In this document: piece by piece, positions 1 through 64,000 of the stretch | Position numbering within the stretch: the stretch's first letter is position 1 | Layout of the letters: the number at the start of each line of letters is the position of its first letter | Source of the DNA: Massilia timonae CCUG 45783 | Lineage (GTDB): Bacteria; Pseudomonadota; Gammaproteobacteria; Burkholderiales; Burkholderiaceae_D | Direction of reading: 5' to 3' | DNA length: 64,000 nucleotides | Assembly: GCF_000315425.1 (NCBI RefSeq) | Contig: NZ_JH992922.1 | Coordinates: 584,873 to 648,872 of the forward strand | Notes under the pieces: generated by a model | Seen by the model: the letters and a program-made list of their open reading frames with translations, nothing else | What the model was told of the DNA's origin: nothing | Database searches by the model: none | Translations under genes and position numbers: made by a program

Positions 1-1
1 C

Positions 2-577
2 GGACGCTGGCTGTCCGAACAGCTCGAGATGCCGCTGATGCTGCGCAGCGCCTCGGAACTGATGTCGAAATACGTCGGCGAGAGCGAAAAGGCGATCGCC
101 CAGGCCTTCCGCCAGGCCGAGCGCGAAGGCGCGCTCCTGATGATCGACGAAGTCGACAGCTTCCTGCGCGACCGCGAAGGCGCGCGCGCCTCGTGGGAAG
201 TCACGCGCGTGAACGAGATGCTGACCCGGATGGAAGCCTTCGGCGGCGTGTTCATCGCCTCGACCAATCTGATGGACGACATCGACCCGGCCGCGCTGCG
301 CCGCTTCGACCTCAAGCTGCGCTTCGGCTACCTGCGCCCGGAACAGGCGCTCCTGATGCTGGAACGCCAGTGCGCCGCCCTCGGCCTGGCGCCGCCCGAC
401 GCATGCGACGCCGAACGCCTGCGCGGTCTGCCGCAGCTGACCCCGGGCGACTTCGCCGCCCTGGCGCGGCGCCACCGTTTCGCCCCCTTTGTTGTCTGCG
501 CGCAACTGGTGACGGCGCTCGAGCAGGAATCCGCGGGGAAACGCGGCCGGCAGGCAGCGATCGGCTTCCTGGCCTAA
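2..577 (+). CDS. AAA+ family ATPase, C-terminal part (5' end outside window)
   Basis: The reading frame is already open at the window edge, so only the last 191 or so residues are seen. They carry the second half of an AAA+ module: a Walker B stretch (LLMIDEVDSF), a sensor-1 segment (VFIASTNL) and the D-x-x-x-x-R-R-F-D arginine-finger region of CDC48/FtsH-like classic AAA proteins. A short helical C-terminal lid follows. The Walker A motif lies upstream of the window, so overall architecture and substrate cannot be told. It ends 40 bp before the DUF2779 gene on the same strand, so the two may be co-transcribed. Family assignment is firm; function is unknown. Confidence 0.85.
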   Translation, partial: GRWLSEQLEMPLMLRSASELMSKYVGESEKAIAQAFRQAEREGALLMIDEVDSFLRDREGARASWEVTRVNEMLTRMEAFGGVFIASTNLMDDIDPAALRRFDLKLRFGYLRPEQALLMLERQCAALGLAPPDACDAERLRGLPQLTPGDFAALARRHRFAPFVVCAQLVTALEQESAGKRGRQAAIGFLA

Positions 578-617
578 ACCTGCGATGCCATACTCACCAT
601 TCTCCAGGAGCGAACCG

Positions 618-2102
618 ATGCGACGTTTTTCGAAATCCAGGCTGATGGCCTATCGCCAGTGCGAGCGCCGCCTGTGGCTCGAGCTGCACCGTCCCGAGCT
701 GCGCGTGGACAATGCGGCGAGCATGGCGGCCTTCGCCGCCGGCCACCAGGTGGGCGACCTGGCGCGCCGCCTGTACGACCCGCACGGCACGGGCGCCCTG
801 CTCGATCCGCACACCGAAGGCTTCGATGCGGCGCTGGCGCGCAGCCTGGCGCTGCTCGATTCAGGCCAGCCGATCTTCGAGGCCGGCTTCGTCGCCGGCG
901 GCGCCATGGCCTTCGCCGACGTCCTGCTTCCCTTGCCTGGCCAGGGCCCGCGCCGCTGGCGCATGGTCGAGGTCAAGTCGTCGACCTCGGTCAAGGACTA
1001 CCACCGCGACGACGCCGCGATCCAGGCGCGGATGGCGCTGGACGCCGGCGTGGCCCTGGAAGGCATCGCGCTGGCCCATATCGACAGCAGCTGGGTCTAT
1101 CCGGGAGGCGGCGACTACCGCGGCCTGCTGGTCGAGGAAGACCTGACCCAGGAAGCCTTCGGCCGCGCGGACGAAGTCGCGGCCTGGGTGGCCGGGGCGC
1201 GCGCCGTGGCCGCCTCGGTCGACGAACCCGATATACAGCCCGGCAAGCATTGCGCGAGCCCCTACGATTGCGGCTTTACCGCCCATTGCGCCAGCGGCAT
1301 GCCGCAGGCCGATTTCCCGGTCGCCTGGCTGCCGCAGCTGCGCAGCAAGGCGGCCAGGCAATGCGTGGACGATGGCGCGCTGGACATGCGCGATATCCCG
1401 GATGCACTGCTGAGCGACAAGCAGTTGCGCGTGAAGCAGCACACCATCTCGGGACAGGCCTATTTCGATGCCGCGGGCGCCGCCGCCGACCTGGCGCCGC
1501 ATCCGCTGCCGGGGTATTTCCTCGACTTCGAGACCATCGCCTTCGCGGTGCCGGTCTGGCAAGGCACGCGGCCGTTCCAGATGATCCCCTTCCAGTTCAG
1601 CGTGCACCGGCTGGACAGCGAGGGCGGGATCGAACACGCCGCCTTCCTCGACCTCTCTGGCGACGATCCGTCGCACGCCTTCGCCGTCGCACTGATCGCG
1701 GCCTGCGGCGGGCACGGCCCCGTGTTCGTGTACAACGCCAGCTTCGAGAAGTCGCGCATCCAGGAACTGGCCGAGCGCTTCCCGCCACTGCACGATGCGC
1801 TGCTGGCGATCAATGCACGCGTGGTCGACCTGCTGCCGGTGGCGCGCGAGCGCTACTACCACCCGTCGCAAGAGGGCAGCTGGAGCATCAAGAAGGTGCT
1901 GCCGGCGGTCGCGCCCGACCTGCGCTACGACGACCTCGAGGGCGTGCAGGACGGCGGCGCCGCAATGCAGGCCTACCTGGAGGCGATCGCGGTCGGCACG
2001 GCGCCGGAGCGCAAGCGCGCGATCGAGACGCAGTTACTCGCTTACTGCGAACTCGATACCTTGGCCATGGTGCGGCTGTGGCGCTACTTCGCCGGAAAAT
2101 AA
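618..2102 (+). CDS. Cas4-like PD-(D/E)XK nuclease fused to DUF2779 exonuclease-like domain
   Basis: A 494-residue protein. The N-terminal half resembles Cas4/AddB-type PD-(D/E)XK nucleases: Asp101, then E118-V-K120, and four cysteines (C15 in a YRQCERRLWL motif; C212, C218, C224 in a C-x5-C-x5-C cluster) placed as in proteins that bind a 4Fe-4S cluster. The C-terminal half matches DUF2779, with RNase H-like/DEDD landmarks: D303-F-E305, Asn373 in YNASFE and Asp480 in CELDT. I chose the ATG at 618 because AGGAG sits 7 bases upstream; an in-frame ATG at 585 lacks such a site. A DNA-processing role is inferred from the fold motifs. The PD-(D/E)XK gene follows after 23 bp. Confidence 0.8.
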   Translation: MRRFSKSRLMAYRQCERRLWLELHRPELRVDNAASMAAFAAGHQVGDLARRLYDPHGTGALLDPHTEGFDAALARSLALLDSGQPIFEAGFVAGGAMAFADVLLPLPGQGPRRWRMVEVKSSTSVKDYHRDDAAIQARMALDAGVALEGIALAHIDSSWVYPGGGDYRGLLVEEDLTQEAFGRADEVAAWVAGARAVAASVDEPDIQPGKHCASPYDCGFTAHCASGMPQADFPVAWLPQLRSKAARQCVDDGALDMRDIPDALLSDKQLRVKQHTISGQAYFDAAGAAADLAPHPLPGYFLDFETIAFAVPVWQGTRPFQMIPFQFSVHRLDSEGGIEHAAFLDLSGDDPSHAFAVALIAACGGHGPVFVYNASFEKSRIQELAERFPPLHDALLAINARVVDLLPVARERYYHPSQEGSWSIKKVLPAVAPDLRYDDLEGVQDGGAAMQAYLEAIAVGTAPERKRAIETQLLAYCELDTLAMVRLWRYFAGK

Positions 2103-2125
2103 ACAACCACTTTCAAAAGGTACAA

Positions 2126-3595
2126 ATGTCCACGATTCAGAATCTGTTGGTCGACAAGTCTTTCCTCGAACTCGACCGTCAGCTCAATGCCTTCAATATC
2201 TTCGACGTACTGAACGTGCGTGAGTACGAAATACGCCATACCCGCTTTCTGGCGCACATGCTCGACCCCTATGGAACACACGGATTGGGCAACGCCTTCC
2301 TGCGCAATTTCCTGTTGCAGCTCAGCGTGCAACTTGGCGCTGACGCGGGAGGAGGCCTGCTGCGTGAAGTTCACCAACTGGATCTCGACCTGGCCCGTGT
2401 CACTCCCGAAATTTCATTCAAAGGTGGAAGGGATGAGCTTTCGATAGAAACCACTGACGGAGCGGGGTCCAGCGCCGACAGCGGCCGCCTGGACATCGTT
2501 CTGCAGATCCCACGCCGTGGCGGCGGCGAGGTTGTCATCGCCATTGAAAACAAGGTCAATGCCAGGGAAGGGGATGGACAACTTCCTCGTTACAGGCGCT
2601 GGATGCATACGCGTTTTGGTGCAGGGAACTCGGTACTGGTGTTCTTGACCGTGAATGAAGAAGAGCCGCGCGAAGACTGGAACTGCGTCACTTACAGCAA
2701 TGTCGTGTATCCAGCCCTGGAACTGACCGCGCAGTCCTGTGACACGCTGGGCCCTGGCCCGGCCATGCTCATCGACCACTACAAGTCGATCTTGCGCGAC
2801 AAGGTCGAAGGGGATGCCGCAAATGCCGACGCCGACAGTCTCGCGCTGGAACTGGTCGACAACTACCCTGACGCCAAAAAATTCATCGATGCGACGTGCA
2901 GCCGGTGGGGTGGCCGGCTTGGCCTGGAGGCGGTGGATTCGAGCTGGGGACTTTATAATCGTTACAAGAACGCGTTTTCTTTCCTTGCGGGATACGATTC
3001 GGATGAGCGCGCGAAAGTCCTGCGCTGGTTCAAGAACAAGTGGCCAAACCAGGTTGCCGACGGCTCTGTTACACCCAGTATCTTCATTGACGACTCCGGA
3101 CGCAGCATCATGCGCTTCCTGGCATGGCCCGCTGGTTCGGCACTAGCCGAACTGTCCCGGAAATATGCGGTAAAGACGAAAGAGAACAAGAAACACGCCT
3201 GGACATCCGGCAAGCACGCGGTGCTCTTCGAGCTGCGTTCCTATGTCACCGAGCGTCCGCAGTCCAGGGACACTGATGAGGCTGAGTACGGTTGGAACCT
3301 GTTTCTCGTCATCGGCCCTCTCGAAGGCATCGATCGCCATGCCTGGATCACGCGGCTGCGCAAGACGCTCAATGGCCATTTTTCGACCAGGGCCGGTGCC
3401 GGCATTCCCACTGTGCGCCATGCAGCCATCACGGCCACGTTTTTCTCATTGCTCAAGTGGGAGCTCAAGGGCCGGAACGTTGCAACGCTTGCCGAGGAAC
3501 TGACCTCTCCCGCACTCCTGACGTGCATCGACGACGTGGCGCGCACGATCGAACGCACCTTGCTGGAGGAGGATGACGGCACCAACAAGGCTTGA
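2126..3595 (+). CDS. PD-(D/E)XK nuclease superfamily protein (PDDEXK_4-like)
   Basis: A 489-residue protein. Residues 1-180 hold the nuclease-like core: Asp123 in RLDIVL, followed by the E141-N-K143 triad element in VIAIENKVNA, the usual signature of the PDDEXK_4 family. The N-terminus (FNIFDVLNVREYEIRHTRFL) is also typical. The remaining 300 residues are not recognised. The start is the ATG preceded by AAAAGG five bases upstream. Base composition is visibly less G/C-extreme than in the flanking genes (more A/T in third positions), which hints at recent acquisition. Position directly behind the DUF2779 gene suggests joint function, but this is inference; many such proteins have no known role. 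Confidence 0.75.
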   Translation: MSTIQNLLVDKSFLELDRQLNAFNIFDVLNVREYEIRHTRFLAHMLDPYGTHGLGNAFLRNFLLQLSVQLGADAGGGLLREVHQLDLDLARVTPEISFKGGRDELSIETTDGAGSSADSGRLDIVLQIPRRGGGEVVIAIENKVNAREGDGQLPRYRRWMHTRFGAGNSVLVFLTVNEEEPREDWNCVTYSNVVYPALELTAQSCDTLGPGPAMLIDHYKSILRDKVEGDAANADADSLALELVDNYPDAKKFIDATCSRWGGRLGLEAVDSSWGLYNRYKNAFSFLAGYDSDERAKVLRWFKNKWPNQVADGSVTPSIFIDDSGRSIMRFLAWPAGSALAELSRKYAVKTKENKKHAWTSGKHAVLFELRSYVTERPQSRDTDEAEYGWNLFLVIGPLEGIDRHAWITRLRKTLNGHFSTRAGAGIPTVRHAAITATFFSLLKWELKGRNVATLAEELTSPALLTCIDDVARTIERTLLEEDDGTNKA

Positions 3596-3604
3596 TGTGA
3601 GACG

Positions 3605-4474
3605 TCAGAAGTGATACTCGGCGCGGATCATCGGCGTGCTGGCGCGCTGTCCGCGCCCGCCCGTCGTGGCGCGGGTATTGCCGAACTTGTTGTTCCAGAA
3701 CTGGTATTCGACGCCGACACGGAAGCGGTTCTTCTTCTGGCCGAAGTGGGCGCCGACGTCGTACATCAGCTGCATGTCGATATTGGTTTCGGCCCCGGTC
3801 GGGTTGCCGGTTTCGTCCAGCCCCTTCTCGGCGATGAAGTTGGCATAGCCCTCGAAGGCCCAGCGTTCGTTCAGCGGAATGCCCCAGCTGACGTTGAGCA
3901 TCGGGTGGTTCTCGTACTTGTAGCGCCCGCGCACGTCGGAGATCGGGGCGAAGGCGCCGCTCGGCGCATTGCTTTCGCGGATCAGGAGGATGCTGGTGCT
4001 GAGGAAGCCCGGCACGTCCCACATCAGGGTCGGCCCGACCACCAGCATGCGCTTGCGCGAGTTGTAGCCGACGTCGCGCTTGGTGTTCAGGTCGAAGCCG
4101 GCGGTGAGCCCGACGCCCTTCACCTTCCCGAAGCGCAGCTCGCGCCCGCTCAGCGCGCCGATGTCGAGCGTGTGGCGATACAGCAGGTAGGCTTCCTCGG
4201 CGCCGGAACTGCCGCCGAGCGAGCGCGGATCGTTGCGGTCGGACTTGAGCCAATCCAGGTTGAAGTAGTTGCTGCCGTACTTGTAGCCGCTGGCGTGGGT
4301 CAGCGCCAGGACGTGCTTGTCGATGTGTTCCGGATTGAAGGGCTCGGCGAAGCGGCTGCCGTAGCGCCAGCTGATGGCGGTGTCGCTCCAGTCGAGCGCC
4401 TGTGCTGGACCGGCCGCGAACCCCGCGGCCAGCAGGCAGGCGCCGCAGCCGAGGGCGCGGGTGATGATGTTCAT
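3605..4474 (-). CDS. Tsx-like outer-membrane nucleoside channel / outer envelope protein
   Basis: A 289-residue protein with a signal peptide (cleavage near AQA|LDW) and alternating beta-strand patterns ending in a C-terminal phenylalanine (EYHF), as expected for BAM-inserted beta-barrels. Segments such as the N-terminal WRYG, FNLDWLKSD and the final MIRAEYHF fit the Tsx-like nucleoside-specific porin family. I start at the ATG at 4474, which has an AGGA about 8 bases upstream and gives a clean signal peptide; a longer reading to 4516 would overlap the upstream gene. Only 10 bp separate it from the stop of the NdvB-like gene, so the two are probably co-transcribed. Substrate is not deducible. 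Confidence 0.75.
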   Translation of the reverse strand: MNIITRALGCGACLLAAGFAAGPAQALDWSDTAISWRYGSRFAEPFNPEHIDKHVLALTHASGYKYGSNYFNLDWLKSDRNDPRSLGGSSGAEEAYLLYRHTLDIGALSGRELRFGKVKGVGLTAGFDLNTKRDVGYNSRKRMLVVGPTLMWDVPGFLSTSILLIRESNAPSGAFAPISDVRGRYKYENHPMLNVSWGIPLNERWAFEGYANFIAEKGLDETGNPTGAETNIDMQLMYDVGAHFGQKKNRFRVGVEYQFWNNKFGNTRATTGGRGQRASTPMIRAEYHF

Positions 4475-4484
4475 GATCTTGATC

Positions 4485-7400
4485 CTATGCTTCGGGCGCT
4501 CTCGGGTCGCGCGCAACCCGCAATTCTACCTTGTGGTCACGCCGGTCGTCGCGCAGCATGATGGTCCAATCCGGACAGGGTTGGCCGTCCAGCAGCATTT
4601 CTTCGGGTCCTTCGGTGGCGCGCACCGTGATCTCGTAGAAGGCGCCGCGATGACGGTAGCGCAGGCCGAAGCCCTCCCAGCCCGGCGCCAGGCGCGGCCT
4701 CAATGTCAGCGCATCGCCGTGGCGCTCCAGGCCCAGCAGCGCTTCGACGAACAGCAACCAGGTCCACGCCGCCGCAGGAGTAGCGACACCGCCGATGGCG
4801 CGGCCGGCATGCGGGGCGATCGTGCGCAGGCCGCCGCTCATCAGGTAAGGCGGTCCGTCGTCATGCGCCGTCGGGTCGAGCATGCGCGCCAGCTGCCATG
4901 CGTGGCCGGCGTCGCCCAGCCGTGCGAGTCCGGCCGCGGCCCAGGCGGTGGCGCGGTGGTCCTGGCCTGGGCTCGACGGCACCCGTTCGCTCCATTCGCC
5001 ATCCACCGGCGGATCGCAGCGCGGCAGAGCGCCGCCCGTGCGCAGGCGCCGCACCGCCGCGCGCAGCGCCTGCGGGCCTTGCGCCGCCCCGGCCTCCAGC
5101 GCCCAGCACTGGGTCGACAGCTCGACGCGGCAGGCCGCATTGGCGATCGAGCCGAGGGCTGTGCTGCTGTCCAGCCAGGTCCAGCGGTACCAGTCGCCGT
5201 CCCAGCCGTGCTCCTCGCACTGCGCGCCCAGCGCCAGCGCCGCGCCGCGGCAGGTGGTGGCGAAACCGAAGTCGCCGCGCCGGTCGGCCACCTCGGCGAA
5301 GCGCTGCAGCACGGCCACCATGAAGAAGCCCAGGCGCACGCTCTCGACGCGACCGGCCACCCCTTCCTCATGCAGGCGCCCCGCCGCCGGCGGCAGGCCG
5401 CGCGGCCCGAAGCGCAGGCAACCGCGCAGGCCGTGCACGCAGTGCTGGTACAGATCGTCACGCTCCGACAGGCGCACGGCCAGCAGCGCATGGTCGTCCG
5501 TCACCGCGAGATAGCGCGTCAGCGCGTACGGCAGCCACAGGAAGTCCTCGACATGAGCCCCCGTCGTGAACGCGGGCGCGGCGCGCAACAAGGCTTCGCG
5601 CAGCAGCTCGGGGCGGGCGTGGACGCAGGCCAGGGCCGACTGCAGGCGCGCAGCCGGATCGTTCTCGCCCATCATGGCGCCGATCGCCTGATACGGCAAC
5701 CAGCTGTTCACGCGCAGGTCGAAGCCGGGTTCCGGCGTGCATGCGGTGACGGCGCCGAGCGTGTGGTCCCACCAGTCGCGCAGGCGCTGCCATGCGGCGG
5801 CGGCGGCCTGCGCCGTGCCATGGCGCTGCACGACCGCACTGGCGTCCAGGCTGCCGGGACCGGCCACGCCCAGCACGAACACCAGTTCGCACTCGGCCCC
5901 CGGCGCCAGGGTGACGCCGACCTGCAGCGCCGCGCAAGGGTCGAAGCCGGCGCCGGCGATGCCCGACAGCCCGGCACGCCCCAGCGCCACCGGGCGTGCG
6001 ATGGCGCCGGAACGGCCGATGAATTCCTGGCGGTCGCAGGTCACGGCGACCTGCTCGGCGTCGACGTGGAAGAATGCGACCTTGTCATGGAAACCCGCGC
6101 CGAAGACGTTGCGCGCCAACAGCGCGCCGCTGGCGAGATCGCGCCCGGTCACCACCTGCAGGCCGGGCGCCGCGTGGCGCTCGTCCAGCAGCCATTCCAC
6201 ATACCCCGTCGCGCTCAGGCGGCGCGGCGCGTCGCTGTCGTTGCGCAGGCGCAGCACGCTGTACTTGAGCGGCGCGTCCTGGGCCACGAAGCAGCGCAGC
6301 TCGGAATGGATGCCGTGGGCACGGTGTTCGAATATGCTGTAGCCGATGCCATGGCGTGTCGTGTACGTTTCTGGCGACGGCGCCGGCCACGGCGTCGGCG
6401 ACCAGACGGCGCCACTGTCTTCGTCGCGCAGGTAAAAGGCTTCGCCGCCCTGCGGCGCGACTTCGTCTTCTCCCCCTGCGGTCAAGCGCGTGGCGCGCTC
6501 GCCGCTCCAGCTGACGGCATGGCCGCGCTCCGAGACGATGCTGCCGAAGGCGTCGTTGGCCAGCAGGTTGATCCACGGCGCCGCAGGCGCGGCGATGCCG
6601 GCGCCGCTGCGCACCACGACCTCGCGGCCGTCCGGCAAGGCCTCGGTCGCGGGCGAAGGCGGATTCGCCGCGGTCCATGCCTGCGCCGGCGTGGCGGCGA
6701 CGAACGGCGCCGCCGCCGCGCTGCCCGCGCGCTCGGCGCGGCGCAGCTGGTCGGCCAGGTCGCCGCGCTCCCCGGAGAGCAGCACGCTGGCGGCGGAGCG
6801 CAGCAGGATGCGGTCTTCATGCGGCACGTCTTCCTTCAGGTGCAGGTGCAGTCCGCCGGGCTGGTCGAAGCTGGACGGATCGACCAGCGGCGCCGCCAGG
6901 TGCATCAGGGCTTCGCGCGCCGCGCGGCTGTCGCACAGGACCAGCAAGTCGACCGCCAGGCCGTGGCCGCGCCAATAACCGTGGGCCTGCAGCAGCTGGC
7001 GCGCGAGGCCGGTGTCCGGCCCCTCGCCCAGTTGCAGCAACAGCAGCGGCAAGTCGCCCGTGACGCCATACGCCTGCAAGTCGGCCCGCCCGCGCAGATT
7101 GCGCGCGATGACGGCGGGATCGGCGCGCAGCGCCGGCGCGGGCTGCAGCAGGCAGCCGGCCAGGCGGTTGATCAGCTGGGCGTCGGCTTCGCCGATCTCG
7201 GCGCGGCGCAGCTCGGCCTGGGCCAGGGTCCAGGCGGCCTCGATCGCGTGGTCGACCTCGTGAGCGACCCCATAGCGCGCCGCCAGCTCGCGCGCCAGCG
7301 CGCGGCTGGAGGCGGCGCCGAGCACCAGGTCGACCGTGATCTCCTGCTGCGGCGCCAGGGTCACGCTGCGCCGCAGCGCCAGCAGCGCCTCGTCGGGCTC

Positions 7401-10400
7401 CGGGTCCAGGCCGGGCAGCGCGCCGCCCTGGCTCACCGCCTGCGGCCGGCACAGCTCATGGCCGCGCCCGATGAAGCGCGCGCGATTCGTTTCCACGCTC
7501 GGCTGCCCCGCCGTCTCGCGCACCGTCATGCGATGCACGAGCACGGGCGCGCTTGGTGCGGTCAAGCACAGCAGGCTGTCGGCGCTCGCGTCGAACTCGA
7601 TGCGGATGCTGCTGCGGCCGCCTTCTTCCAGCGGCGGCCCGGCCAGCGCCACGCAGCCGGTCAGCTCCAGGGTGAGCGTCTCAGACGCGCGATTGACGAT
7701 GCGGATGCGGCGCAGCTCGACGTCGTCGCCCGGGGCCACCACCGCGTCAGTGCGCATCTCGATGCCGTGGTCCATGCGGCGCAGGCTGGCCCGCCCTTCG
7801 GCCAGCACCGCCTCGACCTCGTCGGGCGCCGGCGCGCCGGGCAGCAGGACGTTGGCCCAGGTGGCGCCGGATGCCGTGTCGCGCACGTGAAGCGCCGGGC
7901 CGCTCTCGCCGGCCCCTACTCGCGTCAGTACGGTTCCCTCCCAGCAGCTGGCGCCGGCGCCCGCGCTGTCGACGACCACGTGATAGCGGCCGTTCGACAG
8001 CAGCTGGACTTCCGGCAGCGGCGAAGCGTCCGGCTGGAGCACGCGCGCGTAGGGGCGGGCCGCCGCGACGCCGTCGAGCGCCACGCCGGCATCGATGCGC
8101 AGGGGCGGCTCGGCGCCGGCCGCCGGCGCCGCCTCTTGCAGCAGGCCGAGCGCGGCGCGCAGTTCGGGATCGCGCGCGAAGCGGCGCTGCATCGGTTCGC
8201 CCTGCAGGTGGCGCGCCAGCGCCAGCAGGATCGTGGCCTGGTGGCGCGCGAGCTGGGCCCGCACCACCGCCTGGCGTTCGCCTTGCGGCAGGCGCGCTGG
8301 CGCATAATCGAGCGCCTCGTGGAAGCCGGTCTCGCCCAGCAGGCCTTGCTCCGCCATGCGGCGCAGGTTGGCCGCCGCCAGCGCCGGCGCCGCGCTGAGC
8401 GCCAGCGCCACGCCATGGGGCGCGGCGACCAGGTCGTCGGCCGCCCTCCGCCGCAGGGCCGCGGCGTCGATGCCGAAGCGCCCGATGCGGTAGCGCGCCG
8501 CCGCGTCGACCGCGTTGCAGCCCGATTCCGTATAGCCCCACAGCAGCCCGCGGCCCTTGGCGTGGGCCGCCTGCAGGCGCGCCACAGCCCGGCCGGCGTC
8601 GTCCAGCAAGGTGTCGCGCCACGACGGCATCACGAGCTGCGGCGCCAGATAGTCCGCCAGCGCGCCCGCGCGCGACAGCAGCAGCGCGCCTGCCCCCGTC
8701 ATGCGCAAGGGACGGCCGAGCGACCACCAGTGCTGCTGCGGCAGCTGGTCCTGGGCGACGGCGGCGAAGCTGGCCATGCGCGCCTCGGACGCCAGCAGGT
8801 CGCAGCTGTCGCCGTCCAGGCGCCCCCCGCGTCCCTCGCGCACTTGACAGCCCGTGGCCAGCAGGCCGGTGGACGGGTCGACCAGCGCGCCGAAATCCAC
8901 GCGCGCCGCGTCCCGCGCCTGCGCGGCCAGGCGCGCGATGCTCTCCATGCGTTCGCGCGCGCAGTCGCGCCCCTGTGCGACCAGCTGGGCCAGGCCCTCG
9001 TTGTCGCCTGGCGGTTCGAGCGCGGCCAGCTCGCGCAAGGTCGGGATGCGGGTCAGGCCGGCATCGAGCACGTATTCCTGCGCCGCGCGGGTCCAGGGCG
9101 TGAGCGCATGCAGGTCGTCCAGCTGCGCCGCGCATTGCCGCGCCAGGCGCGCCGTCCAGGCGCGCAGCGCGGGGTCGGCGGGGTTTGCTTTTTCCGGCAG
9201 GCCGGCGTCCAGCTCGGCCGCCCTGGCCGCGACCGTGCGCAGGCAGTCGGCCAGGCCCGGCAGGGTATCGGTGGCGCGGCAGCGGCCCGGCGCCAGCGCG
9301 TCGCCCAGCGCGTCCAGCGCCGGCAGCAGGCCGGGCGGCGCATGCTCGCGCACCACCAATAGCGTGACGCGGATGCCGTCCAGCGCGGCGGCGTCAACGA
9401 TCGGCCGGTCCGGCACTTCATCGAGGCCGGCGGCGAAGGTGCGCAGCGCCAGCGCCAGGCCCCCGCTGGCCGCGGTGTCGACACGGGCCGGTTCGAGCGG
9501 AGCGAGCGTGACGCCGTCATACCATTGGAAGGGGTGGCCATGCCAGCGCTCCAGCAAGGCCATCGACGCCAACGCCTGCTCGCTGCGCGCGAGCAGGCCG
9601 CCCAGCGGCAGATAGCCGAAGTCGCGCGCGCTCAGGGTCGCCAGCAGGGTCGCGCCCATGCCGGCGGGCGACACGCGCTCGTCGACGGTCGGTTCGGAAT
9701 GGTCGAACACGGCTTCCGGCGCCAGGCCGTGCCGGCCCGCGCCGTGCTGTTCGAAGAAGGCCCAGCTGCGGCGCGCCAGCGTGCGCAGGAACAGCGTCTG
9801 CCCCTTCGCCAGGCGCATGCCGCGCCGCGCCGGCTGGCTGACCCACCAGGCCAGCACCGGCGACAGGAACCACACCAGCAGCAGCGGCGCGGTCGCGAAC
9901 AGGGCGTAGGGGTTGGCGAAGGTCAGGAGCACCGCGACGCCGACCGCCAGCAACGGCGCGAACCACATCGTGCGCCAGTTGTTCTCCAGCGCGCTGCTGG
10001 GTCGCGCCAGCGCTGGAGGACGCAGCTCGAGCAGCTTGCGGCGGCTCACGTCGCGCCGCCACAGGCCGCGCACGACCGCGTCGGCGTCAAGCCAGGCCCG
10101 GTGCGGCAGGAAGGCTAGCGCCAGCGCGGCGCGCACCAGGGCCGCGCGCGCGCCGCGCGTCCAGGCGTCCAGGTGCTGGCGCAGCGGCGCGTCGACCGCG
10201 CGGCCGGCCAGCGTGGCCAGCATGTCGAGCAGCGCCGGCAGCCAGAGCGGCGCCAGGATGGCCACGGTCCAGAACACGGGCGCGGCCAGCAGGCTCCAGC
10301 ACAACACGAGCAGCGCGATCGACGCCGGCGCGGCCAGGCTCCCGGCCAATGCGTCGAACAGGCGCCGGCGCACCCGCGCGGCGCGCAGGCGCTCGGCGCC

Positions 10401-12587
10401 GCGCCCGAGGCGGCGCGCTTCCTGCCAGGCGGCGCGCAAGGCGCGATGGCGGCGCAGCGCGTGTTCGCCATAACTGCCCGGATGCGCGGCATCCAGCCGC
10501 AGGTCGCTCACGCGCGCGGCGCGCAGGCGGTCTTCCTCGACCGCGCCGGGTTGCGCCCGCCCCTCGTCGCGCAGCTCGAGACCCATCGCGCGGCGCCAGG
10601 CATCGACGTCATAGATCGCGGCCCAGCCGTGGCCACCGTCGGGCCACAGGCGCTGGTAGCGCACGGCGTCCCGGCCCGGCAAGGCGGTCGTGATTTGCGG
10701 CAGCAGCATGGCATGGCCTTCCAGCACCCGCCCCGCTTCGTCCTGCAGCGCCCGGTGCAGCGGGTGCGCCATCGCCGCCACCAGGCCGCGCGCGGCGTCG
10801 CGCGGCAGGCCGGTATCGGCGTCGAGCGCGATCACATAGCGCATCTCGGCCGCGGCGCCGAGATTGCCGGCCGCGTGCGCGAAGCGGTCGCGCATGCCGC
10901 ACAGCCAGGCATTCAGGTCGGTCAGCTGGCCGCGCCGCCGTTCGCGGCCGATCCAGGCCTGCTGGTCTTCGCTCCAGGCGCGCGCACGCGCCAGCAGCAT
11001 GAAGGGGCCGTCTCGTTCGCCGCCGTGCTTGCGGTTGAGCGCCTCGATCGCGGCGCCCGCCTGGGCCAACAGGGCGGCGTCCAGAGGCAGCGTCGCTTCA
11101 GGCGCGTCGGGCAGGTCGAGCAGCAGGCAGAAGCGCAGGCGCGGATCGCGGTTGCCGAGGTAGCGCACTTCGAGGTCTTCGCACAGCGCCGCGAGCTGCG
11201 CGGCGTCGGCCGGCTGCGCCGACACGGCCACCAGCGTGCGTGCATCGTCAGGAATGCCGGCCGCCACATCGATGCGCGGCGTGGCCTGGGGCCGGACCAG
11301 CCAGCGCCCGGCCATGCCCATCAGGGTGCGCGCCAGGGCGCCGGCAACCGGCAGCGCCAGGATGCCCATCAGGACCAGCAGCAGCGACCCGGCCCCGCCC
11401 TGCCAGGCATGGACCAGGCCCGCGCCCGTGAACAGCAGGGCCAGCGCCGCCGTGGCGCCCGTCTGCATGCCGGGGGAAGCGCCCTGCAATGCGGCGCGAA
11501 CGCGCGGCGCCCATCCGCGCCGTCCGCGCAGCCTGGCCTCGAGCGTCGCCAGGCCAGGGCCGGCCAGGTAGTGGCCCACGTGGCGGATGCGCATATCGAG
11601 CCCGCCCTCGCCCGGCGCGCGATGGACGCCGGCCAGCGCGATCGCTTCTTGCGCCACCGCGGCTTCGCTCACGCCGAGGGAATGCGCCAGGCGCGCGACC
11701 GTGTGGCGGTAGCGGTCGCGCGTGGCGCCGTCCATGCGCGCATAACTGCCGTCAGGATCGTCGCGCAGCAGCGCGTCGACCACGCCCAGGCGCTCGGCGA
11801 AGGCGCGCCAGTCGACGCCGCCCAGCGCGCGCAGGCTGGCCAGGGCGTTGCCGGCGGCGACGGCGTCCTGCGCCTGGCTGCTCCTCTCGTCCTGCGTCAG
11901 CCCGGCGATGCTGCCCTGGCCATCGGCCAGGCGCGCATCGATCCAGTCCAGTACCTGGGCCAGCGGCGCGCCGCGGCCCTGCAGGCGGCGCGCCAGTTCG
12001 ACGATGAAAGCGCCGTTGTCCGCGTCTGCGCTGCGCGCCATGTCGGCGAACAGCAGCACCAGGTCGCCCGGGCGGGCCTCGGCGGTGTCGAGGAAGCGCG
12101 CGGCCCAGGCGGCGGCGCGCTCGCGGCCGGCGCAGGCATGCGCGGTGCGCGCGGCCAGCGCGGCCAGCCGGTCGATCAGCGCGAGACGCAGCAGCGCGGG
12201 CAGCGCATCGAGTTCTGCGACGCGCAACGGCGCGTGTTCCTGGCCCGCGGTGAGGACGCGCGCCAGTTCTTCGATGTCGACGACGCCGTCGGCGCGCGCC
12301 ACCGTATCGAGCGCCAGGCCCCAGGCGCGCGCGGCGCCGTCCTGGGCGGCGATCTGCCGCGATTGCGCGCGCGCCAGCCGCAGCTGGGTGTCGAGCAGGT
12401 GGTAGCCGTCGAGCAGGCGCGCGCCGGCGGGAGGCAGGTCGATCCCGGCGCGCATGGCGCGGTCGAGCGTTTCGCAGGAACGAACGATGCCCTCCGCATT
12501 CGCGGCCAGCAGCGGCACGGAGGCGGCGGCGGCGGCGCCATGTGGCGCATGCTGCCCCGCGGGCATCTTGTCGTTCTCAACTTTCAA
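4485..12587 (-). CDS. Cyclic beta-1,2-glucan synthase (NdvB/ChvB)-like giant membrane protein, divergent
   Basis: A 2700-residue protein with the domain order of NdvB-type proteins: N-terminal region, transmembrane segments near residues 370-430, a GT84-like region with D589-A-D591-T, a second membrane cluster around 760-920, a glycoamylase-like domain (WGYTESGCN, Glu1354), then two GH94/GH36-type beta-sandwich and alpha/alpha-barrel regions with LWLPYAL near residue 2345. Canonical family members make periplasmic cyclic glucan. Here several motifs I expect are absent or altered: the GT84 FGEGSFTGKGIYDVD box is reduced to AAIYDVD, the SHDLLEG acid motif is missing, and the phosphorylase VQHWWHP motif is missing. 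It is very alanine-rich. Start: TTG at 12587 has GAGG six bases upstream; an ATG at 12566 is the alternative. Catalytic competence is doubtful. Confidence 0.8.
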   Translation of the reverse strand: MKVENDKMPAGQHAPHGAAAAASVPLLAANAEGIVRSCETLDRAMRAGIDLPPAGARLLDGYHLLDTQLRLARAQSRQIAAQDGAARAWGLALDTVARADGVVDIEELARVLTAGQEHAPLRVAELDALPALLRLALIDRLAALAARTAHACAGRERAAAWAARFLDTAEARPGDLVLLFADMARSADADNGAFIVELARRLQGRGAPLAQVLDWIDARLADGQGSIAGLTQDERSSQAQDAVAAGNALASLRALGGVDWRAFAERLGVVDALLRDDPDGSYARMDGATRDRYRHTVARLAHSLGVSEAAVAQEAIALAGVHRAPGEGGLDMRIRHVGHYLAGPGLATLEARLRGRRGWAPRVRAALQGASPGMQTGATAALALLFTGAGLVHAWQGGAGSLLLVLMGILALPVAGALARTLMGMAGRWLVRPQATPRIDVAAGIPDDARTLVAVSAQPADAAQLAALCEDLEVRYLGNRDPRLRFCLLLDLPDAPEATLPLDAALLAQAGAAIEALNRKHGGERDGPFMLLARARAWSEDQQAWIGRERRRGQLTDLNAWLCGMRDRFAHAAGNLGAAAEMRYVIALDADTGLPRDAARGLVAAMAHPLHRALQDEAGRVLEGHAMLLPQITTALPGRDAVRYQRLWPDGGHGWAAIYDVDAWRRAMGLELRDEGRAQPGAVEEDRLRAARVSDLRLDAAHPGSYGEHALRRHRALRAAWQEARRLGRGAERLRAARVRRRLFDALAGSLAAPASIALLVLCWSLLAAPVFWTVAILAPLWLPALLDMLATLAGRAVDAPLRQHLDAWTRGARAALVRAALALAFLPHRAWLDADAVVRGLWRRDVSRRKLLELRPPALARPSSALENNWRTMWFAPLLAVGVAVLLTFANPYALFATAPLLLVWFLSPVLAWWVSQPARRGMRLAKGQTLFLRTLARRSWAFFEQHGAGRHGLAPEAVFDHSEPTVDERVSPAGMGATLLATLSARDFGYLPLGGLLARSEQALASMALLERWHGHPFQWYDGVTLAPLEPARVDTAASGGLALALRTFAAGLDEVPDRPIVDAAALDGIRVTLLVVREHAPPGLLPALDALGDALAPGRCRATDTLPGLADCLRTVAARAAELDAGLPEKANPADPALRAWTARLARQCAAQLDDLHALTPWTRAAQEYVLDAGLTRIPTLRELAALEPPGDNEGLAQLVAQGRDCARERMESIARLAAQARDAARVDFGALVDPSTGLLATGCQVREGRGGRLDGDSCDLLASEARMASFAAVAQDQLPQQHWWSLGRPLRMTGAGALLLSRAGALADYLAPQLVMPSWRDTLLDDAGRAVARLQAAHAKGRGLLWGYTESGCNAVDAAARYRIGRFGIDAAALRRRAADDLVAAPHGVALALSAAPALAAANLRRMAEQGLLGETGFHEALDYAPARLPQGERQAVVRAQLARHQATILLALARHLQGEPMQRRFARDPELRAALGLLQEAAPAAGAEPPLRIDAGVALDGVAAARPYARVLQPDASPLPEVQLLSNGRYHVVVDSAGAGASCWEGTVLTRVGAGESGPALHVRDTASGATWANVLLPGAPAPDEVEAVLAEGRASLRRMDHGIEMRTDAVVAPGDDVELRRIRIVNRASETLTLELTGCVALAGPPLEEGGRSSIRIEFDASADSLLCLTAPSAPVLVHRMTVRETAGQPSVETNRARFIGRGHELCRPQAVSQGGALPGLDPEPDEALLALRRSVTLAPQQEITVDLVLGAASSRALARELAARYGVAHEVDHAIEAAWTLAQAELRRAEIGEADAQLINRLAGCLLQPAPALRADPAVIARNLRGRADLQAYGVTGDLPLLLLQLGEGPDTGLARQLLQAHGYWRGHGLAVDLLVLCDSRAAREALMHLAAPLVDPSSFDQPGGLHLHLKEDVPHEDRILLRSAASVLLSGERGDLADQLRRAERAGSAAAAPFVAATPAQAWTAANPPSPATEALPDGREVVVRSGAGIAAPAAPWINLLANDAFGSIVSERGHAVSWSGERATRLTAGGEDEVAPQGGEAFYLRDEDSGAVWSPTPWPAPSPETYTTRHGIGYSIFEHRAHGIHSELRCFVAQDAPLKYSVLRLRNDSDAPRRLSATGYVEWLLDERHAAPGLQVVTGRDLASGALLARNVFGAGFHDKVAFFHVDAEQVAVTCDRQEFIGRSGAIARPVALGRAGLSGIAGAGFDPCAALQVGVTLAPGAECELVFVLGVAGPGSLDASAVVQRHGTAQAAAAAWQRLRDWWDHTLGAVTACTPEPGFDLRVNSWLPYQAIGAMMGENDPAARLQSALACVHARPELLREALLRAAPAFTTGAHVEDFLWLPYALTRYLAVTDDHALLAVRLSERDDLYQHCVHGLRGCLRFGPRGLPPAAGRLHEEGVAGRVESVRLGFFMVAVLQRFAEVADRRGDFGFATTCRGAALALGAQCEEHGWDGDWYRWTWLDSSTALGSIANAACRVELSTQCWALEAGAAQGPQALRAAVRRLRTGGALPRCDPPVDGEWSERVPSSPGQDHRATAWAAAGLARLGDAGHAWQLARMLDPTAHDDGPPYLMSGGLRTIAPHAGRAIGGVATPAAAWTWLLFVEALLGLERHGDALTLRPRLAPGWEGFGLRYRHRGAFYEITVRATEGPEEMLLDGQPCPDWTIMLRDDRRDHKVELRVARDPRAPEA

Positions 12588-12743
12588 CGGGAACCTCGGG
12601 ACGGAGGCGTGCGCGGCGGACCGCCGGAGGACGGGACACCCTAAGGTAATCAGGGCAAGAAACCAGACAAACGATGCTGGGCGCGCACGGCTGACTCCAT
12701 GCTAGGGAAAGGTACGAAAAGTTACCGTGCGCTGGCGTACACA

Positions 12744-12766
12744 CCGCCTGCCGAGCCGGCAGGCGG
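12744..12766. terminator. Perfect 10-bp inverted repeat between NdvB-like and desulfurase genes
   Basis: Arms CCGCCTGCCG and CGGCAGGCGG around a 3-base loop, 12 bases beyond the stop of the minus-strand desulfurase gene. No T-tract follows on either strand, so it may be an RNA-stabilising hairpin or a weak terminator. Confidence 0.5.
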
Positions 12767-12777
12767 CCGGGGAATCA

Positions 12778-14319
12778 TCAGACGGCGAGCGCGAAACCGC
12801 CGGCCAGCGAGCAGGCGCGCGGATGGCCCAGCGCGCGCAGGGTGCGCGCGGCACGGGCGCTGCGGGCGCCGCTGCGGCACACGAACAGCAAGGGACGGGC
12901 CTCGGCGCCCAGCCAGGCGGCGGCATGTTCCTTCACGCTCGCCAGCGGCACGTTGAGCGCCGTGCGGCCATGCAGTTCCACCTGGCCGGCGACGCAGTGC
13001 TCGCGCGCATCGCGCACGTCGACCACGATGGCGTCGGGATGGGCCGCCAGCCAGCCGCGGGCCGCGACGGCGTCGAGCTCCATGCCGGCGTCCAGCGCGG
13101 CGTCAGGCGGCGCCGCATCGGGCGCCGCCGCCGGCGCCGGCGGCATTGCCAGCGCCGCCCCGCAGCGCGCGATGCGTTCGCAGGCCAGCGCCAGCACGGC
13201 GTCGTCCAGCAGCGGCCCGATCGACAGGCGCACCGCCGACGCGCTGCGCCAGGCCGGCAAGCCCATCGCGTCGAGCACATGGCTCGGCGCCGCCTTCGAC
13301 GCGGCGCAGGCCGAGCCGGCGCTGACGCGCATGCCGGCGGCATCGAACAGGTCGAGCAACTCGGCGCTGGCGACGCCCGGGATCGAGAAATTGAGCGTGG
13401 TCGGCAAGGTGTGCGCCAGCGGCGCGTTGAACACGATGCCGGGAAAGGCGCGGGTCAAGGCCTCGGCCAGGCGCGCGCGGCAGGCTTGCAGCGCCTCGGC
13501 GGCATGGAAGGTGTCGCCGCGCTCCAGCGCTTCCAGCACCGCGCCCAGCGCCGCGATGCCGGCCATGTTCTCGGTGCCCGAGCGCCCATTGTCTTCCTGG
13601 CCGCCGCCGCAGATCAGCGGCGTGAACGGCGCGCCTTCGCGCACGTACAGCATGCCGATGCCCTTCGGCGCATGCAGCTTGTGGCCCGAGAACGGCGCGT
13701 AGTCGATGCGGCTGGCGCCCAGGTTCAAGGGCAGCTTGCCGAGCGCCTGCACGCAGTCGACCATCCACAGCGCCGGGCTGGCCGTTTCGATCAGCGCCGC
13801 CGCGATGCCGTCCAGGTCGGACACCACGCCGGTCTCGTTGTTGGCGGCCATGGTGCAGACAAAGGCGAGGCGCGGCGCCAGCGCGCGCAGCACGTCCAGG
13901 CGATGGCGGCCGTCGGCGTCGACCGGCAGCACGCGCAGTTCGAGGCCCGTGCCCAGCAGCCGGTTCCAGTGCGCCAGGCTTTCGGACACCGCCTTGTGCT
14001 CGGTGGCGCCAATCAGCACCACGTCCCCGCATGCTTCGCCGCGCGCGCGCCGTTCGCGCACCGCGCACAGCGCCGACAGCGCCGCGGTCTGGATGCCTTC
14101 GGTGGCGCCGCTGTTGAACATCAGCCGTCCGTTCGGGGCGCCCAGCACCCGCCGTGCGCAGGCGCGCGCGCCCTCGCGCAGCGCCCGGGCGCGCAGGCCG
14201 CTCGCATGGCTGCTGCTCGGATTACCGAAGCACTCCTGCAGCGCGGCCATGGCGGCAGCGGCGGCGGCAGGCAGCACCGGCGAAGTCGCGTTGGCGTCGA
14301 GGTAGATTTCGGTGATCAT
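12778..14319 (-). CDS. Cysteine desulfurase (NifS/IscS-like) fused to C-terminal rhodanese domain
   Basis: A 513-residue protein. Residues 1-390 form a class V aminotransferase fold: YLDANATSP start, H108 in ATEHK, D188/Q191 in the PLP pocket, Schiff-base Lys214 in SGHKLHAPKG, and catalytic Cys338 in SAGSAC. After an Ala/Pro-rich linker (about 392-412), residues 414-513 form a rhodanese domain with active-site Cys481 in the loop CRSGARSAR. The domain order suggests persulfide made on Cys338 is passed to Cys481 for export to a sulfur acceptor. It is divergent from an Lrp/DecR-like gene 152 bp away, which points to cysteine catabolism or detoxification rather than housekeeping Fe-S assembly (inference). 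Start ATG has only a weak ribosome site. Confidence 0.88.
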   Translation of the reverse strand: MITEIYLDANATSPVLPAAAAAAMAALQECFGNPSSSHASGLRARALREGARACARRVLGAPNGRLMFNSGATEGIQTAALSALCAVRERRARGEACGDVVLIGATEHKAVSESLAHWNRLLGTGLELRVLPVDADGRHRLDVLRALAPRLAFVCTMAANNETGVVSDLDGIAAALIETASPALWMVDCVQALGKLPLNLGASRIDYAPFSGHKLHAPKGIGMLYVREGAPFTPLICGGGQEDNGRSGTENMAGIAALGAVLEALERGDTFHAAEALQACRARLAEALTRAFPGIVFNAPLAHTLPTTLNFSIPGVASAELLDLFDAAGMRVSAGSACAASKAAPSHVLDAMGLPAWRSASAVRLSIGPLLDDAVLALACERIARCGAALAMPPAPAAAPDAAPPDAALDAGMELDAVAARGWLAAHPDAIVVDVRDAREHCVAGQVELHGRTALNVPLASVKEHAAAWLGAEARPLLFVCRSGARSARAARTLRALGHPRACSLAGGFALAV

Positions 14320-14436
14320 GGATTAGCTGCCAAAGACATAAAAAAAGGTGTCGCACAACACGTTATTGTCCAGTAATATGGTACGGAATTACGCCAATCG
14401 AAACGTCCCAAATTTCTCGATTTGTGGGCTGTTAAT

Positions 14437-14450
14437 AGAATAATTATTCT
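14437..14450. promoter_or_regulatory. Perfect 14-bp palindrome in divergent promoter region (candidate Lrp/DecR operator)
   Basis: AGAATAATTATTCT is its own reverse complement and lies 21 bp before the Lrp-type start codon in the A/T-rich 152-bp spacer (14320-14471) shared with the desulfurase-rhodanese gene. Lrp-family proteins bind A/T-rich palindromes near their own promoters; the role as operator is inferred from position. Confidence 0.5.
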
Positions 14451-14471
14451 TATAAACACGCTTTACGGAAT

Positions 14472-14957
14472 ATGAACTCACTCGACAAGTTTGATTGTGC
14501 GATTCTCGCCGCCTTGCAGGCGGATGCAACCCTTTCCATCTCGGGTCTGAGCGAAAAGGTCGGCCTTTCCAGCACGCCCTGCTGGAAACGCGTCAAGCGC
14601 CTCGAAGAAGAAGGCTATATCGAAAGCCGCGTCAGCATCGTCAACCGCGAAAAGGTCGGCCTGCCGGTCACCGTGTTCGTCAGCATCAAGACCACCGAGC
14701 ACGACGAGAAATGGCTGGCGCGCTTCGCCGCCGCCGTGGTCGCCCTGCCCGAAGTGCTGGAATTTCATCGCATGAGCGGCGACGTCGACTACCTGCTCAA
14801 GGTCGTCACCACCGACATCGCCGGCTACGACCGCTTCTATAAAAAGCTGATCAAGGCCGCGCGCCTGACCGGCGTGTCGTCCGCGTTTTCGATGGAACAG
14901 ATCAAGTCGACCACCGCCCTGCCGCTCGAGCTGATCTCGCACGGCGTGCCGGCCTGA
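14472..14957 (+). CDS. Lrp/AsnC-family regulator, DecR/CyuR (YbaO)-like
   Basis: A 161-residue protein of standard Lrp length: N-terminal winged helix (residues 1-60; LSEKVGLSSTPCWKRVKRLE) and C-terminal RAM ligand-binding domain (about 66-145; MSGDVDYLLKVVTTD). The STPCWKRVKRLE recognition helix, FVSIKT, and the tail SAFSMEQIKSTTALPLE closely follow E. coli DecR (YbaO), a cysteine-sensing activator, as I recall that sequence. The divergent neighbour is a cysteine-acting desulfurase, so it plausibly senses cysteine and controls that gene and itself. ACGGA lies just ahead of the ATG. Confidence 0.85.
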   Translation: MNSLDKFDCAILAALQADATLSISGLSEKVGLSSTPCWKRVKRLEEEGYIESRVSIVNREKVGLPVTVFVSIKTTEHDEKWLARFAAAVVALPEVLEFHRMSGDVDYLLKVVTTDIAGYDRFYKKLIKAARLTGVSSAFSMEQIKSTTALPLELISHGVPA

Positions 14958-15066
14958 GGTCGCTCCGAATCCATACGCCGGGTCTTTACGCTGTCGCTTA
15001 ACGCTTTCGCCGGCCGTGCGAATCGTGCGATGATGGCGGCCGTTGACATCAACGGAGACCAAGGGA

Positions 15067-16194
15067 ATGCGATCGAAAATAAAGATGGCGCCGCTGGCGC
15101 TGGCGGCGTTGTTCGCCGCTCAGGCAACCGCCGCGGAGCAAATCGTGAAGATCGGCGTGAGCGGCCCGCTGTCGGGTTCCAACGCCTTCGCCGGCAAGGA
15201 CAATGAGAACGGCGTGCGCCTCGCCATCGAGGAGCTCAACGCGCAGAAGATCCAGGTGGGCGGCAATGTGCTGCGCTTCGTGCTGCAGTCCGAAGACGAT
15301 GCGGGCGACCCGAAACAGGGCGTGACGGTGGCCCAGAAATTCGCCGATTCCGGCGTCAAGTACGTGCTCGGCCCGTACAACTCGGGCGTGGCGATTCCCG
15401 CCTCGCGCGTCTACAACGACAACGGCATCCTGATGTCGACCGTCGGCACCAATCCCAAGATCACGGCCGCCGGCTATCCGACGGTGTTCCGCATCGTGGC
15501 CAGCGACACCCAGGTGGGCGCCTCGGTCGCCGGCTATGCGGCCAAGGAGCTCAAGGTCAAGAACGTCGGCGTGATCGACGACCGCACCGCGTTCGGCCAG
15601 GGCATCGCGATGGAGTTCAAGCGCCAAGCGCAAAAGGCCGGCATCAAGGTCGCGGGCCACGAATTCACCAACGACAAGGCGAGCGACTTCGCCGCCATCC
15701 TGACCTCGCTGCGCGCCAAGAAGGTGGACGCGATCTTCTTCGGCGGCTACGCCCCGCAAGGCGCCCCGATGGCGCGCCAGATGAAGCAGCTGGGCCTGAA
15801 CGTGCCGCTGCTGGGCGGCGACACCCTGTGCAGCCCCGAGATGGCCCGGCTGGGCGGCGAGGCGGTCGGCGAGAACGTGCGCTGCGCGCAGGCCGGCGCC
15901 ATCGTCGCCAAGCAGCCGGGCGGCCCGGCCTTCCTGGCCAGCTACAAGAAGCGCTTCGGCCGCGATCCGGACGTCTACGCGCCGTCGTTCTACGACCAGA
16001 CCAAGTTCATCGCCCAGGCGATCCAGCAGGCGAAGTCGGTCGACGCCAAGCAGGTCGGCGCCGCGATGCACGCGATCAGCTACCAGGGCGTGGTCGGCGC
16101 TTACGGCTACGACGCCAAGGGCAACCTCAAGAAGACGGCGGTGACGGTGTACACCTTCAAGAACGGCGCGTTGACGCCGCTGGCCAGCTACTGA
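15067..16194 (+). CDS. Branched-chain amino acid ABC transporter substrate-binding protein (LivJ/LivK-like)
   Basis: A 375-residue periplasmic binding protein (Peripla_BP_6 family) with an N-terminal signal peptide ending near ATAAEQ. Family landmarks: IVKIGVSGPLSG at the mature start, GPYNSGVAIPASRVY, and YDQTKFIAQAIQ near the end. It would capture a small amino acid-like ligand for a membrane permease, but no permease or ATPase gene is adjacent, so it is an orphan. I chose the ATG at 15067, which has GGAG nine bases upstream and gives a proper signal peptide; a TTG at 15043 is in frame but unsupported. The DUF885 peptidase gene begins 16 bp downstream. Confidence 0.88.
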   Translation: MRSKIKMAPLALAALFAAQATAAEQIVKIGVSGPLSGSNAFAGKDNENGVRLAIEELNAQKIQVGGNVLRFVLQSEDDAGDPKQGVTVAQKFADSGVKYVLGPYNSGVAIPASRVYNDNGILMSTVGTNPKITAAGYPTVFRIVASDTQVGASVAGYAAKELKVKNVGVIDDRTAFGQGIAMEFKRQAQKAGIKVAGHEFTNDKASDFAAILTSLRAKKVDAIFFGGYAPQGAPMARQMKQLGLNVPLLGGDTLCSPEMARLGGEAVGENVRCAQAGAIVAKQPGGPAFLASYKKRFGRDPDVYAPSFYDQTKFIAQAIQQAKSVDAKQVGAAMHAISYQGVVGAYGYDAKGNLKKTAVTVYTFKNGALTPLASY

Positions 16195-16210
16195 CCCAAC
16201 AAGGAAAAAA

Positions 16211-18019
16211 ATGAGAGAGAACTTCAGGCTCGGCGCGCTGGCGATTGGCGCCCTGCTCGCCTGCGCATCCGTCCAGGCCGCGCCGGCGCCCGACACCGCG
16301 CCCGCCAAGCAGAAGGTCGCCACGACCGAAGCCGGCAAGGCGATCAACAAGCTGGTCGACGAATACTACGAGGCCTATGCCCGCTTCGAGCCGGTGTGGG
16401 CGACCGAGAGCGGCGACGGCCGCTTCTTCGACCAGCTCGGCCTGTCGATCGCGCCGAAGAACCGCGACGCGCAGTTTGCGCTGTACCGCGGCTACCTGAA
16501 GCGCCTGGCCACCATCCCGCGCGAGCGCCTGAATGCGCACGAGCAGGCCAGCTACGACATCGTCAAGTTCGAGCTCGAGACCGCGCTGCGCCTGGGCGCC
16601 TTCCCCGAGCACCTGCTGCCGATGGACCAGATGTTCAATATGCCGGCCTTCATCGCGAACTACGCCGGCGGCGAAGGCGCGCAGCCGTTCGCCACGCCGA
16701 AGGACTATCGCAATTACCTGAACCGCCTCGACCAGATGGTCGCCTACATCGACCAGTCGATCGCGAACATGCGCGAAGGCGTCGAGCGCGGCATCGTGCA
16801 TCCGCGCCAGCCGATCCAGTCGCTGCTGCCGCAGCTCAAGCAGCTGCAGGCCAAGAGCGCGGAAGCCAGCATCTTCTATACCCCGATCAAGAAGCTGCCA
16901 CAAGGTTTCTCGGCCGCCGACAAGCGCAGCCTGCTTGACGCCTATCGCACGACGGTCGGCAAGCTCAATCCGGCGCTGGACCGCCTGGCCAGCTATGTCG
17001 AGAAGGAATACCTGCCGAAGACCCGCACCAGCGCCGGCTGGAACGCGCTGCCGAACGGCGCCGAGTGGTACAAGGCGCGCGTGGCGGCGATGACCACCAC
17101 CGCCATGACGCCCGAGCAGATCCATGCGATCGGCCTGAAGGAAGTAGCGCGCATCCAGGGCGAATACGGCAAGATCGGCCCCAAGATGGGCTACGACGGT
17201 CCGGCCGCCGGCCTGCCGAAGTGGGTGTCCGAGCAGCCGAAGTACAAGCCGTTCACCACGGACCAGCAGGTGATCGAGGTGTTCCAGAAGCTGGACACGC
17301 AAGTGCGCGCCAAGCTGCCGGCCCTGTTCACCCTGATGCCGAAGGCGCCGCTGGAAGTGCGGCTGGAGCCTGAACTGACGCGCGAAACCGCATCGGACCA
17401 TTATTCGGCGCCGGCGGCGGACGGCTCGCGTCCGGGCGTGTTCTGGTCGGTGGTGAACGACCCGACCAAGTATGGCCGCACCGGCATGGTCACGCTGTAC
17501 CTGCATGAAGGCCAGCCGGGCCACCACTTCCACATCGCGCTGCTGCAGGAACTGGGCCTGCCGAACTTCCGCAAGTTCGGCGGCAACACCGCCTTCACCG
17601 AAGGCTGGGCGCTGTATGCCGAGACCCTGGGCAAGGAGATGGGCCTGTTCGAGAAACCGGAAGACTATTTCGGCCACCTGAACGACGAGATGCTGCGCGC
17701 CGCGCGCCTGGTGGTCGACACCGGCATGCACAGCAAGGGCTGGAGCCGCGACCAGGCGATCAAGTACTTCCGCGACACGCTGGGTTACTCGGAGCTGGAA
17801 GCGCGCGCCCAGATCGAGCGCTATATGGTGATGCCGGGCCAGGCGCTGGCGTACAAGATCGGTTCGCTGAAGATCATGGAACTGCGCCAGCGTGCGCAGG
17901 CGGCGCTGGGCGACAAGTTCAGCCTGCCGAAATTCCACGAGGTCGTGCTGGACGAAGGCACCTTGCCGCTGGCGGTGCTGGAGGCGAAGGTCGATCGCTG
18001 GATCGCGGCGTCGAAGTAA
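16211..18019 (+). CDS. DUF885 family secreted zinc metallopeptidase
   Basis: A 602-residue protein with a signal peptide (cleavage near VQAAPA) and the DUF885 hallmark H432-E-G-Q-P-G-H-H439, a variant HExxH-type zinc site, followed by AFTEGWALYAETLG that supplies the third ligand. Length and the C-terminal segment (YMVMPGQALAYKIG) match the family. It probably cleaves peptides in the periplasm or outside; the substrate is not known. AAGGA lies five bases before the ATG, and the gene starts only 16 bp after the binding-protein gene, so co-expression is likely and could couple peptide cleavage to amino-acid capture (inference). Confidence 0.85.
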   Translation: MRENFRLGALAIGALLACASVQAAPAPDTAPAKQKVATTEAGKAINKLVDEYYEAYARFEPVWATESGDGRFFDQLGLSIAPKNRDAQFALYRGYLKRLATIPRERLNAHEQASYDIVKFELETALRLGAFPEHLLPMDQMFNMPAFIANYAGGEGAQPFATPKDYRNYLNRLDQMVAYIDQSIANMREGVERGIVHPRQPIQSLLPQLKQLQAKSAEASIFYTPIKKLPQGFSAADKRSLLDAYRTTVGKLNPALDRLASYVEKEYLPKTRTSAGWNALPNGAEWYKARVAAMTTTAMTPEQIHAIGLKEVARIQGEYGKIGPKMGYDGPAAGLPKWVSEQPKYKPFTTDQQVIEVFQKLDTQVRAKLPALFTLMPKAPLEVRLEPELTRETASDHYSAPAADGSRPGVFWSVVNDPTKYGRTGMVTLYLHEGQPGHHFHIALLQELGLPNFRKFGGNTAFTEGWALYAETLGKEMGLFEKPEDYFGHLNDEMLRAARLVVDTGMHSKGWSRDQAIKYFRDTLGYSELEARAQIERYMVMPGQALAYKIGSLKIMELRQRAQAALGDKFSLPKFHEVVLDEGTLPLAVLEAKVDRWIAASK

Positions 18020-18050
18020 GCGCTGTCACGCTACCAGCTCACAAAACCAA

Positions 18051-18157
18051 CGTCGTCCCCGCGCAGGCGGGGACCCAAGTCCTCAGAGCCGCCGGTCACG
18101 TTCAAACGCATCGATAACGCTGGCAAGCTTGGGTTCCCGCCTTCGCGGGAACGACGG
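18051..18157. repeat. REP-type repeat pair (inverted REPs, REPIN-like)
   Basis: Two inverted copies of a roughly 29-base unit at 18051-18079 and 18128-18157. Each copy contains its own small palindrome (TCCCCGC-GCAG-GCGGGGA and TTCCCGC-CTTC-GCGGGAA) flanked by CGTCG on one side and CCCAAG on the other. It fills the gap between the convergent DUF885 and M14 genes. A closely related pair lies in the rpoB-rpoC spacer. Confidence 0.8.
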
Positions 18158-18190
18158 TTTTCAAGCTATCGGTAGATAGCCAGCACCTGA

Positions 18191-19882
18191 TCAGCGCGCG
18201 ATCATGAACACCGGATAGCGGTTCCACTCCGGTTCGCGATAACGCGCGCAGTTGGCGTAGATGAAGTCGAGCACCGCTTCCTGGCTGCTCAACAAGCCGG
18301 GATTGGCAGCCTTCCACTCGGCGAACTTCGCCGCCAGCTCGGGCTCCTCCGCCAGCAGTTTCTCCGCCTCGTCCTCGAACACATAATCCGAGTAATGCTC
18401 CTTCTTCTCCAGCACGCTGTTGAAGAAGCCCCAGCGGAAGAAGCTGTCGTGGGCCAGCGGCTCGAGCGTCTCGACCGCGTAGCGCGCCCGGTCCTGGTCC
18501 AGCGGCACGATGTAGTCGCCGGCGCGCAGCAAGACCTGCCCGACGCGCCGCTCCAGCGCCACCTCGTCATGGAACAAATGGCCTTCGTAGGCCGACGGAC
18601 GCGAGGTCACGGATTGGATCTGGTAGTACGTCACTTCCTGCAGGCGATCCGCCTCGATGCGCTCCATGCGCACGCCATTCCATTCCAGGCGCTCGATCGC
18701 CTCGCGCCACTGCTGCGGCACCACATAGGCTTGCGGCGCCGGCACCGCGACGTCGACCGGGAAGCTGTTGTAGTAGGCGATGTCGCGTTCCCACGGACTG
18801 CTGCGGTCGTAGTACAGGCGCGTGTAGTCGCCGATCGCGCTCTTCTTGTATTTGGCCTCGTAGCCCTTGAAGCGGAAGCTCGACGGATTGGCTTCGTCCA
18901 TCTTCCAGCGCACCGGCCACGCGTCTTGCTTGCGGCCTTCCTCGCGCGCCGCGCGGCGCAGCGCCTGGATGCGGTCGGCGTTCTTGACGGTGAACTCGAG
19001 CGCCACTTCGACCAGCGCCACCATCGACTCGTAGCGGTCCTTGAACGGCTTGAGCATGTGCGTCTCGGGCATGAAGCCAATCGTGTGATGCAGCGCCGCG
19101 TAGCCGGTCGAGAAGCGCGCCGTCTCGAGGAACTCGGCGATGCCGTGGTCCGGGCTGTCCTTGACCGGGTTCACGTAGGGGCAGGTCGGCCAGCCGCGCG
19201 CATCCATGCCGGCATACATCGCCGGCAGCATCTCCGCGCGCAGGAATTCGCCCAGGCCGCCGCCCAGCTTGTCGGCCTGGGTGTGGATCAGCGTCATCGT
19301 GTAGCTGTAGTCGGCGCCGTTGGAGGTGTGGGTGTCGACCATCACGTCCGGATCCCAGCGCGTGAACAGTTGATTGAACGTGCGCGCCGTCAGGGTGTCG
19401 CACTTGACGAAGTCGCGGTTCAGGTCGAGGTGGCGGCTGTTGCCACGGAAGCCGAACTGCTCCGGCCCGTCCTGGTTCACGCGCGAGGTGTCGGTGCGGT
19501 TGAAGCTGCCGTCCACGTTGTACAGCGGGACGAACAGGAACACGGTCTTGCCCAGCGCACTCAGACGCCCAGGCTCGACGCAGAAATCGCGCACGAGCGC
19601 CATGCAGCCGTCGACGCCTTCCGGCTCGCCCGGGTGGATGCCGTTGTTGTTGAAGAAGACCGGACGGCCGGCGCGCTTGATCGCATCGACGTCGAACACG
19701 CCGTCGCTGCTGACCACGCCCGCATGGATCGGCACGCCCGCATCCGACACGCCCACTTTCTCGAAGCGCAGCACCGAAGGGAAACGGCGCGCGAGGTCTT
19801 CGTACCAGGCGATGCACTCGCCCCAGGTGGTGGTCTGGTTCAGGTTGCCCTTCTCGTAGGGCGTCAGCAATTCAGTGGACAT
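18191..19882 (-). CDS. M14 family zinc carboxypeptidase-like protein, no signal peptide
   Basis: A 563-residue protein. Zinc ligands are visible as H83-P-G-E86 in NNGIHPGEPEG and H185 in VDTHTSNG; LDLNRDF supplies the substrate-binding Arg region. The N-terminus (MSTELLTPYEKGNLNQTTTW) has no signal sequence, unlike the paralogue at 60.5 kb, so it may act in the cytoplasm. Both share an unusual C-terminal extension (WGFFNSVLEKKEHYSDYV here). The gene starts 5 bp after the histidine kinase stop, with its ribosome site inside the end of that gene, so it is the last cistron of the signalling operon. Substrate unknown. Confidence 0.87.
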   Translation of the reverse strand: MSTELLTPYEKGNLNQTTTWGECIAWYEDLARRFPSVLRFEKVGVSDAGVPIHAGVVSSDGVFDVDAIKRAGRPVFFNNNGIHPGEPEGVDGCMALVRDFCVEPGRLSALGKTVFLFVPLYNVDGSFNRTDTSRVNQDGPEQFGFRGNSRHLDLNRDFVKCDTLTARTFNQLFTRWDPDVMVDTHTSNGADYSYTMTLIHTQADKLGGGLGEFLRAEMLPAMYAGMDARGWPTCPYVNPVKDSPDHGIAEFLETARFSTGYAALHHTIGFMPETHMLKPFKDRYESMVALVEVALEFTVKNADRIQALRRAAREEGRKQDAWPVRWKMDEANPSSFRFKGYEAKYKKSAIGDYTRLYYDRSSPWERDIAYYNSFPVDVAVPAPQAYVVPQQWREAIERLEWNGVRMERIEADRLQEVTYYQIQSVTSRPSAYEGHLFHDEVALERRVGQVLLRAGDYIVPLDQDRARYAVETLEPLAHDSFFRWGFFNSVLEKKEHYSDYVFEDEAEKLLAEEPELAAKFAEWKAANPGLLSSQEAVLDFIYANCARYREPEWNRYPVFMIAR

Positions 19883-19887
19883 GGATC

Positions 19888-21429
19888 TTATCGTTGTGAG
19901 GTGGATGCTTCGGAAATCGTCGCCGGCACGCTTGGTGCCTGGGCCGGCAGGTTGAGCGGCAGCGCGATCGCGACGTCGGTGCCTTCGCCCGGGCTGGATC
20001 GCACCTCGATCGTGCCGTGCAGCGCATAGGCGCGCTCGCGCATGCCGATGATGCCGATGCCTTCCGAGGCGCTGGCGGTGTCGAAGCCGGCGCCGTCGTC
20101 AACCACGCGGATGCGCAGCATGCCCTTGCCTTCGTCCAGCAGCAGGCTGACGTGGGCCGAGCGCGCGGCGGCGTGCTTCATCACGTTGGACAGGGCTTCC
20201 TGCACGATGCGGTAGGCGGAAATCGCCAGCTCGTTCGACAGGCGCGCGAAGTCGCCCTCGCTGTGCAGGTCGAAGCGGCAGCCGGACGTGGTGTCGTAGT
20301 GGCGCACCATCTCTTCCACCGCGCCGTGCAGGCCCAGCATGTCGAGTACCTCGGGACGCAGGCGGCGCACCAGGCGCCGGCCGTTGGCGTACAGGTCGAG
20401 CGCCAGCTTGGTGATGGCCTCGGACTTGCGGCGGATCTCGTCGACTTCGGGCCCTGGCGGCGCCTTGGCCGCCAGCAGGCCGATCGACTGCGCTTCCAGC
20501 CGCGCCGCGATCAGGGAAGCATTGAGCTCGTCGTGGATCTCGACCGCGATGCTCTTGCGCTCGTCCTCGATGATCTCGTTGACCTTCTGGATCAGCTTGC
20601 GCTTGTCGGCGTCGGCGCGCAGCGCCTCGTTGCGCGAGGCCAGCAGGTCGCGCGTGCGCTCGGCCACCTTGTTCTCGAGGTCGCGCTTGGATTCTTCCAG
20701 CGCCAGCGACATCTCGCCGATCGAGGCCTGCAGCTCGCCGATCTCACCGCCGGTGGTGACCGGCGGATGCACACGGAAGTTGCCGCCCCGGATCTGGCGC
20801 AAGGTGCCGATCGCCTCGCGCAGCGGCACGATCAGCGAGCGCGCCAGCACCCAGGCCAGGATGCCGCTCGCGGCCAGCGCCAGCGCCGCCATCGACAGCT
20901 CGATCTGGAAGCGGTCGGTCTGCTTGGCCATCATGTTCGCCGGCGACATCGTCACCCGCACCCAGCCGACGACTTCGGTGGTGAGCGTGGGCGGGCGCGA
21001 ATCGCTCGATGCCGACACGTGCGGCGTGCCGTTGTCCGAGAACAGGTTGATCCACACCACCTGCTTGCGGATCGGCGCCTCGTAGAAATGGGCCTGGGCG
21101 TCGCTGGCCGAATCGGACACCACGCGCACCGCGGCGCGTCCGCTGCCGTCGATCACGTCGACCTTGTAGATGCTGCGGTCGGACTGCACCAGGCCGTTGA
21201 TGGTCAGGCGCAGGTCGGACAGGTTGCCCGAGATGACGTTGTATTCGGACGTCTCGGCCAGCGCGCGCGCCAGGATGCGCCCGCGCTCGGCCAGCTCCTC
21301 GGCCACCTGGGCGCGGTGCGCATACCAGGAATACCAGACGAAGGAGGTGAACAGCAGGATCACCGGCAGCATGGTGATGACGGCCATGCGCCGTCCGACA
21401 CCCCAGCCGCGCCAGAAACGCAGGTTCAT
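19888..21429 (-). CDS. Sensor histidine kinase, NarX/HisKA_3 type
   Basis: A 513-residue membrane kinase. TM1 near residues 15-37, a periplasmic sensor of about 140 residues, TM2 near 182-203, a HAMP segment, a coiled coil, then a HisKA_3 dimerisation domain with His299 in AVEIHDELN and an HATPase_c domain (GIGIIGMRERA; SSPGEGTDVAIALPL). This class partners with NarL/FixJ response regulators, and one is encoded two genes upstream. Its start codon overlaps the stop of the preceding binding-protein gene (ATGA), indicating translational coupling. The signal is unknown; the co-encoded periplasmic protein is the obvious candidate ligand sensor. Confidence 0.9.
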   Translation of the reverse strand: MNLRFWRGWGVGRRMAVITMLPVILLFTSFVWYSWYAHRAQVAEELAERGRILARALAETSEYNVISGNLSDLRLTINGLVQSDRSIYKVDVIDGSGRAAVRVVSDSASDAQAHFYEAPIRKQVVWINLFSDNGTPHVSASSDSRPPTLTTEVVGWVRVTMSPANMMAKQTDRFQIELSMAALALAASGILAWVLARSLIVPLREAIGTLRQIRGGNFRVHPPVTTGGEIGELQASIGEMSLALEESKRDLENKVAERTRDLLASRNEALRADADKRKLIQKVNEIIEDERKSIAVEIHDELNASLIAARLEAQSIGLLAAKAPPGPEVDEIRRKSEAITKLALDLYANGRRLVRRLRPEVLDMLGLHGAVEEMVRHYDTTSGCRFDLHSEGDFARLSNELAISAYRIVQEALSNVMKHAAARSAHVSLLLDEGKGMLRIRVVDDGAGFDTASASEGIGIIGMRERAYALHGTIEVRSSPGEGTDVAIALPLNLPAQAPSVPATISEASTSQR

Positions 21430-22376
21430 TGCAGGGCCGGCGCGCGCCGCGCGAAGTTGCGGGCGGCGTCGGTCACGCGCAGGTCGAGCGAACTGGCCAC
21501 CCCTTCGTTGATGATGGTGCGGAAGTAGCGCGGGAACTGCGGCGGATCGAGTTCGCCGGTGCGCACGAAGTCGGCGGCCAGCTCGGCCACCTGGGCGTTG
21601 ATCTCCTCGATCTCGGAATACGTGGTGGCCAGCGCGCCGACCTTGACCATGTCGGCCGAAAAGCCGATCACGCCCTGCTTGCGGCGGTAGGTCGAGAGCA
21701 GGATGTTGCGCACGTTCTCGGCGTTGTAGATGTCGCTGTCGGGCAGCGCCAGCAGGGTCTCGGCGCGCGTCATGCTGTTGAGCGTGTGATTCAGGTCGTC
21801 GCCCGGCGCGTACATCTGGATCTCGGTCGCGTCGTGCAGCGCCGGCTTCAGGAAGGCGGTGTCGGGGCCGAGCAGCACGCCGACCCGCACCGGGCGGCCG
21901 TACAGCAGTTCGGCCAGGCGCATCTGGTCGTTCGGCGCCGGCTCGGCATAGATCGCGGTCATGGCCATGCGGCGCGGCTTGGGCAGGCGCGCGGTGAGCG
22001 TGCGCCACACCTGGCTCGAGGTATAGGCCGAGATCACCACGCAATCGCAGCGGCGCGACAGCGCGTCGCGCAGCGCGGTCGGGCCGATCGCCACGTACAA
22101 CATGCGGCGCTTCTGCGCCAGCTCGGTGCGGAAGGCCGCGAAGGTGGGCACCAGGCGCTTGTACAGGTCGTCGGCGATGCGGTGGGTGACGGCGCTGTCG
22201 TCGCCGGTCAGGATCTGGAAGCGGTAGCCCTGCGCTTCTTCGCGTTCGCGCTCCGCCTGCTGGGCGGCGTGGACGCTGCCGGCCGACAGCGCCAGCATGA
22301 AGGCAAGGGCCAGCAGCGGCGCCAGCGCGGGGGCGCGCCTGCGCTGGTGGGGCATGCGGCGCGGGAGGATGGCCAT
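21426..22376 (-). CDS. Periplasmic ABC-type substrate-binding-like protein of the signalling operon
   Basis: A 316-residue protein with a signal peptide (cleavage near SVHA|AQQ) and the fold pattern of PF04392-type (ABC_sub_bind) proteins: AIGPTALRDAL, ISAYTSSQVW, AIYAEPAPNDQMRLAELL, and RVGVLLGPDT. No transporter genes are nearby. It sits between the response regulator (4 bp upstream) and the kinase (4-base overlap), so it likely presents a ligand or stress cue to the kinase, as binding proteins do in some two-component systems. This role is inferred from operon position. Start ATG at 22376; an internal ATG 7 codons later is possible. Confidence 0.75.
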   Translation of the reverse strand: MAILPRRMPHQRRRAPALAPLLALAFMLALSAGSVHAAQQAEREREEAQGYRFQILTGDDSAVTHRIADDLYKRLVPTFAAFRTELAQKRRMLYVAIGPTALRDALSRRCDCVVISAYTSSQVWRTLTARLPKPRRMAMTAIYAEPAPNDQMRLAELLYGRPVRVGVLLGPDTAFLKPALHDATEIQMYAPGDDLNHTLNSMTRAETLLALPDSDIYNAENVRNILLSTYRRKQGVIGFSADMVKVGALATTYSEIEEINAQVAELAADFVRTGELDPPQFPRYFRTIINEGVASSLDLRVTDAARNFARRAPALQ

Positions 22377-22380
22377 CGCG

Positions 22381-23031
22381 TCAGGGCTCGATCAGGCCGT
22401 GCTTGACCGCCAGCAGGGTGATGCTGGCCTGGCGGTGCACGCCCAGCTTTTCCTTGATCGACTGGCTGATGTTGCTGATGGTCTTGGTCGACAGGTCGAG
22501 GCGCTCCGCGATCTCGGCATTGGTCATGCCCTCGGCCATCAGCTTGAAGATTTCCAGTCCGCGCTCGTCGAGCTGCGACTGCGGCGTGACTTCGCCGCGC
22601 ACCGCCATGCTGGCCAGGCGCGACGCGATATGCGGCAGGAAGTACAGCTTGCCCTCGTGGGCATGGCGCACCGCGGTGGCCAGGTCGGCCGGGTCGCAAT
22701 CCTTGGTGACGAAGGCGTGGGCGCCGAGGCGGTAGGTTTCCTTGATCAGGCTGTCCTGGTCAAACTGGCTCAGGAAGACGATCTTGGCCGCCGGGTCGGA
22801 CTTGAGGATGGCCTGGGCCGCGTCCATGCCGGTCAGCTCGGTGCCGAAGCGCATGTCGAGCACGGCGACGTCGGGGTGCTCGGCGGCGTACAGCGCGGTC
22901 GCCTCGCTCGGGGTCTTGGCCTGCCCCACCACCTGCATGCCCGCCGCTTCCAGCGACATGGCGAAACCGGTCATGACGATCGGGTGATCATCCGCGAGCA
23001 TGACGCGGATGGGTTTGTTCTGTTCTGCCAA
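22381..23031 (-). CDS. NarL/FixJ-family response regulator (TTG start)
   Basis: A 216-residue protein: receiver domain with D14-D15, phospho-acceptor Asp59 in AVLDMRFG and Lys in VTKDCD, then a LuxR-type HTH (GLEIFKLMAEGMTNAEIAER; STKTISNISQSIKEKLGV). The start is a TTG at 23031: AGGAG lies seven bases upstream, and the receiver fold begins at once (MAEQNKPIRVMLADDHP). No ATG in a reasonable position fits. It is the first gene of the four-gene minus-strand operon and pairs with the HisKA_3 kinase at 19888-21429. Confidence 0.9.
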   Translation of the reverse strand: MAEQNKPIRVMLADDHPIVMTGFAMSLEAAGMQVVGQAKTPSEATALYAAEHPDVAVLDMRFGTELTGMDAAQAILKSDPAAKIVFLSQFDQDSLIKETYRLGAHAFVTKDCDPADLATAVRHAHEGKLYFLPHIASRLASMAVRGEVTPQSQLDERGLEIFKLMAEGMTNAEIAERLDLSTKTISNISQSIKEKLGVHRQASITLLAVKHGLIEP

Positions 23032-23417
23032 TTTGATTCTCCTGGCGCGTGGCCGGTGTGCGTTGCCAGTGTCTGGCGTTGCGTTGGCCGGGCGAAAAGC
23101 CACGGCACAGTTGGGAATTATTTCATACAACGGGCGGGGAAGCGAATGGAAAGGCGGGGAGATTTTGTACGCTCTGGTCCGCATTTTTGGGGCCCTTCCT
23201 TTCGCTGGACGCGTGGATGGCGAAGTCGCCCACCTTACGAATGGGCTTGCTTGGTACGTTGACGCACACACAACCAGAAACAAATTTACTAGATTATGGA
23301 TTTGCAAATTGCTAGGACATAGCATATATTGATTCCAACGAGCTGTAGATATGCATTCTTCCAAGGTAGTAAACCTGGCGATCCCGAGGGGTCCCAGAAC
23401 GAATAAAGGAGGTTGCC
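23032..23417. other. 386-bp intergenic region between response regulator and tonB
   Basis: Carries the divergent promoters of the signalling operon and tonB. The half nearest tonB is clearly more A/T-rich than the genes around it. I see no convincing gene; short open frames here have no ribosome site or recognisable product. Confidence 0.6.
23302..23330 (+). promoter_or_regulatory. Putative sigma70 promoter of tonB
   Basis: TTGCAA at 23302-23307 and TATATT at 23325-23330 are separated by 17 bp, in an A/T-rich stretch about 90 bp before the tonB start. Motif match only. Confidence 0.45.
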
Positions 23418-24080
23418 ATGCATTTTTCTGACATCAATCAAGGCGCCGGCGGCAAGGCCGGCAAATTCGCCCTGGTGGCCGGCCTGCACGTGCTGGTGGC
23501 GATGGGCGTCATCAGCACGATGAATGCCAAGTCGATCTCGCTGCCCGCCATGCTCGAAGACAAGCTGGTGTGGATCCAGCCCGAGGTTCCTCCGCCTGCC
23601 CCGCCGCCGGAGCCACCGAAACCCGTCGCCAAGGCCGCACCGCCCGACATCGTGGTGCCGGACGTGGAAGTCGAGGTGCCTGCGCCGCCGCTCGAGCAGG
23701 TGATGGAGGCAAGCACGGAACCAGCGCCGGAACCGGCCCAGCAAACCCAGTCCGAGGCTCCGCCGCAGCCCGCCGCCGCGCCGTCGTCGAACAGCGGCCA
23801 GATGCGCAGCGCCGTGCTGGCCGACGCCAACGGCTGCGCCAAACCAGACTATCCGGTGCGCGCTGCGCGCAATGGCGAGACCGGGACCGTGACCCTGGCG
23901 CTGCTGGTCGGGGCCGATGGCCGGGTGCAGGACTCGCGCATCCAGTCTTCCAGCGGCTCGCGTGAACTCGATCGCGCCGCCGTGCACGCCCTGAGCCTGT
24001 GCAAATTCCAGCCGGCGATGAACGGCGGCACAGCCGAAGCCGGATGGGCGCAGCTCGCCTACGTCTGGACACTCGAGTAA
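23418..24080 (+). CDS. Energy transducer TonB
   Basis: A 220-residue protein with one N-terminal membrane anchor (about residues 15-37), a proline-rich spacer (PEVPPPAPPPEPPKP and later Pro/Glu/Ala repeats, residues 54-125) and a C-terminal TonB domain (about 130-220) containing YPVRAARNGETGTV and ALSLCKF. It would span the periplasm and transmit proton-motive force to TonB-dependent receptors. A near-perfect AAAGGAGG lies at 23405-23412, six bases before the ATG, so strong translation is expected. No exbB/exbD are adjacent, so it must use partners encoded elsewhere. It is a monocistronic unit closed by a terminator. Confidence 0.9.
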   Translation: MHFSDINQGAGGKAGKFALVAGLHVLVAMGVISTMNAKSISLPAMLEDKLVWIQPEVPPPAPPPEPPKPVAKAAPPDIVVPDVEVEVPAPPLEQVMEASTEPAPEPAQQTQSEAPPQPAAAPSSNSGQMRSAVLADANGCAKPDYPVRAARNGETGTVTLALLVGADGRVQDSRIQSSSGSRELDRAAVHALSLCKFQPAMNGGTAEAGWAQLAYVWTLE

Positions 24081-24097
24081 GCCCCTTTTCCTCTTTC

Positions 24098-24130
24098 AGC
24101 CCGCCCCTCTTCATCCGGCGGGCTTTTTTT
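24098..24130 (+). terminator. Rho-independent terminator after tonB
   Basis: AGCCCGCC ... GGCGGGCT with 8-bp perfect arms, followed by a run of T's (24125-24130), 18 bases after the tonB stop. Confidence 0.85.
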
Positions 24131-24214
24131 CGCCCCGCTTTTTCGTTCCTTTGACAGGCGCATCGAGGCCTGCGCGGGCGACATTTGCTCACAACAACAA
24201 TGGAGAGAGAACAC

Positions 24215-26458
24215 ATGGATGCAACGAGCGCAGCAATACCGGCGATACGTCTCACCGGGTTCATGCACGCCCTTGCCGGCTGCCTGGGACTGGCCGTCCT
24301 GGTCATCCTGGGCTGGATGGCGTTGACGCGACAGGCACCGCCCGAACCGAAGGCGGAGATCGCGGCCGGCAGCTGGAACGCCCGCGTGCAGGAGCACATG
24401 CGGGTGCTCGCGGCCAGGCCGCGTTCGATCGCGACCGAAGGCAATGCCCAGGCGCGCGCATACCTGGCGGCGCAGCTGCGGGCGATGGGCCTGGCGCCGA
24501 CAGTGCAGCGCGCCACGGTGCGCAAATCGGTCGTCTACTACTTCGGCGCCATCCACAACACGGTCGGCGTCGTCCATAACGTCGTCGCCAGGATTCCCGG
24601 CAGCGCGCCGGATGCGGGCCGCCGCCCGGCGCTGCTGCTCACCGCGCACTACGACAGCGGCAACGCTGGGCGCGATGCCGCGCGCGGCGCCGCCACCATG
24701 GCGGCCCTGCTCGAAACGGCGCGCTCCCTGCGCGCCGCGCCACCCGCCAACGACGTCGTGCTGCTGTTCGCCGACGGCCACCACGTCGGCGCGCTGGGCG
24801 CCAAGGGCTTCGTCGAACAGCATCCGCTGGCCCCAAACATCGGCCTGGCGCTCAAGTTCGATCCTGCCGGCGACGCGGGGCTGCGCATGGTCGAGACCAG
24901 CGGCGCGGGCGGCGCCGCGCTGGCCGGCTGGATGCGCGCCGCACCCGAGCTGCGCGGCTCCTCGCTCGAGACGACCCTGGCGCGCATGCTGAACGACGCG
25001 CCGCACGTCGGTCCGCTGGCGGCGCTCGATACGCCGGTGCTGCTGTTCGCCGGCGGCGAAGCCGATCCGCGACAACTGGGCGACGCCATGCTGCGCCTGG
25101 CGCAGGCCTACGGCGACACGCCGCTCACGCGCGGGACGCAGACAGCCGCCGCCTATTTTTCGCTGCCCGTCGTGGGCCTGGTGCAGCACGCGGCGTGGCT
25201 CGCCTGGGCGCCGACGATCCTGTCCTGCCTGATGCTGGGCTTCGCCTGGCGCCGCCTGTTCGGCGCGGACGGCGCGGTCGAGGCGGCGCAAGGCGTGTTC
25301 GGCGTGTGCTTCCTGCTGCTCGTGGTGCGCGTCGGCAGCTGGACCTGGCGCGAAGAGGTCGCCGCCGCCGGCCTCGCGGGCGAGCAGCGCCTGCCGCTGA
25401 TGGTGTTGGTCGTGGCAAGCTGCGTCTTTGTCGCCGGGCTGTATCTGTTCCGGCGCAGCGTCGGCGCCGCAGCGATGGTGCTCGGCGCGCTGGCCTGGCC
25501 TGCGCTGACGCTGCTGCTGGTCGTCTTCTTCTTGCCCGGCGCCGCCTACGTGCTGGCCTGGCCGCTGGCGGCGGCGCTCGCCGCCTTCCTGGTATTGCAG
25601 TCGCGCTGGGGCCAACGCCAGGCCTTCGCCCCGCGCCTGCTGGTGCTGGTGGCCGGGCTGGCGCCGGCCGCCGCGCTGTTTCCGTCTGCGCTGCGCGATG
25701 CCTGGCTGCTGCTCGCGCCGCACCACATGTACCTGCCGCCGATGCTGATGGCGCTGCCGATGCTGTGCTTCGCCTGCCTGCTGCTGGTGCTGCGCATGGC
25801 GCCGGCCGTCGCCGCCCTGCTTGCGCTGCTGGCCGCAAGCTGCTTCGCCCTGCCGGGACAGGCGGCGCCGCGCATCGCGCTGCCGTCCACATCCGATGGC
25901 CTCGAACGCCTGGTCTACTACAAGGATGCGAACACCTGGCGCGCTTACTGGCTGCTGCCGGAGCAGCCGCTCGACGACTGGCGCCGCCAGCTGTTCCCCG
26001 GCCGCCAGCCGACCATCTTCGTCGAAGTCTTCGGCTGGAACAGCCCGCGCCAGTGGTATGCCGAGGCGCCGCGCGAGGATGCGATCGCCTTCCCCGAATG
26101 CTTCGCCCTGCTCAACACCGTCGGCAAGGTGCGGCGCGGCACGTTCACTGTGCGCTCAAAAAACCGCGCGCCGCACATCGAGCTGCGCATGTCGGGCGCC
26201 AAGGCGCTGCGCTCGCGGCTCGACGGCGTGCCGCTCACGTCAAAGGAGGCGCCGTGGATGCTGTCGCTGTACGGGATGGAAGACCGGGTGCTGCACTTCG
26301 AGATCGAGAGCGCGCCGGAAGAGATTTTCGCGATTACCGTGCAGGAGCGCATGCCCGGCGTGCCGCAGCATCTGCTACCGTCGCGCGAGCAAGGCGCCCC
26401 GTATTTACGGGAACAATCGGGAATGACGATGTCGACCGATATCCTGCGATTTTATTGA
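24215..26458 (+). CDS. M28-like membrane peptidase homologue with lost metal site (probable pseudoenzyme)
   Basis: A 747-residue protein: one N-terminal TM helix (about 14-38), an M28 aminopeptidase-like domain (about 50-310), then several TM helices (about 315-560) and a C-terminal soluble domain, the layout of large membrane M28 peptidases. The first zinc motif is kept (H145-Y-D-S), but the usual D-D pair after it reads R-G, the general-base/ligand D-G-E-E motif reads D-G-H189-H190, and the final Y-H-T-P histidine motif is absent. It therefore looks catalytically dead. Start: ATG at 24215 with GGAGAG upstream; ATG at 24200 is less favoured. An intact secreted M28 follows 71 bp downstream. 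Confidence 0.75.
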   Translation: MDATSAAIPAIRLTGFMHALAGCLGLAVLVILGWMALTRQAPPEPKAEIAAGSWNARVQEHMRVLAARPRSIATEGNAQARAYLAAQLRAMGLAPTVQRATVRKSVVYYFGAIHNTVGVVHNVVARIPGSAPDAGRRPALLLTAHYDSGNAGRDAARGAATMAALLETARSLRAAPPANDVVLLFADGHHVGALGAKGFVEQHPLAPNIGLALKFDPAGDAGLRMVETSGAGGAALAGWMRAAPELRGSSLETTLARMLNDAPHVGPLAALDTPVLLFAGGEADPRQLGDAMLRLAQAYGDTPLTRGTQTAAAYFSLPVVGLVQHAAWLAWAPTILSCLMLGFAWRRLFGADGAVEAAQGVFGVCFLLLVVRVGSWTWREEVAAAGLAGEQRLPLMVLVVASCVFVAGLYLFRRSVGAAAMVLGALAWPALTLLLVVFFLPGAAYVLAWPLAAALAAFLVLQSRWGQRQAFAPRLLVLVAGLAPAAALFPSALRDAWLLLAPHHMYLPPMLMALPMLCFACLLLVLRMAPAVAALLALLAASCFALPGQAAPRIALPSTSDGLERLVYYKDANTWRAYWLLPEQPLDDWRRQLFPGRQPTIFVEVFGWNSPRQWYAEAPREDAIAFPECFALLNTVGKVRRGTFTVRSKNRAPHIELRMSGAKALRSRLDGVPLTSKEAPWMLSLYGMEDRVLHFEIESAPEEIFAITVQERMPGVPQHLLPSREQGAPYLREQSGMTMSTDILRFY

Positions 26459-26529
26459 GAACTTGTCATAGAATGTTCCGCGCACGCCACGAACGTGCCC
26501 TTCCCGATCAACTCAAGTCGCAGGATTTT

Positions 26530-28155
26530 ATGTACAAGATCGTCTCTTCCCTCGTCCTCACCGCCCTCGCCGGCAGCCTGGCGCTGGCCTATCCGGCCTA
26601 TGCCCAGAACGTGCAAAACGTCCAGGAAGCGCCGCTGCGCGCGCACCTGGCCCACCTGTCCGCCGACGCCATGGAAGGCCGCGGCACCGGCCAGCGCGGC
26701 GGCGAGCTGACCGTCGCCTACCTCGAGGCGCAGGCGAAGGCCGCCGGCCTGAAGCCGGCCAACGGCAGCAGCTTCCGCCAGGCGGTCAAGATCGCCGGCG
26801 TGCGTTCGCTGCCGGCCAAGAGCGACATCGCGATCACCGCCGGCGGCAAGGCGCTGCCGCTGCAGTTCGGCGCTGACTGGGTCTGGGGCCCGGGCGACGG
26901 CAAGGCCGATCACAAGCTGGACGCGGACCTGGTCTTCGTCGGCTACGGCACCGTGGCGCCGGAAGAAGGCGGCTGGAACGACTTCAAGGGCATGAACCTG
27001 AAGGGCAAGGTGCTGGTGATGATGGTGAACGATCCGCTGCCGACCGCGGCGGAACCGAACCGCTTCAACGGCGAAGGCCTGACCTACTACGGCCGCTGGA
27101 CCTATAAATTCGAGGAAGCGGCGCGCCAGGGCGCGGCCGGCGCCATCCTGATCCACACCGACAAGTCGGCCTCGTACGGCTGGAGCGTGGTGCAGAACAG
27201 CTGGGCCAACGCCGAGCGCTTCCAGCTCACCGAAGGCAAAGTGGGCACCGGCCTGCAGGGCTGGATGACCGATGACACCGCACGCAAGGTGTTCGCCGCC
27301 GCCGGCCAGGACCTCGATAAACTGCGCGCCGCGGCCGAAGACAAGAACTTCAAGCCGGTGACGCTGAAGGCCCGCCTGAAGGGCACGGCCCGCGCAGAGG
27401 TACGCAAGCTCGAAGAGTTCAACGTGGCCGGCATCGTGCCCGGCACCGATCCGAAGCTCAAGGACGAAGTGGTGATCTACACCGCGCACTGGGACCACAT
27501 GGGCAAGCAGGGCACCCAGGGCGACACCATCTTCAACGGCGCGGTCGACAATGCCTCGGGCACCGGCGCGCTGCTGGCGATGGCGGAGCAAGCCGTCAAG
27601 CACCCGGCCAAGCGCAGCCAGATGTTCCTGTGGGTGGCGGCCGAAGAGCAAGGCCTGCTGGGCAGCGCCGCCTACGTCGCCAAGCCGCTGTGGCCGATCG
27701 CGAAGACCGCCGCCAACCTGAACCTGGACAGCCTGAACTGGGTGGGCCTGGTGAAGGACGTCAGCGTGCCCGGCAGTGAGCGCACCGAACTGGGCGCGAT
27801 GGCGGCCGCCACCGCCCAGGCGATGGGTTTGACCGTCGCGCCAGCGAAACCTGACCTGGCCGGCGGCTACTTCCGCAGCGACCACTTCAGCTTCGCCAAG
27901 GCCGGCGTGCCGGCGTTCTCGGTGGGCGCGGGCCGCAGCTGGGTGAAGGACGTCGAGGCCAACAACGCCAAGGCCGCGACCTACCGCGACAAGTACCACC
28001 AGGCGTCGGACGAATACGATCCGAACTGGGACCTGTCGGGCATGGTGCAGCAGGCGCAGTACACGCTGAACCTGGGCCGCGCAGTGGCCGACGCGCCGAA
28101 GATGCCGGCGTGGAAGGAAGGCGATCCGTTCGGTAAGGCGCGCGCTGCCAAGTAA
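26530..28155 (+). CDS. Secreted M28 family aminopeptidase with PA domain
   Basis: A 541-residue protein with a signal peptide (cleavage near AYA|QNV). A protease-associated insert lies around residues 130-270. The M28 zinc site is complete: H320-W-D, Asp340 in AVDNASG, E372-E373 in AAEEQGLLG, Asp in NLDSLN, and the last ligand in YHQASDEYD. It should release N-terminal residues from peptides in the periplasm or medium. AGGA lies six bases before the ATG. It is downstream of the degenerate M28-like gene on the same strand and ends in a strong terminator, so the two may form one transcript. Confidence 0.9.
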   Translation: MYKIVSSLVLTALAGSLALAYPAYAQNVQNVQEAPLRAHLAHLSADAMEGRGTGQRGGELTVAYLEAQAKAAGLKPANGSSFRQAVKIAGVRSLPAKSDIAITAGGKALPLQFGADWVWGPGDGKADHKLDADLVFVGYGTVAPEEGGWNDFKGMNLKGKVLVMMVNDPLPTAAEPNRFNGEGLTYYGRWTYKFEEAARQGAAGAILIHTDKSASYGWSVVQNSWANAERFQLTEGKVGTGLQGWMTDDTARKVFAAAGQDLDKLRAAAEDKNFKPVTLKARLKGTARAEVRKLEEFNVAGIVPGTDPKLKDEVVIYTAHWDHMGKQGTQGDTIFNGAVDNASGTGALLAMAEQAVKHPAKRSQMFLWVAAEEQGLLGSAAYVAKPLWPIAKTAANLNLDSLNWVGLVKDVSVPGSERTELGAMAAATAQAMGLTVAPAKPDLAGGYFRSDHFSFAKAGVPAFSVGAGRSWVKDVEANNAKAATYRDKYHQASDEYDPNWDLSGMVQQAQYTLNLGRAVADAPKMPAWKEGDPFGKARAAK

Positions 28156-28179
28156 GCAGTCAGGCAAGCGCTCGACATG

Positions 28180-28223
28180 AACGCGCCGGAGGACCACACT
28201 AGGTCCACCGGCGCGTTTTTTTT
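28180..28223 (+). terminator. Strong rho-independent terminator after M28 peptidase gene
   Basis: AACGCGCCGG pairs with CCGGCGCGTT, and an inner GGACC/GGTCC pair extends the stem around a 6-base loop. Eight T's follow (28216-28223). Also followed closely by the next gene's ribosome site region. Confidence 0.9.
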
Positions 28224-28247
28224 GGCCACCTTTTTTGAGAGCGAACG

Positions 28248-29096
28248 ATGCGCGAAGAAGACCTGGTGCTCGGCGACGGCCGCACGCTGCACTTCTACGA
28301 CCTGGCGCCACCCGGCGAGCAGGAGCTTGTCGTGTTCTGGCACCACGGCACGCCAAACATCGGCCGCCCGCCCGAGCCGCTGTTCGCCCTCGCGGCGCAG
28401 CTGGGCATACGCTGGATCGGCTACGACCGCCCGGCTTATGGCGGCTCGTCGGAACGCAGCGGGCGGGACGTCGCCTCGGCGGCCTTCGACGTCGAGCGCA
28501 TCGCCGACCGGCTGGGCATCAGGCGCTTCGCGGTGATGGGGCATTCGGGCGGCGGCCCGCATGCGCTGGCTTGCGCCGCCCTGCTGCCCGAGCGGGTGGT
28601 GGGTGCGGTCAGCATCGCGGGCCTGGCCCCGCCCGATGCGCAGGGACTCGACTGGTTCAGGGGGATGGGCGCATACGGGGCGGCGGGACTGCGCGCGGCG
28701 GCGCAGGGGCGCGCGGCCAAGGCACATCACGAGGCGCTCGGGCTCGCGTTCGACCGCGAGATGTTCACGCTTGAAGACTGGGACGCGCTGGCGGGGCCCT
28801 GGTCTTGGTTCGACAGCGTGGTGGGGCCGGCGGTGGCCAAGGGGCCTGACGGCGCGATCGACGACGATATCGCCTATGTGACGCCGTGGGGATTCGATTG
28901 TTCGCACATCGCCTGTCCGGTGCTGTTCGTGCATGGGGTCCAGGATCGCGTGGTGCCGGCGTCGCATAGCGAATGGCTGGCGCGTCACTGCCGTTGGGCC
29001 GAGCTGTGGCGGCAGCCGGGCGATGGGCATATCTCGGTGATGAACTACGCCGCGTCGAGCCTGGTGTGGCTGCGCGGGCAGTTGCGGGCGGACTGA
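28248..29096 (+). CDS. Alpha/beta hydrolase
   Basis: A 282-residue protein of the alpha/beta-hydrolase fold. It shows the oxyanion region HHGTP, the strand YDRPAYGGSS, the nucleophile elbow GHSGGG (Ser about 98), the acid in HGVQDRVVP and the catalytic His in GDGHISV, so the triad is complete. No signal peptide, so it is cytoplasmic. Substrate cannot be told. It begins 25 bp after the terminator of the M28 gene with a weak GAGAG ribosome site, and converges on sodC. Confidence 0.85.
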   Translation: MREEDLVLGDGRTLHFYDLAPPGEQELVVFWHHGTPNIGRPPEPLFALAAQLGIRWIGYDRPAYGGSSERSGRDVASAAFDVERIADRLGIRRFAVMGHSGGGPHALACAALLPERVVGAVSIAGLAPPDAQGLDWFRGMGAYGAAGLRAAAQGRAAKAHHEALGLAFDREMFTLEDWDALAGPWSWFDSVVGPAVAKGPDGAIDDDIAYVTPWGFDCSHIACPVLFVHGVQDRVVPASHSEWLARHCRWAELWRQPGDGHISVMNYAASSLVWLRGQLRAD

Positions 29097-29107
29097 CCGA
29101 CCTTGCG

Positions 29108-29140
29108 GCGGATGGCGCGCCATGGGCTACCATCCGCTTT
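29108..29140. terminator. Hairpin between convergent hydrolase and sodC genes
   Basis: GCGGATGG at 29108-29115 pairs with CCATCCGC at 29130-29137; three T's follow on the + strand. A candidate terminator with a weak T-tract. Confidence 0.45.
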
Positions 29141-29157
29141 CTGCTGCGAGTCGTGGC

Positions 29158-29679
29158 TTACTGGATCACGCCGCAAGCCATGCGGCCGCCTCCGCCACCC
29201 AGCGGCGCCGGATGATCGGAGTGGTTGTCGCCGCCGACGTGGACCATCAGGGCCTTGCCCTTGATATCCGACATCTTCAGGCGCGGGGCGAGGACCGGGT
29301 TGGTGGCCATGCCCTTGGCATCCACCGTCAGCGCCGGCAGGTCGCCCAGGTGGCCGTCGCCCCATGGGGTGCCGTGCTTGCCGGTCTTGGCAGGATCGAG
29401 GTGGCCGCCCGCGGCGCCGGCCGGGACGGTCTTGCCGTCGGCCTGATTCGGCGCGCAACTGCCGTTGGCGTGGATGTGGAAACCGTGCAGGCCCGGGGTC
29501 AGGTCCTTGAGGTCAGGCGTGAGCACCACGCCGTACTTGGTTTCGCTGAGCTTCACGGTGCCCACGGTGGCGCCATCGCCTTTTTCGGTGGCCAGCTTGA
29601 GGGTCACGGTGTTATCGGCGGCACTGGCGGCAGCGCATACGGCGCTCAGCAGGACGGCGCTCATCCATCGCATTTTCAT
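29158..29679 (-). CDS. sodC: Periplasmic Cu,Zn superoxide dismutase SodC
   Basis: A 173-residue protein with a signal peptide (cleavage near ASA|ADN). Copper/zinc ligands are visible in [14 protein letters not shown] and [14 protein letters not shown], and the disulfide pair is in NGSCAPN and GRMACGVIQ. It converts superoxide to peroxide and oxygen in the periplasm. AAGGAG six bases before the ATG at 29679 fixes the start; readings further upstream begin with TTG only. It stands alone between a convergent hydrolase and a divergent methyltransferase gene. Confidence 0.95.
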
Positions 29680-29694
29680 TGTTTTCTCCTTCAA

Positions 29695-29979
29695 AAATAT
29701 CTACAGGATAGTAAAAAGCCAATTCAGTTTAGACCAATCCCATGCATTGGGGCGTCCTGCTGACTTGGGTTTTACTGGCGACAGCGGTTCTGTTCGGGTT
29801 CATCCAGTGCTGTCGGGATACATGAGTTACGTGGAGCCACGGTGACCGGATGTATCGAATACGATTCGCCGACACGTAAGCGCGCACGTTTGAGGAGGGG
29901 CAGAGTGGAGCATCCACCGCTGGCTAAGCTGACCAGCAACGCCACATGGTTGACCGGAACTCCACTCTGAGAGAACGTT
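29695..29979. other. Intergenic region upstream of sodC and the disrupted methyltransferase
   Basis: A 285-bp divergent spacer. On the minus strand TTGGTC and TACTAT spaced by 18 bp (about 29705-29740) could be the sodC promoter, but this is weak. I see no gene here. Confidence 0.4.
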
Positions 29980-30112
29980 GTGCCTGAACGCATTTGTCCA
30001 GCATGCCATGCCGATGATACCGAGGCCGTCGACTCAGTCGATCGGGCGGATCTGATCCGCAGTTATCGCCAGAAAGGGATCGAGGTCGGCGCCTATCTTC
30101 ATGGCGGCAGCA

Positions 30113-30117
30113 TTACC
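30113..30117. repeat. Target-site duplication TTACC, left copy
   Basis: TTACC immediately before the TGTCA left end of the IS21-family element; an identical copy follows the right end at 32152-32156. Confidence 0.9.
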
Positions 30118-30126
30118 TGTCAACGG

Positions 30127-30179
30127 CGATTGAAAACTGATACAGATTTCGTCGTCCCAGCGATTTAAAACTGATACAC
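30127..30179. repeat. IS21 left-end transposase-binding repeats (two copies)
   Basis: Two direct copies, 30127-30145 and 30161-30179, differing at a few bases; inverted relatives sit at the right end. Confidence 0.8.
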
Positions 30180-30204
30180 CGCCGTCGCCGAACACCGTCC
30201 GTGT

Positions 30205-32051
<1,847 letters not shown>

Positions 32052-32100
32052 CTCTTTGGGTTTCAAGGCCGCTCCGCAAAGCGGCCATCTTCTCAAAATG

Positions 32101-32142
32101 GTGTATCAGTTTTCAATCGCTGCCTGTATCAGTTTACAACCG
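32101..32142. repeat. IS21 right-end transposase-binding repeats (two copies)
   Basis: GTGTATCAGTTTTCAATCG-like units at 32101-32119 and 32124-32142, inverted relative to the left-end units. Confidence 0.8.
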
Positions 32143-32151
32143 CTGCTGACA

Positions 32152-32156
32152 TTACC
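32152..32156. repeat. Target-site duplication TTACC, right copy
   Basis: Identical to 30113-30117; removing one copy and the element restores the methyltransferase frame. Confidence 0.9.
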
Positions 32157-32950
32157 TTGTGCCACTGCCACCATTGCGAACTGGGCTTCTTCGATCCGGC
32201 CTGCGTGGGTGACGGTCTCTTCTACGAGCAACTACAGACCCAGGACTGGTACTACCAGGACGACAAACCGGAATACGCCCAGGCGGCGACGCTGGTACGA
32301 CAAGACAGCTCGGTCCTCGAAGTCGGCTGTGGCAAGGGAGCATTCCGGCGCTGGCTGCCGCAATCGATCCGGTACACCGGGCTCGAGTTCAATGACGAGG
32401 CCATACAAAAAGCGCGTGCGGCTGGGCTAGACGTCAGGAAACAGCCGGTCGAAGAGCATGCCGCCGTGGGCTCTCGCTACGACGTCGTGTGCGCTTTCCA
32501 GGTGCTGGAACACGTCGAGCATCCTAAACAGTTCTTCCATGCCTGTGTCCAGGCGCTCGAGCCCGGTGGAATCCTGATGATCGCCGTGCCAGCCCAGGAC
32601 AGTTTCCTGGCCATCGCACCGAACTCGCCGCTCAATATGCCGCCGCATCACGTGACGCGCTGGACCGATCGCGCACTGACCAATCTGGCCCACAGTGAAG
32701 GTTTCCGCGAAGCCAAGATCTGGCATGAACCCGTCGCCGACTTCCACAGAGACTGGCATGCGACGACGCTGGCCTACCACGCGCTGACTCGGTTCGGACT
32801 CTATCAGCCACGTTTGATCGACAACAGCGTGCGCTACCGCCTGCTGGGCCGGATGGTGCGTTTGCCTGCGGTGCGGAGGTATCTCGTACGAAGCGCACTG
32901 AAGGCCAGTCCCCGATTGGCAGTTGGGCACACCGTGATGCTGATTGCTTC

Positions 32951-33331
32951 ATGAGCTCGAAAGACTTCCGGATGCGGCATCCCTCTCTTCGAATATTACT
33001 GACGCTTGCCTGCTTCGCCTGCCCCAGTATTGTGATGGCAGAAGTCAGCGACAAGGAACCGGTTGCTGTCCTGTTTTGGCAAGTGGGCCTGGCTGCAGCG
33101 CTTCTGTGTCTCTTCACCGCCCGCCTGAGGCCATGGCTTGGCGCAGTTTGCTTTGCTCCCGCAGCAATCTGGTTTGCCAGTCTGCTCCTGGAACTTCACT
33201 CACCCGACGTTAGCCTATATCTGCGACTTGAACAGGGCAACGGTTACTACCTGCAAGCATATGGCGCCTTCGCGCTTGCCGTAGCCGGACTGGTTGCCGG
33301 CTACCTGTGGCACCGCAGCAAACCGCCCTGA
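32951..33331 (+). CDS. Small membrane protein of unknown function
   Basis: A 126-residue protein with three or four hydrophobic segments (about 14-30, 42-58, 63-80, 102-120) and little else recognisable. Its ATG overlaps the methyltransferase stop (ATGA), so it was the second cistron of that gene and probably relied on it for translation. The IS insertion upstream may silence it. A start at the internal ATG eight codons later is possible. A bidirectional terminator follows. I do not recognise the family. Confidence 0.6.
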   Translation: MSSKDFRMRHPSLRILLTLACFACPSIVMAEVSDKEPVAVLFWQVGLAAALLCLFTARLRPWLGAVCFAPAAIWFASLLLELHSPDVSLYLRLEQGNGYYLQAYGAFALAVAGLVAGYLWHRSKPP

Positions 33332-33356
33332 CGATCCCAAGCGATGACCCATCAGG

Positions 33357-33390
33357 CAAAAAAAAACGGCACCCCTCAGGGTGCCGTTTT
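33357..33390. terminator. Bidirectional rho-independent terminator between small membrane gene and rpoC
   Basis: AAAACGGCACCC and GGGTGCCGTTTT, 12-bp perfect arms around a CTCA loop (33363-33390). For rpoC (minus strand) the hairpin is followed by about ten T's; for the + strand gene by four T's. Confidence 0.92.
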
Positions 33391-33408
33391 CGCTAACAAC
33401 TTACGCGA

Positions 33409-36400
33409 TCACTCGCCGTCGTCATGCTGCTCAGCCGAAGCCTGCGCAGTCTGCTGGTCTTCCATCGCCTGCAGCTCGGCAGCCATATTGGCTTTCTCTT
33501 GCTGCAGCAGTGCCTGACGCTCTTCCGCTTCCCACACTTCCTTCTCCTTGCGGGCGCGGTGGAATGCCAGACCGGTACCGCCAGGGATCAGGCGGCCGAC
33601 GATGACGTTCTCTTTCAGGCCGCGCAGACCGTCGCGCTTGCCCATGATCGCCGCTTCGGTCAGCACGCGGGTGGTTTCCTGGAACGATGCGGCCGAGATG
33701 AACGAGTCGGTCGACAGCGATGCCTTGGTAATACCCAGCAGCACGTTTTCGTACTGTGCCGGCAGCTTGCCGACGGCGTTGACCTTGTCGTTCTCTTCCA
33801 GCAGTTCCGAACGCTCCACCTGCTCGCCGACGATGTAGTCGGTGTCGCCTGCGTCGGTGATCTGAACACGGCGCAGCATCTGGCGAACGATCACCTCGAT
33901 GTGCTTGTCGTTGATCTTCACGCCCTGCAGACGGTACACGTCCTGCACTTCGTCCACGATGTAGCGGGCCAGCGCTTCGATACCCAGCAGGCGCAGGATG
34001 TCTTGCGGATCGGCCGGGCCGTCCACGATCATCTCGCCCTTGTTCACCACCTGGCCGTCGTGCACCAGCACTTGCTTGTCCTTGGTGATCAGGAACTCGT
34101 GCTTGTTGCCGTCCATGTCGGTGATTTCCAGGCGCTGCTTGCCCTTGGTCTCTTTACCGAACGCCACGGTACCGGTGACTTCCGCCAGCATGCCCGCGTC
34201 TTTCGGCGAACGTGCTTCGAACAGTTCGGCAACGCGCGGCAGACCACCGGTAATGTCGCGGGTCTTCTGCGATTCGGTCGGGATACGTGCCAGCACTTCA
34301 CCCACGGTCGCTTGCTGACCGTCCTTGACCATGATCAGCGCGCCGACCTGGAAGCCGATCGTCACAGCGTGTTCGGTGCCGGCGATCTTCACTTCCTGGC
34401 CTTCTTCGTTCAGCAGCTTGACCTGCGGACGCAGCACCTTGCCCGAACCACGACGCTTCGGATCGATTGCCACCAGGGTCGACAGACCGGTCACTTCATC
34501 GACCTGACGTGCGACGGTGACGCCTTCTTCGACGTTCTCGAAGCGGATCGTACCGGCGTATTCGGTGATGATCGGACGGGTCAGCGGATCCCAGGTCGCC
34601 AGGGCGGTGCCAGCCTTCACGGTCTGGCCATCCTTGACGATCAGGGTCGCGCCGTACGGCACCTTGTGACGCTCGCGCTCACGGCCGTGGTCGTCGGTGA
34701 TCAGCACTTCGCCCGAACGGGTAATGACGATTTGCGCGCCCTTGCCGTTGGTGACGTAACGCATGGTCGCGGTGAAGCGGACCGTACCGTTCGACTTGGC
34801 TTCGACCGACGATGCCACTGCTGCGCGCGATGCCGCACCACCGATGTGGAAGGTACGCATGGTCAGCTGGGTACCCGGCTCACCGATCGACTGCGCTGCC
34901 ACCACACCGACTGCTTCGCCGCTGTTGACCAGCATGCCGCGGCCCAGGTCGCGGCCGTAGCACTTGGCGCACAGGCCGTAGCGCGTGTCGCAGTTCAGCG
35001 GCGTGCGGACCTTCACCTCGTCGATGCCGACGCGTTCGATCTCTTCGACCATGTCTTCGTCCAGCAGGGTGCCGGCTTCGTACAGGGTTTCCTGGGTTTC
35101 AGGGTTGACGACGTCGGTGCCTGCCACGCGGCCGAGGATACGGTCGCGCAGGGCTTCGATGACTTCACCGCCTTCGACCAGCGCCTTCATGTGGGTGCCG
35201 TTGCTGGTGCCGCAATCGTCTTCGATCACCACCAGGTCTTGCGTCACGTCCACCAGACGACGGGTCAGGTAACCCGAGTTCGCGGTCTTCAGTGCCGTAT
35301 CCGCCAGACCTTTACGAGCGCCGTGGGTCGAGATGAAGTACTGCAGAACGTTCAGGCCTTCGCGGAAGTTCGCGGTAATCGGCGTTTCGATAATCGAACC
35401 GTCCGGTTTCGCCATCAGGCCGCGCATACCCGCCAGCTGGCGAATCTGGGCTGCCGAACCACGGGCGCCCGAGTCGGCCATCATGTAAATCGCGTTGAAC
35501 GATTCCTGGGTGCCTTCGGTGCCGTCGCGCTTGGTGACCGGCTCGATCTTGAGCTGGTCCATCATCGCCTTGCCGACTTCATCCGAGGTCTTGCCCCAGA
35601 TGTCGACGACCTTGTTGTAACGCTCGCCGGCGGTGACCAGACCCGAGGCGTACTGCTGCTCGATCTGCTTCACTTCGGCTTCGGCGGTCGCGATCATGCC
35701 CTTCTTGACGTCCGGGATCAGCATGTCGTCGACGGCGATCGAGATGCCGGCGCGGGTCGCCAGGCGGAAGCCCGACTGCATCAGCTTGTCCGCGAAGACG
35801 ACGGTCGCACGCAGGCCGCACTTGCGGAACGACGTGTTGATCAGCTTCGAGATTTCCTTCTTCTTCAGCGCGCGGTTCAGCACCGAGAACGGCAGGCCTT
35901 TCGGCAGGATCTCGGACAGGATCGCACGGCCAACGGTGGTCTCGTAGCGGGTCAGGGTCTGGTCGAAGCCGCCTTCGGCGTTCTTCGGGAACTCAACGAT
36001 ACGCACCGTGATGCGGGTCGCCAGTTCGACTTCCTTGTTGTCGTACGCGCGGATGACTTCCGACACGTCCGGGAACATCATGCCTTCGCCCTTGGCGTTG
36101 ATCGCCTCGCGCGACGCGTAGTACAGACCCAGCACGATATCCTGCGACGGCACGATCGACGGTTCGCCGTTCGATGGGAACAGGATGTTGTTCGACGCCA
36201 GCATCAGCGTACGCGCTTCCATCTGCGCTTCGATCGACAGCGGCACGTGGACTGCCATCTGGTCACCGTCGAAGTCGGCGTTGAACGCCGCGCAGACCAG
36301 CGGGTGCAGCTGGATCGCTTTACCTTCGATCAGGACTGGCTCGAACGCCTGGATACCGAGACGGTGCAGCGTAGGCGCACGGTTCAGCATGACCGGGTGT

Positions 36401-37653
36401 TCTTTGATGACTTCTTCCAGGATGTCCCAAACGACTGGTTCCTGAACTTCCACGAGCTTTTTCGCGGCCTTGATGGTGGTCGCGAGACCCATCAGTTCCA
36501 GCTTGTTGAAGATAAAGGGTTTGAAAAGCTCGAGAGCCATCAGCTTCGGCAGACCGCACTGGTGCAGTTTCAGCTGTGGACCCACCACGATGACCGAACG
36601 GCCCGAGTAGTCGACGCGCTTACCCAGCAAGTTCTGACGGAAACGACCGCCCTTACCCTTGATCATCTCGGCCAGCGACTTCAGCGGACGCTTGTTGGCG
36701 CCGGTCATCGCTTTGCCGCGACGGCCGTTGTCCAGCAGCGAGTCGACCGCTTCCTGCAGCATGCGCTTTTCGTTACGCGTAATGATCTCTGGTGCGCGCA
36801 GTTCCATCAGGCGCTTCAGGCGGTTATTACGGTTGATGACGCGGCGATACAGGTCGTTCAGGTCAGACGTGGCGAAACGGCCGCCGTCCAGCGGGACGAG
36901 CGGACGCAGCTCTGGCGGCAGGACCGGCAGAACTTCCATGATCATCCACTCAGGCTTGATGCCCGAACGCTGGAACGCCTCGAGCACTTTCAGGCGCTTG
37001 GCGTATTTCTTGATCTTGGCTTCGGATTTCGATTCCTTGAGCTCCACGCGCAGGGCTTCGGCATCGCGGTGGATGTCGATCGAGCGCAGCAGTTCACGGA
37101 TGCCTTCGGCGCCCATGAATGCGGTGAAGTCGTCGCCGTACTCTTCGTACTTGGCGGCGTAGTCGTCTTCCGACATGATCTGGCTCTTCTTGAGCGGGGT
37201 CATGCCAGGATCGGTGACGACGTATGCTTCGAAGTACAGCACGCGTTCGATATCGCGCAGGGTCATGTCCAGGACCATGCCCAGACGCGACGGCAGCGAT
37301 TTCAGGAACCAGATGTGAGCGACTGGCGACGCCAGTTCGATGTGGCCCATGCGCTCGCGGCGCACTTTAGCCAGGGTGACTTCGACGCCGCACTTTTCGC
37401 AGATCACGCCGCGGTGCTTCAGGCGCTTGTACTTGCCGCACAGGCATTCGTAGTCCTTGATCGGGCCAAAGATCTTGGCGCAGAACAGGCCGTCACGCTC
37501 AGGCTTGAACGTACGGTAGTTGATGGTTTCCGGCTTCTTGACTTCGCCGAACGACCACGAACGGATTTTTTCAGGCGACGCCAGGCCAATCTTGATGGCG
37601 TCGAAACTTTCGTTTTGCTGAACTTGCTTGAATAGATCGAGCAGTGCTTTCAT
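33409..37653 (-). CDS. rpoC: DNA-directed RNA polymerase subunit beta'
   Basis: A 1414-residue beta' subunit. The N-terminal zinc site ([19 protein letters not shown]), the catalytic magnesium loop [16 protein letters not shown], and the second zinc site ([13 protein letters not shown]) are all present; length fits betaproteobacteria. It forms the RNA polymerase active site with beta. GGAG lies six bases before the ATG. It is the last gene of the rpl-rpo block, separated from rpoB by a 226-bp spacer that holds a REP pair, and ends at a strong terminator. Confidence 0.99.
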
Positions 37654-37750
37654 GTATCACTCCAAAGGTGATTGATTCTGTACTGAATACTACTACCGCC
37701 ACGTTCTCACCGATTTTCGCCGGCGTTTGCTGATCCCACTATCCTAAAAA

Positions 37751-37830
37751 CCGTCATTCCCGCGCAGGCGGGAATCCAAGTTTGCCGGCTGATCGCCGGG
37801 CTTAGGTTCCCGCCTGCGCGGGAACGACGG
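37751..37830. repeat. REP-type repeat pair in the rpoB-rpoC spacer (dRS3-like core)
   Basis: Inverted copies at 37751-37780 and 37801-37830. The first holds ATTCCC-N8-GGGAAT, the second TTCCCGC-CTGC-GCGGGAA, each flanked by CCGTC/GACGG and a CCAAG or CTTAG end. Near-identical to the pair at 18 kb. The ATTCCC-N8-GGGAAT core equals the dRS3 repeat known from Neisseria (established knowledge; homology not shown). It would be transcribed as hairpins between rpoB and rpoC. Confidence 0.85.
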
Positions 37831-37879
37831 TCTTGAAGGCGCGGACCAGCCCGAAGGCTGGCGGCCATGCTGGCCCTGC

Positions 37880-41995
<4,116 letters not shown>

Positions 41996-42289
41996 TCCGT
42001 GAGTGACAGAAAGGATGGAGAATTCAGGAATTGCCAGTGGCGAACGCCACTACCACACGCAAGCCCTGAAGTCTCTTACTCTTTCGCGCCAGATGAAAAG
42101 GACAAGCAAACTGCTGTGATACGATGCTGCTGAAACGGGGTACTACTTATTCCCTGTCGCCATGTAAATCTCGACGTTTGCCGCAGGGACGACAAAAGAG
42201 CCAAAGCCGCATCCCCTGCCTTCCGGCAGGTTTTGCAAGCTTTGACTCCCGCGCTGGGCACTGTATTTCAAGCGCCCGGTGCTTATGTA
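41996..42289. other. rplL-rpoB spacer
   Basis: A 294-bp spacer. In many bacteria this position holds an attenuator that lowers rpoBC relative to rplJL. I see a short hairpin, CCTGCC-TTCC-GGCAGG at 42215-42230, but on the transcribed minus strand it lacks a T-tract. No gene is visible. Confidence 0.55.
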
Positions 42290-42667
42290 TTACTTCAGCT
42301 CGGCCTTGGCGCCAGCTTCTTCCAGCTTCTTCTTAGCGGCTTCAGCGTCAGCTTTTGGCAGGGCTTCTTTCACGGTCTTCGGTGCGCCGTCGACCAGGTC
42401 TTTAGCTTCTTTCAGGCCCAGACCGGTGATTTCACGGACTGCCTTGATGACGCCGACCTTGTTCGCGCCGACTTCCGACAGAACAACGTTGAACTCGGTC
42501 TGCTCTTCAGCAGCAGCTGCACCGCCAGCGGCGCCGCCAGCTGCCGGTGCTGCCATTGCAGCTGCCGACACGCCGAACTTCTCTTCGAATGCCTTGACCA
42601 GTTCGTTCAGGTCCATGACGGACATTTCGCTCACTGCGTTCAGGATATCGTCTTTGCTAATTGCCAT
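42290..42667 (-). CDS. rplL: 50S ribosomal protein L7/L12
   Basis: A 125-residue stalk protein: N-terminal dimerisation part ([20 protein letters not shown]), an Ala/Gly-rich hinge (residues 36-55) and the C-terminal factor-binding domain ([20 protein letters not shown]). It recruits and activates elongation factors on the ribosome. TGGAG lies six bases before the ATG. It follows rplJ as usual. Confidence 0.99.
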
Positions 42668-42724
42668 TTGAAACTCCAGTTGTATATTGTGTGTAGTTAG
42701 TACTTGAGAAAAAAGGCTGCGCTA

Positions 42725-43255
42725 TTAAGCTGCAGCGGTTTCTTCGGCTGCAGGAGCAGCTTCCGAACCTTCGCCTTTTTTCGCTGCCAGTGCAGCCAGA
42801 CCACGTGCAAAGCCCGACACCGGAGCCAGCATGACGCCCAACAGCTGCGAGATGAGGACTTCACGGGATGGGATGCTTGCCAACGCGGTAACACCAGCTA
42901 CGTCGAGCTGCTTACCTGCGTAGTTACCGGCTTTCAGGACCAGCTTGTCGTTGGTTTTCGCGAAGTCGGCGAGGACTTTAGCGGCAGCAACGGCGTCGTC
43001 CGAGATCGAGTAGATCAGCGGACCGGTCATGGCGTCAGCCAGCGGGGCAAACTGCGTGCCTTCGACAGAGCGGCGAGCCAGCGTGTTCTTCAGAACACGC
43101 AGGTACACACCCTGGGCACGTGCGGTTGCACGGAGCTTGGTCAAGTGACTAACCTGGATGCCACGGTACTCAGCCACGACGATGGTTTGCGCAGTTGCTA
43201 CTTTTGCGGAAACTTCTTCGACGACGACCTTTTTGTCATTCAGATTAAGACCCAC
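42725..43255 (-). CDS. rplJ: 50S ribosomal protein L10 (GTG start)
   Basis: A 176-residue L10, the base of the L7/L12 stalk. The N-terminal half is standard ([29 protein letters not shown]); the C-terminus is a short Ala/Glu-rich helix that binds L7/L12 dimers. The start is a GTG at 43255 with AAGGAG seven bases upstream; an upstream in-frame start at 43291 would add a tail unlike any L10. The untranslated leader before it is a likely autoregulatory site. Confidence 0.98.
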
Positions 43256-43527
43256 GGTCAATCTCCTTAAATGATATGAACGGATGTCCATATCGGTTCG
43301 AACACACGGCGTCCGAAGTTAAGAAGTCTTAAAACTGGGCGGATACATTCACACAGCTGGACTACAAAACTTGTTCGGGTACACCATCTGCGTTGGGTGG
43401 TCTATTAACCGTCAGCTCAACCTCTGCTTTCGGCCCAACGGTCTTTGATTGCCTGCCGGAGCGGTGTTCAGCTCCGACAGCCCAAAGATGCGCCCAGTGC
43501 CGAAGCACCGGGACTTAATGCTGTTAC
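43256..43527 (-). promoter_or_regulatory. L10 leader region (candidate autoregulatory rplJL mRNA leader)
   Basis: The 272-bp gap between rplA and rplJ. On the transcribed strand I see a UUCG-loop hairpin (43494-43511, arms CCGGTGC/GCACTGG) and a GGAGC/GCTCC hairpin (43458-43475). In other bacteria L10-L12 complex binds this leader to repress rplJL; size and position fit, but the conserved kink-turn was not confirmed. Confidence 0.5.
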
Positions 43528-44229
43528 TTAGGCAGCAGCCGAGATCGAAGCGTGATCGACACGGACGCCAGCGCCCATGGTCGACGACAGGGCGACCTTA
43601 CGCAGGTACACGCCTTTCGAGGTGGCCGGCTTGGCCTTGTTCAGTGCGTCGATCAGGGCGACCAGGTTGGTCTTCAGATCTGCGTCGCTGAACGACTTGC
43701 GACCGATGGTCGCGTGGACGATACCTGCCTTGTCGGTACGGTACTGGACCTGACCGGCTTTGGCGTTCTTGACGGCGGTAGCGACGTCAGGGGTCACGGT
43801 GCCGACTTTCGGGTTCGGCATCAGGCCGCGTGGGCCCAGGATCTGACCCAGGGTACCGACGATACGCATGGTGTCTGGCGAAGCGATGACGATGTCGAAC
43901 GGCATGTCGCCGGCCTTCACGCGCTCTGCCAGGTCTTCCATGCCGACCACGTCGGCGCCGGCTGCCTTGGCAGCTTCAGCCTTGTCGCCCGAAGCGAACA
44001 CAGCGACGCGCACGGTCTTGCCGGTGCCAGCTGGCAGCACGACCGAACCGCGGACCACTTGATCCGACTTCTTCGGGTCCACGCCCAGTTGAACGGCGAC
44101 GTCGATCGACTCGTTGAACTTGGCGGTGGCGAATTCCTTGATGATCGACACAGCGTTGTCGAACTCATAGACCTTGTTACGGTCAACTTTTGCTTTGATT
44201 GCTTTGACGCGCTTGGACAGCTTAGCCAT
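43528..44229 (-). CDS. rplA: 50S ribosomal protein L1
   Basis: A 233-residue L1. Family motifs include [26 protein letters not shown], and [16 protein letters not shown]. It binds 23S rRNA at the L1 stalk and controls E-site tRNA release; in many bacteria it represses its own rplKA mRNA. Its ATG shares one base with the rplK stop (TAATG), so the pair is translationally coupled. Confidence 0.99.
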
Positions 44230-44660
44230 TACAGACCCTCCACCGTGATGCCCATCGAACGTGCCGAGCCAGCGATGATACGCACTGCTGCGTCCATGTC
44301 GGCGGCGGTCAGGTCCGGCTGCTTGGTTTTTGCGATTTCTTCAGCTTGAGCGCGGGTCAGCTTGGCAACCTTGTCGGTGTGCGGCTTGGCCGAGCCCTTG
44401 GTGATGCCGGCGGCTTTCTTGATCAGGTAGGTTGCCGGTGGGGTCTTCATCACGAAGGTGAAGGACTTGTCGGCGAACGCGGTGATCACGACCGGGATCG
44501 GCATGCCTGGTTCCATACCCTGGGTCTGCGCGTTGAACGCCTTGCAGAATTCCATGATGTTCAGGCCACGCTGACCGAGTGCAGGACCGATCGGTGGGGA
44601 TGGGTTTGCCTTACCAGCTGGGACTTGCAGCTTGATAAAGCCAATGATTTTCTTTGCCAT
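44229..44660 (-). CDS. rplK: 50S ribosomal protein L11
   Basis: A 143-residue L11 with [20 protein letters not shown] at the N-terminus and the rRNA-binding C-terminal domain ([12 protein letters not shown]-like and [11 protein letters not shown]). It forms the GTPase-associated centre and is needed for stringent RelA activation. It follows nusG by 111 bp and overlaps rplA. Confidence 0.99.
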
Positions 44661-44771
44661 GTCTGGCTCCTATCTTGACTTGAGTAGTAGCGCCCCACCA
44701 CGACTACTCGTCTCGGCGGGGCTCCTCTTACCGGATTCCGCCTGACTACTGCGACGCTCCGATTACGGCGT

Positions 44772-45392
44772 TTAGACTTTCTCTACCTGTCCGAACTCCA
44801 GCTCCACCGGAGTCGAACGACCGAAGATGGTAACAGAAACACGCACCTTCGACTTTTCGTAGTTGACTTCCTCGACGTTGCCGTTGAAGTCGGTGAACGG
44901 GCCTTCCTTGATGCGGACTTGCTCGCCCACTTCGTACAGCACTTTTGGCCGTGGCTTTTCGACACCCTCTTGCACCTGCTGCATGATCTTGTCGATCTCG
45001 CGTGCTGGGATCGGGGTCGGCTTGTTCGATTTGCCGCCGATGAAGCCGGTGACCTTGCTGGTGTTCTTCACCAGGTGCCAGGTTTCGTCGGTCATTTCCA
45101 TCTCAACCAGCACGTAGCCCGGGAAGAAGCGGCGCTCGGAAACGGCTTTGGTGCCGTTGCGCATCTCGACGACTTCCTCGGTCGGCACCAGGATCTGGCC
45201 GAACTGGTCTTGCATCCCTGCGCGCTCGACGCGCTCGTTCAGGGCGCGCATCACGCTCTTTTCCATGCCCGAATAGACATGGACGACGTACCAGCGCTTG
45301 TTGCTGACCGGGACGCTCAGCGGCGCAGCCGCAGCGTCTTGTGCCGGGACATCGCCCGGCACTGGTGCATTGTCTTGCACGTTATCGCTCAT
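44772..45392 (-). CDS. nusG: Transcription termination/antitermination factor NusG
   Basis: A 206-residue NusG: NGN domain ([15 protein letters not shown] to VTGFIGG) and C-terminal KOW domain ([18 protein letters not shown]). An extra N-terminal tail of about 30 acidic/Ala-Pro residues precedes the NGN domain, slightly longer than E. coli NusG. It links RNA polymerase to Rho or the ribosome. Start ATG at 45392, one base after the secE stop, with TTGGAA upstream; an earlier ATG would overlap secE. Confidence 0.98.
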
Positions 45393-45393
45393 G

Positions 45394-45780
45394 TTATTTC
45401 CAACCCAGGACAAAGTCGTACAACAGGAGCTCGAGAAGCTTATCCGTGCCCCACAGGAAAATCGCCATCACGACCACGAAGGCGAACACGATGCCGGTGA
45501 TCTGCATGGCTTCGCGGCGGGTAGGCCAGACGACCTTCTTGGTCTCGCGCACCGACTCCTTGGCGAAGCTCAGGAAATCACGGCCAGTGGTGGAAGTCCA
45601 CAAAAGCAGGACAGCAAAAACTAAACCAGCCACGAGGGCGCCTGCGGCGACCAAGGCTGGTTTGTTCTGGCCAGTCAGGTAGAAGAACCCGACGACGCCT
45701 GCAATCGCTGCAACCACCGCCAGCGCGACCTTGAACTTGTCATTCGAGGTGCTGACAGTTTGCACGGATTGATTAGACAT
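45394..45780 (-). CDS. secE: Preprotein translocase subunit SecE
   Basis: A 128-residue three-helix SecE (TMs near 17-37, 43-63 and 96-118) with the conserved cytoplasmic segment [19 protein letters not shown]. It clamps SecY in the SecYEG channel. Directly upstream of nusG, as in nearly all Proteobacteria; tRNA-Trp precedes it. Confidence 0.98.
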
Positions 45781-45816
45781 TCTTCTTTACTTTCGGTGCT
45801 GCGCACCAGAATTCGG

Positions 45817-45892
45817 TGGCAGGGGCGGAGGGAATCGAACCCGCGACCTTCGGTTTTGGAGACCGACGCTCTGCCAATTGAGCTACACCCCT
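45817..45892 (-). tRNA. tRNA-Trp (anticodon CCA)
   Basis: A 76-nt cloverleaf with genomically encoded CCA. Acceptor AGGGGTG pairs with the 3' CGCCCCT side; anticodon loop CTCCAAA; T-loop TTCGATT. Lies between tuf and secE, the usual place. Confidence 0.97.
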
Positions 45893-45958
45893 ACGAAAAC
45901 TTTACTGCTGAATCCAGCATTATACAGCAAGCGCGCGCTCGCTGGCAATGCTGTTCGA

Positions 45959-45984
45959 GGGAAACGGAGATGTTTCCGTTTCCC
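45959..45984. terminator. Perfect 10-bp inverted repeat after tuf
   Basis: GGGAAACGGA and TCCGTTTCCC around a 6-base loop, 16 bases beyond the tuf stop. No T-tract on the minus strand, so it may be a processing or stability hairpin before tRNA-Trp. Confidence 0.5.
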
Positions 45985-46000
45985 TTTGTCGCCTGATGAA

Positions 46001-47191
46001 TTAGGCGATGATCTTGGCAACCACGCCGGCGCCGACGGTACGGCCGCCTTCGCGGATTGCGAAGCGCAGACCTTCTTCCATCGCGATCGGAGCGATCAGC
46101 TTGACGGTGATCGAGACGTTGTCGCCTGGCATGACCATTTCTTTGTCTGCTGGCAGTTCGATCGAACCGGTCACGTCAGTCGTACGGAAGTAGAACTGAG
46201 GACGATAGTTGTTGAAGAACGGGGTGTGACGGCCGCCTTCGTCTTTCGACAGGACGTAGATCTCACCGGTGAAGTTGCTGTGTGGCTTGATCGAGCCTGG
46301 CTTTGCCAGAACCTGACCACGCTGCACGTCTTCACGCTTGGTGCCGCGCAGCAGCAGACCGACGTTGTCGCCAGCTTGACCTTGGTCCAGCAGCTTGCGG
46401 AACATTTCCACGCCGGTGCAGGTGGTCTTGACGGTGTCAACGATACCGACGATTTCGATTTCTTCGCCGACTTTGATCACGCCGCGCTCGACACGACCGG
46501 TCACGACGGTGCCGCGGCCCGAGATCGAGAACACGTCTTCGACTGGCATCAGGAAGGCGCCGTCAACAGCACGTTCCGGGGTTGGGATGTAGGTGTCCAG
46601 AGCTTCTGCCAGACGGGCGATGCACTCTTCGCCCATTTCGCCTGGCTGGCCTTCCAGCGCCATACGTGCCGAACCCTTGATGATTGGCAGGTCGTCGCCT
46701 GGGAACTCGTACTTCGACAGCAGTTCGCGCACTTCCATTTCGACCAGTTCCAGCAGTTCTGCGTCGTCGACCAGGTCGCACTTGTTCAGGAACACGATGA
46801 TGTATGGAACGCCAACCTGACGCGCCAGCAGGATGTGCTCGCGGGTCTGTGGCATTGGGCCGTCAGCGGCCGAGCACACCAGGATCGCGCCGTCCATCTG
46901 CGCAGCACCGGTAATCATGTTCTTGATGTAGTCGGCGTGGCCTGGGCAGTCAACGTGAGCGTAGTGACGGTTTTCGGTTTCGTACTCGACGTGCGCGGTG
47001 TTGATGGTGATGCCGCGTGCTTTTTCTTCTGGAGCCGCGTCGATCTGGTCGTAGGCCTTGGCTTCGCCGCCGAATTTCTTCGACAGGACGGTAGCGATTG
47101 CAGCCGTCAGGGTGGTTTTACCGTGGTCAACGTGACCGATGGTGCCGACGTTCACGTGCGGCTTGGTCCGTTCGAATTTACCTTTTGCCAT
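46001..47191 (-). CDS. tuf: Elongation factor Tu
   Basis: A 396-residue EF-Tu. G1 [11 protein letters not shown]2 [14 protein letters not shown]3 [12 protein letters not shown] and G4 NKCDLVDD are all present, as are the beta-barrel domains 2 and 3. It delivers aminoacyl-tRNA to the ribosome. TAGGAG lies six bases before the ATG. Co-located with three upstream tRNAs as in E. coli tufB-type loci; a second copy is likely elsewhere in the genome (inference). Confidence 0.99.
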
Positions 47192-47276
47192 TTCAGACTC
47201 CTAAGATCTAACGATATTTTGGGGATTACCAGGCACACCTGACGGACGAGTGCAACGCGACTGCCGTACAAAATTC

Positions 47277-47351
<75 letters not shown>

Positions 47352-47384
47352 TGATTTTTGCGATGTAGAAACCACCGCACTAAC

Positions 47385-47458
47385 TGGAGCGGGTGAAGGG
47401 AATCGAACCCTCGTCGTAAGCTTGGAAGGCTTCTGCTCTACCATTGAGCTACACCCGC
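47385..47458 (-). tRNA. tRNA-Gly (anticodon TCC)
   Basis: 74 nt with encoded CCA. Acceptor GCGGGTG pairs with CACCCGC; anticodon loop CTTCCAA; T-loop TTCGATT. Confidence 0.97.
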
Positions 47459-47496
47459 GAGGTACAACTTCAAATCCGACTTCACGATCTTCTTTT

Positions 47497-47581
47497 TGGT
47501 GGTGGGGGCTGGATTCGAACCAGCGTACTCAGAGAGGGCAGATTTACAGTCTGCTGCCTTTAACCACTCGGCCACCCCACC
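47497..47581 (-). tRNA. tRNA-Tyr (anticodon GTA)
   Basis: 85 nt class II tRNA with long variable arm and encoded CCA. Acceptor GGTGGGG, anticodon loop CTGTAAA, T-loop TTCGAAT. First gene of the tRNA-tuf transcript. Confidence 0.97.
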
Positions 47582-47595
47582 GCGAAGAACCGCAG

Positions 47596-47624
47596 AGTAT
47601 GAAGCAAGCTCAACGTACTGTCAA
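47596..47624 (-). promoter_or_regulatory. Strong sigma70-type promoter of the tRNA-Tyr/Gly/Thr-tuf transcript
   Basis: On the minus strand a consensus TTGACA (47619-47624) and CATACT (47596-47601) are separated by exactly 17 bp, placing transcription start a few bases before tRNA-Tyr. Confidence 0.8.
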
Positions 47625-47790
47625 TCAGGTTTTGGTAGAAGATTTTCTACTTCGCCTGACAGCGTTGCTTCGGGGCGTGATTGTAACGGTCGGACTGTAA
47701 AGCTGCAAGGGTGATTTTGCCAAGTGCGAAAAAATCTTTATGAACTGATTCGGAATAGTTCCGACGGCACGTCCGCAGAATCGGACAACC

Positions 47791-49326
47791 CTACGGGTTC
47801 GGCCCCGCCGGCGCCAGCGCCGCCAGCACCTGCGCCTTGAGCGCCTTGATCAGGGCCGTCTCGTCCGGCGCCACGCCCTCGGGCGCGGGGAAGATGCGGT
47901 CGGCGTAGATCAGGCCCAGCCCGGCCTTGCCGACCACCAGCGGCAGGACGATGAAACTCTCGGCGTCCGGCAGCAAAGTCTTGTACCAGGCCGGCAGCAG
48001 GTCGCGGATCCTGGGGCTGAAGGCGTCCGCGATCATCATGTCGGCGTCGTTCTCGAGCGCCAGGTGGAACACGTCGCGCGTGAAGGCGCAGGGGAAGACG
48101 AAACCGTCCTGCAGCGGGGCGCTGCCCTCGCCCAGCGACACCCGCGCGCGGAACTGTTTCGTGCGCGCGTCGCGCAGGCAGACGGTGGCGAAGCGGAAGC
48201 CCAGCGCGCCGTACAGGGTCTCGAGCACGGCCATGATGATGTCGTTGAGGCCGGCGCCGGACCCGCCCAGCAGGGTCACGTCCTGCACGCCCGCCAGCAG
48301 CAGGTCGCGCGCATTCTTCGGCTTGCCGCTGGGGTGGAACTCGCCCTCGTCGTCCTCGCCCGCGTCCAGGGTGGCCAGCGCCAGCACGTTCGGCAGGCTG
48401 CTGGCGGCCTTCGGATCGGTCTTCGGCGCGCGCTCCATGTTCATGCTCTGCAGCATGCCGTTCATGCCTTCCTGCACCTCGTCGTACAGCGCCACCATGG
48501 CCGGATGGTCGACGCCCAGCGCCGCGCCATAGCGCCGTATCAGTTCCTGGGTCTCGGTCGCGGCGGCCGGATCGTGATGGCGCCCCATCAGGCGCGCCAC
48601 GTCGCGGCTGAAGGCGGCCACCTGCCGCATCCATTCGTCGCGATCAAACGCGGCCTCGAGCGGTCCCGGCGGCAGCGTCGCCTGGGCCTGCACGATCAAC
48701 CCTGGCATCTGCCACTCGCGCAAGATCGCCTCAGACAAAACCTCAAAGCTGCAGCCCAGGATCAGTTGCGCAGCCTGGCTAGGACTATGCTTGCCGGCCG
48801 CCACGAACGCGGCGATTTCCCGGTAGCGCTCCGGCTCGTGGCTGGCCAGCAGCAGCGCGCCCAGGTTCTTGAACAGCGCGCAGATCGCCGCTTCCTCGGC
48901 CCCGGGGATCGGGCTGTGGCGCGCCAGCTCGCGGCCGACCAGGCTGGCGCACAGGGCGGCTTCGAGCTCCACCCGCACGCCGTGCTCGGCGGTGTCGAGC
49001 GCATCGACCAGCAGCATCGCCAGCGCGGCGGCGCGCACATTGTCGAAGCCGAGCAGGGAAATGGCGCGCGAGATCGTCGTTACCGGCGTGCCCGACAGGG
49101 TGCGGTACTGGACCGTGTTGGACAGGCGCAGGATGCGCTGGGTCAGAGCGACGTCGGACACCACGTAATACGCGAGGTCGGCCGTGCCCAGGTCGTCGCG
49201 ATACCCCATGCCGATCACATGGGCGATGGCGCCGCCCAGGGTGAACATGCGTTCGGTGCCGCTGAGTTTACGCATCAGGGCGGGTCGCACGCGGCGCGGG
49301 GCGCAGTCCTGGGGGGTGTCGGCCAT
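47791..49326 (-). CDS. HDOD domain protein with C-terminal GAF-like region
   Basis: A 511-residue protein. Residues about 15-215 match the HDOD domain (LAYYVVSDVALTQRILRLSNT, ISRAISLLGFDNVRAAAL), a non-catalytic relative of HD phosphohydrolases seen in signalling proteins. The C-terminal part (about 350-500; FRFATVCLRDARTKQFRARVSLG and SFIVLPLVVGKAGLGLIYADR) looks like a GAF domain. No signal peptide or membrane segment. I start at the ATG at 49326 with GGAG about eight bases upstream. It begins 13 bp after the stop of the receiver-TPR gene, so they likely share a transcript and pathway; the pathway is unknown. Confidence 0.78.
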   Translation of the reverse strand: MADTPQDCAPRRVRPALMRKLSGTERMFTLGGAIAHVIGMGYRDDLGTADLAYYVVSDVALTQRILRLSNTVQYRTLSGTPVTTISRAISLLGFDNVRAAALAMLLVDALDTAEHGVRVELEAALCASLVGRELARHSPIPGAEEAAICALFKNLGALLLASHEPERYREIAAFVAAGKHSPSQAAQLILGCSFEVLSEAILREWQMPGLIVQAQATLPPGPLEAAFDRDEWMRQVAAFSRDVARLMGRHHDPAAATETQELIRRYGAALGVDHPAMVALYDEVQEGMNGMLQSMNMERAPKTDPKAASSLPNVLALATLDAGEDDEGEFHPSGKPKNARDLLLAGVQDVTLLGGSGAGLNDIIMAVLETLYGALGFRFATVCLRDARTKQFRARVSLGEGSAPLQDGFVFPCAFTRDVFHLALENDADMMIADAFSPRIRDLLPAWYKTLLPDAESFIVLPLVVGKAGLGLIYADRIFPAPEGVAPDETALIKALKAQVLAALAPAGPNP

Positions 49327-49339
49327 GGCGTCGCTCCGC

Positions 49340-50986
49340 TCAGCCGGCCTTGCGCAGCGGCGCGGCAGCATGCGCGCCTTGTTTGTATTGTTTCAGCACC
49401 TGCTGGTGCAGCGCCGCCAGCGCCGGCAGTTTGGGATTGAGCGCATCGAGCTTGCGCACATTGCCGATCAGGCCCGGCACCTGGGCGCCGAGGCGATTGT
49501 CCCAGCCCTCGTGCTCGAGGCAGCGCAGCACCGCCAGCGCGGCATTGAAGGCCACCGCCGGATTGCTCGGCAACTTGGTGGCCGCTTCCAGCATCAACCG
49601 CACTGCGCCCTGGTAGTCGCCGTCCCTGGCGCGCGCGGCGCCGCCGGCGACCAGGTCGACCACCTGCTGGCGGCTCTGCTGGGCCAGCGTCTGCGCCAGT
49701 TCGCCCTTCCCCGCCTGCTCCAGCACGCCCATGGCGCGCGTGACCATGGCGTCGCTCGAGGCATTGCTCATCACCTCGCGCACGATCTCGGAAGCGCCTT
49801 CTTCGCGGCCATTGTCGATGCAGGTGCGCGCCAGCTCGAGCTTGAGGTCGGGCGACAGATTGGGCGCATCCTTGCTTGACGCCAGGGCCGCGCCCAGCGC
49901 TTCGCCCAGGCGCTGCTCGTTGCCGGTGTATTCGTGCACCAGGGCCGAGGCGATCGCGCTGCACAGCGGGGTATTGGCGCGCCCGCCCATCGAGCGGTCG
50001 AGGTCGCGCACCACGGCGGCGGCCCCGACGGGATCGCCCTTGTGCACCAGCGCGCGCACCAGCTTGACGTGATCCTCGGGGTCGCGAAATTCGGAGTATT
50101 TGGCCTTGCCCACCACCTGGCGCAGGGCTTTTTCGGCGGTGTCGACGTCGCCTGCCTCGAAGGCGGTGTCGGCCAGGGTGCGCAGGCGCCGCACGGCATG
50201 CGGCGACACCGCCACCGCGTCGCTCAGCACCGCCTGCGATTTCTGCAATTCGCCGACCGCCGCGTGGGTGCGCGCCAGCCAGTCGTAGGCGTCGACGAAA
50301 TTGCGATTGGTGTCGACCAGGTCTTCCAGGATGTCGCGCGCTTCGGTGAATTGCTTGCGCACGAACAGGGTCTTGGCCAGGCCGAGCCGGGCCCAGGCGA
50401 TCGCCTTGATCTCGACCAGGTGGCGATAGATCGGCTCGGCCTGGTCGGCCTGGCCCAGGAACATGTGCAGCTCGGCGCGCAGGCGCAGGAAGTCGACCGC
50501 GTAGCGCGCGTGCAGGCGCTGGCCTTCGATGCAGGCGGCGATCGTCTCCTCCTGGTCGCCCGCTTCCATCAGGGTGTACACCGGCAGGAAGGCATTGCGC
50601 TTGTCGAGGGCGCGTGCGATGCGCTCGAGCAGGCGGTCGGCGGTGAACGGCTTGAGGATATAGTCGGTGGGCGCCAGCTCGGCGGCGCTGACCACCTTGC
50701 TGTGGTTGCCTTCGGCCGTGACCATGAAGAACATGGTGGCCAGCTGCATCAGCTTGTGGTGGCGCAGGTCTTCCAGCAGTTGCTGGCCATCCTGGCCGCC
50801 TTCCAGGTCGTATTCGCACAGGATCATGTCGAACTGGCGCAGGCCCAGGTGCTTGACGGCCTGGTTGGAGGTGCTGGCGTGCTCGATCCGGGTCAGGCCG
50901 CACAGCGTGAGCATGCTGTGGATGCTGGCCCGCATCCCCGCGTGGGGCTCGATGATCAGGGCCGTCAGGCCTTCCAGTTCGTTCAT
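49340..50986 (-). CDS. Receiver-domain TPR protein with atypical phospho-site
   Basis: A 548-residue protein. Residues 1-125 form a CheY-like receiver domain (TALIIEPHAGMR start, VTAEGN, DYILKPFTADRL), and residues about 145-530 are TPR-type helical repeats. At the expected phospho-acceptor position, the sequence reads I-L-C-E58-Y-D-L, with Glu where Asp is normal, and one of the paired N-terminal acids is replaced (E13-P14). Thr and Lys of the active site are kept. So phosphorylation is doubtful; Glu may mimic the active state. Start ATG at 50986; ribosome site weak. Upstream partner of the HDOD gene. Confidence 0.78.
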   Translation of the reverse strand: MNELEGLTALIIEPHAGMRASIHSMLTLCGLTRIEHASTSNQAVKHLGLRQFDMILCEYDLEGGQDGQQLLEDLRHHKLMQLATMFFMVTAEGNHSKVVSAAELAPTDYILKPFTADRLLERIARALDKRNAFLPVYTLMEAGDQEETIAACIEGQRLHARYAVDFLRLRAELHMFLGQADQAEPIYRHLVEIKAIAWARLGLAKTLFVRKQFTEARDILEDLVDTNRNFVDAYDWLARTHAAVGELQKSQAVLSDAVAVSPHAVRRLRTLADTAFEAGDVDTAEKALRQVVGKAKYSEFRDPEDHVKLVRALVHKGDPVGAAAVVRDLDRSMGGRANTPLCSAIASALVHEYTGNEQRLGEALGAALASSKDAPNLSPDLKLELARTCIDNGREEGASEIVREVMSNASSDAMVTRAMGVLEQAGKGELAQTLAQQSRQQVVDLVAGGAARARDGDYQGAVRLMLEAATKLPSNPAVAFNAALAVLRCLEHEGWDNRLGAQVPGLIGNVRKLDALNPKLPALAALHQQVLKQYKQGAHAAAPLRKAG

Positions 50987-51153
50987 GATGGTCCGTGTAA
51001 GCCTGCGTTGGGCGTGGCGCCGTGGCTGCATGGGCGCGCGGCATCTGGCCAGTATATTACGGCGCGGAACGAAAATAATGAAATCGGGGTAGGTCCTGAC
51101 ACGAGAAAGTGTCAGTACGCCGAAAAAACGACAGCCAGCTGATTGTGGGCCGC

Positions 51154-52113
51154 TTATTGCATATCGGCCGCGGCCTGGCGCAGGGCCGTATGGCGGCCGT
51201 CGCACTCGGACTTGCTGGCGCCGTCGACCACGTTCTGGTAACGCACCTCGTACTTGCCGGCGGCCAGCTTGTCGAAGGTGAAGTTGGAGCGCTGCTGCAC
51301 GAAGGCGTGCCTGACGTTGGCGCGGCGGTCGAGGTCGTACAGCTTGACGAATACCGGCGCCGCGTTGGCGCTGTTGTCGACCACGACCTGCATCTCTGTC
51401 CCCTCGTTGCCGACCGGGTAGCCGGGCAGGTAGGAAGACTCGAGCGGCCAGGGATCGCCGCTGGGCGACGCCAGGGTCTGCAGGTCGGTGCTGCAGTCGG
51501 GGGCGCGGGCCGGCACCGCCAGCTGGGTGACGGCGAGCGCGCGCACCTCGGGCGGCGGGCCCTTGGCGCCGTCCGGACCGATGCGGCGGGCCCAGTCGTC
51601 ACTGCTGGCGTCGACGCCCAGCGCGTCCGGGCGGCCGGTCTTGACGGGGTCGTGGGCGATGCCGCCCCAGGCCAGTGCGCTCGGGATAATGTTGGGTTGT
51701 TGTTCGATCGTCAGCACGGCGACGACGGCGCCGGCCACGAAGCAGCCCGACATGCCCAGCCACCAGCGCGGATCGCGCCACAGGCGCTTGCGGCGCGGCT
51801 TGGGCGGCGGCTGCCCCTCCCAGTTGTCGGCGTTCTTGCGCGGCTGGCCTTCCTTGGCGTTCGAGCTTTCCAGCCACTCGACTTCCCACTCCTCGGCCGC
51901 GATCCATTCGTCGTGTTCCTTGCGGCGGACGGGATCGGACAGGACGTTGTAGGCGGTATTGACGACCGCCATGATGCGGGCGGACTTTTCGTCGCCCGGG
52001 TTTTTATCGGGGTGGTATTTCTGGCTCAGGGCCTTGTAGGAAGCACGAATGACTTCCTGGGGCGCATGACGCGACACCTTCAGGTTGTCATAATGTGTAT
52101 GAATCTTGGCCAT
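51154..52113 (-). CDS. J-domain membrane-anchored protein (DnaJ-like)
   Basis: A 319-residue protein. Residues 5-72 form a J domain with H34-P-D36, which stimulates DnaK-type chaperones. A basic stretch (PKPRRKRLWRDPRWW) precedes one transmembrane helix near 113-135, so the J domain faces the cytoplasm and residues 140-319 the periplasm. The C-terminal part is not recognised; it contains two spaced cysteines (CSTDLQTL and SKSECDGRH). It lies alone between the receiver-TPR gene and midA-like gene. Confidence 0.8.
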   Translation of the reverse strand: MAKIHTHYDNLKVSRHAPQEVIRASYKALSQKYHPDKNPGDEKSARIMAVVNTAYNVLSDPVRRKEHDEWIAAEEWEVEWLESSNAKEGQPRKNADNWEGQPPPKPRRKRLWRDPRWWLGMSGCFVAGAVVAVLTIEQQPNIIPSALAWGGIAHDPVKTGRPDALGVDASSDDWARRIGPDGAKGPPPEVRALAVTQLAVPARAPDCSTDLQTLASPSGDPWPLESSYLPGYPVGNEGTEMQVVVDNSANAAPVFVKLYDLDRRANVRHAFVQQRSNFTFDKLAAGKYEVRYQNVVDGASKSECDGRHTALRQAAADMQ

Positions 52114-52245
52114 GATCTGTCAAGTCTACCCGCTTCTACCCTGCGCGTTTTGTCTGTCCTCGGCCGAAGCCCGTCATGTGACGAGACGCGGGAATATCTC
52201 ACAGCTTAGCCGGATTTGTGTCCGCTGTGCAAGATATCATAAAGT

Positions 52246-53394
52246 CTACAAGCGATGACTGCGGTCCGCGCGCACGATTGGCTCTGGCAATTCTACGTCC
52301 TGTCCGACCACCAGGACCTTGAACAATTCGCCCATTTCAGCAGGAGAAACCAGCTTTTGCACGGCCCGCGACCGGGGCAGGAAATGCTTGGCATCCTCGG
52401 GGTCGTTTTCCAGCAACAGTTCGCCGATCCCGGCGCCGAGCAGGAAGGAAGCCTGGCTCATATAGGCCAGCACCGGCAGGCCGGCATCCTGCGATGCCAG
52501 CGCCATCGCCGTGAAATCGACGTGGGCGGTGATGTCCTGCAGGCCGGGCAAATAAAAGGGATCCGGGTGCGCGTGGTGGCGGTAATGACACATCAGGGTG
52601 CCGCCGATGCGCTGGTCGAGGTAATACTCGTGGGCCGGGAAGCCGTAGTCGAACAGGATGGCGGCGCCGCGGCCGCCCGCGAACATCGCCGCCAGCGAGC
52701 GCATGAAGCCGGCGCCGATCGGGTGCAGTTCGGTCACATAGCCTTCGATCATCTGCTCGTGGTCCGGCACCTGGCGCGCCAGCTGGGCGGTCAGTTCAGC
52801 GCCGAGCGGCGCCTGGACGAAGGCGAAAGCGCCGTCCTCGACCGTGACCATTTGCCGGCGCCAGCCGTCGCCGGTACGGATCACCAGCTCGACCGGCATG
52901 GCGTCGAGCACCTCGTTGGCCAGCACCACGCCGCTGAAGCGGTCCGGCATGGCGTCCAGCCAGCGCAGCTGCGGCAGGTCGGCCAGGTTGGCCTGCTGGC
53001 GCGCGCGCAATTCGCCGGACAGTTCGATGATGGTGTAGGAGCGAACCTCGACACCCTGCCGGGCCAGCTCGGCCAGGACGTCGCGCGCCAGGCGGCCGGT
53101 GCCGGCGCCGAACTCGATGATGTCGGGCGCGCTTTGGGCGATAATAGCGGCTGCCACGCGCGCCACGGCCGCCCCGAACAGCGGCGTCATCTCGGGCGCG
53201 GTGGTGAAGTCGCCGCTCGCGCCGAGCTTGGCTGCGCCGCCGCTGTAATACCCGAGCCTGGGCGCATACAGCGCCAGTTCCATGAAACGAGAGAATGCGA
53301 TCGCGCCGCCGTGCTGTTCGATGTCGGCGGCGATGAGCTGTTGCAGGGAATGGGACGCGGCCAGGGCGTCGGTATCGGGTGCGGGCAGGGACAT
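52246..53394 (-). CDS. SAM-dependent methyltransferase, MidA/NDUFAF7 family
   Basis: A 382-residue protein of the COG1565/MidA family. The N-terminus (GGAIAFSRFMELALYAPRLGYYSGG) and motif I (IIEFGAGTGRLARDVL) are typical; VLANEVLDAMPVE and LFDYGFPAHEYY follow. The eukaryotic relative methylates an arginine of complex I subunit NDUFS2; bacterial substrate is unproven. Divergent from the SDR-folB-ttcA genes. Confidence 0.85.
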   Translation of the reverse strand: MSLPAPDTDALAASHSLQQLIAADIEQHGGAIAFSRFMELALYAPRLGYYSGGAAKLGASGDFTTAPEMTPLFGAAVARVAAAIIAQSAPDIIEFGAGTGRLARDVLAELARQGVEVRSYTIIELSGELRARQQANLADLPQLRWLDAMPDRFSGVVLANEVLDAMPVELVIRTGDGWRRQMVTVEDGAFAFVQAPLGAELTAQLARQVPDHEQMIEGYVTELHPIGAGFMRSLAAMFAGGRGAAILFDYGFPAHEYYLDQRIGGTLMCHYRHHAHPDPFYLPGLQDITAHVDFTAMALASQDAGLPVLAYMSQASFLLGAGIGELLLENDPEDAKHFLPRSRAVQKLVSPAEMGELFKVLVVGQDVELPEPIVRADRSHRL

Positions 53395-53438
53395 GCCGGC
53401 ATTGTAGCCAGAATAGCTTTTATCAACAATTCAAGAAA

Positions 53439-54239
53439 ATGATGACGGATAGCCCTTCGATCTCCCTGCCCCGGGTCGCGCTCGTGACCGGCGCCGGCCG
53501 TCGCCTGGGCCGCGCGATCGCGCTCGGCCTGGCCCAGGCCGGCTGGGACCTCGCCCTGCACTACCGCCATTCCGAAAGCGACGCGATCGCGACCCGCGAC
53601 GCCATCCTGGCCCTGGGCCGGCGCGCCGCGCTGCTGCAGTGCGACCTGGCCGACGAGGCGGCGGTACGCCAGCTGGTCGGCCAGGCCAGCGCGGCGCTGG
53701 GGCCGATCTCTTGCATCGTCAACAACGCTTCGTTGTTTGAATACGACAGCGCCACCGCGTTCTCCTGGGAGCTGCTCAACGCCCATATGCAGGCGAACGT
53801 GGCCGCGCCGGTGCTGCTGGCGCAGGAACTGCACGCCGCCACCCCGGAGGGGCGGCAAGCCGTCGTGGTCAACTTGCTGGACCAGAAACTGTACAATCTC
53901 AACCCGGATTTTCTGTCGTACACGCTGTCCAAGGCGGCCCTGCACACGGCGACCACGATGCTGGCCCAGGCGCTGGCGCCGAAGGTGCGCGTGGTCGGCG
54001 TCGCTCCCGGCATCACGATGGTGTCGGGCGACCAGAGCGAGCAAGGCTTCGCCGCGGCGCACCAGATGACGCCGCTGCGGCGTTCGTCGACCCCGCAGGA
54101 CATCGCCGACGCCGTGGTCTACGCCGCATCAGCGCGCGCGCTGACCGGCACCACCCTGCTGGTCGATGGCGGCCAGCACCTGATGCCCTCGCAGCGCGAC
54201 GTGATGTTCCTGACCGAACCAAATAACTCCACCAAATAA
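53439..54239 (+). CDS. SDR-family pteridine reductase / dihydromonapterin reductase-like
   Basis: A 266-residue short-chain dehydrogenase. The cofactor motif [12 protein letters not shown] carries the RR pair seen in NADPH-using pteridine reductases; [10 protein letters not shown] follows. The catalytic set reads Asp (NLLDQKLYN), Tyr and Lys (YTLSK), with Asp in place of the usual Ser, as in PTR1-type pteridine reductases (established knowledge from PTR1). Context supports this: folB begins 9 bp downstream. It likely reduces a dihydropterin in the cytoplasm. Start at ATG 53439 or 53442; the ribosome site is weak. Confidence 0.8.
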
Positions 54240-54248
54240 GGCTATCCC

Positions 54249-54647
54249 ATGTTGTCCGCCCTGTCCCACCCGAGCTTGCGCGATTGCCGCCGGCTGTTCC
54301 TGCGCAATTACGAAGTGATGATCAATATCGGCGTGCACGATTTCGAGAAGAAGGGCGAGCAGCGTGTCCTGATCAATGTCGAGCTGTACATTCCGCTGGA
54401 GCTGTCGACGCCGAAGGCGGACCAGCTGGCGGAGGTGGTCGACTACGATTTCATGCGCGAGACCATTGCCCAGCGCATCGCCAAGGGCCACATCCACCTG
54501 CAGGAAACGCTGTGCGACGACGTGGTGGCCGCGATGCTGACCCACCCGCGCGTGCGCGCCGCCGGTGTGTCGACGATGAAGCCGGACGTCTATCCGGATT
54601 GCGAAGGCGTCGGCGTCGAAGTATTCAGGATCAAGGAAGAAGCATGA
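54249..54647 (+). CDS. folB: Dihydroneopterin aldolase
   Basis: A 132-residue FolB/FolX-family tunnel-fold enzyme: [28 protein letters not shown] and [15 protein letters not shown]. It cleaves dihydroneopterin in folate synthesis, or epimerises the triphosphate if FolX-like. It is coupled to ttcA by a 4-base ATGA overlap and follows the pteridine-reductase gene by 9 bp. Confidence 0.87.
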
Positions 54648-55591
54648 ACGAAACGGTGATTGAACGCGTCGTCGAAGACGACTTCCCGACTGCCGAGGCC
54701 GGCATTGACGCGAAGAAGCAAGAGAAGATCGCACGCGAGGACAACAAGCTGCACAAGCGCCTGTGCCGCCTGGTGGGCCAGGCCATCGGCGACTTCAATA
54801 TGATCGAGGACGGCGACAAGGTGATGGTGTGCCTGTCGGGCGGCAAGGACAGCTATGCGCTGCTCGACATCCTGCTCACCTTGCGCGAGCGCGCGCCGAT
54901 CCACTTCGACATCGTCGCGGTCAACCTCGACCAGAAGCAGCCGAACTTCCCGGCCCACGTGCTGCCGGCTTACCTGGACAAGCTTGGCGTGCCTTATCAC
55001 ATCGAAAACCAGGACACCTACAGCATCGTCAAGCGCCTGGTCCCGGAAGGCAAGACCACCTGCTCGCTGTGCTCGCGCCTGCGGCGCGGCATCCTGTACC
55101 GCGTGGCCGACGAACTCGGCTGCAACAAGATCGCCCTGGGGCACCACCGCGACGACATCCTCGAGACCTTCTTCCTGAACATGTTCTTCGGCGGGAAGCT
55201 GAAGGGCATGCCGGCCAAGCTGGTGTCGGACGACGGCAAGCACATGGTGATCCGCCCGATGGCCTACGTGAAAGAAGCCGACACCGAGCGCTACGCCGAA
55301 GTGAAAGGTTTCCCGATCATCCCGTGCGACCTGTGCGGCTCGCAGGAAAACCTGCAGCGCAAGCAGATCAAGAACATGCTGCGCGAATGGGAAAAGAAGC
55401 ATCCGGGCCGGGTCGAGAACACGTTCTCGGCGCTGTCGACCGTGGTGCCGTCGCATTTGCAGGACCGCGCTTTGTTCGACTTCGTCGGCCTCAAGACCGA
55501 TGGCGTGCCGAATCCGCTGGGCGATATCGCGTTCGACGAGGAGCCGTGTTCGACGCCGGCGACGAATACGATTTCGTTGACGCAGCTCTAA
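54644..55591 (+). CDS. ttcA: tRNA 2-thiocytidine(32) synthetase TtcA
   Basis: A 315-residue PP-loop ATPase: [11 protein letters not shown] binds ATP, and the C-x-x-C pair [11 protein letters not shown] plus CDLCGSQ supply Fe-S cluster cysteines. It places sulfur on C32 of certain tRNAs, drawing on a cysteine desulfurase. The start is the ATG at 54644 overlapping the folB stop. A terminator closes the unit. Confidence 0.96.
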
Positions 55592-55608
55592 GCGCGGCGC
55601 ATCGAGGA

Positions 55609-55637
55609 AGCAGAGGCCGGCGCCTCTGCTTTTTTTT
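55609..55637 (+). terminator. Rho-independent terminator after ttcA
   Basis: AGCAGAGGC and GCCTCTGCT with 9-bp perfect arms and a short loop, then seven T's (55631-55637). Confidence 0.92.
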
Positions 55638-55665
55638 CGTCATGATATACGTGCGGAACGACGAC

Positions 55666-56424
55666 ATGACCGACACCTCTGCGAGGCCCAGCCTGCAAGC
55701 CCATTACGACACGATGTGGGAGCACGCCTTCGGCGCGATCGCGCGCGGAGACGTCGACTGCGACACGCGCCTTGCGGCCGGTCCCGACCCGCGCCGCGGC
55801 ATCAGCCTGATCGCGCGTCCCTGCCCGTCGCTGCAGGCGCGCTTCGACGGCCTGCTGGACTGCCTGGCCGGCGCCGAACCGCGCCAGTATCGCTACCCGG
55901 CAGCCGATATGCACATGACGATCCTGTCGCTGCTGACCGCCGGCGCCGGCGTCGCCATCCATCCGGCGCTGGTGGACGACTATCTGGCCGCGGCCCGGGC
56001 CGCCGTGGACGGCATCGAGGCGATCGGGATCGACTTCGGCGGCATCGCGCTGTCGCGCGGTGCGGTGATGGCGCGCGGCATTGCACGCGGCCCAGCGCTG
56101 GAAATCCTGCGCGAGCGCCTGCGGACGGCATTGCGCGAGCGGGGCCTCGACGGCGCGCTCGACCGCCGATACCGCCTGGTGACCGCGCATATGACGCTGT
56201 TTCGCTTCACCGAGCCCTTGCGCGATGCGGCGCGTTTCGCCGCCCTGCTCGACGCGCTGCGCGACGAGCCGCTCGGCGTCATGCGCATCGAACAGGCCGA
56301 ACTGGTGGTCAATGACTGGTATATGTCCAGCCACTCGCTGGTGCGGGTGGCAGCGTTGCCCCTCGCCGGGCCGCAGCGCGATGCCAGTTTCCACGGTCGC
56401 CCTCTCCCAGATACCGAAGCCTGA
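55666..56424 (+). CDS. 2H phosphoesterase superfamily protein (2'-5' RNA ligase-like)
   Basis: A 252-residue protein with the two H-x-T motifs of the 2H superfamily: DMHMTIL (about residue 83-89) and TAHMTLFRF (about 175-183). Such enzymes act on cyclic 2',3'- or 2',5'-phosphodiester bonds in RNA or nucleotides. No further substrate clue. The start at 55666 is uncertain; an in-frame ATG at 55642 lies only 5 bases after the ttcA terminator. It follows ttcA but a terminator separates them. Confidence 0.7.
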   Translation: MTDTSARPSLQAHYDTMWEHAFGAIARGDVDCDTRLAAGPDPRRGISLIARPCPSLQARFDGLLDCLAGAEPRQYRYPAADMHMTILSLLTAGAGVAIHPALVDDYLAAARAAVDGIEAIGIDFGGIALSRGAVMARGIARGPALEILRERLRTALRERGLDGALDRRYRLVTAHMTLFRFTEPLRDAARFAALLDALRDEPLGVMRIEQAELVVNDWYMSSHSLVRVAALPLAGPQRDASFHGRPLPDTEA

Positions 56425-56472
56425 GTTCCGCCGTGCTACGCTGGCGTCACCTCCACCGCCTAGAGAACCGCG

Positions 56473-57006
56473 ATGCGCCTGCCTTTGAGCCAAGCCCCAC
56501 GCCTGCTGCGAAACATCTTCATTGCCCTTGCCGTGCTCGTCCCAGGCACTGCCCTTGCCGAGCCCAGCGCGATCTACCTGGTCCGCCATGGCGAAAAAGC
56601 CAGCATCGGCAAGGACCCGGCCCTGACGCCGCAAGGCCAGCTGCGCGCCCAGAACATCGCGGGGATCCTGCAGCGCACCGGCATCCAGGCCATTTTCAGC
56701 ACGCCGACCGCGCGCACGCTGCAGACCGCGCAGCCACTGGCCCGCCAACTGGGCTTGCAGGTCGAGCAGTACGACCCGGCCCGGCCGAAAGCGCTGGTCG
56801 ACAAGGTGAAGACGCTGCGCGGCCCGGTGCTGGTGGTGGGCCACTCGAACACGCTGCCGGAACTGGTGCGCCTGTTCGGCGGCGAGCCTGGTCCCGATAT
56901 CGCCGACGACGAGTACGACCGCCTCTACCAGCTCACGCTTGACGCCGGCGGCGCGGTAAGGACGGTCATCCTGACGTCCCTGCCTGCATCCGCCAGCGCG
57001 CCCTGA
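56473..57006 (+). CDS. Secreted histidine phosphatase (phosphoglycerate mutase/SixA-like)
   Basis: A 177-residue protein with a signal peptide (cleavage near ALA|EPS). The catalytic motif LVRHGEK and the second histidine in VVGHSNTLPELV are present, with FSTPTARTLQTAQ between them, so the active site is complete. Cell location is periplasmic or extracellular; the substrate is unknown. It ends 14 bases before a scrap of an M14 gene on the opposite strand. Confidence 0.85.
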   Translation: MRLPLSQAPRLLRNIFIALAVLVPGTALAEPSAIYLVRHGEKASIGKDPALTPQGQLRAQNIAGILQRTGIQAIFSTPTARTLQTAQPLARQLGLQVEQYDPARPKALVDKVKTLRGPVLVVGHSNTLPELVRLFGGEPGPDIADDEYDRLYQLTLDAGGAVRTVILTSLPASASAP

Positions 57007-57019
57007 GCGTGGCCAGGCG

Positions 57020-57059
57020 TCAGGGCGCGACGTTCGTGCGCAGCACCGGATACACGGGA
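57020..57059 (-). pseudogene. 3' scrap of an M14 carboxypeptidase gene
   Basis: On the minus strand 57059-57020 reads P-V-Y-P-V-L-R-T-N-V-A-P-stop, matching the end of the intact M14 gene at 60459 (N-L-Y-P-V-L-R-A-N-S-A-P-stop). The nucleotides GCGCAGCACCGGATACA are also shared exactly. Nothing upstream of it encodes the rest of the protein. Confidence 0.6.
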
Positions 57060-57075
57060 ACTACTGCCGGAACTA

Positions 57076-58069
57076 CGGGGTCAGGTCTGACATTTGGACA
57101 CGGCCTCTACAATGATTTGCTTTTATTTGCCCTCTCAAAGCCAGCAATCGCTCGGCTGACCGTTTTGGTCGACACACCAAACACGCGTGCTATTTCCGAC
57201 ATGGTGAAGGCGGTAGACGCGTAAGCACGTGCCATTGCCTCGCTCCTGTCCGGATACCGGTCCTGATAGTCGGACAATGGAAGCGCAACGGCACGTCGTT
57301 CAGATCTCTTTGTTTCTATAAGCTCTTCGGATTGCTGCAGTTGCTGGTGCACCAATATGAAGTTTTCATCGCCAAGCAGAATTTGATGGCGTGTAGCCTC
57401 CAATGGACTCATTTGCCCAAGGCCAGCAAGAACAAAATCCTGATATGCCGCGATCGCGCTCGTCGGCGTATTACCAAACTGCCTTAGAAGCCAGTTGCGC
57501 TCAAGCCAGTCGGGTGAAATGTCATCCCCTATAAAATAATGGTAGCTGCTCCATCTCCATTCTTTCAGCGCCGCCACGGTGTTAGCGCGTAGAGGATTTA
57601 GAACAATATAACGGGAAACCTCTAGCAGATAGCTATCTTTCTGCACCAATACCGCCTTATAGCGCCCTTGAAACAAGTGGCCAACAACACGATGCCGTCG
57701 ATTGAAATACTGTGAATAATGACCGTTGAGTTGGCGCATGCAACTCGGTAGATTCCCTTCCACCGTTTCAATCAATAAGTGGTAGTGATTGGTCATCTGG
57801 CAAAAACTGTGAATGACGCAATGATAGCGTTCGCAAACCTTCTCCAGAACGTCTAGCCAAATACGTCGATCGGCATCATCCCGAAAGATCGATGCGCGTC
57901 GGTTTCCGCGCGACGTCACATGGTAGAGCGCCCCAGGGAAATTAACTCTAAGTGGTCGTGTCATCCGATAACGGTACTGGATCGGCAACCACCAGCGCTG
58001 AGATCGCTCAGACTTCCAAGGAACCTTGATTACTGCTGAACTCGTGTCCAAATGTCAGACCTGACCCCG
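57076..58069 (-). mobile_element. 994-bp element with REP-associated tyrosine transposase and 27-bp inverted ends
   Basis: The left end (57076-57102, CGGGGTCAGGTCTGACATTT...) and the right end (58043-58069) are perfect 27-bp inverted copies. Between them is one Y1-transposase gene, visibly more A/T-rich than the surrounding DNA. No target duplication is evident, consistent with single-strand Y1-type transposition. Extra copies of the right end follow (see repeat at 58044-58151). Confidence 0.8.
57107..57964 (-). CDS. REP-associated tyrosine transposase (Y1_Tnp / RAYT family)
   Basis: A 285-residue protein. The Y1/HUH core is plain: FPGALYHVTSRGN at the start, the HUH motif in MTNHYHLLIET, and the catalytic Tyr region in the KDSYLLEVSRYIVLNPLRA segment. 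A C-terminal HTH-like tail follows (SEIARVFGVSTKTVSRAI). It would nick and join single-stranded hairpins. Start taken at ATG 57964, where family N-termini begin (MTRPLRVNFPGA); a TTG start at 58051 would lie inside the end repeat. Its composition is A/T-rich relative to neighbours, suggesting transfer. Confidence 0.88.
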   Translation of the reverse strand: MTRPLRVNFPGALYHVTSRGNRRASIFRDDADRRIWLDVLEKVCERYHCVIHSFCQMTNHYHLLIETVEGNLPSCMRQLNGHYSQYFNRRHRVVGHLFQGRYKAVLVQKDSYLLEVSRYIVLNPLRANTVAALKEWRWSSYHYFIGDDISPDWLERNWLLRQFGNTPTSAIAAYQDFVLAGLGQMSPLEATRHQILLGDENFILVHQQLQQSEELIETKRSERRAVALPLSDYQDRYPDRSEAMARAYASTAFTMSEIARVFGVSTKTVSRAIAGFERANKSKSL

Positions 58070-58151
58070 ATGTTACCGTGACCCCGATGTTACCGATATT
58101 GATTAATGCTGAACCCGTGTCCAAATGTCAGACCTGACCCCGATGTTACCG
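58044..58151. repeat. Tandem duplication of the RAYT element's right end
   Basis: A 35-bp block (GTGTCCAAATGTCAGACCTG...) occurs at 58044-58078 and again at 58117-58151, period 73 bp. A truncated third piece (GACCCCGATGTTACG) follows at about 58161-58175, and another (GACCCCGATGTTACCG) at about 58080-58095. Confidence 0.85.
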
Positions 58152-58374
58152 ATATTATGCTGACCCCGATGTTACGTGCCCCCGGTGTTGCGATGTTAGT
58201 CGTTCAGGCCACCAAAACAAGGACATGGCATCGTATTTGCGCGACACGCCCGCATTTCGATTATTGAACACCTGGATTTTCGTTGACCGTTTTACCAAAA
58301 AACCGTGACATGGTGATCTACATCCATGCACGGCGCATGAATGGTGGATAGATCACTGGTCACGGAGGGATATC
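58070..58374. other. Intergenic region between RAYT element and S8 peptidase gene
   Basis: 305 bp. The first 110 bp are repeated element ends. The rest is A/T-richer and carries an inverted repeat just ahead of the peptidase ribosome site. I see no gene. Confidence 0.6.
58313..58356. promoter_or_regulatory. Inverted repeat ahead of S8 peptidase gene
   Basis: GTGATCTA (58313-58320) and TAGATCAC (58349-58356) are perfect arms; the inner parts (ATCCATGC, GCATGAAT) pair further. It ends 8 bases before the GGAGGGA ribosome site, so it could be a leader hairpin or operator. Confidence 0.45.
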
Positions 58375-59897
58375 GTGGATTATGAATACAAGGTCAATGG
58401 CCAGACGGTTCGTTTGGCGGAAGATCCAGATCTGGTTGGCGTACGTTATCTGGAGCCGGCGCCGCATAGCCTGCGGGCGGCATTCTCCAGCAGTGTCGGG
58501 GCCGACGTTACCGAACGCATCGAAATCCCTAATGAAAAATTCACCTTACTGAAATCCCCGTCCGCGGCGCCCATGTCGGTGAGCCATGCCGTCAACGCGG
58601 CGGTCGGCAACCGGCCTGCCGGCGTTGCACGAACGACGCCCGTGTTCAAGCTGGGCGAAACCCGGGTGCTGGCCACAGACCGGATCCTGCTGGGCATGAA
58701 AGACCCGGCCACCCCCGTCAGCGGCTTGCTCAAGGACGTGAACTATGAATCGATCGCGCCACGCGGGTTCGGCGAGTACACGGTTACCCTGGCGCCCGAT
58801 GTCGATCCGCTGGCGACGGTCCAGCAACTGGCGCCAAGCGAAGACCTGGCGTATATCGAGCCGGACTTCGTCAATCTGATGGTCAAGCCCGCGCTTGACG
58901 ATGTCTCGGCCGATGCTGCCGCCCAGGGCGGCCCGGGCAGCGAGCGCGCCTACGCCGCGCGGCAATACGCGATACAGCTGACCGCCGCCGACCAGGCCTG
59001 GAAGCTGGTTCAGGGAAATCTCGCAATCAAGATCGCCGTGCTGGACGACGGCATCGATACCCGGCATCTCGACCTGCGCCAATCGGTCATCGCCGGCTAC
59101 GACGCCTGCGACAAGGACAATTTTCAGGAGCCCAATCCTGGGACGGCCATGGGACGGCGTGCGCAGGTCTTGCCGCGGCGGTTCCCAGCAGCACCGATGG
59201 CGTCCGCGGGATCGGTGGCGGCTGCTCGATCATGGCGGTCCGGATCGCCTATTCCGACCGGCCGCGCGGCGTCTGGACCACCAGCCCCGGCCAGATCGCC
59301 GAGGCGGTCGACTGGTGCTGGCAAAACGGCGCCTCGGTCCTGAGCAATAGCTGGAGCGACACATCCGCGTCCAGCGCCGTCATCGCCGCTTTTGGACGTG
59401 CACTGACGCTTGGTCGCGGCGGCAAGGGCTGCGTTGTCGTCGTCGCGGCGGGCAACAGGCCAGGACCGGTCGGTTTTCCAAGCAACCTCCCCGGTGTGAT
59501 CTGCGTGGCCGCATCCACGCCGAAAGATGAACCGAAGACGCCCTCCAGCGACGATGGAGAAAACTGGTGGGGCTCCAGTTACGGCCCTGAAGTACTGGTC
59601 GCCGCCCCTGGGGTCAAGAACTATACGACCGACATCACCGGGCCGGCCGGCTACAACCCCGGCGGCGATTACTATCCCGGCTTCAATGGCACCTCGTCCG
59701 CCACGCCGCTGGTCGCCGGGGCTTGCGCCCTGGTGCTGAGCGCCAACCCCACGCTGTCCGGCGCCCAGGTGACGGCCATCATCGCGCAGAGCGCCGACAA
59801 GGTCGGCTCGGTGTCCTATGTCGATGGACGCAACGACCAGATGGGCTATGGCCGCCTGAACGTGCTGAAAGCGGTGCAGCTGGCAATAACGTCGTAA
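58375..59897 (+). pseudogene. S8 subtilisin-like serine peptidase, broken by one-base frameshift
   Basis: GTG start with GGAGGGA five bases upstream. The first frame runs to about 59140: N-terminal propeptide-like region (1-190) and the catalytic Asp224 in AVLDDGIDTRH. The rest is one frame away: DGHGTACAGLAAAV (catalytic His) begins at 59142, followed by IMAVRIAYS, AAGNRPGP (oxyanion Asn) and GTSSATPLVAG (catalytic Ser), ending at 59897. Adding one G to the GGG run at 59140-59142 restores a single frame reading P-G-D-G-H-G-T. So the break is a one-base loss (or sequencing error). No signal peptide is visible. Confidence 0.88.
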
Positions 59898-59961
59898 CGG
59901 CCCGGGCATCCACGACCCGAGCGGAAACACATTAACCCCGGACCGGTACGGAGGCGCCACC

Positions 59962-60453
59962 ATGAAAACGCTGGTCACGACCCTGGGCGCGGTAGCCAGC
60001 CTGTGCGGCTGCGCCAGCTCGCTGCATATTTACGATGCGGGCAACAGGCAGGCGCCGGGCGTTCCGTTCAGGACGCACGAAACCTATGTCAAGACAGGGA
60101 CGCATGACAAGGCGAGCGACGGCGGAAACTGCGAGCCGGCGCAATTCGTTACCAGCGCCACCCTGGCGACCGGGGCCTTGTACTACGCCAAGGTCGTCCC
60201 CGCCCAATTCGCCAAGACGGAATTCCACGTCAAGTATGGCGACAGCGGGGCGATCAGCGAGATCAGCCTCGGCACGGAGCCCTCCGCCGAAGCCCTGACC
60301 GCGGCCAAGGAATTCGTCCAGACCGTCATCCCGCTCGGACCGGCTGCGGGAGCCAGTCCCGCGGCGGCACGCGCGCCGGCGAAGGCCTGCGATGCCGGCG
60401 AGCGCGACGTCAAGTTCATCCGTCTCGACGACTTCATCCAGGGCAGCCGATAA
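59962..60453 (+). CDS. Small putative lipoprotein, unknown function
   Basis: A 163-residue protein with a short signal sequence and a lipobox-like L-C-G-C17, so it is probably an outer-membrane or periplasmic lipoprotein. CGGAGG lies eight bases before the ATG. The middle (FAKTEFHVKYGDSGAISEISLGTEPS) is not recognised. It lies 64 bp after the frameshifted S8 gene and converges with the M14 gene, leaving 5 bp between stops and no terminator. Confidence 0.6.
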   Translation: MKTLVTTLGAVASLCGCASSLHIYDAGNRQAPGVPFRTHETYVKTGTHDKASDGGNCEPAQFVTSATLATGALYYAKVVPAQFAKTEFHVKYGDSGAISEISLGTEPSAEALTAAKEFVQTVIPLGPAAGASPAAARAPAKACDAGERDVKFIRLDDFIQGSR

Positions 60454-60458
60454 GGGGT

Positions 60459-62219
60459 TCAGGGCGCGCTATTTGCGCGCAGCACCGGATACAGGTTCAG
60501 GCGCTCGTCATACGACGAATGGCGCTTGGCGAAGAACTCCAGGCGCGCCTGCGGATTCTTGGCGAAGGCCGGATCGCTGTCCAGGCGCTCCTGGAAGGCC
60601 TTGGCCACGGCCGGGTCGGCCGCCATCTGCTCGCGCGCGACCTCCTCGGCCACGTAGTCCTCCATGTATTCCTTGCGCTCGAAGGCCGTGTTGAACGTGC
60701 CCCAGGCCAGCAGCGAATCCGGCGCCTGCGGCTCCAGCATCGCCACCACCAGGCGCGCCTTCGGCTGCGCGATCGGCACGAACAGCGAGCCTGCCGCGAC
60801 CGGGCGGGCTTCCGCCTTCCACTTGCCTTCCACCGTCAGGCGCTGGTGGCCTTCGACCGAGGCCGCGGCCAAGGTTGCCTTGTCGGCGCGGAAGGACTGG
60901 AGCTGGAGGTCTTCCTTCGTCTTGTCCAGCTTGCGGAACTCGACGCCGTGCTGGCGCAGCTTCTCGCCCACGATCGCGGCGTAGGCGGCGGGCACGATGT
61001 AACCGGCGCGCGGCGCGGTGACCTGGAAGTCGGCCACGATGTCCTGCCACAGCGGCACGCGCCATACCTGTGGCTTGGTTTCGTCGTAGCGTGTCATCAG
61101 GGCGCCCGAGACTTCCGACGGCGTGCGGGTGTAGGCGTAGCCGTTGAACTCGACCATCTCCTTCTTGTCGGAAGCCTTGTACGACAGCGCCACCGGCTGG
61201 TTGCCCAGCTTGGCGGCGCGCGCGTCGGCCGCATAGGCGGCCTGCTGCCATTGCTTGCCGTGCTGCGCCACCTGGTCGAGCACCGACACCACGGTGTTGC
61301 GGGTGATGCGCACGCGCACCGGATATTCCTTCCACGAGTGGGTTTCGACCAGCATCGCCATGCGGTTGCGCAGCTGGAAGTAGCCGGTCGAGAAGCGCGG
61401 ATCGGACACGCCGTCCATGAAGCCCGACATCGGATCGTCATGCTTCACGAAGGACATGTAATAGGACTGCGGCGTCGAGCCTTCCCTGGCGATGTCCTTG
61501 ATCACGTTGGTGCGGAGCAGCAGGCCGGCCTTGCGGAATTCCGGGTCGCCCGAATACACCGGCTCGACCTGGATCGAGATATCGTGCTGGAACTTGGCGC
61601 CGTTGGTCGCGTGCAGGTCGACGTAGACCAGTGGATCCCAGGCGTTCACCAGCGCCAGCATGGCCTGCATCTCGGGCGCGTCGGCCTTCAGGTAGTCGCG
61701 GTTCAGGTTGTAGTTCTGGGCGGTGGTGCGCCAGCCCATCTCGACCGGGCCGCGCTGGTTCGGGCGGTTCCACTTGCCGAAGCGCTCGTGGCCGTCGACA
61801 TTGAATACCGGGACGAAGATGAACACCTGCTTGTCGAGCGCGCCCTTGGCCGCGCGGCCTTCAAGCAGCTCGCGCAGCGCCAGGAAGCCGGCGTCCTTGC
61901 CGTCGATCTCGCCGGCGTGGATGCCGCCCTGCATCAGGGTCACCGGCAGGCCCTGCTGTTTCGCCGCCTGCGGGGTGAACACGCCCTTGCCGTTCACCAC
62001 CAGCGCCTTCATCGGGCGGCCTTCCGGCGTGACGCCGAAATCGATGCACCTCACCTGCTTCGGATACGCCTGCTGGAATGCTGAGCACAGCGCGATCGTC
62101 TCGTCGTAGCGGCCGGTGGCGGTGAAGCCCGAGCGTTCGGATACGGTGGTCAGGTCGGGTGCAGCGTGGGAAAGAGGGATAGCCGATAACAGGGCCAGCA
62201 GTAACGCAGAACGGATCAT
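60459..62219 (-). CDS. Secreted M14 family zinc carboxypeptidase
   Basis: A 586-residue protein with a signal peptide (cleavage near SHA|APD). The zinc motif reads H101-A-G-E104 in GGIHAGEIDG, with the second histidine in VDLHATNG and YNLNRDYLKAD for substrate binding. ETHSWKEY supplies the likely catalytic Glu region. It shares the long C-terminal extension (LAWGTFNTAFERKEYMEDYV) with the cytoplasmic-type paralogue at 18-20 kb. It should trim peptides in the periplasm or medium. Confidence 0.9.
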   Translation of the reverse strand: MIRSALLLALLSAIPLSHAAPDLTTVSERSGFTATGRYDETIALCSAFQQAYPKQVRCIDFGVTPEGRPMKALVVNGKGVFTPQAAKQQGLPVTLMQGGIHAGEIDGKDAGFLALRELLEGRAAKGALDKQVFIFVPVFNVDGHERFGKWNRPNQRGPVEMGWRTTAQNYNLNRDYLKADAPEMQAMLALVNAWDPLVYVDLHATNGAKFQHDISIQVEPVYSGDPEFRKAGLLLRTNVIKDIAREGSTPQSYYMSFVKHDDPMSGFMDGVSDPRFSTGYFQLRNRMAMLVETHSWKEYPVRVRITRNTVVSVLDQVAQHGKQWQQAAYAADARAAKLGNQPVALSYKASDKKEMVEFNGYAYTRTPSEVSGALMTRYDETKPQVWRVPLWQDIVADFQVTAPRAGYIVPAAYAAIVGEKLRQHGVEFRKLDKTKEDLQLQSFRADKATLAAASVEGHQRLTVEGKWKAEARPVAAGSLFVPIAQPKARLVVAMLEPQAPDSLLAWGTFNTAFERKEYMEDYVAEEVAREQMAADPAVAKAFQERLDSDPAFAKNPQARLEFFAKRHSSYDERLNLYPVLRANSAP

Positions 62220-62349
62220 CGAAAAGCTCCGGCAAGGACAGAAGGAAGCCGACGATTATAGACGTGTTCTTAGCGCAACAGTTCAACCCTGGAAACACGA
62301 CGGGCGGACGGCATGCGGCGCCGCCCACCCGTCAATACAGGCTTTTTGC

Positions 62350-63963
62350 TCAGCGCGGTGGCGCGCCCGGCGTGGTGTGGATCGAGATCTCCTTGACCTC
62401 CGGCCGCACGATCCGCATCGGCACGACGCGCGCCCTGGCCGTGGTCGAGACAGGACAAGCGCCATTCGCGCGGTAAGCCAGGGCCGTGGCCAGCAAGCCT
62501 TCGTTCTGGTCTCCCACCGGCCGCGACAGGTCGTCGCTCGCCTGGCAGGTCGGCGTAAAGCCGTCGGTGAAGTCGCCGAAGCCCTTGTGGTTCACGCCCT
62601 GGAACTCGATCGAGAAATAGGTCGTGCCACAGTTCGGCACCGGCGTGAAGCCGTAGGGCTTGCCGCAGGTGGTGCCGCCGATCTGGATCACTTCGATGTC
62701 GGCGCCGCGCAGGCCGTTGATCACCGATTCGCTGGCCGAGCAGGTGCCCGGGGTGCTGAGCACGGTCACCCGTTTCAGGCCCAGGGTGGGCAGCGGCGTG
62801 CCGGTGCGTAGCGGGTTGCTCGAGGAGAAGCCCCAGGCGGTCGAGCGGAACATGATCGGCTGGTAGGCCGGCGTCTTGTCGTTGTAGCGGGATTGCTCGA
62901 ACACCTTGCCGCTCGTCGACGCGGGGCCGGCGATCATATAGGCCAGCTGGCTGGCGACGTACAGCAGGCCGCCGCCGTTGTAGCGCACGTCGAGCACCAG
63001 GTCGTTGACGCCGGCCTGCTGGAAGGTGACGAAGGCATCGTACAGCTGTTTCTCGGACACGGCGTTGAAGCTGTCGAAGGTCAGGTAGCCGACCTTGCCG
63101 CTGGCGGTCTCGATCACCTTGACGTTCTTCACCGGCGCCAGCACGACCTCGGCCCCGGCCAGCGTCGCCTCATAGGCCACACCGGCGCGCTGCAGGGTGA
63201 AGCGGTGGGTGGTCCCGGCGGACGCCGGGAACAGCCCGGCATTGATCCGGTCGACCGAGGCTTCATCGTCGGCATTGACGAAGTCGACGCCATCGACCTT
63301 GAGCAGCATGTCGCCGCGCAGCAGGCCGGCCGCGGCTGCGGGCGAACCCGGCTCGACCGCCGTGATCAGCCAGGTGCGCGGCGCCAGGCCATCGGCGTTG
63401 CGGCTCCAGGTGATGCCATAGCCCAGGTCGATGCCCTGGGTCTGCATCGCCTCCCACTCGGCGGTCGGATAGGTGAAGTGATAACGGTCCTTCGGCTTGC
63501 CGCTTGCGGTCAATGCCGGCGTCTTGAGCACCGCGAAATAGTCGAGCGCGCTCGTGAAGTCGGCCATCTTGTAGGTGTTCGGGATCTCGTCGTACCAGAG
63601 GTAGTACTGGTTGGCCCAGGCGCGCAGGAATTTCAGTTCGTCGAGCAGGGTGCCCTGCACGTCGGGATAGGATTTGCCGCTCGCATCCAGTCCTGTGCGC
63701 GGGACGGCGCACTTGTTCCAGTAGCTGCCGTAGGCGTCGCCCAGCAGGTTCGGGTTCAGGTCTTCCGGCGACGGCTGGGTGGCGACCGGGGGTGTCGGGA
63801 CCGGCGTGGGCGCCGGCGCAGGCTGTTGCGCCACCGGCCCAGGCGCGCCGACACTCGGCGAACCGCCGCCACCGCCGCACCCGGCGAGGACGAGCAGCGC
63901 GGCGAGCGCGCTGGGAATCAGACGCAGAGGAGAGGTCTTGCGGAAGGTAGATGGCGTGCTCAT
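62350..63963 (-). CDS. S41 family lipoprotein peptidase (C-terminal processing protease-like)
   Basis: A 537-residue protein with a lipobox ending at Cys29 (LVLAGC) followed by Gly and Pro/Ala linkers, so it is membrane-anchored. A PDZ-like domain lies around 200-265 (VEPGSPAAAAGLLRGDMLLKVDG), then the S41 core: KVGYLTFDSF, DLVLDVRYNGGG, and the S-A-S-E nucleophile box in TCSASESVING; a Gly-Thr-Thr-Cys-Gly-Lys stretch follows. Several extra cysteines suggest disulfides. It cuts unfolded or tagged proteins in the periplasm or outside. Confidence 0.87.
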   Translation of the reverse strand: MSTPSTFRKTSPLRLIPSALAALLVLAGCGGGGGSPSVGAPGPVAQQPAPAPTPVPTPPVATQPSPEDLNPNLLGDAYGSYWNKCAVPRTGLDASGKSYPDVQGTLLDELKFLRAWANQYYLWYDEIPNTYKMADFTSALDYFAVLKTPALTASGKPKDRYHFTYPTAEWEAMQTQGIDLGYGITWSRNADGLAPRTWLITAVEPGSPAAAAGLLRGDMLLKVDGVDFVNADDEASVDRINAGLFPASAGTTHRFTLQRAGVAYEATLAGAEVVLAPVKNVKVIETASGKVGYLTFDSFNAVSEKQLYDAFVTFQQAGVNDLVLDVRYNGGGLLYVASQLAYMIAGPASTSGKVFEQSRYNDKTPAYQPIMFRSTAWGFSSSNPLRTGTPLPTLGLKRVTVLSTPGTCSASESVINGLRGADIEVIQIGGTTCGKPYGFTPVPNCGTTYFSIEFQGVNHKGFGDFTDGFTPTCQASDDLSRPVGDQNEGLLATALAYRANGACPVSTTARARVVPMRIVRPEVKEISIHTTPGAPPR

Positions 63964-64000
63964 GCGCCGATTATAGACGCGCCATTCGCTCGGAATACCA

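Follow-up and report, generated by a model that had tools for sequence, protein, structure and literature searches.

Background

The transferrin receptor, nicastrin and nicalin are dead eukaryotic M28-fold proteins in which the fold is kept for binding or assembly, with a membrane architecture and with partners that differ from those of the bacterial protein described here. The aminopeptidases of Streptomyces griseus (PDB 1cp7, 1tf9) and Aeromonas/Vibrio proteolytica (1amp) share the fold with residues 45-304 of this protein (Z about 22) and, unlike it, are soluble and carry a two-metal site. Membrane M28 peptidases with a complete site, from other genera (e.g. loci L029, L030 and L041), share its N-terminal helix, M28 domain, membrane helices and C-terminal domain and can be aligned with it over nearly the whole length; these homologues may be of the ERMP1/Fxna and Pff1 type. 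ERMP1-specific membrane and C-terminal profiles exist in Pfam, and no ERMP1-type profile matched, at E up to 1, the present protein, four complete-site homologues or four other homologues with a dismantled site.

The top two Foldseek matches of the protein are GPAA1/Gaa1 of the GPI transamidase (PDB 8imy_G and 7wld_G; 622 and 625 columns; E 9.6e-10 and 1.7e-8), yet with TM-scores of at most 0.36, an rmsd of about 14 and 16-17% identity. Pfam holds a Gaa1 model, and the Pfam-A search reported no match to it at E up to 1; because of this and of the low TM-scores, the likeness to GPAA1 is best taken as a resemblance rather than membership. GPAA1 belongs to a eukaryotic complex, whereas the present protein is bacterial. 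In the available text of PMC7522609, GPAA1 is given an M28-like luminal domain with altered ligands (proline at site 1, tyrosine at site 5) and is argued, by modelling, still to bind one zinc and to be a peptide synthetase, so that it is not an agreed dead enzyme; the ligand changes also differ, affecting sites 2, 3 and 5 in the present protein (site 1 being kept) versus sites 1 and 5 in GPAA1. Membrane pseudo-proteases with functions of their own are described for the iRhoms in the available text of PMC6451368; these are relatives of the rhomboid proteases, with a fold unrelated to M28. A search of the literature on M28 pseudopeptidases, ERMP1, Gaa1, pseudoproteases and Massilia pseudoenzymes, covering titles and the beginnings of abstracts, with subscription journals mostly outside its coverage, found no description of the family reported here.

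The DNA analysed ('the window') is a stretch of 64,000 nucleotides from Massilia timonae CCUG 45783 (contig NZ_JH992922.1, positions 584,873 to 648,872 of the forward strand). A preliminary description of it had proposed a membrane M28 homologue with a dismantled zinc site, and this was borne out by the reading frame, by the Pfam match and by the survival of only two of five metal ligands. Our best reading, with a probability of about 0.7, is a selected, non-catalytic inner-membrane M28 pseudo-peptidase whose dead fold and C-terminal beta-sandwich would serve binding.

Gene and predicted protein

The reading frame at 24215-26458 (forward strand) starts with ATG, is free of stops and encodes 747 amino acids. 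The Pfam profile PF04389 (peptidase M28) matches residues 122-253 with 57.8 bits, above the gathering cut-off of 21.3, which places the protein in M28 by descent; the match covers profile positions 1-131 of 193 and stops short of the last ligand. Four intact homologues match the profile almost completely, at 144-148 bits; four other dismantled homologues reach 67-89 bits. The features of the locus are as follows (window positions, all on the forward strand).

23418..24080 (+), gene of a TonB-like protein, upstream, named from its sequence
24098..24131 (+), terminator-like hairpin (8-bp stem, 11-nt loop, T run) between the TonB-like and pseudo-peptidase genes; no chance control
24215..26458 (+), gene of the M28-fold membrane pseudo-peptidase, 747 aa; open frame, PF04389 at E 1.5e-15
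24260..24325 (+), N-terminal helix, residues 16-37; helix from the AlphaFold model, membrane nature predicted from sequence
24347..25123 (+), M28-fold domain, residues 45-303; AlphaFold model and VIA-align, putatively on the periplasmic side
24647..24649 (+), H145 at the first metal-ligand position, kept; from alignments
24683..24688 (+), R157-G158 at the bridging Asp and its neighbour (Asp-Asp/Asn pair); from alignments
24779..24784 (+), H189-H190 at the Glu-Glu pair (general base and ligand); from alignments
24860..24862 (+), D216 at the fourth, acidic ligand position, kept; from the 54-sequence alignment
25193..25849 (+), putative membrane domain of about eight helices, residues 327-545; AlphaFold model
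25913..26452 (+), C-terminal beta-sandwich domain, residues 567-746, with many clade-specific conserved residues; whole-protein and domain-alone models, constraint shift
26530..28155 (+), M28 peptidase with a PA-like insert (M28PA); PF04389, PA match below cut-off, site intact by eye

The AlphaFold model of the whole protein (m1667d10a848e; from 35 aligned sequences) had a mean pLDDT of 83.2 and a pTM of 0.81. Residues 45-304 were aligned by VIA-align with M28 aminopeptidases at Z 22-24 and an rmsd of 2.7-3.8 over 220-254 residues (among the first 20 matches listed); M20-family chains score as high as M28 chains, so the fold alone cannot separate the two families. In the predicted structure, residues 45-304 have the M28 fold. 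The C-terminal domain modelled alone had a pLDDT of 90; it gave no Foldseek match at E 0.001 or better, and its best VIA-align Z was 8.4, with unrelated beta-sandwiches from which no functional conclusion was drawn.

Metal site

Which glutamate of the Glu-Glu pair is the general base and which the ligand was assigned from the Aeromonas enzyme. Site residues were placed by alignment with the S. griseus aminopeptidase and 14 complete-site homologues, and the ligands are numbered by the five sites given in the available text of PMC7522609. The ligands of active M28 enzymes are His-Asp-Glu-Asp/Glu-His, two of which survive in the window protein (H145 and D216); the bridging Asp is replaced by R157 and the ligand Glu by H190, and the terminal His is absent, the Tyr-His (Y-H-T) segment having no counterpart in the alignment. 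The preliminary description had thus read the residues correctly: H145-Y-D-S is retained, R157-G158 falls on Asp-Asp/Asn, H189-H190 falls on Glu-Glu (DGEE to DGHH) and the Y-H-T-P segment is missing. The kept acidic ligand D216 was missing from it.

The general base, Glu in active M28 enzymes, is H189 in the window protein. This alone is no proof of inactivity, since for the Aeromonas enzyme the PDB has an entry, 2anp, with the title 'Functional Glutamate 151 to Histidine mutant' (an article of matching E151H title appears in the reference lists of PMC4320195 and PMC3426542, as far as their available text goes); the loss of three ligands is a stronger argument for inactivity than Glu to His at the base. 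The site residues of the window protein recur unchanged in its three nearest homologues (92, 83 and 83% identical), which takes the pattern beyond chance. Of the four genomes with DGHH, one encodes His190 by CAT and the others by CAC.

Dismantled clade and intact relatives

Homologues were found (E 1e-20 or better) in 50 of 294 family genomes, 36 of them with a dismantled and 14 with an intact site, and in 25 of the 27 genomes searched within the genus, the window's own included. 'Intact' and 'dismantled' were defined by the site residues; the complete site in 14 of 14 intact members therefore holds by construction, and the tree is the independent evidence. A second scan used one C-terminal-domain pattern that is conserved in dismantled members, so that its sample is biased toward these; it gave 34 loci (30 labelled Massilia), all 34 dismantled. 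After duplicates had been merged, 54 distinct dismantled sequences remained, the window protein among them; the rows are distinct over the last 600 residues, with near-copies remaining, represent the best frame per locus and include one fragment (L044).

The 54 dismantled sequences retain one to four of six site residues, and the intact sequences (n=14) all six. The terminal His is present in none of the 54 (20 of these cells are gaps and depend on the alignment), the ligand Glu, i.e. the second Glu, in three, its column holding ten different residues and a gap, and the bridging Asp in 17, where eight of the 37 losses are gaps and likewise alignment-dependent. Other positions are largely kept: His at ligand 1 in 44, Asp or Glu at ligand 4 in 50, and an acid at the general base in 50 (Glu in 32, Asp in 18). 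The DGHH motif, headlined in the preliminary description, which suggested looking for it in close Massilia relatives, is shared by Massilia arenae (L002/L091), Massilia sp. HP4 (L003/L092) and L004; with the window this makes four of the 54 distinct sequences, and it is absent from the rest. As the defining change it was ruled out by this count: DGHH is a late local variant, and the defining change is the clade-wide loss, in which the terminal His (54/54), second Glu (51/54) and bridging Asp (37/54) are affected far more widely.

All dismantled proteins lie on one side of a single branch (SH-aLRT 100; 36 rows), and the single clade persists (35 rows, again at SH-aLRT 100) in a tree built without the eight site columns and rooted with the intact outgroup L127, a long-branched homologue from another family with a site judged complete. 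The trees were run in quick mode with SH-aLRT only, the site-masked one without L044 and with stop-to-stop frames of at least 860 residues cut to the last 800. One loss of the site followed by further site drift is the simplest history.

The window's own genome gave no close paralogue at E 0.001, all 15 candidates having been scored. With an intact homologue as query, 37 genomes were searched (32 of the 36 with a dismantled copy and five others, all candidates scored), and strong matches away from the known locus occurred only in G111, a genome without a dismantled copy, and in G238, there in broken pieces in a genome that is 48% complete; a close paralogue that does the catalysis was rejected on these results.

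Shortened forms and losses

Twenty M28PA loci were fetched from genomes without a dismantled copy, and none holds a full copy of the pseudo-peptidase. Five have the TonB-like gene and M28PA with no pseudo-peptidase match between them, one (L075) has a deletion relic with a frame break, one (L078) has a membrane remnant only, and 13 have no TonB match either. L078 (5083-9000) has two tandem copies of the TonB-like gene, and all that is left of the M28 protein is a membrane-only ORF of 254 residues, which matches the membrane part of L039 (E 1.3e-24) and is followed by an ORF resembling, by eye, a glycerophosphodiester phosphodiesterase. Five loci of one neighbouring genus (L034-L037, L040) encode a shortened form without most of residues 360-425 and 500-550, in the membrane region, and without about half of C-terminal residues 576-625, the end of the domain being in frame. 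The gene has been shortened, broken or lost in sister lineages.

Selection and shift of constraint

Between the window and its nearest relative (92% identical) the NG86 dN/dS was 0.246 (95% 0.17-0.35) for the whole gene, 0.153 (0.07-0.26) for the M28 domain, 0.379 (0.21-0.65) for the membrane domain and 0.212 (0.09-0.46) for the C-terminal domain; two further relatives gave whole-gene values of 0.315 and 0.329, and over the three pairs the upper 95% bounds of whole gene and domains were 0.69 or less. By YN00, whose dS is 1.6-2.2 times that of NG86 in the three closest pairs, the ratio was 0.13-0.15 for dismantled pairs. Intact pairs (n=2) gave 0.10-0.12 by NG86 and 0.15-0.21 by YN00, so the excess of the dismantled form is seen with NG86 and not with YN00. 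Against four neighbouring genes, the dN of the pseudo-peptidase was 1.5-6 times higher (two closest pairs), and its NG86 dN/dS in the closest pair was 0.25 versus 0.08-0.12 (M28PA 0.078, TonB 0.100); in the shortened sister group it was 0.41-0.43. The gene is under purifying selection in its own clade, looser than its neighbours. The dN/dS values and the open frames in relatives ruled out a recent pseudogene for the window's clade. The preliminary view that the gene is not simply decaying thus stands for its own lineage but does not extend to the sister lineages, whose copies are shortened, broken or gone.

Constraint within the protein was compared between thinned sets of 25 dismantled and 12 intact rows, from which, as from the tree-length and residue comparisons below, seven shortened or broken rows (L034-L037, L039, L040, L044) were excluded. 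Mean divergence was 0.67 (dismantled) versus 0.70 (intact) in the first M28 part, 1.06 versus 0.70 in the second M28 part, the segment of the lost terminal His, and 0.86 versus 1.79 in the C-terminal domain. Relative to the first M28 part, the ratio of ratios (dismantled/intact) was 0.49 (95% 0.37-0.63) for the C-terminal domain, 0.89 (0.70-1.15) for the membrane part and 1.60 (1.17-2.12) for the second M28 part, the last evolving faster in the dismantled form; the bootstrap resamples columns only, and the intact C-terminal distance is near saturation. Tree lengths on a fixed topology (29 dismantled and 14 intact rows) agree, with 1.33 versus 2.28 for the C-terminal domain and 1.55 versus 0.88 for the second M28 part, each over the first. 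Residues K570, D571, W575 and D742 are at least 95% conserved in dismantled and variable in intact proteins, and P714 takes the place of a residue that is mostly Tyr in the intact set (25 and 11 rows). This shift is as expected if, in full-length forms, the C-terminal domain had taken over from the cleft as the working face.

Neighbourhood of the gene

The M28PA gene starts at 26530, 71 bp past the pseudo-peptidase stop codon, and its product matches PF04389 over positions 1-188 of 193 with 137.5 bits. The preliminary description had called it an intact secreted M28; the gap and the near-full profile match are confirmed, while the intact site (HWD, VDN, EE, NLD and KYH kept) and the putative secretion (a signal-like N-terminus) are readings by eye. 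M28PA follows on the same strand in all 28 dismantled loci with long flanks, and it adjoins the gene in six of the other seven genomes with a dismantled copy, the only listed match in the seventh (G139) being far off. In the pattern-scan set, which partly overlaps the 28 loci, it follows in 31 of 34, with a gap of 9-176 bp in 30 of the 31; in the other three (L115, L119 and L124) the flank examined shows no M28PA match. The pairing is usual but not obligatory, each gene also occurring without the other. Among intact loci with fetched flanks, none of 12 shows the neighbours of the pseudo-peptidase locus (two are cut by contig ends).

A TonB-like gene lies upstream in 25 of the 28 long-flank loci (no match in L054-L056); L093, L095 and L120 also have no upstream match, two of these being the same genomes as two of L054-L056. 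A hairpin (stem of at least six pairs and a T run) stands in the gap between the TonB-like gene and the pseudo-peptidase gene in 22 of 34 pattern-scan loci (no chance control), and a separate hairpin scan with loops up to 8 found an overlapping weaker site with no excess over shuffles. Coupling to TonB is doubtful, given the loci in which the upstream gene is missing and the hairpin that often separates the two. Because of the usually close M28PA gap and the hairpin after TonB, we infer that the genes of the pseudo-peptidase and of M28PA are probably transcribed together, and separately from TonB.

Interpretation

From the lost ligands, the protein is very likely not a peptidase. The coding sequence is under purifying selection and the catalytic residues are lost clade-wide, the combination that marks a pseudo-enzyme; the preliminary inference of a pseudo-peptidase is upheld by these two results, though the Glu to His exchange at the base would not suffice alone. 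Membrane helices, one before the M28-fold domain and about eight after it, would anchor this domain, a topology that we infer. With Arg157, His190 and no terminal His, metal ligands needed for catalysis are gone, and selection would retain the protein for a non-catalytic role, most likely one of binding, in which the dead fold would be a scaffold for peptides or proteins and the C-terminal beta-sandwich would contact a partner or ligand; the gene would probably be transcribed together with the following aminopeptidase gene. A binding or adaptor role is the most economical mechanism; the particular role and partner are a guess, and so is the function as receptor, regulator or partner that the preliminary description put forward. 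In a more specific form, which we think unlikely, the proteins would be a GPAA1-like bacterial family of multi-pass M28 pseudo-peptidases, i.e. post-loss membrane adaptors in which C-terminal beta domain and inert pocket hold a specific substrate, either a peptide or a lipid-linked one, for a periplasmic enzyme encoded nearby or acting beside them. If this specific form is true, bacteria would have their own counterpart of a non-hydrolytic M28 subunit that works within a larger machine.

The partner might be M28PA itself, with the pseudo-enzyme as dedicated regulator or chaperone of the active enzyme encoded 71 bp downstream. The usual adjacency (28/28 and 31/34 loci, mostly within 176 bp) invites this reading, but we hold it doubtful in view of L115, L119, L124 and G139, of the 20 loci with M28PA and no full pseudo-peptidase, and of the uncoupled divergence in L067, where M28PA is 80% and the pseudo-peptidase 42% identical. 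A slow relic, in which activity was lost in an ancestor and the protein persists harmlessly under weakening constraint, its membrane and C-terminal parts conserved for stability, would account for the dN/dS above that of the four neighbours, for the 0.41-0.43 of the shortened group with its missing membrane and C-terminal parts, and for the deletion relic of L075, the membrane part left in L078 and the five TonB and M28PA loci without the gene; we judge it quite unlikely, as each of the three domains has a dN/dS far below 1 within the window's clade, the gene is retained in 25 of 27 genus genomes searched, and constraint on the C-terminal domain exceeds that seen in intact homologues. Improbable as well, to our mind, is an altered metalloenzyme, with chemistry at a one-metal or non-hydrolytic site of H145, D216 and H189/H190 (E189/D189 in most relatives). 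The kept base acid (50/54), D216-type acid (50/54) and His145 (44/54) leave room for it, so that some members may have a residual one-metal site or activity, and the synonymous change at His190 in one of four genomes and the functional Aeromonas mutant (2anp) point the same way; against it stand the Arg at the bridging position here (non-Asp or gap in 37/54), a ligand Glu kept in 3/54 within a column of ten residues and a gap, and a terminal His in 0/54.

The pseudo-peptidase is a bacterial variant of a kind already known from eukaryotes as dead M28-fold proteins. One bacterial family here spans a series from complete site through conserved dismantled form to shortened forms and loss, so that the path from enzyme to non-enzymatic part can be put to the test in ordinary soil bacteria; annotators should be aware that M28 matches in Massilia may not be peptidases.

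Flanking genes

Adjacent ORFs resembling, by sequence, IS21-type IstB and IstA lie at 30205-32096 (reverse strand); their products had no match at E 1e-8 in 40 relatives' loci. In Massilia sp. YIM B02443 about 1.1 kb separates the pseudo-peptidase gene from the following M28 gene (L094:8215-9314). Upstream of the TonB-like gene, the genes at 19888-23200 (reverse strand), to judge by eye those of a sensor kinase, a substrate-binding-like protein and a LuxR-type response regulator, form a block that is matched upstream in the dismantled loci with long flanks, the contig of L066 ending inside it.
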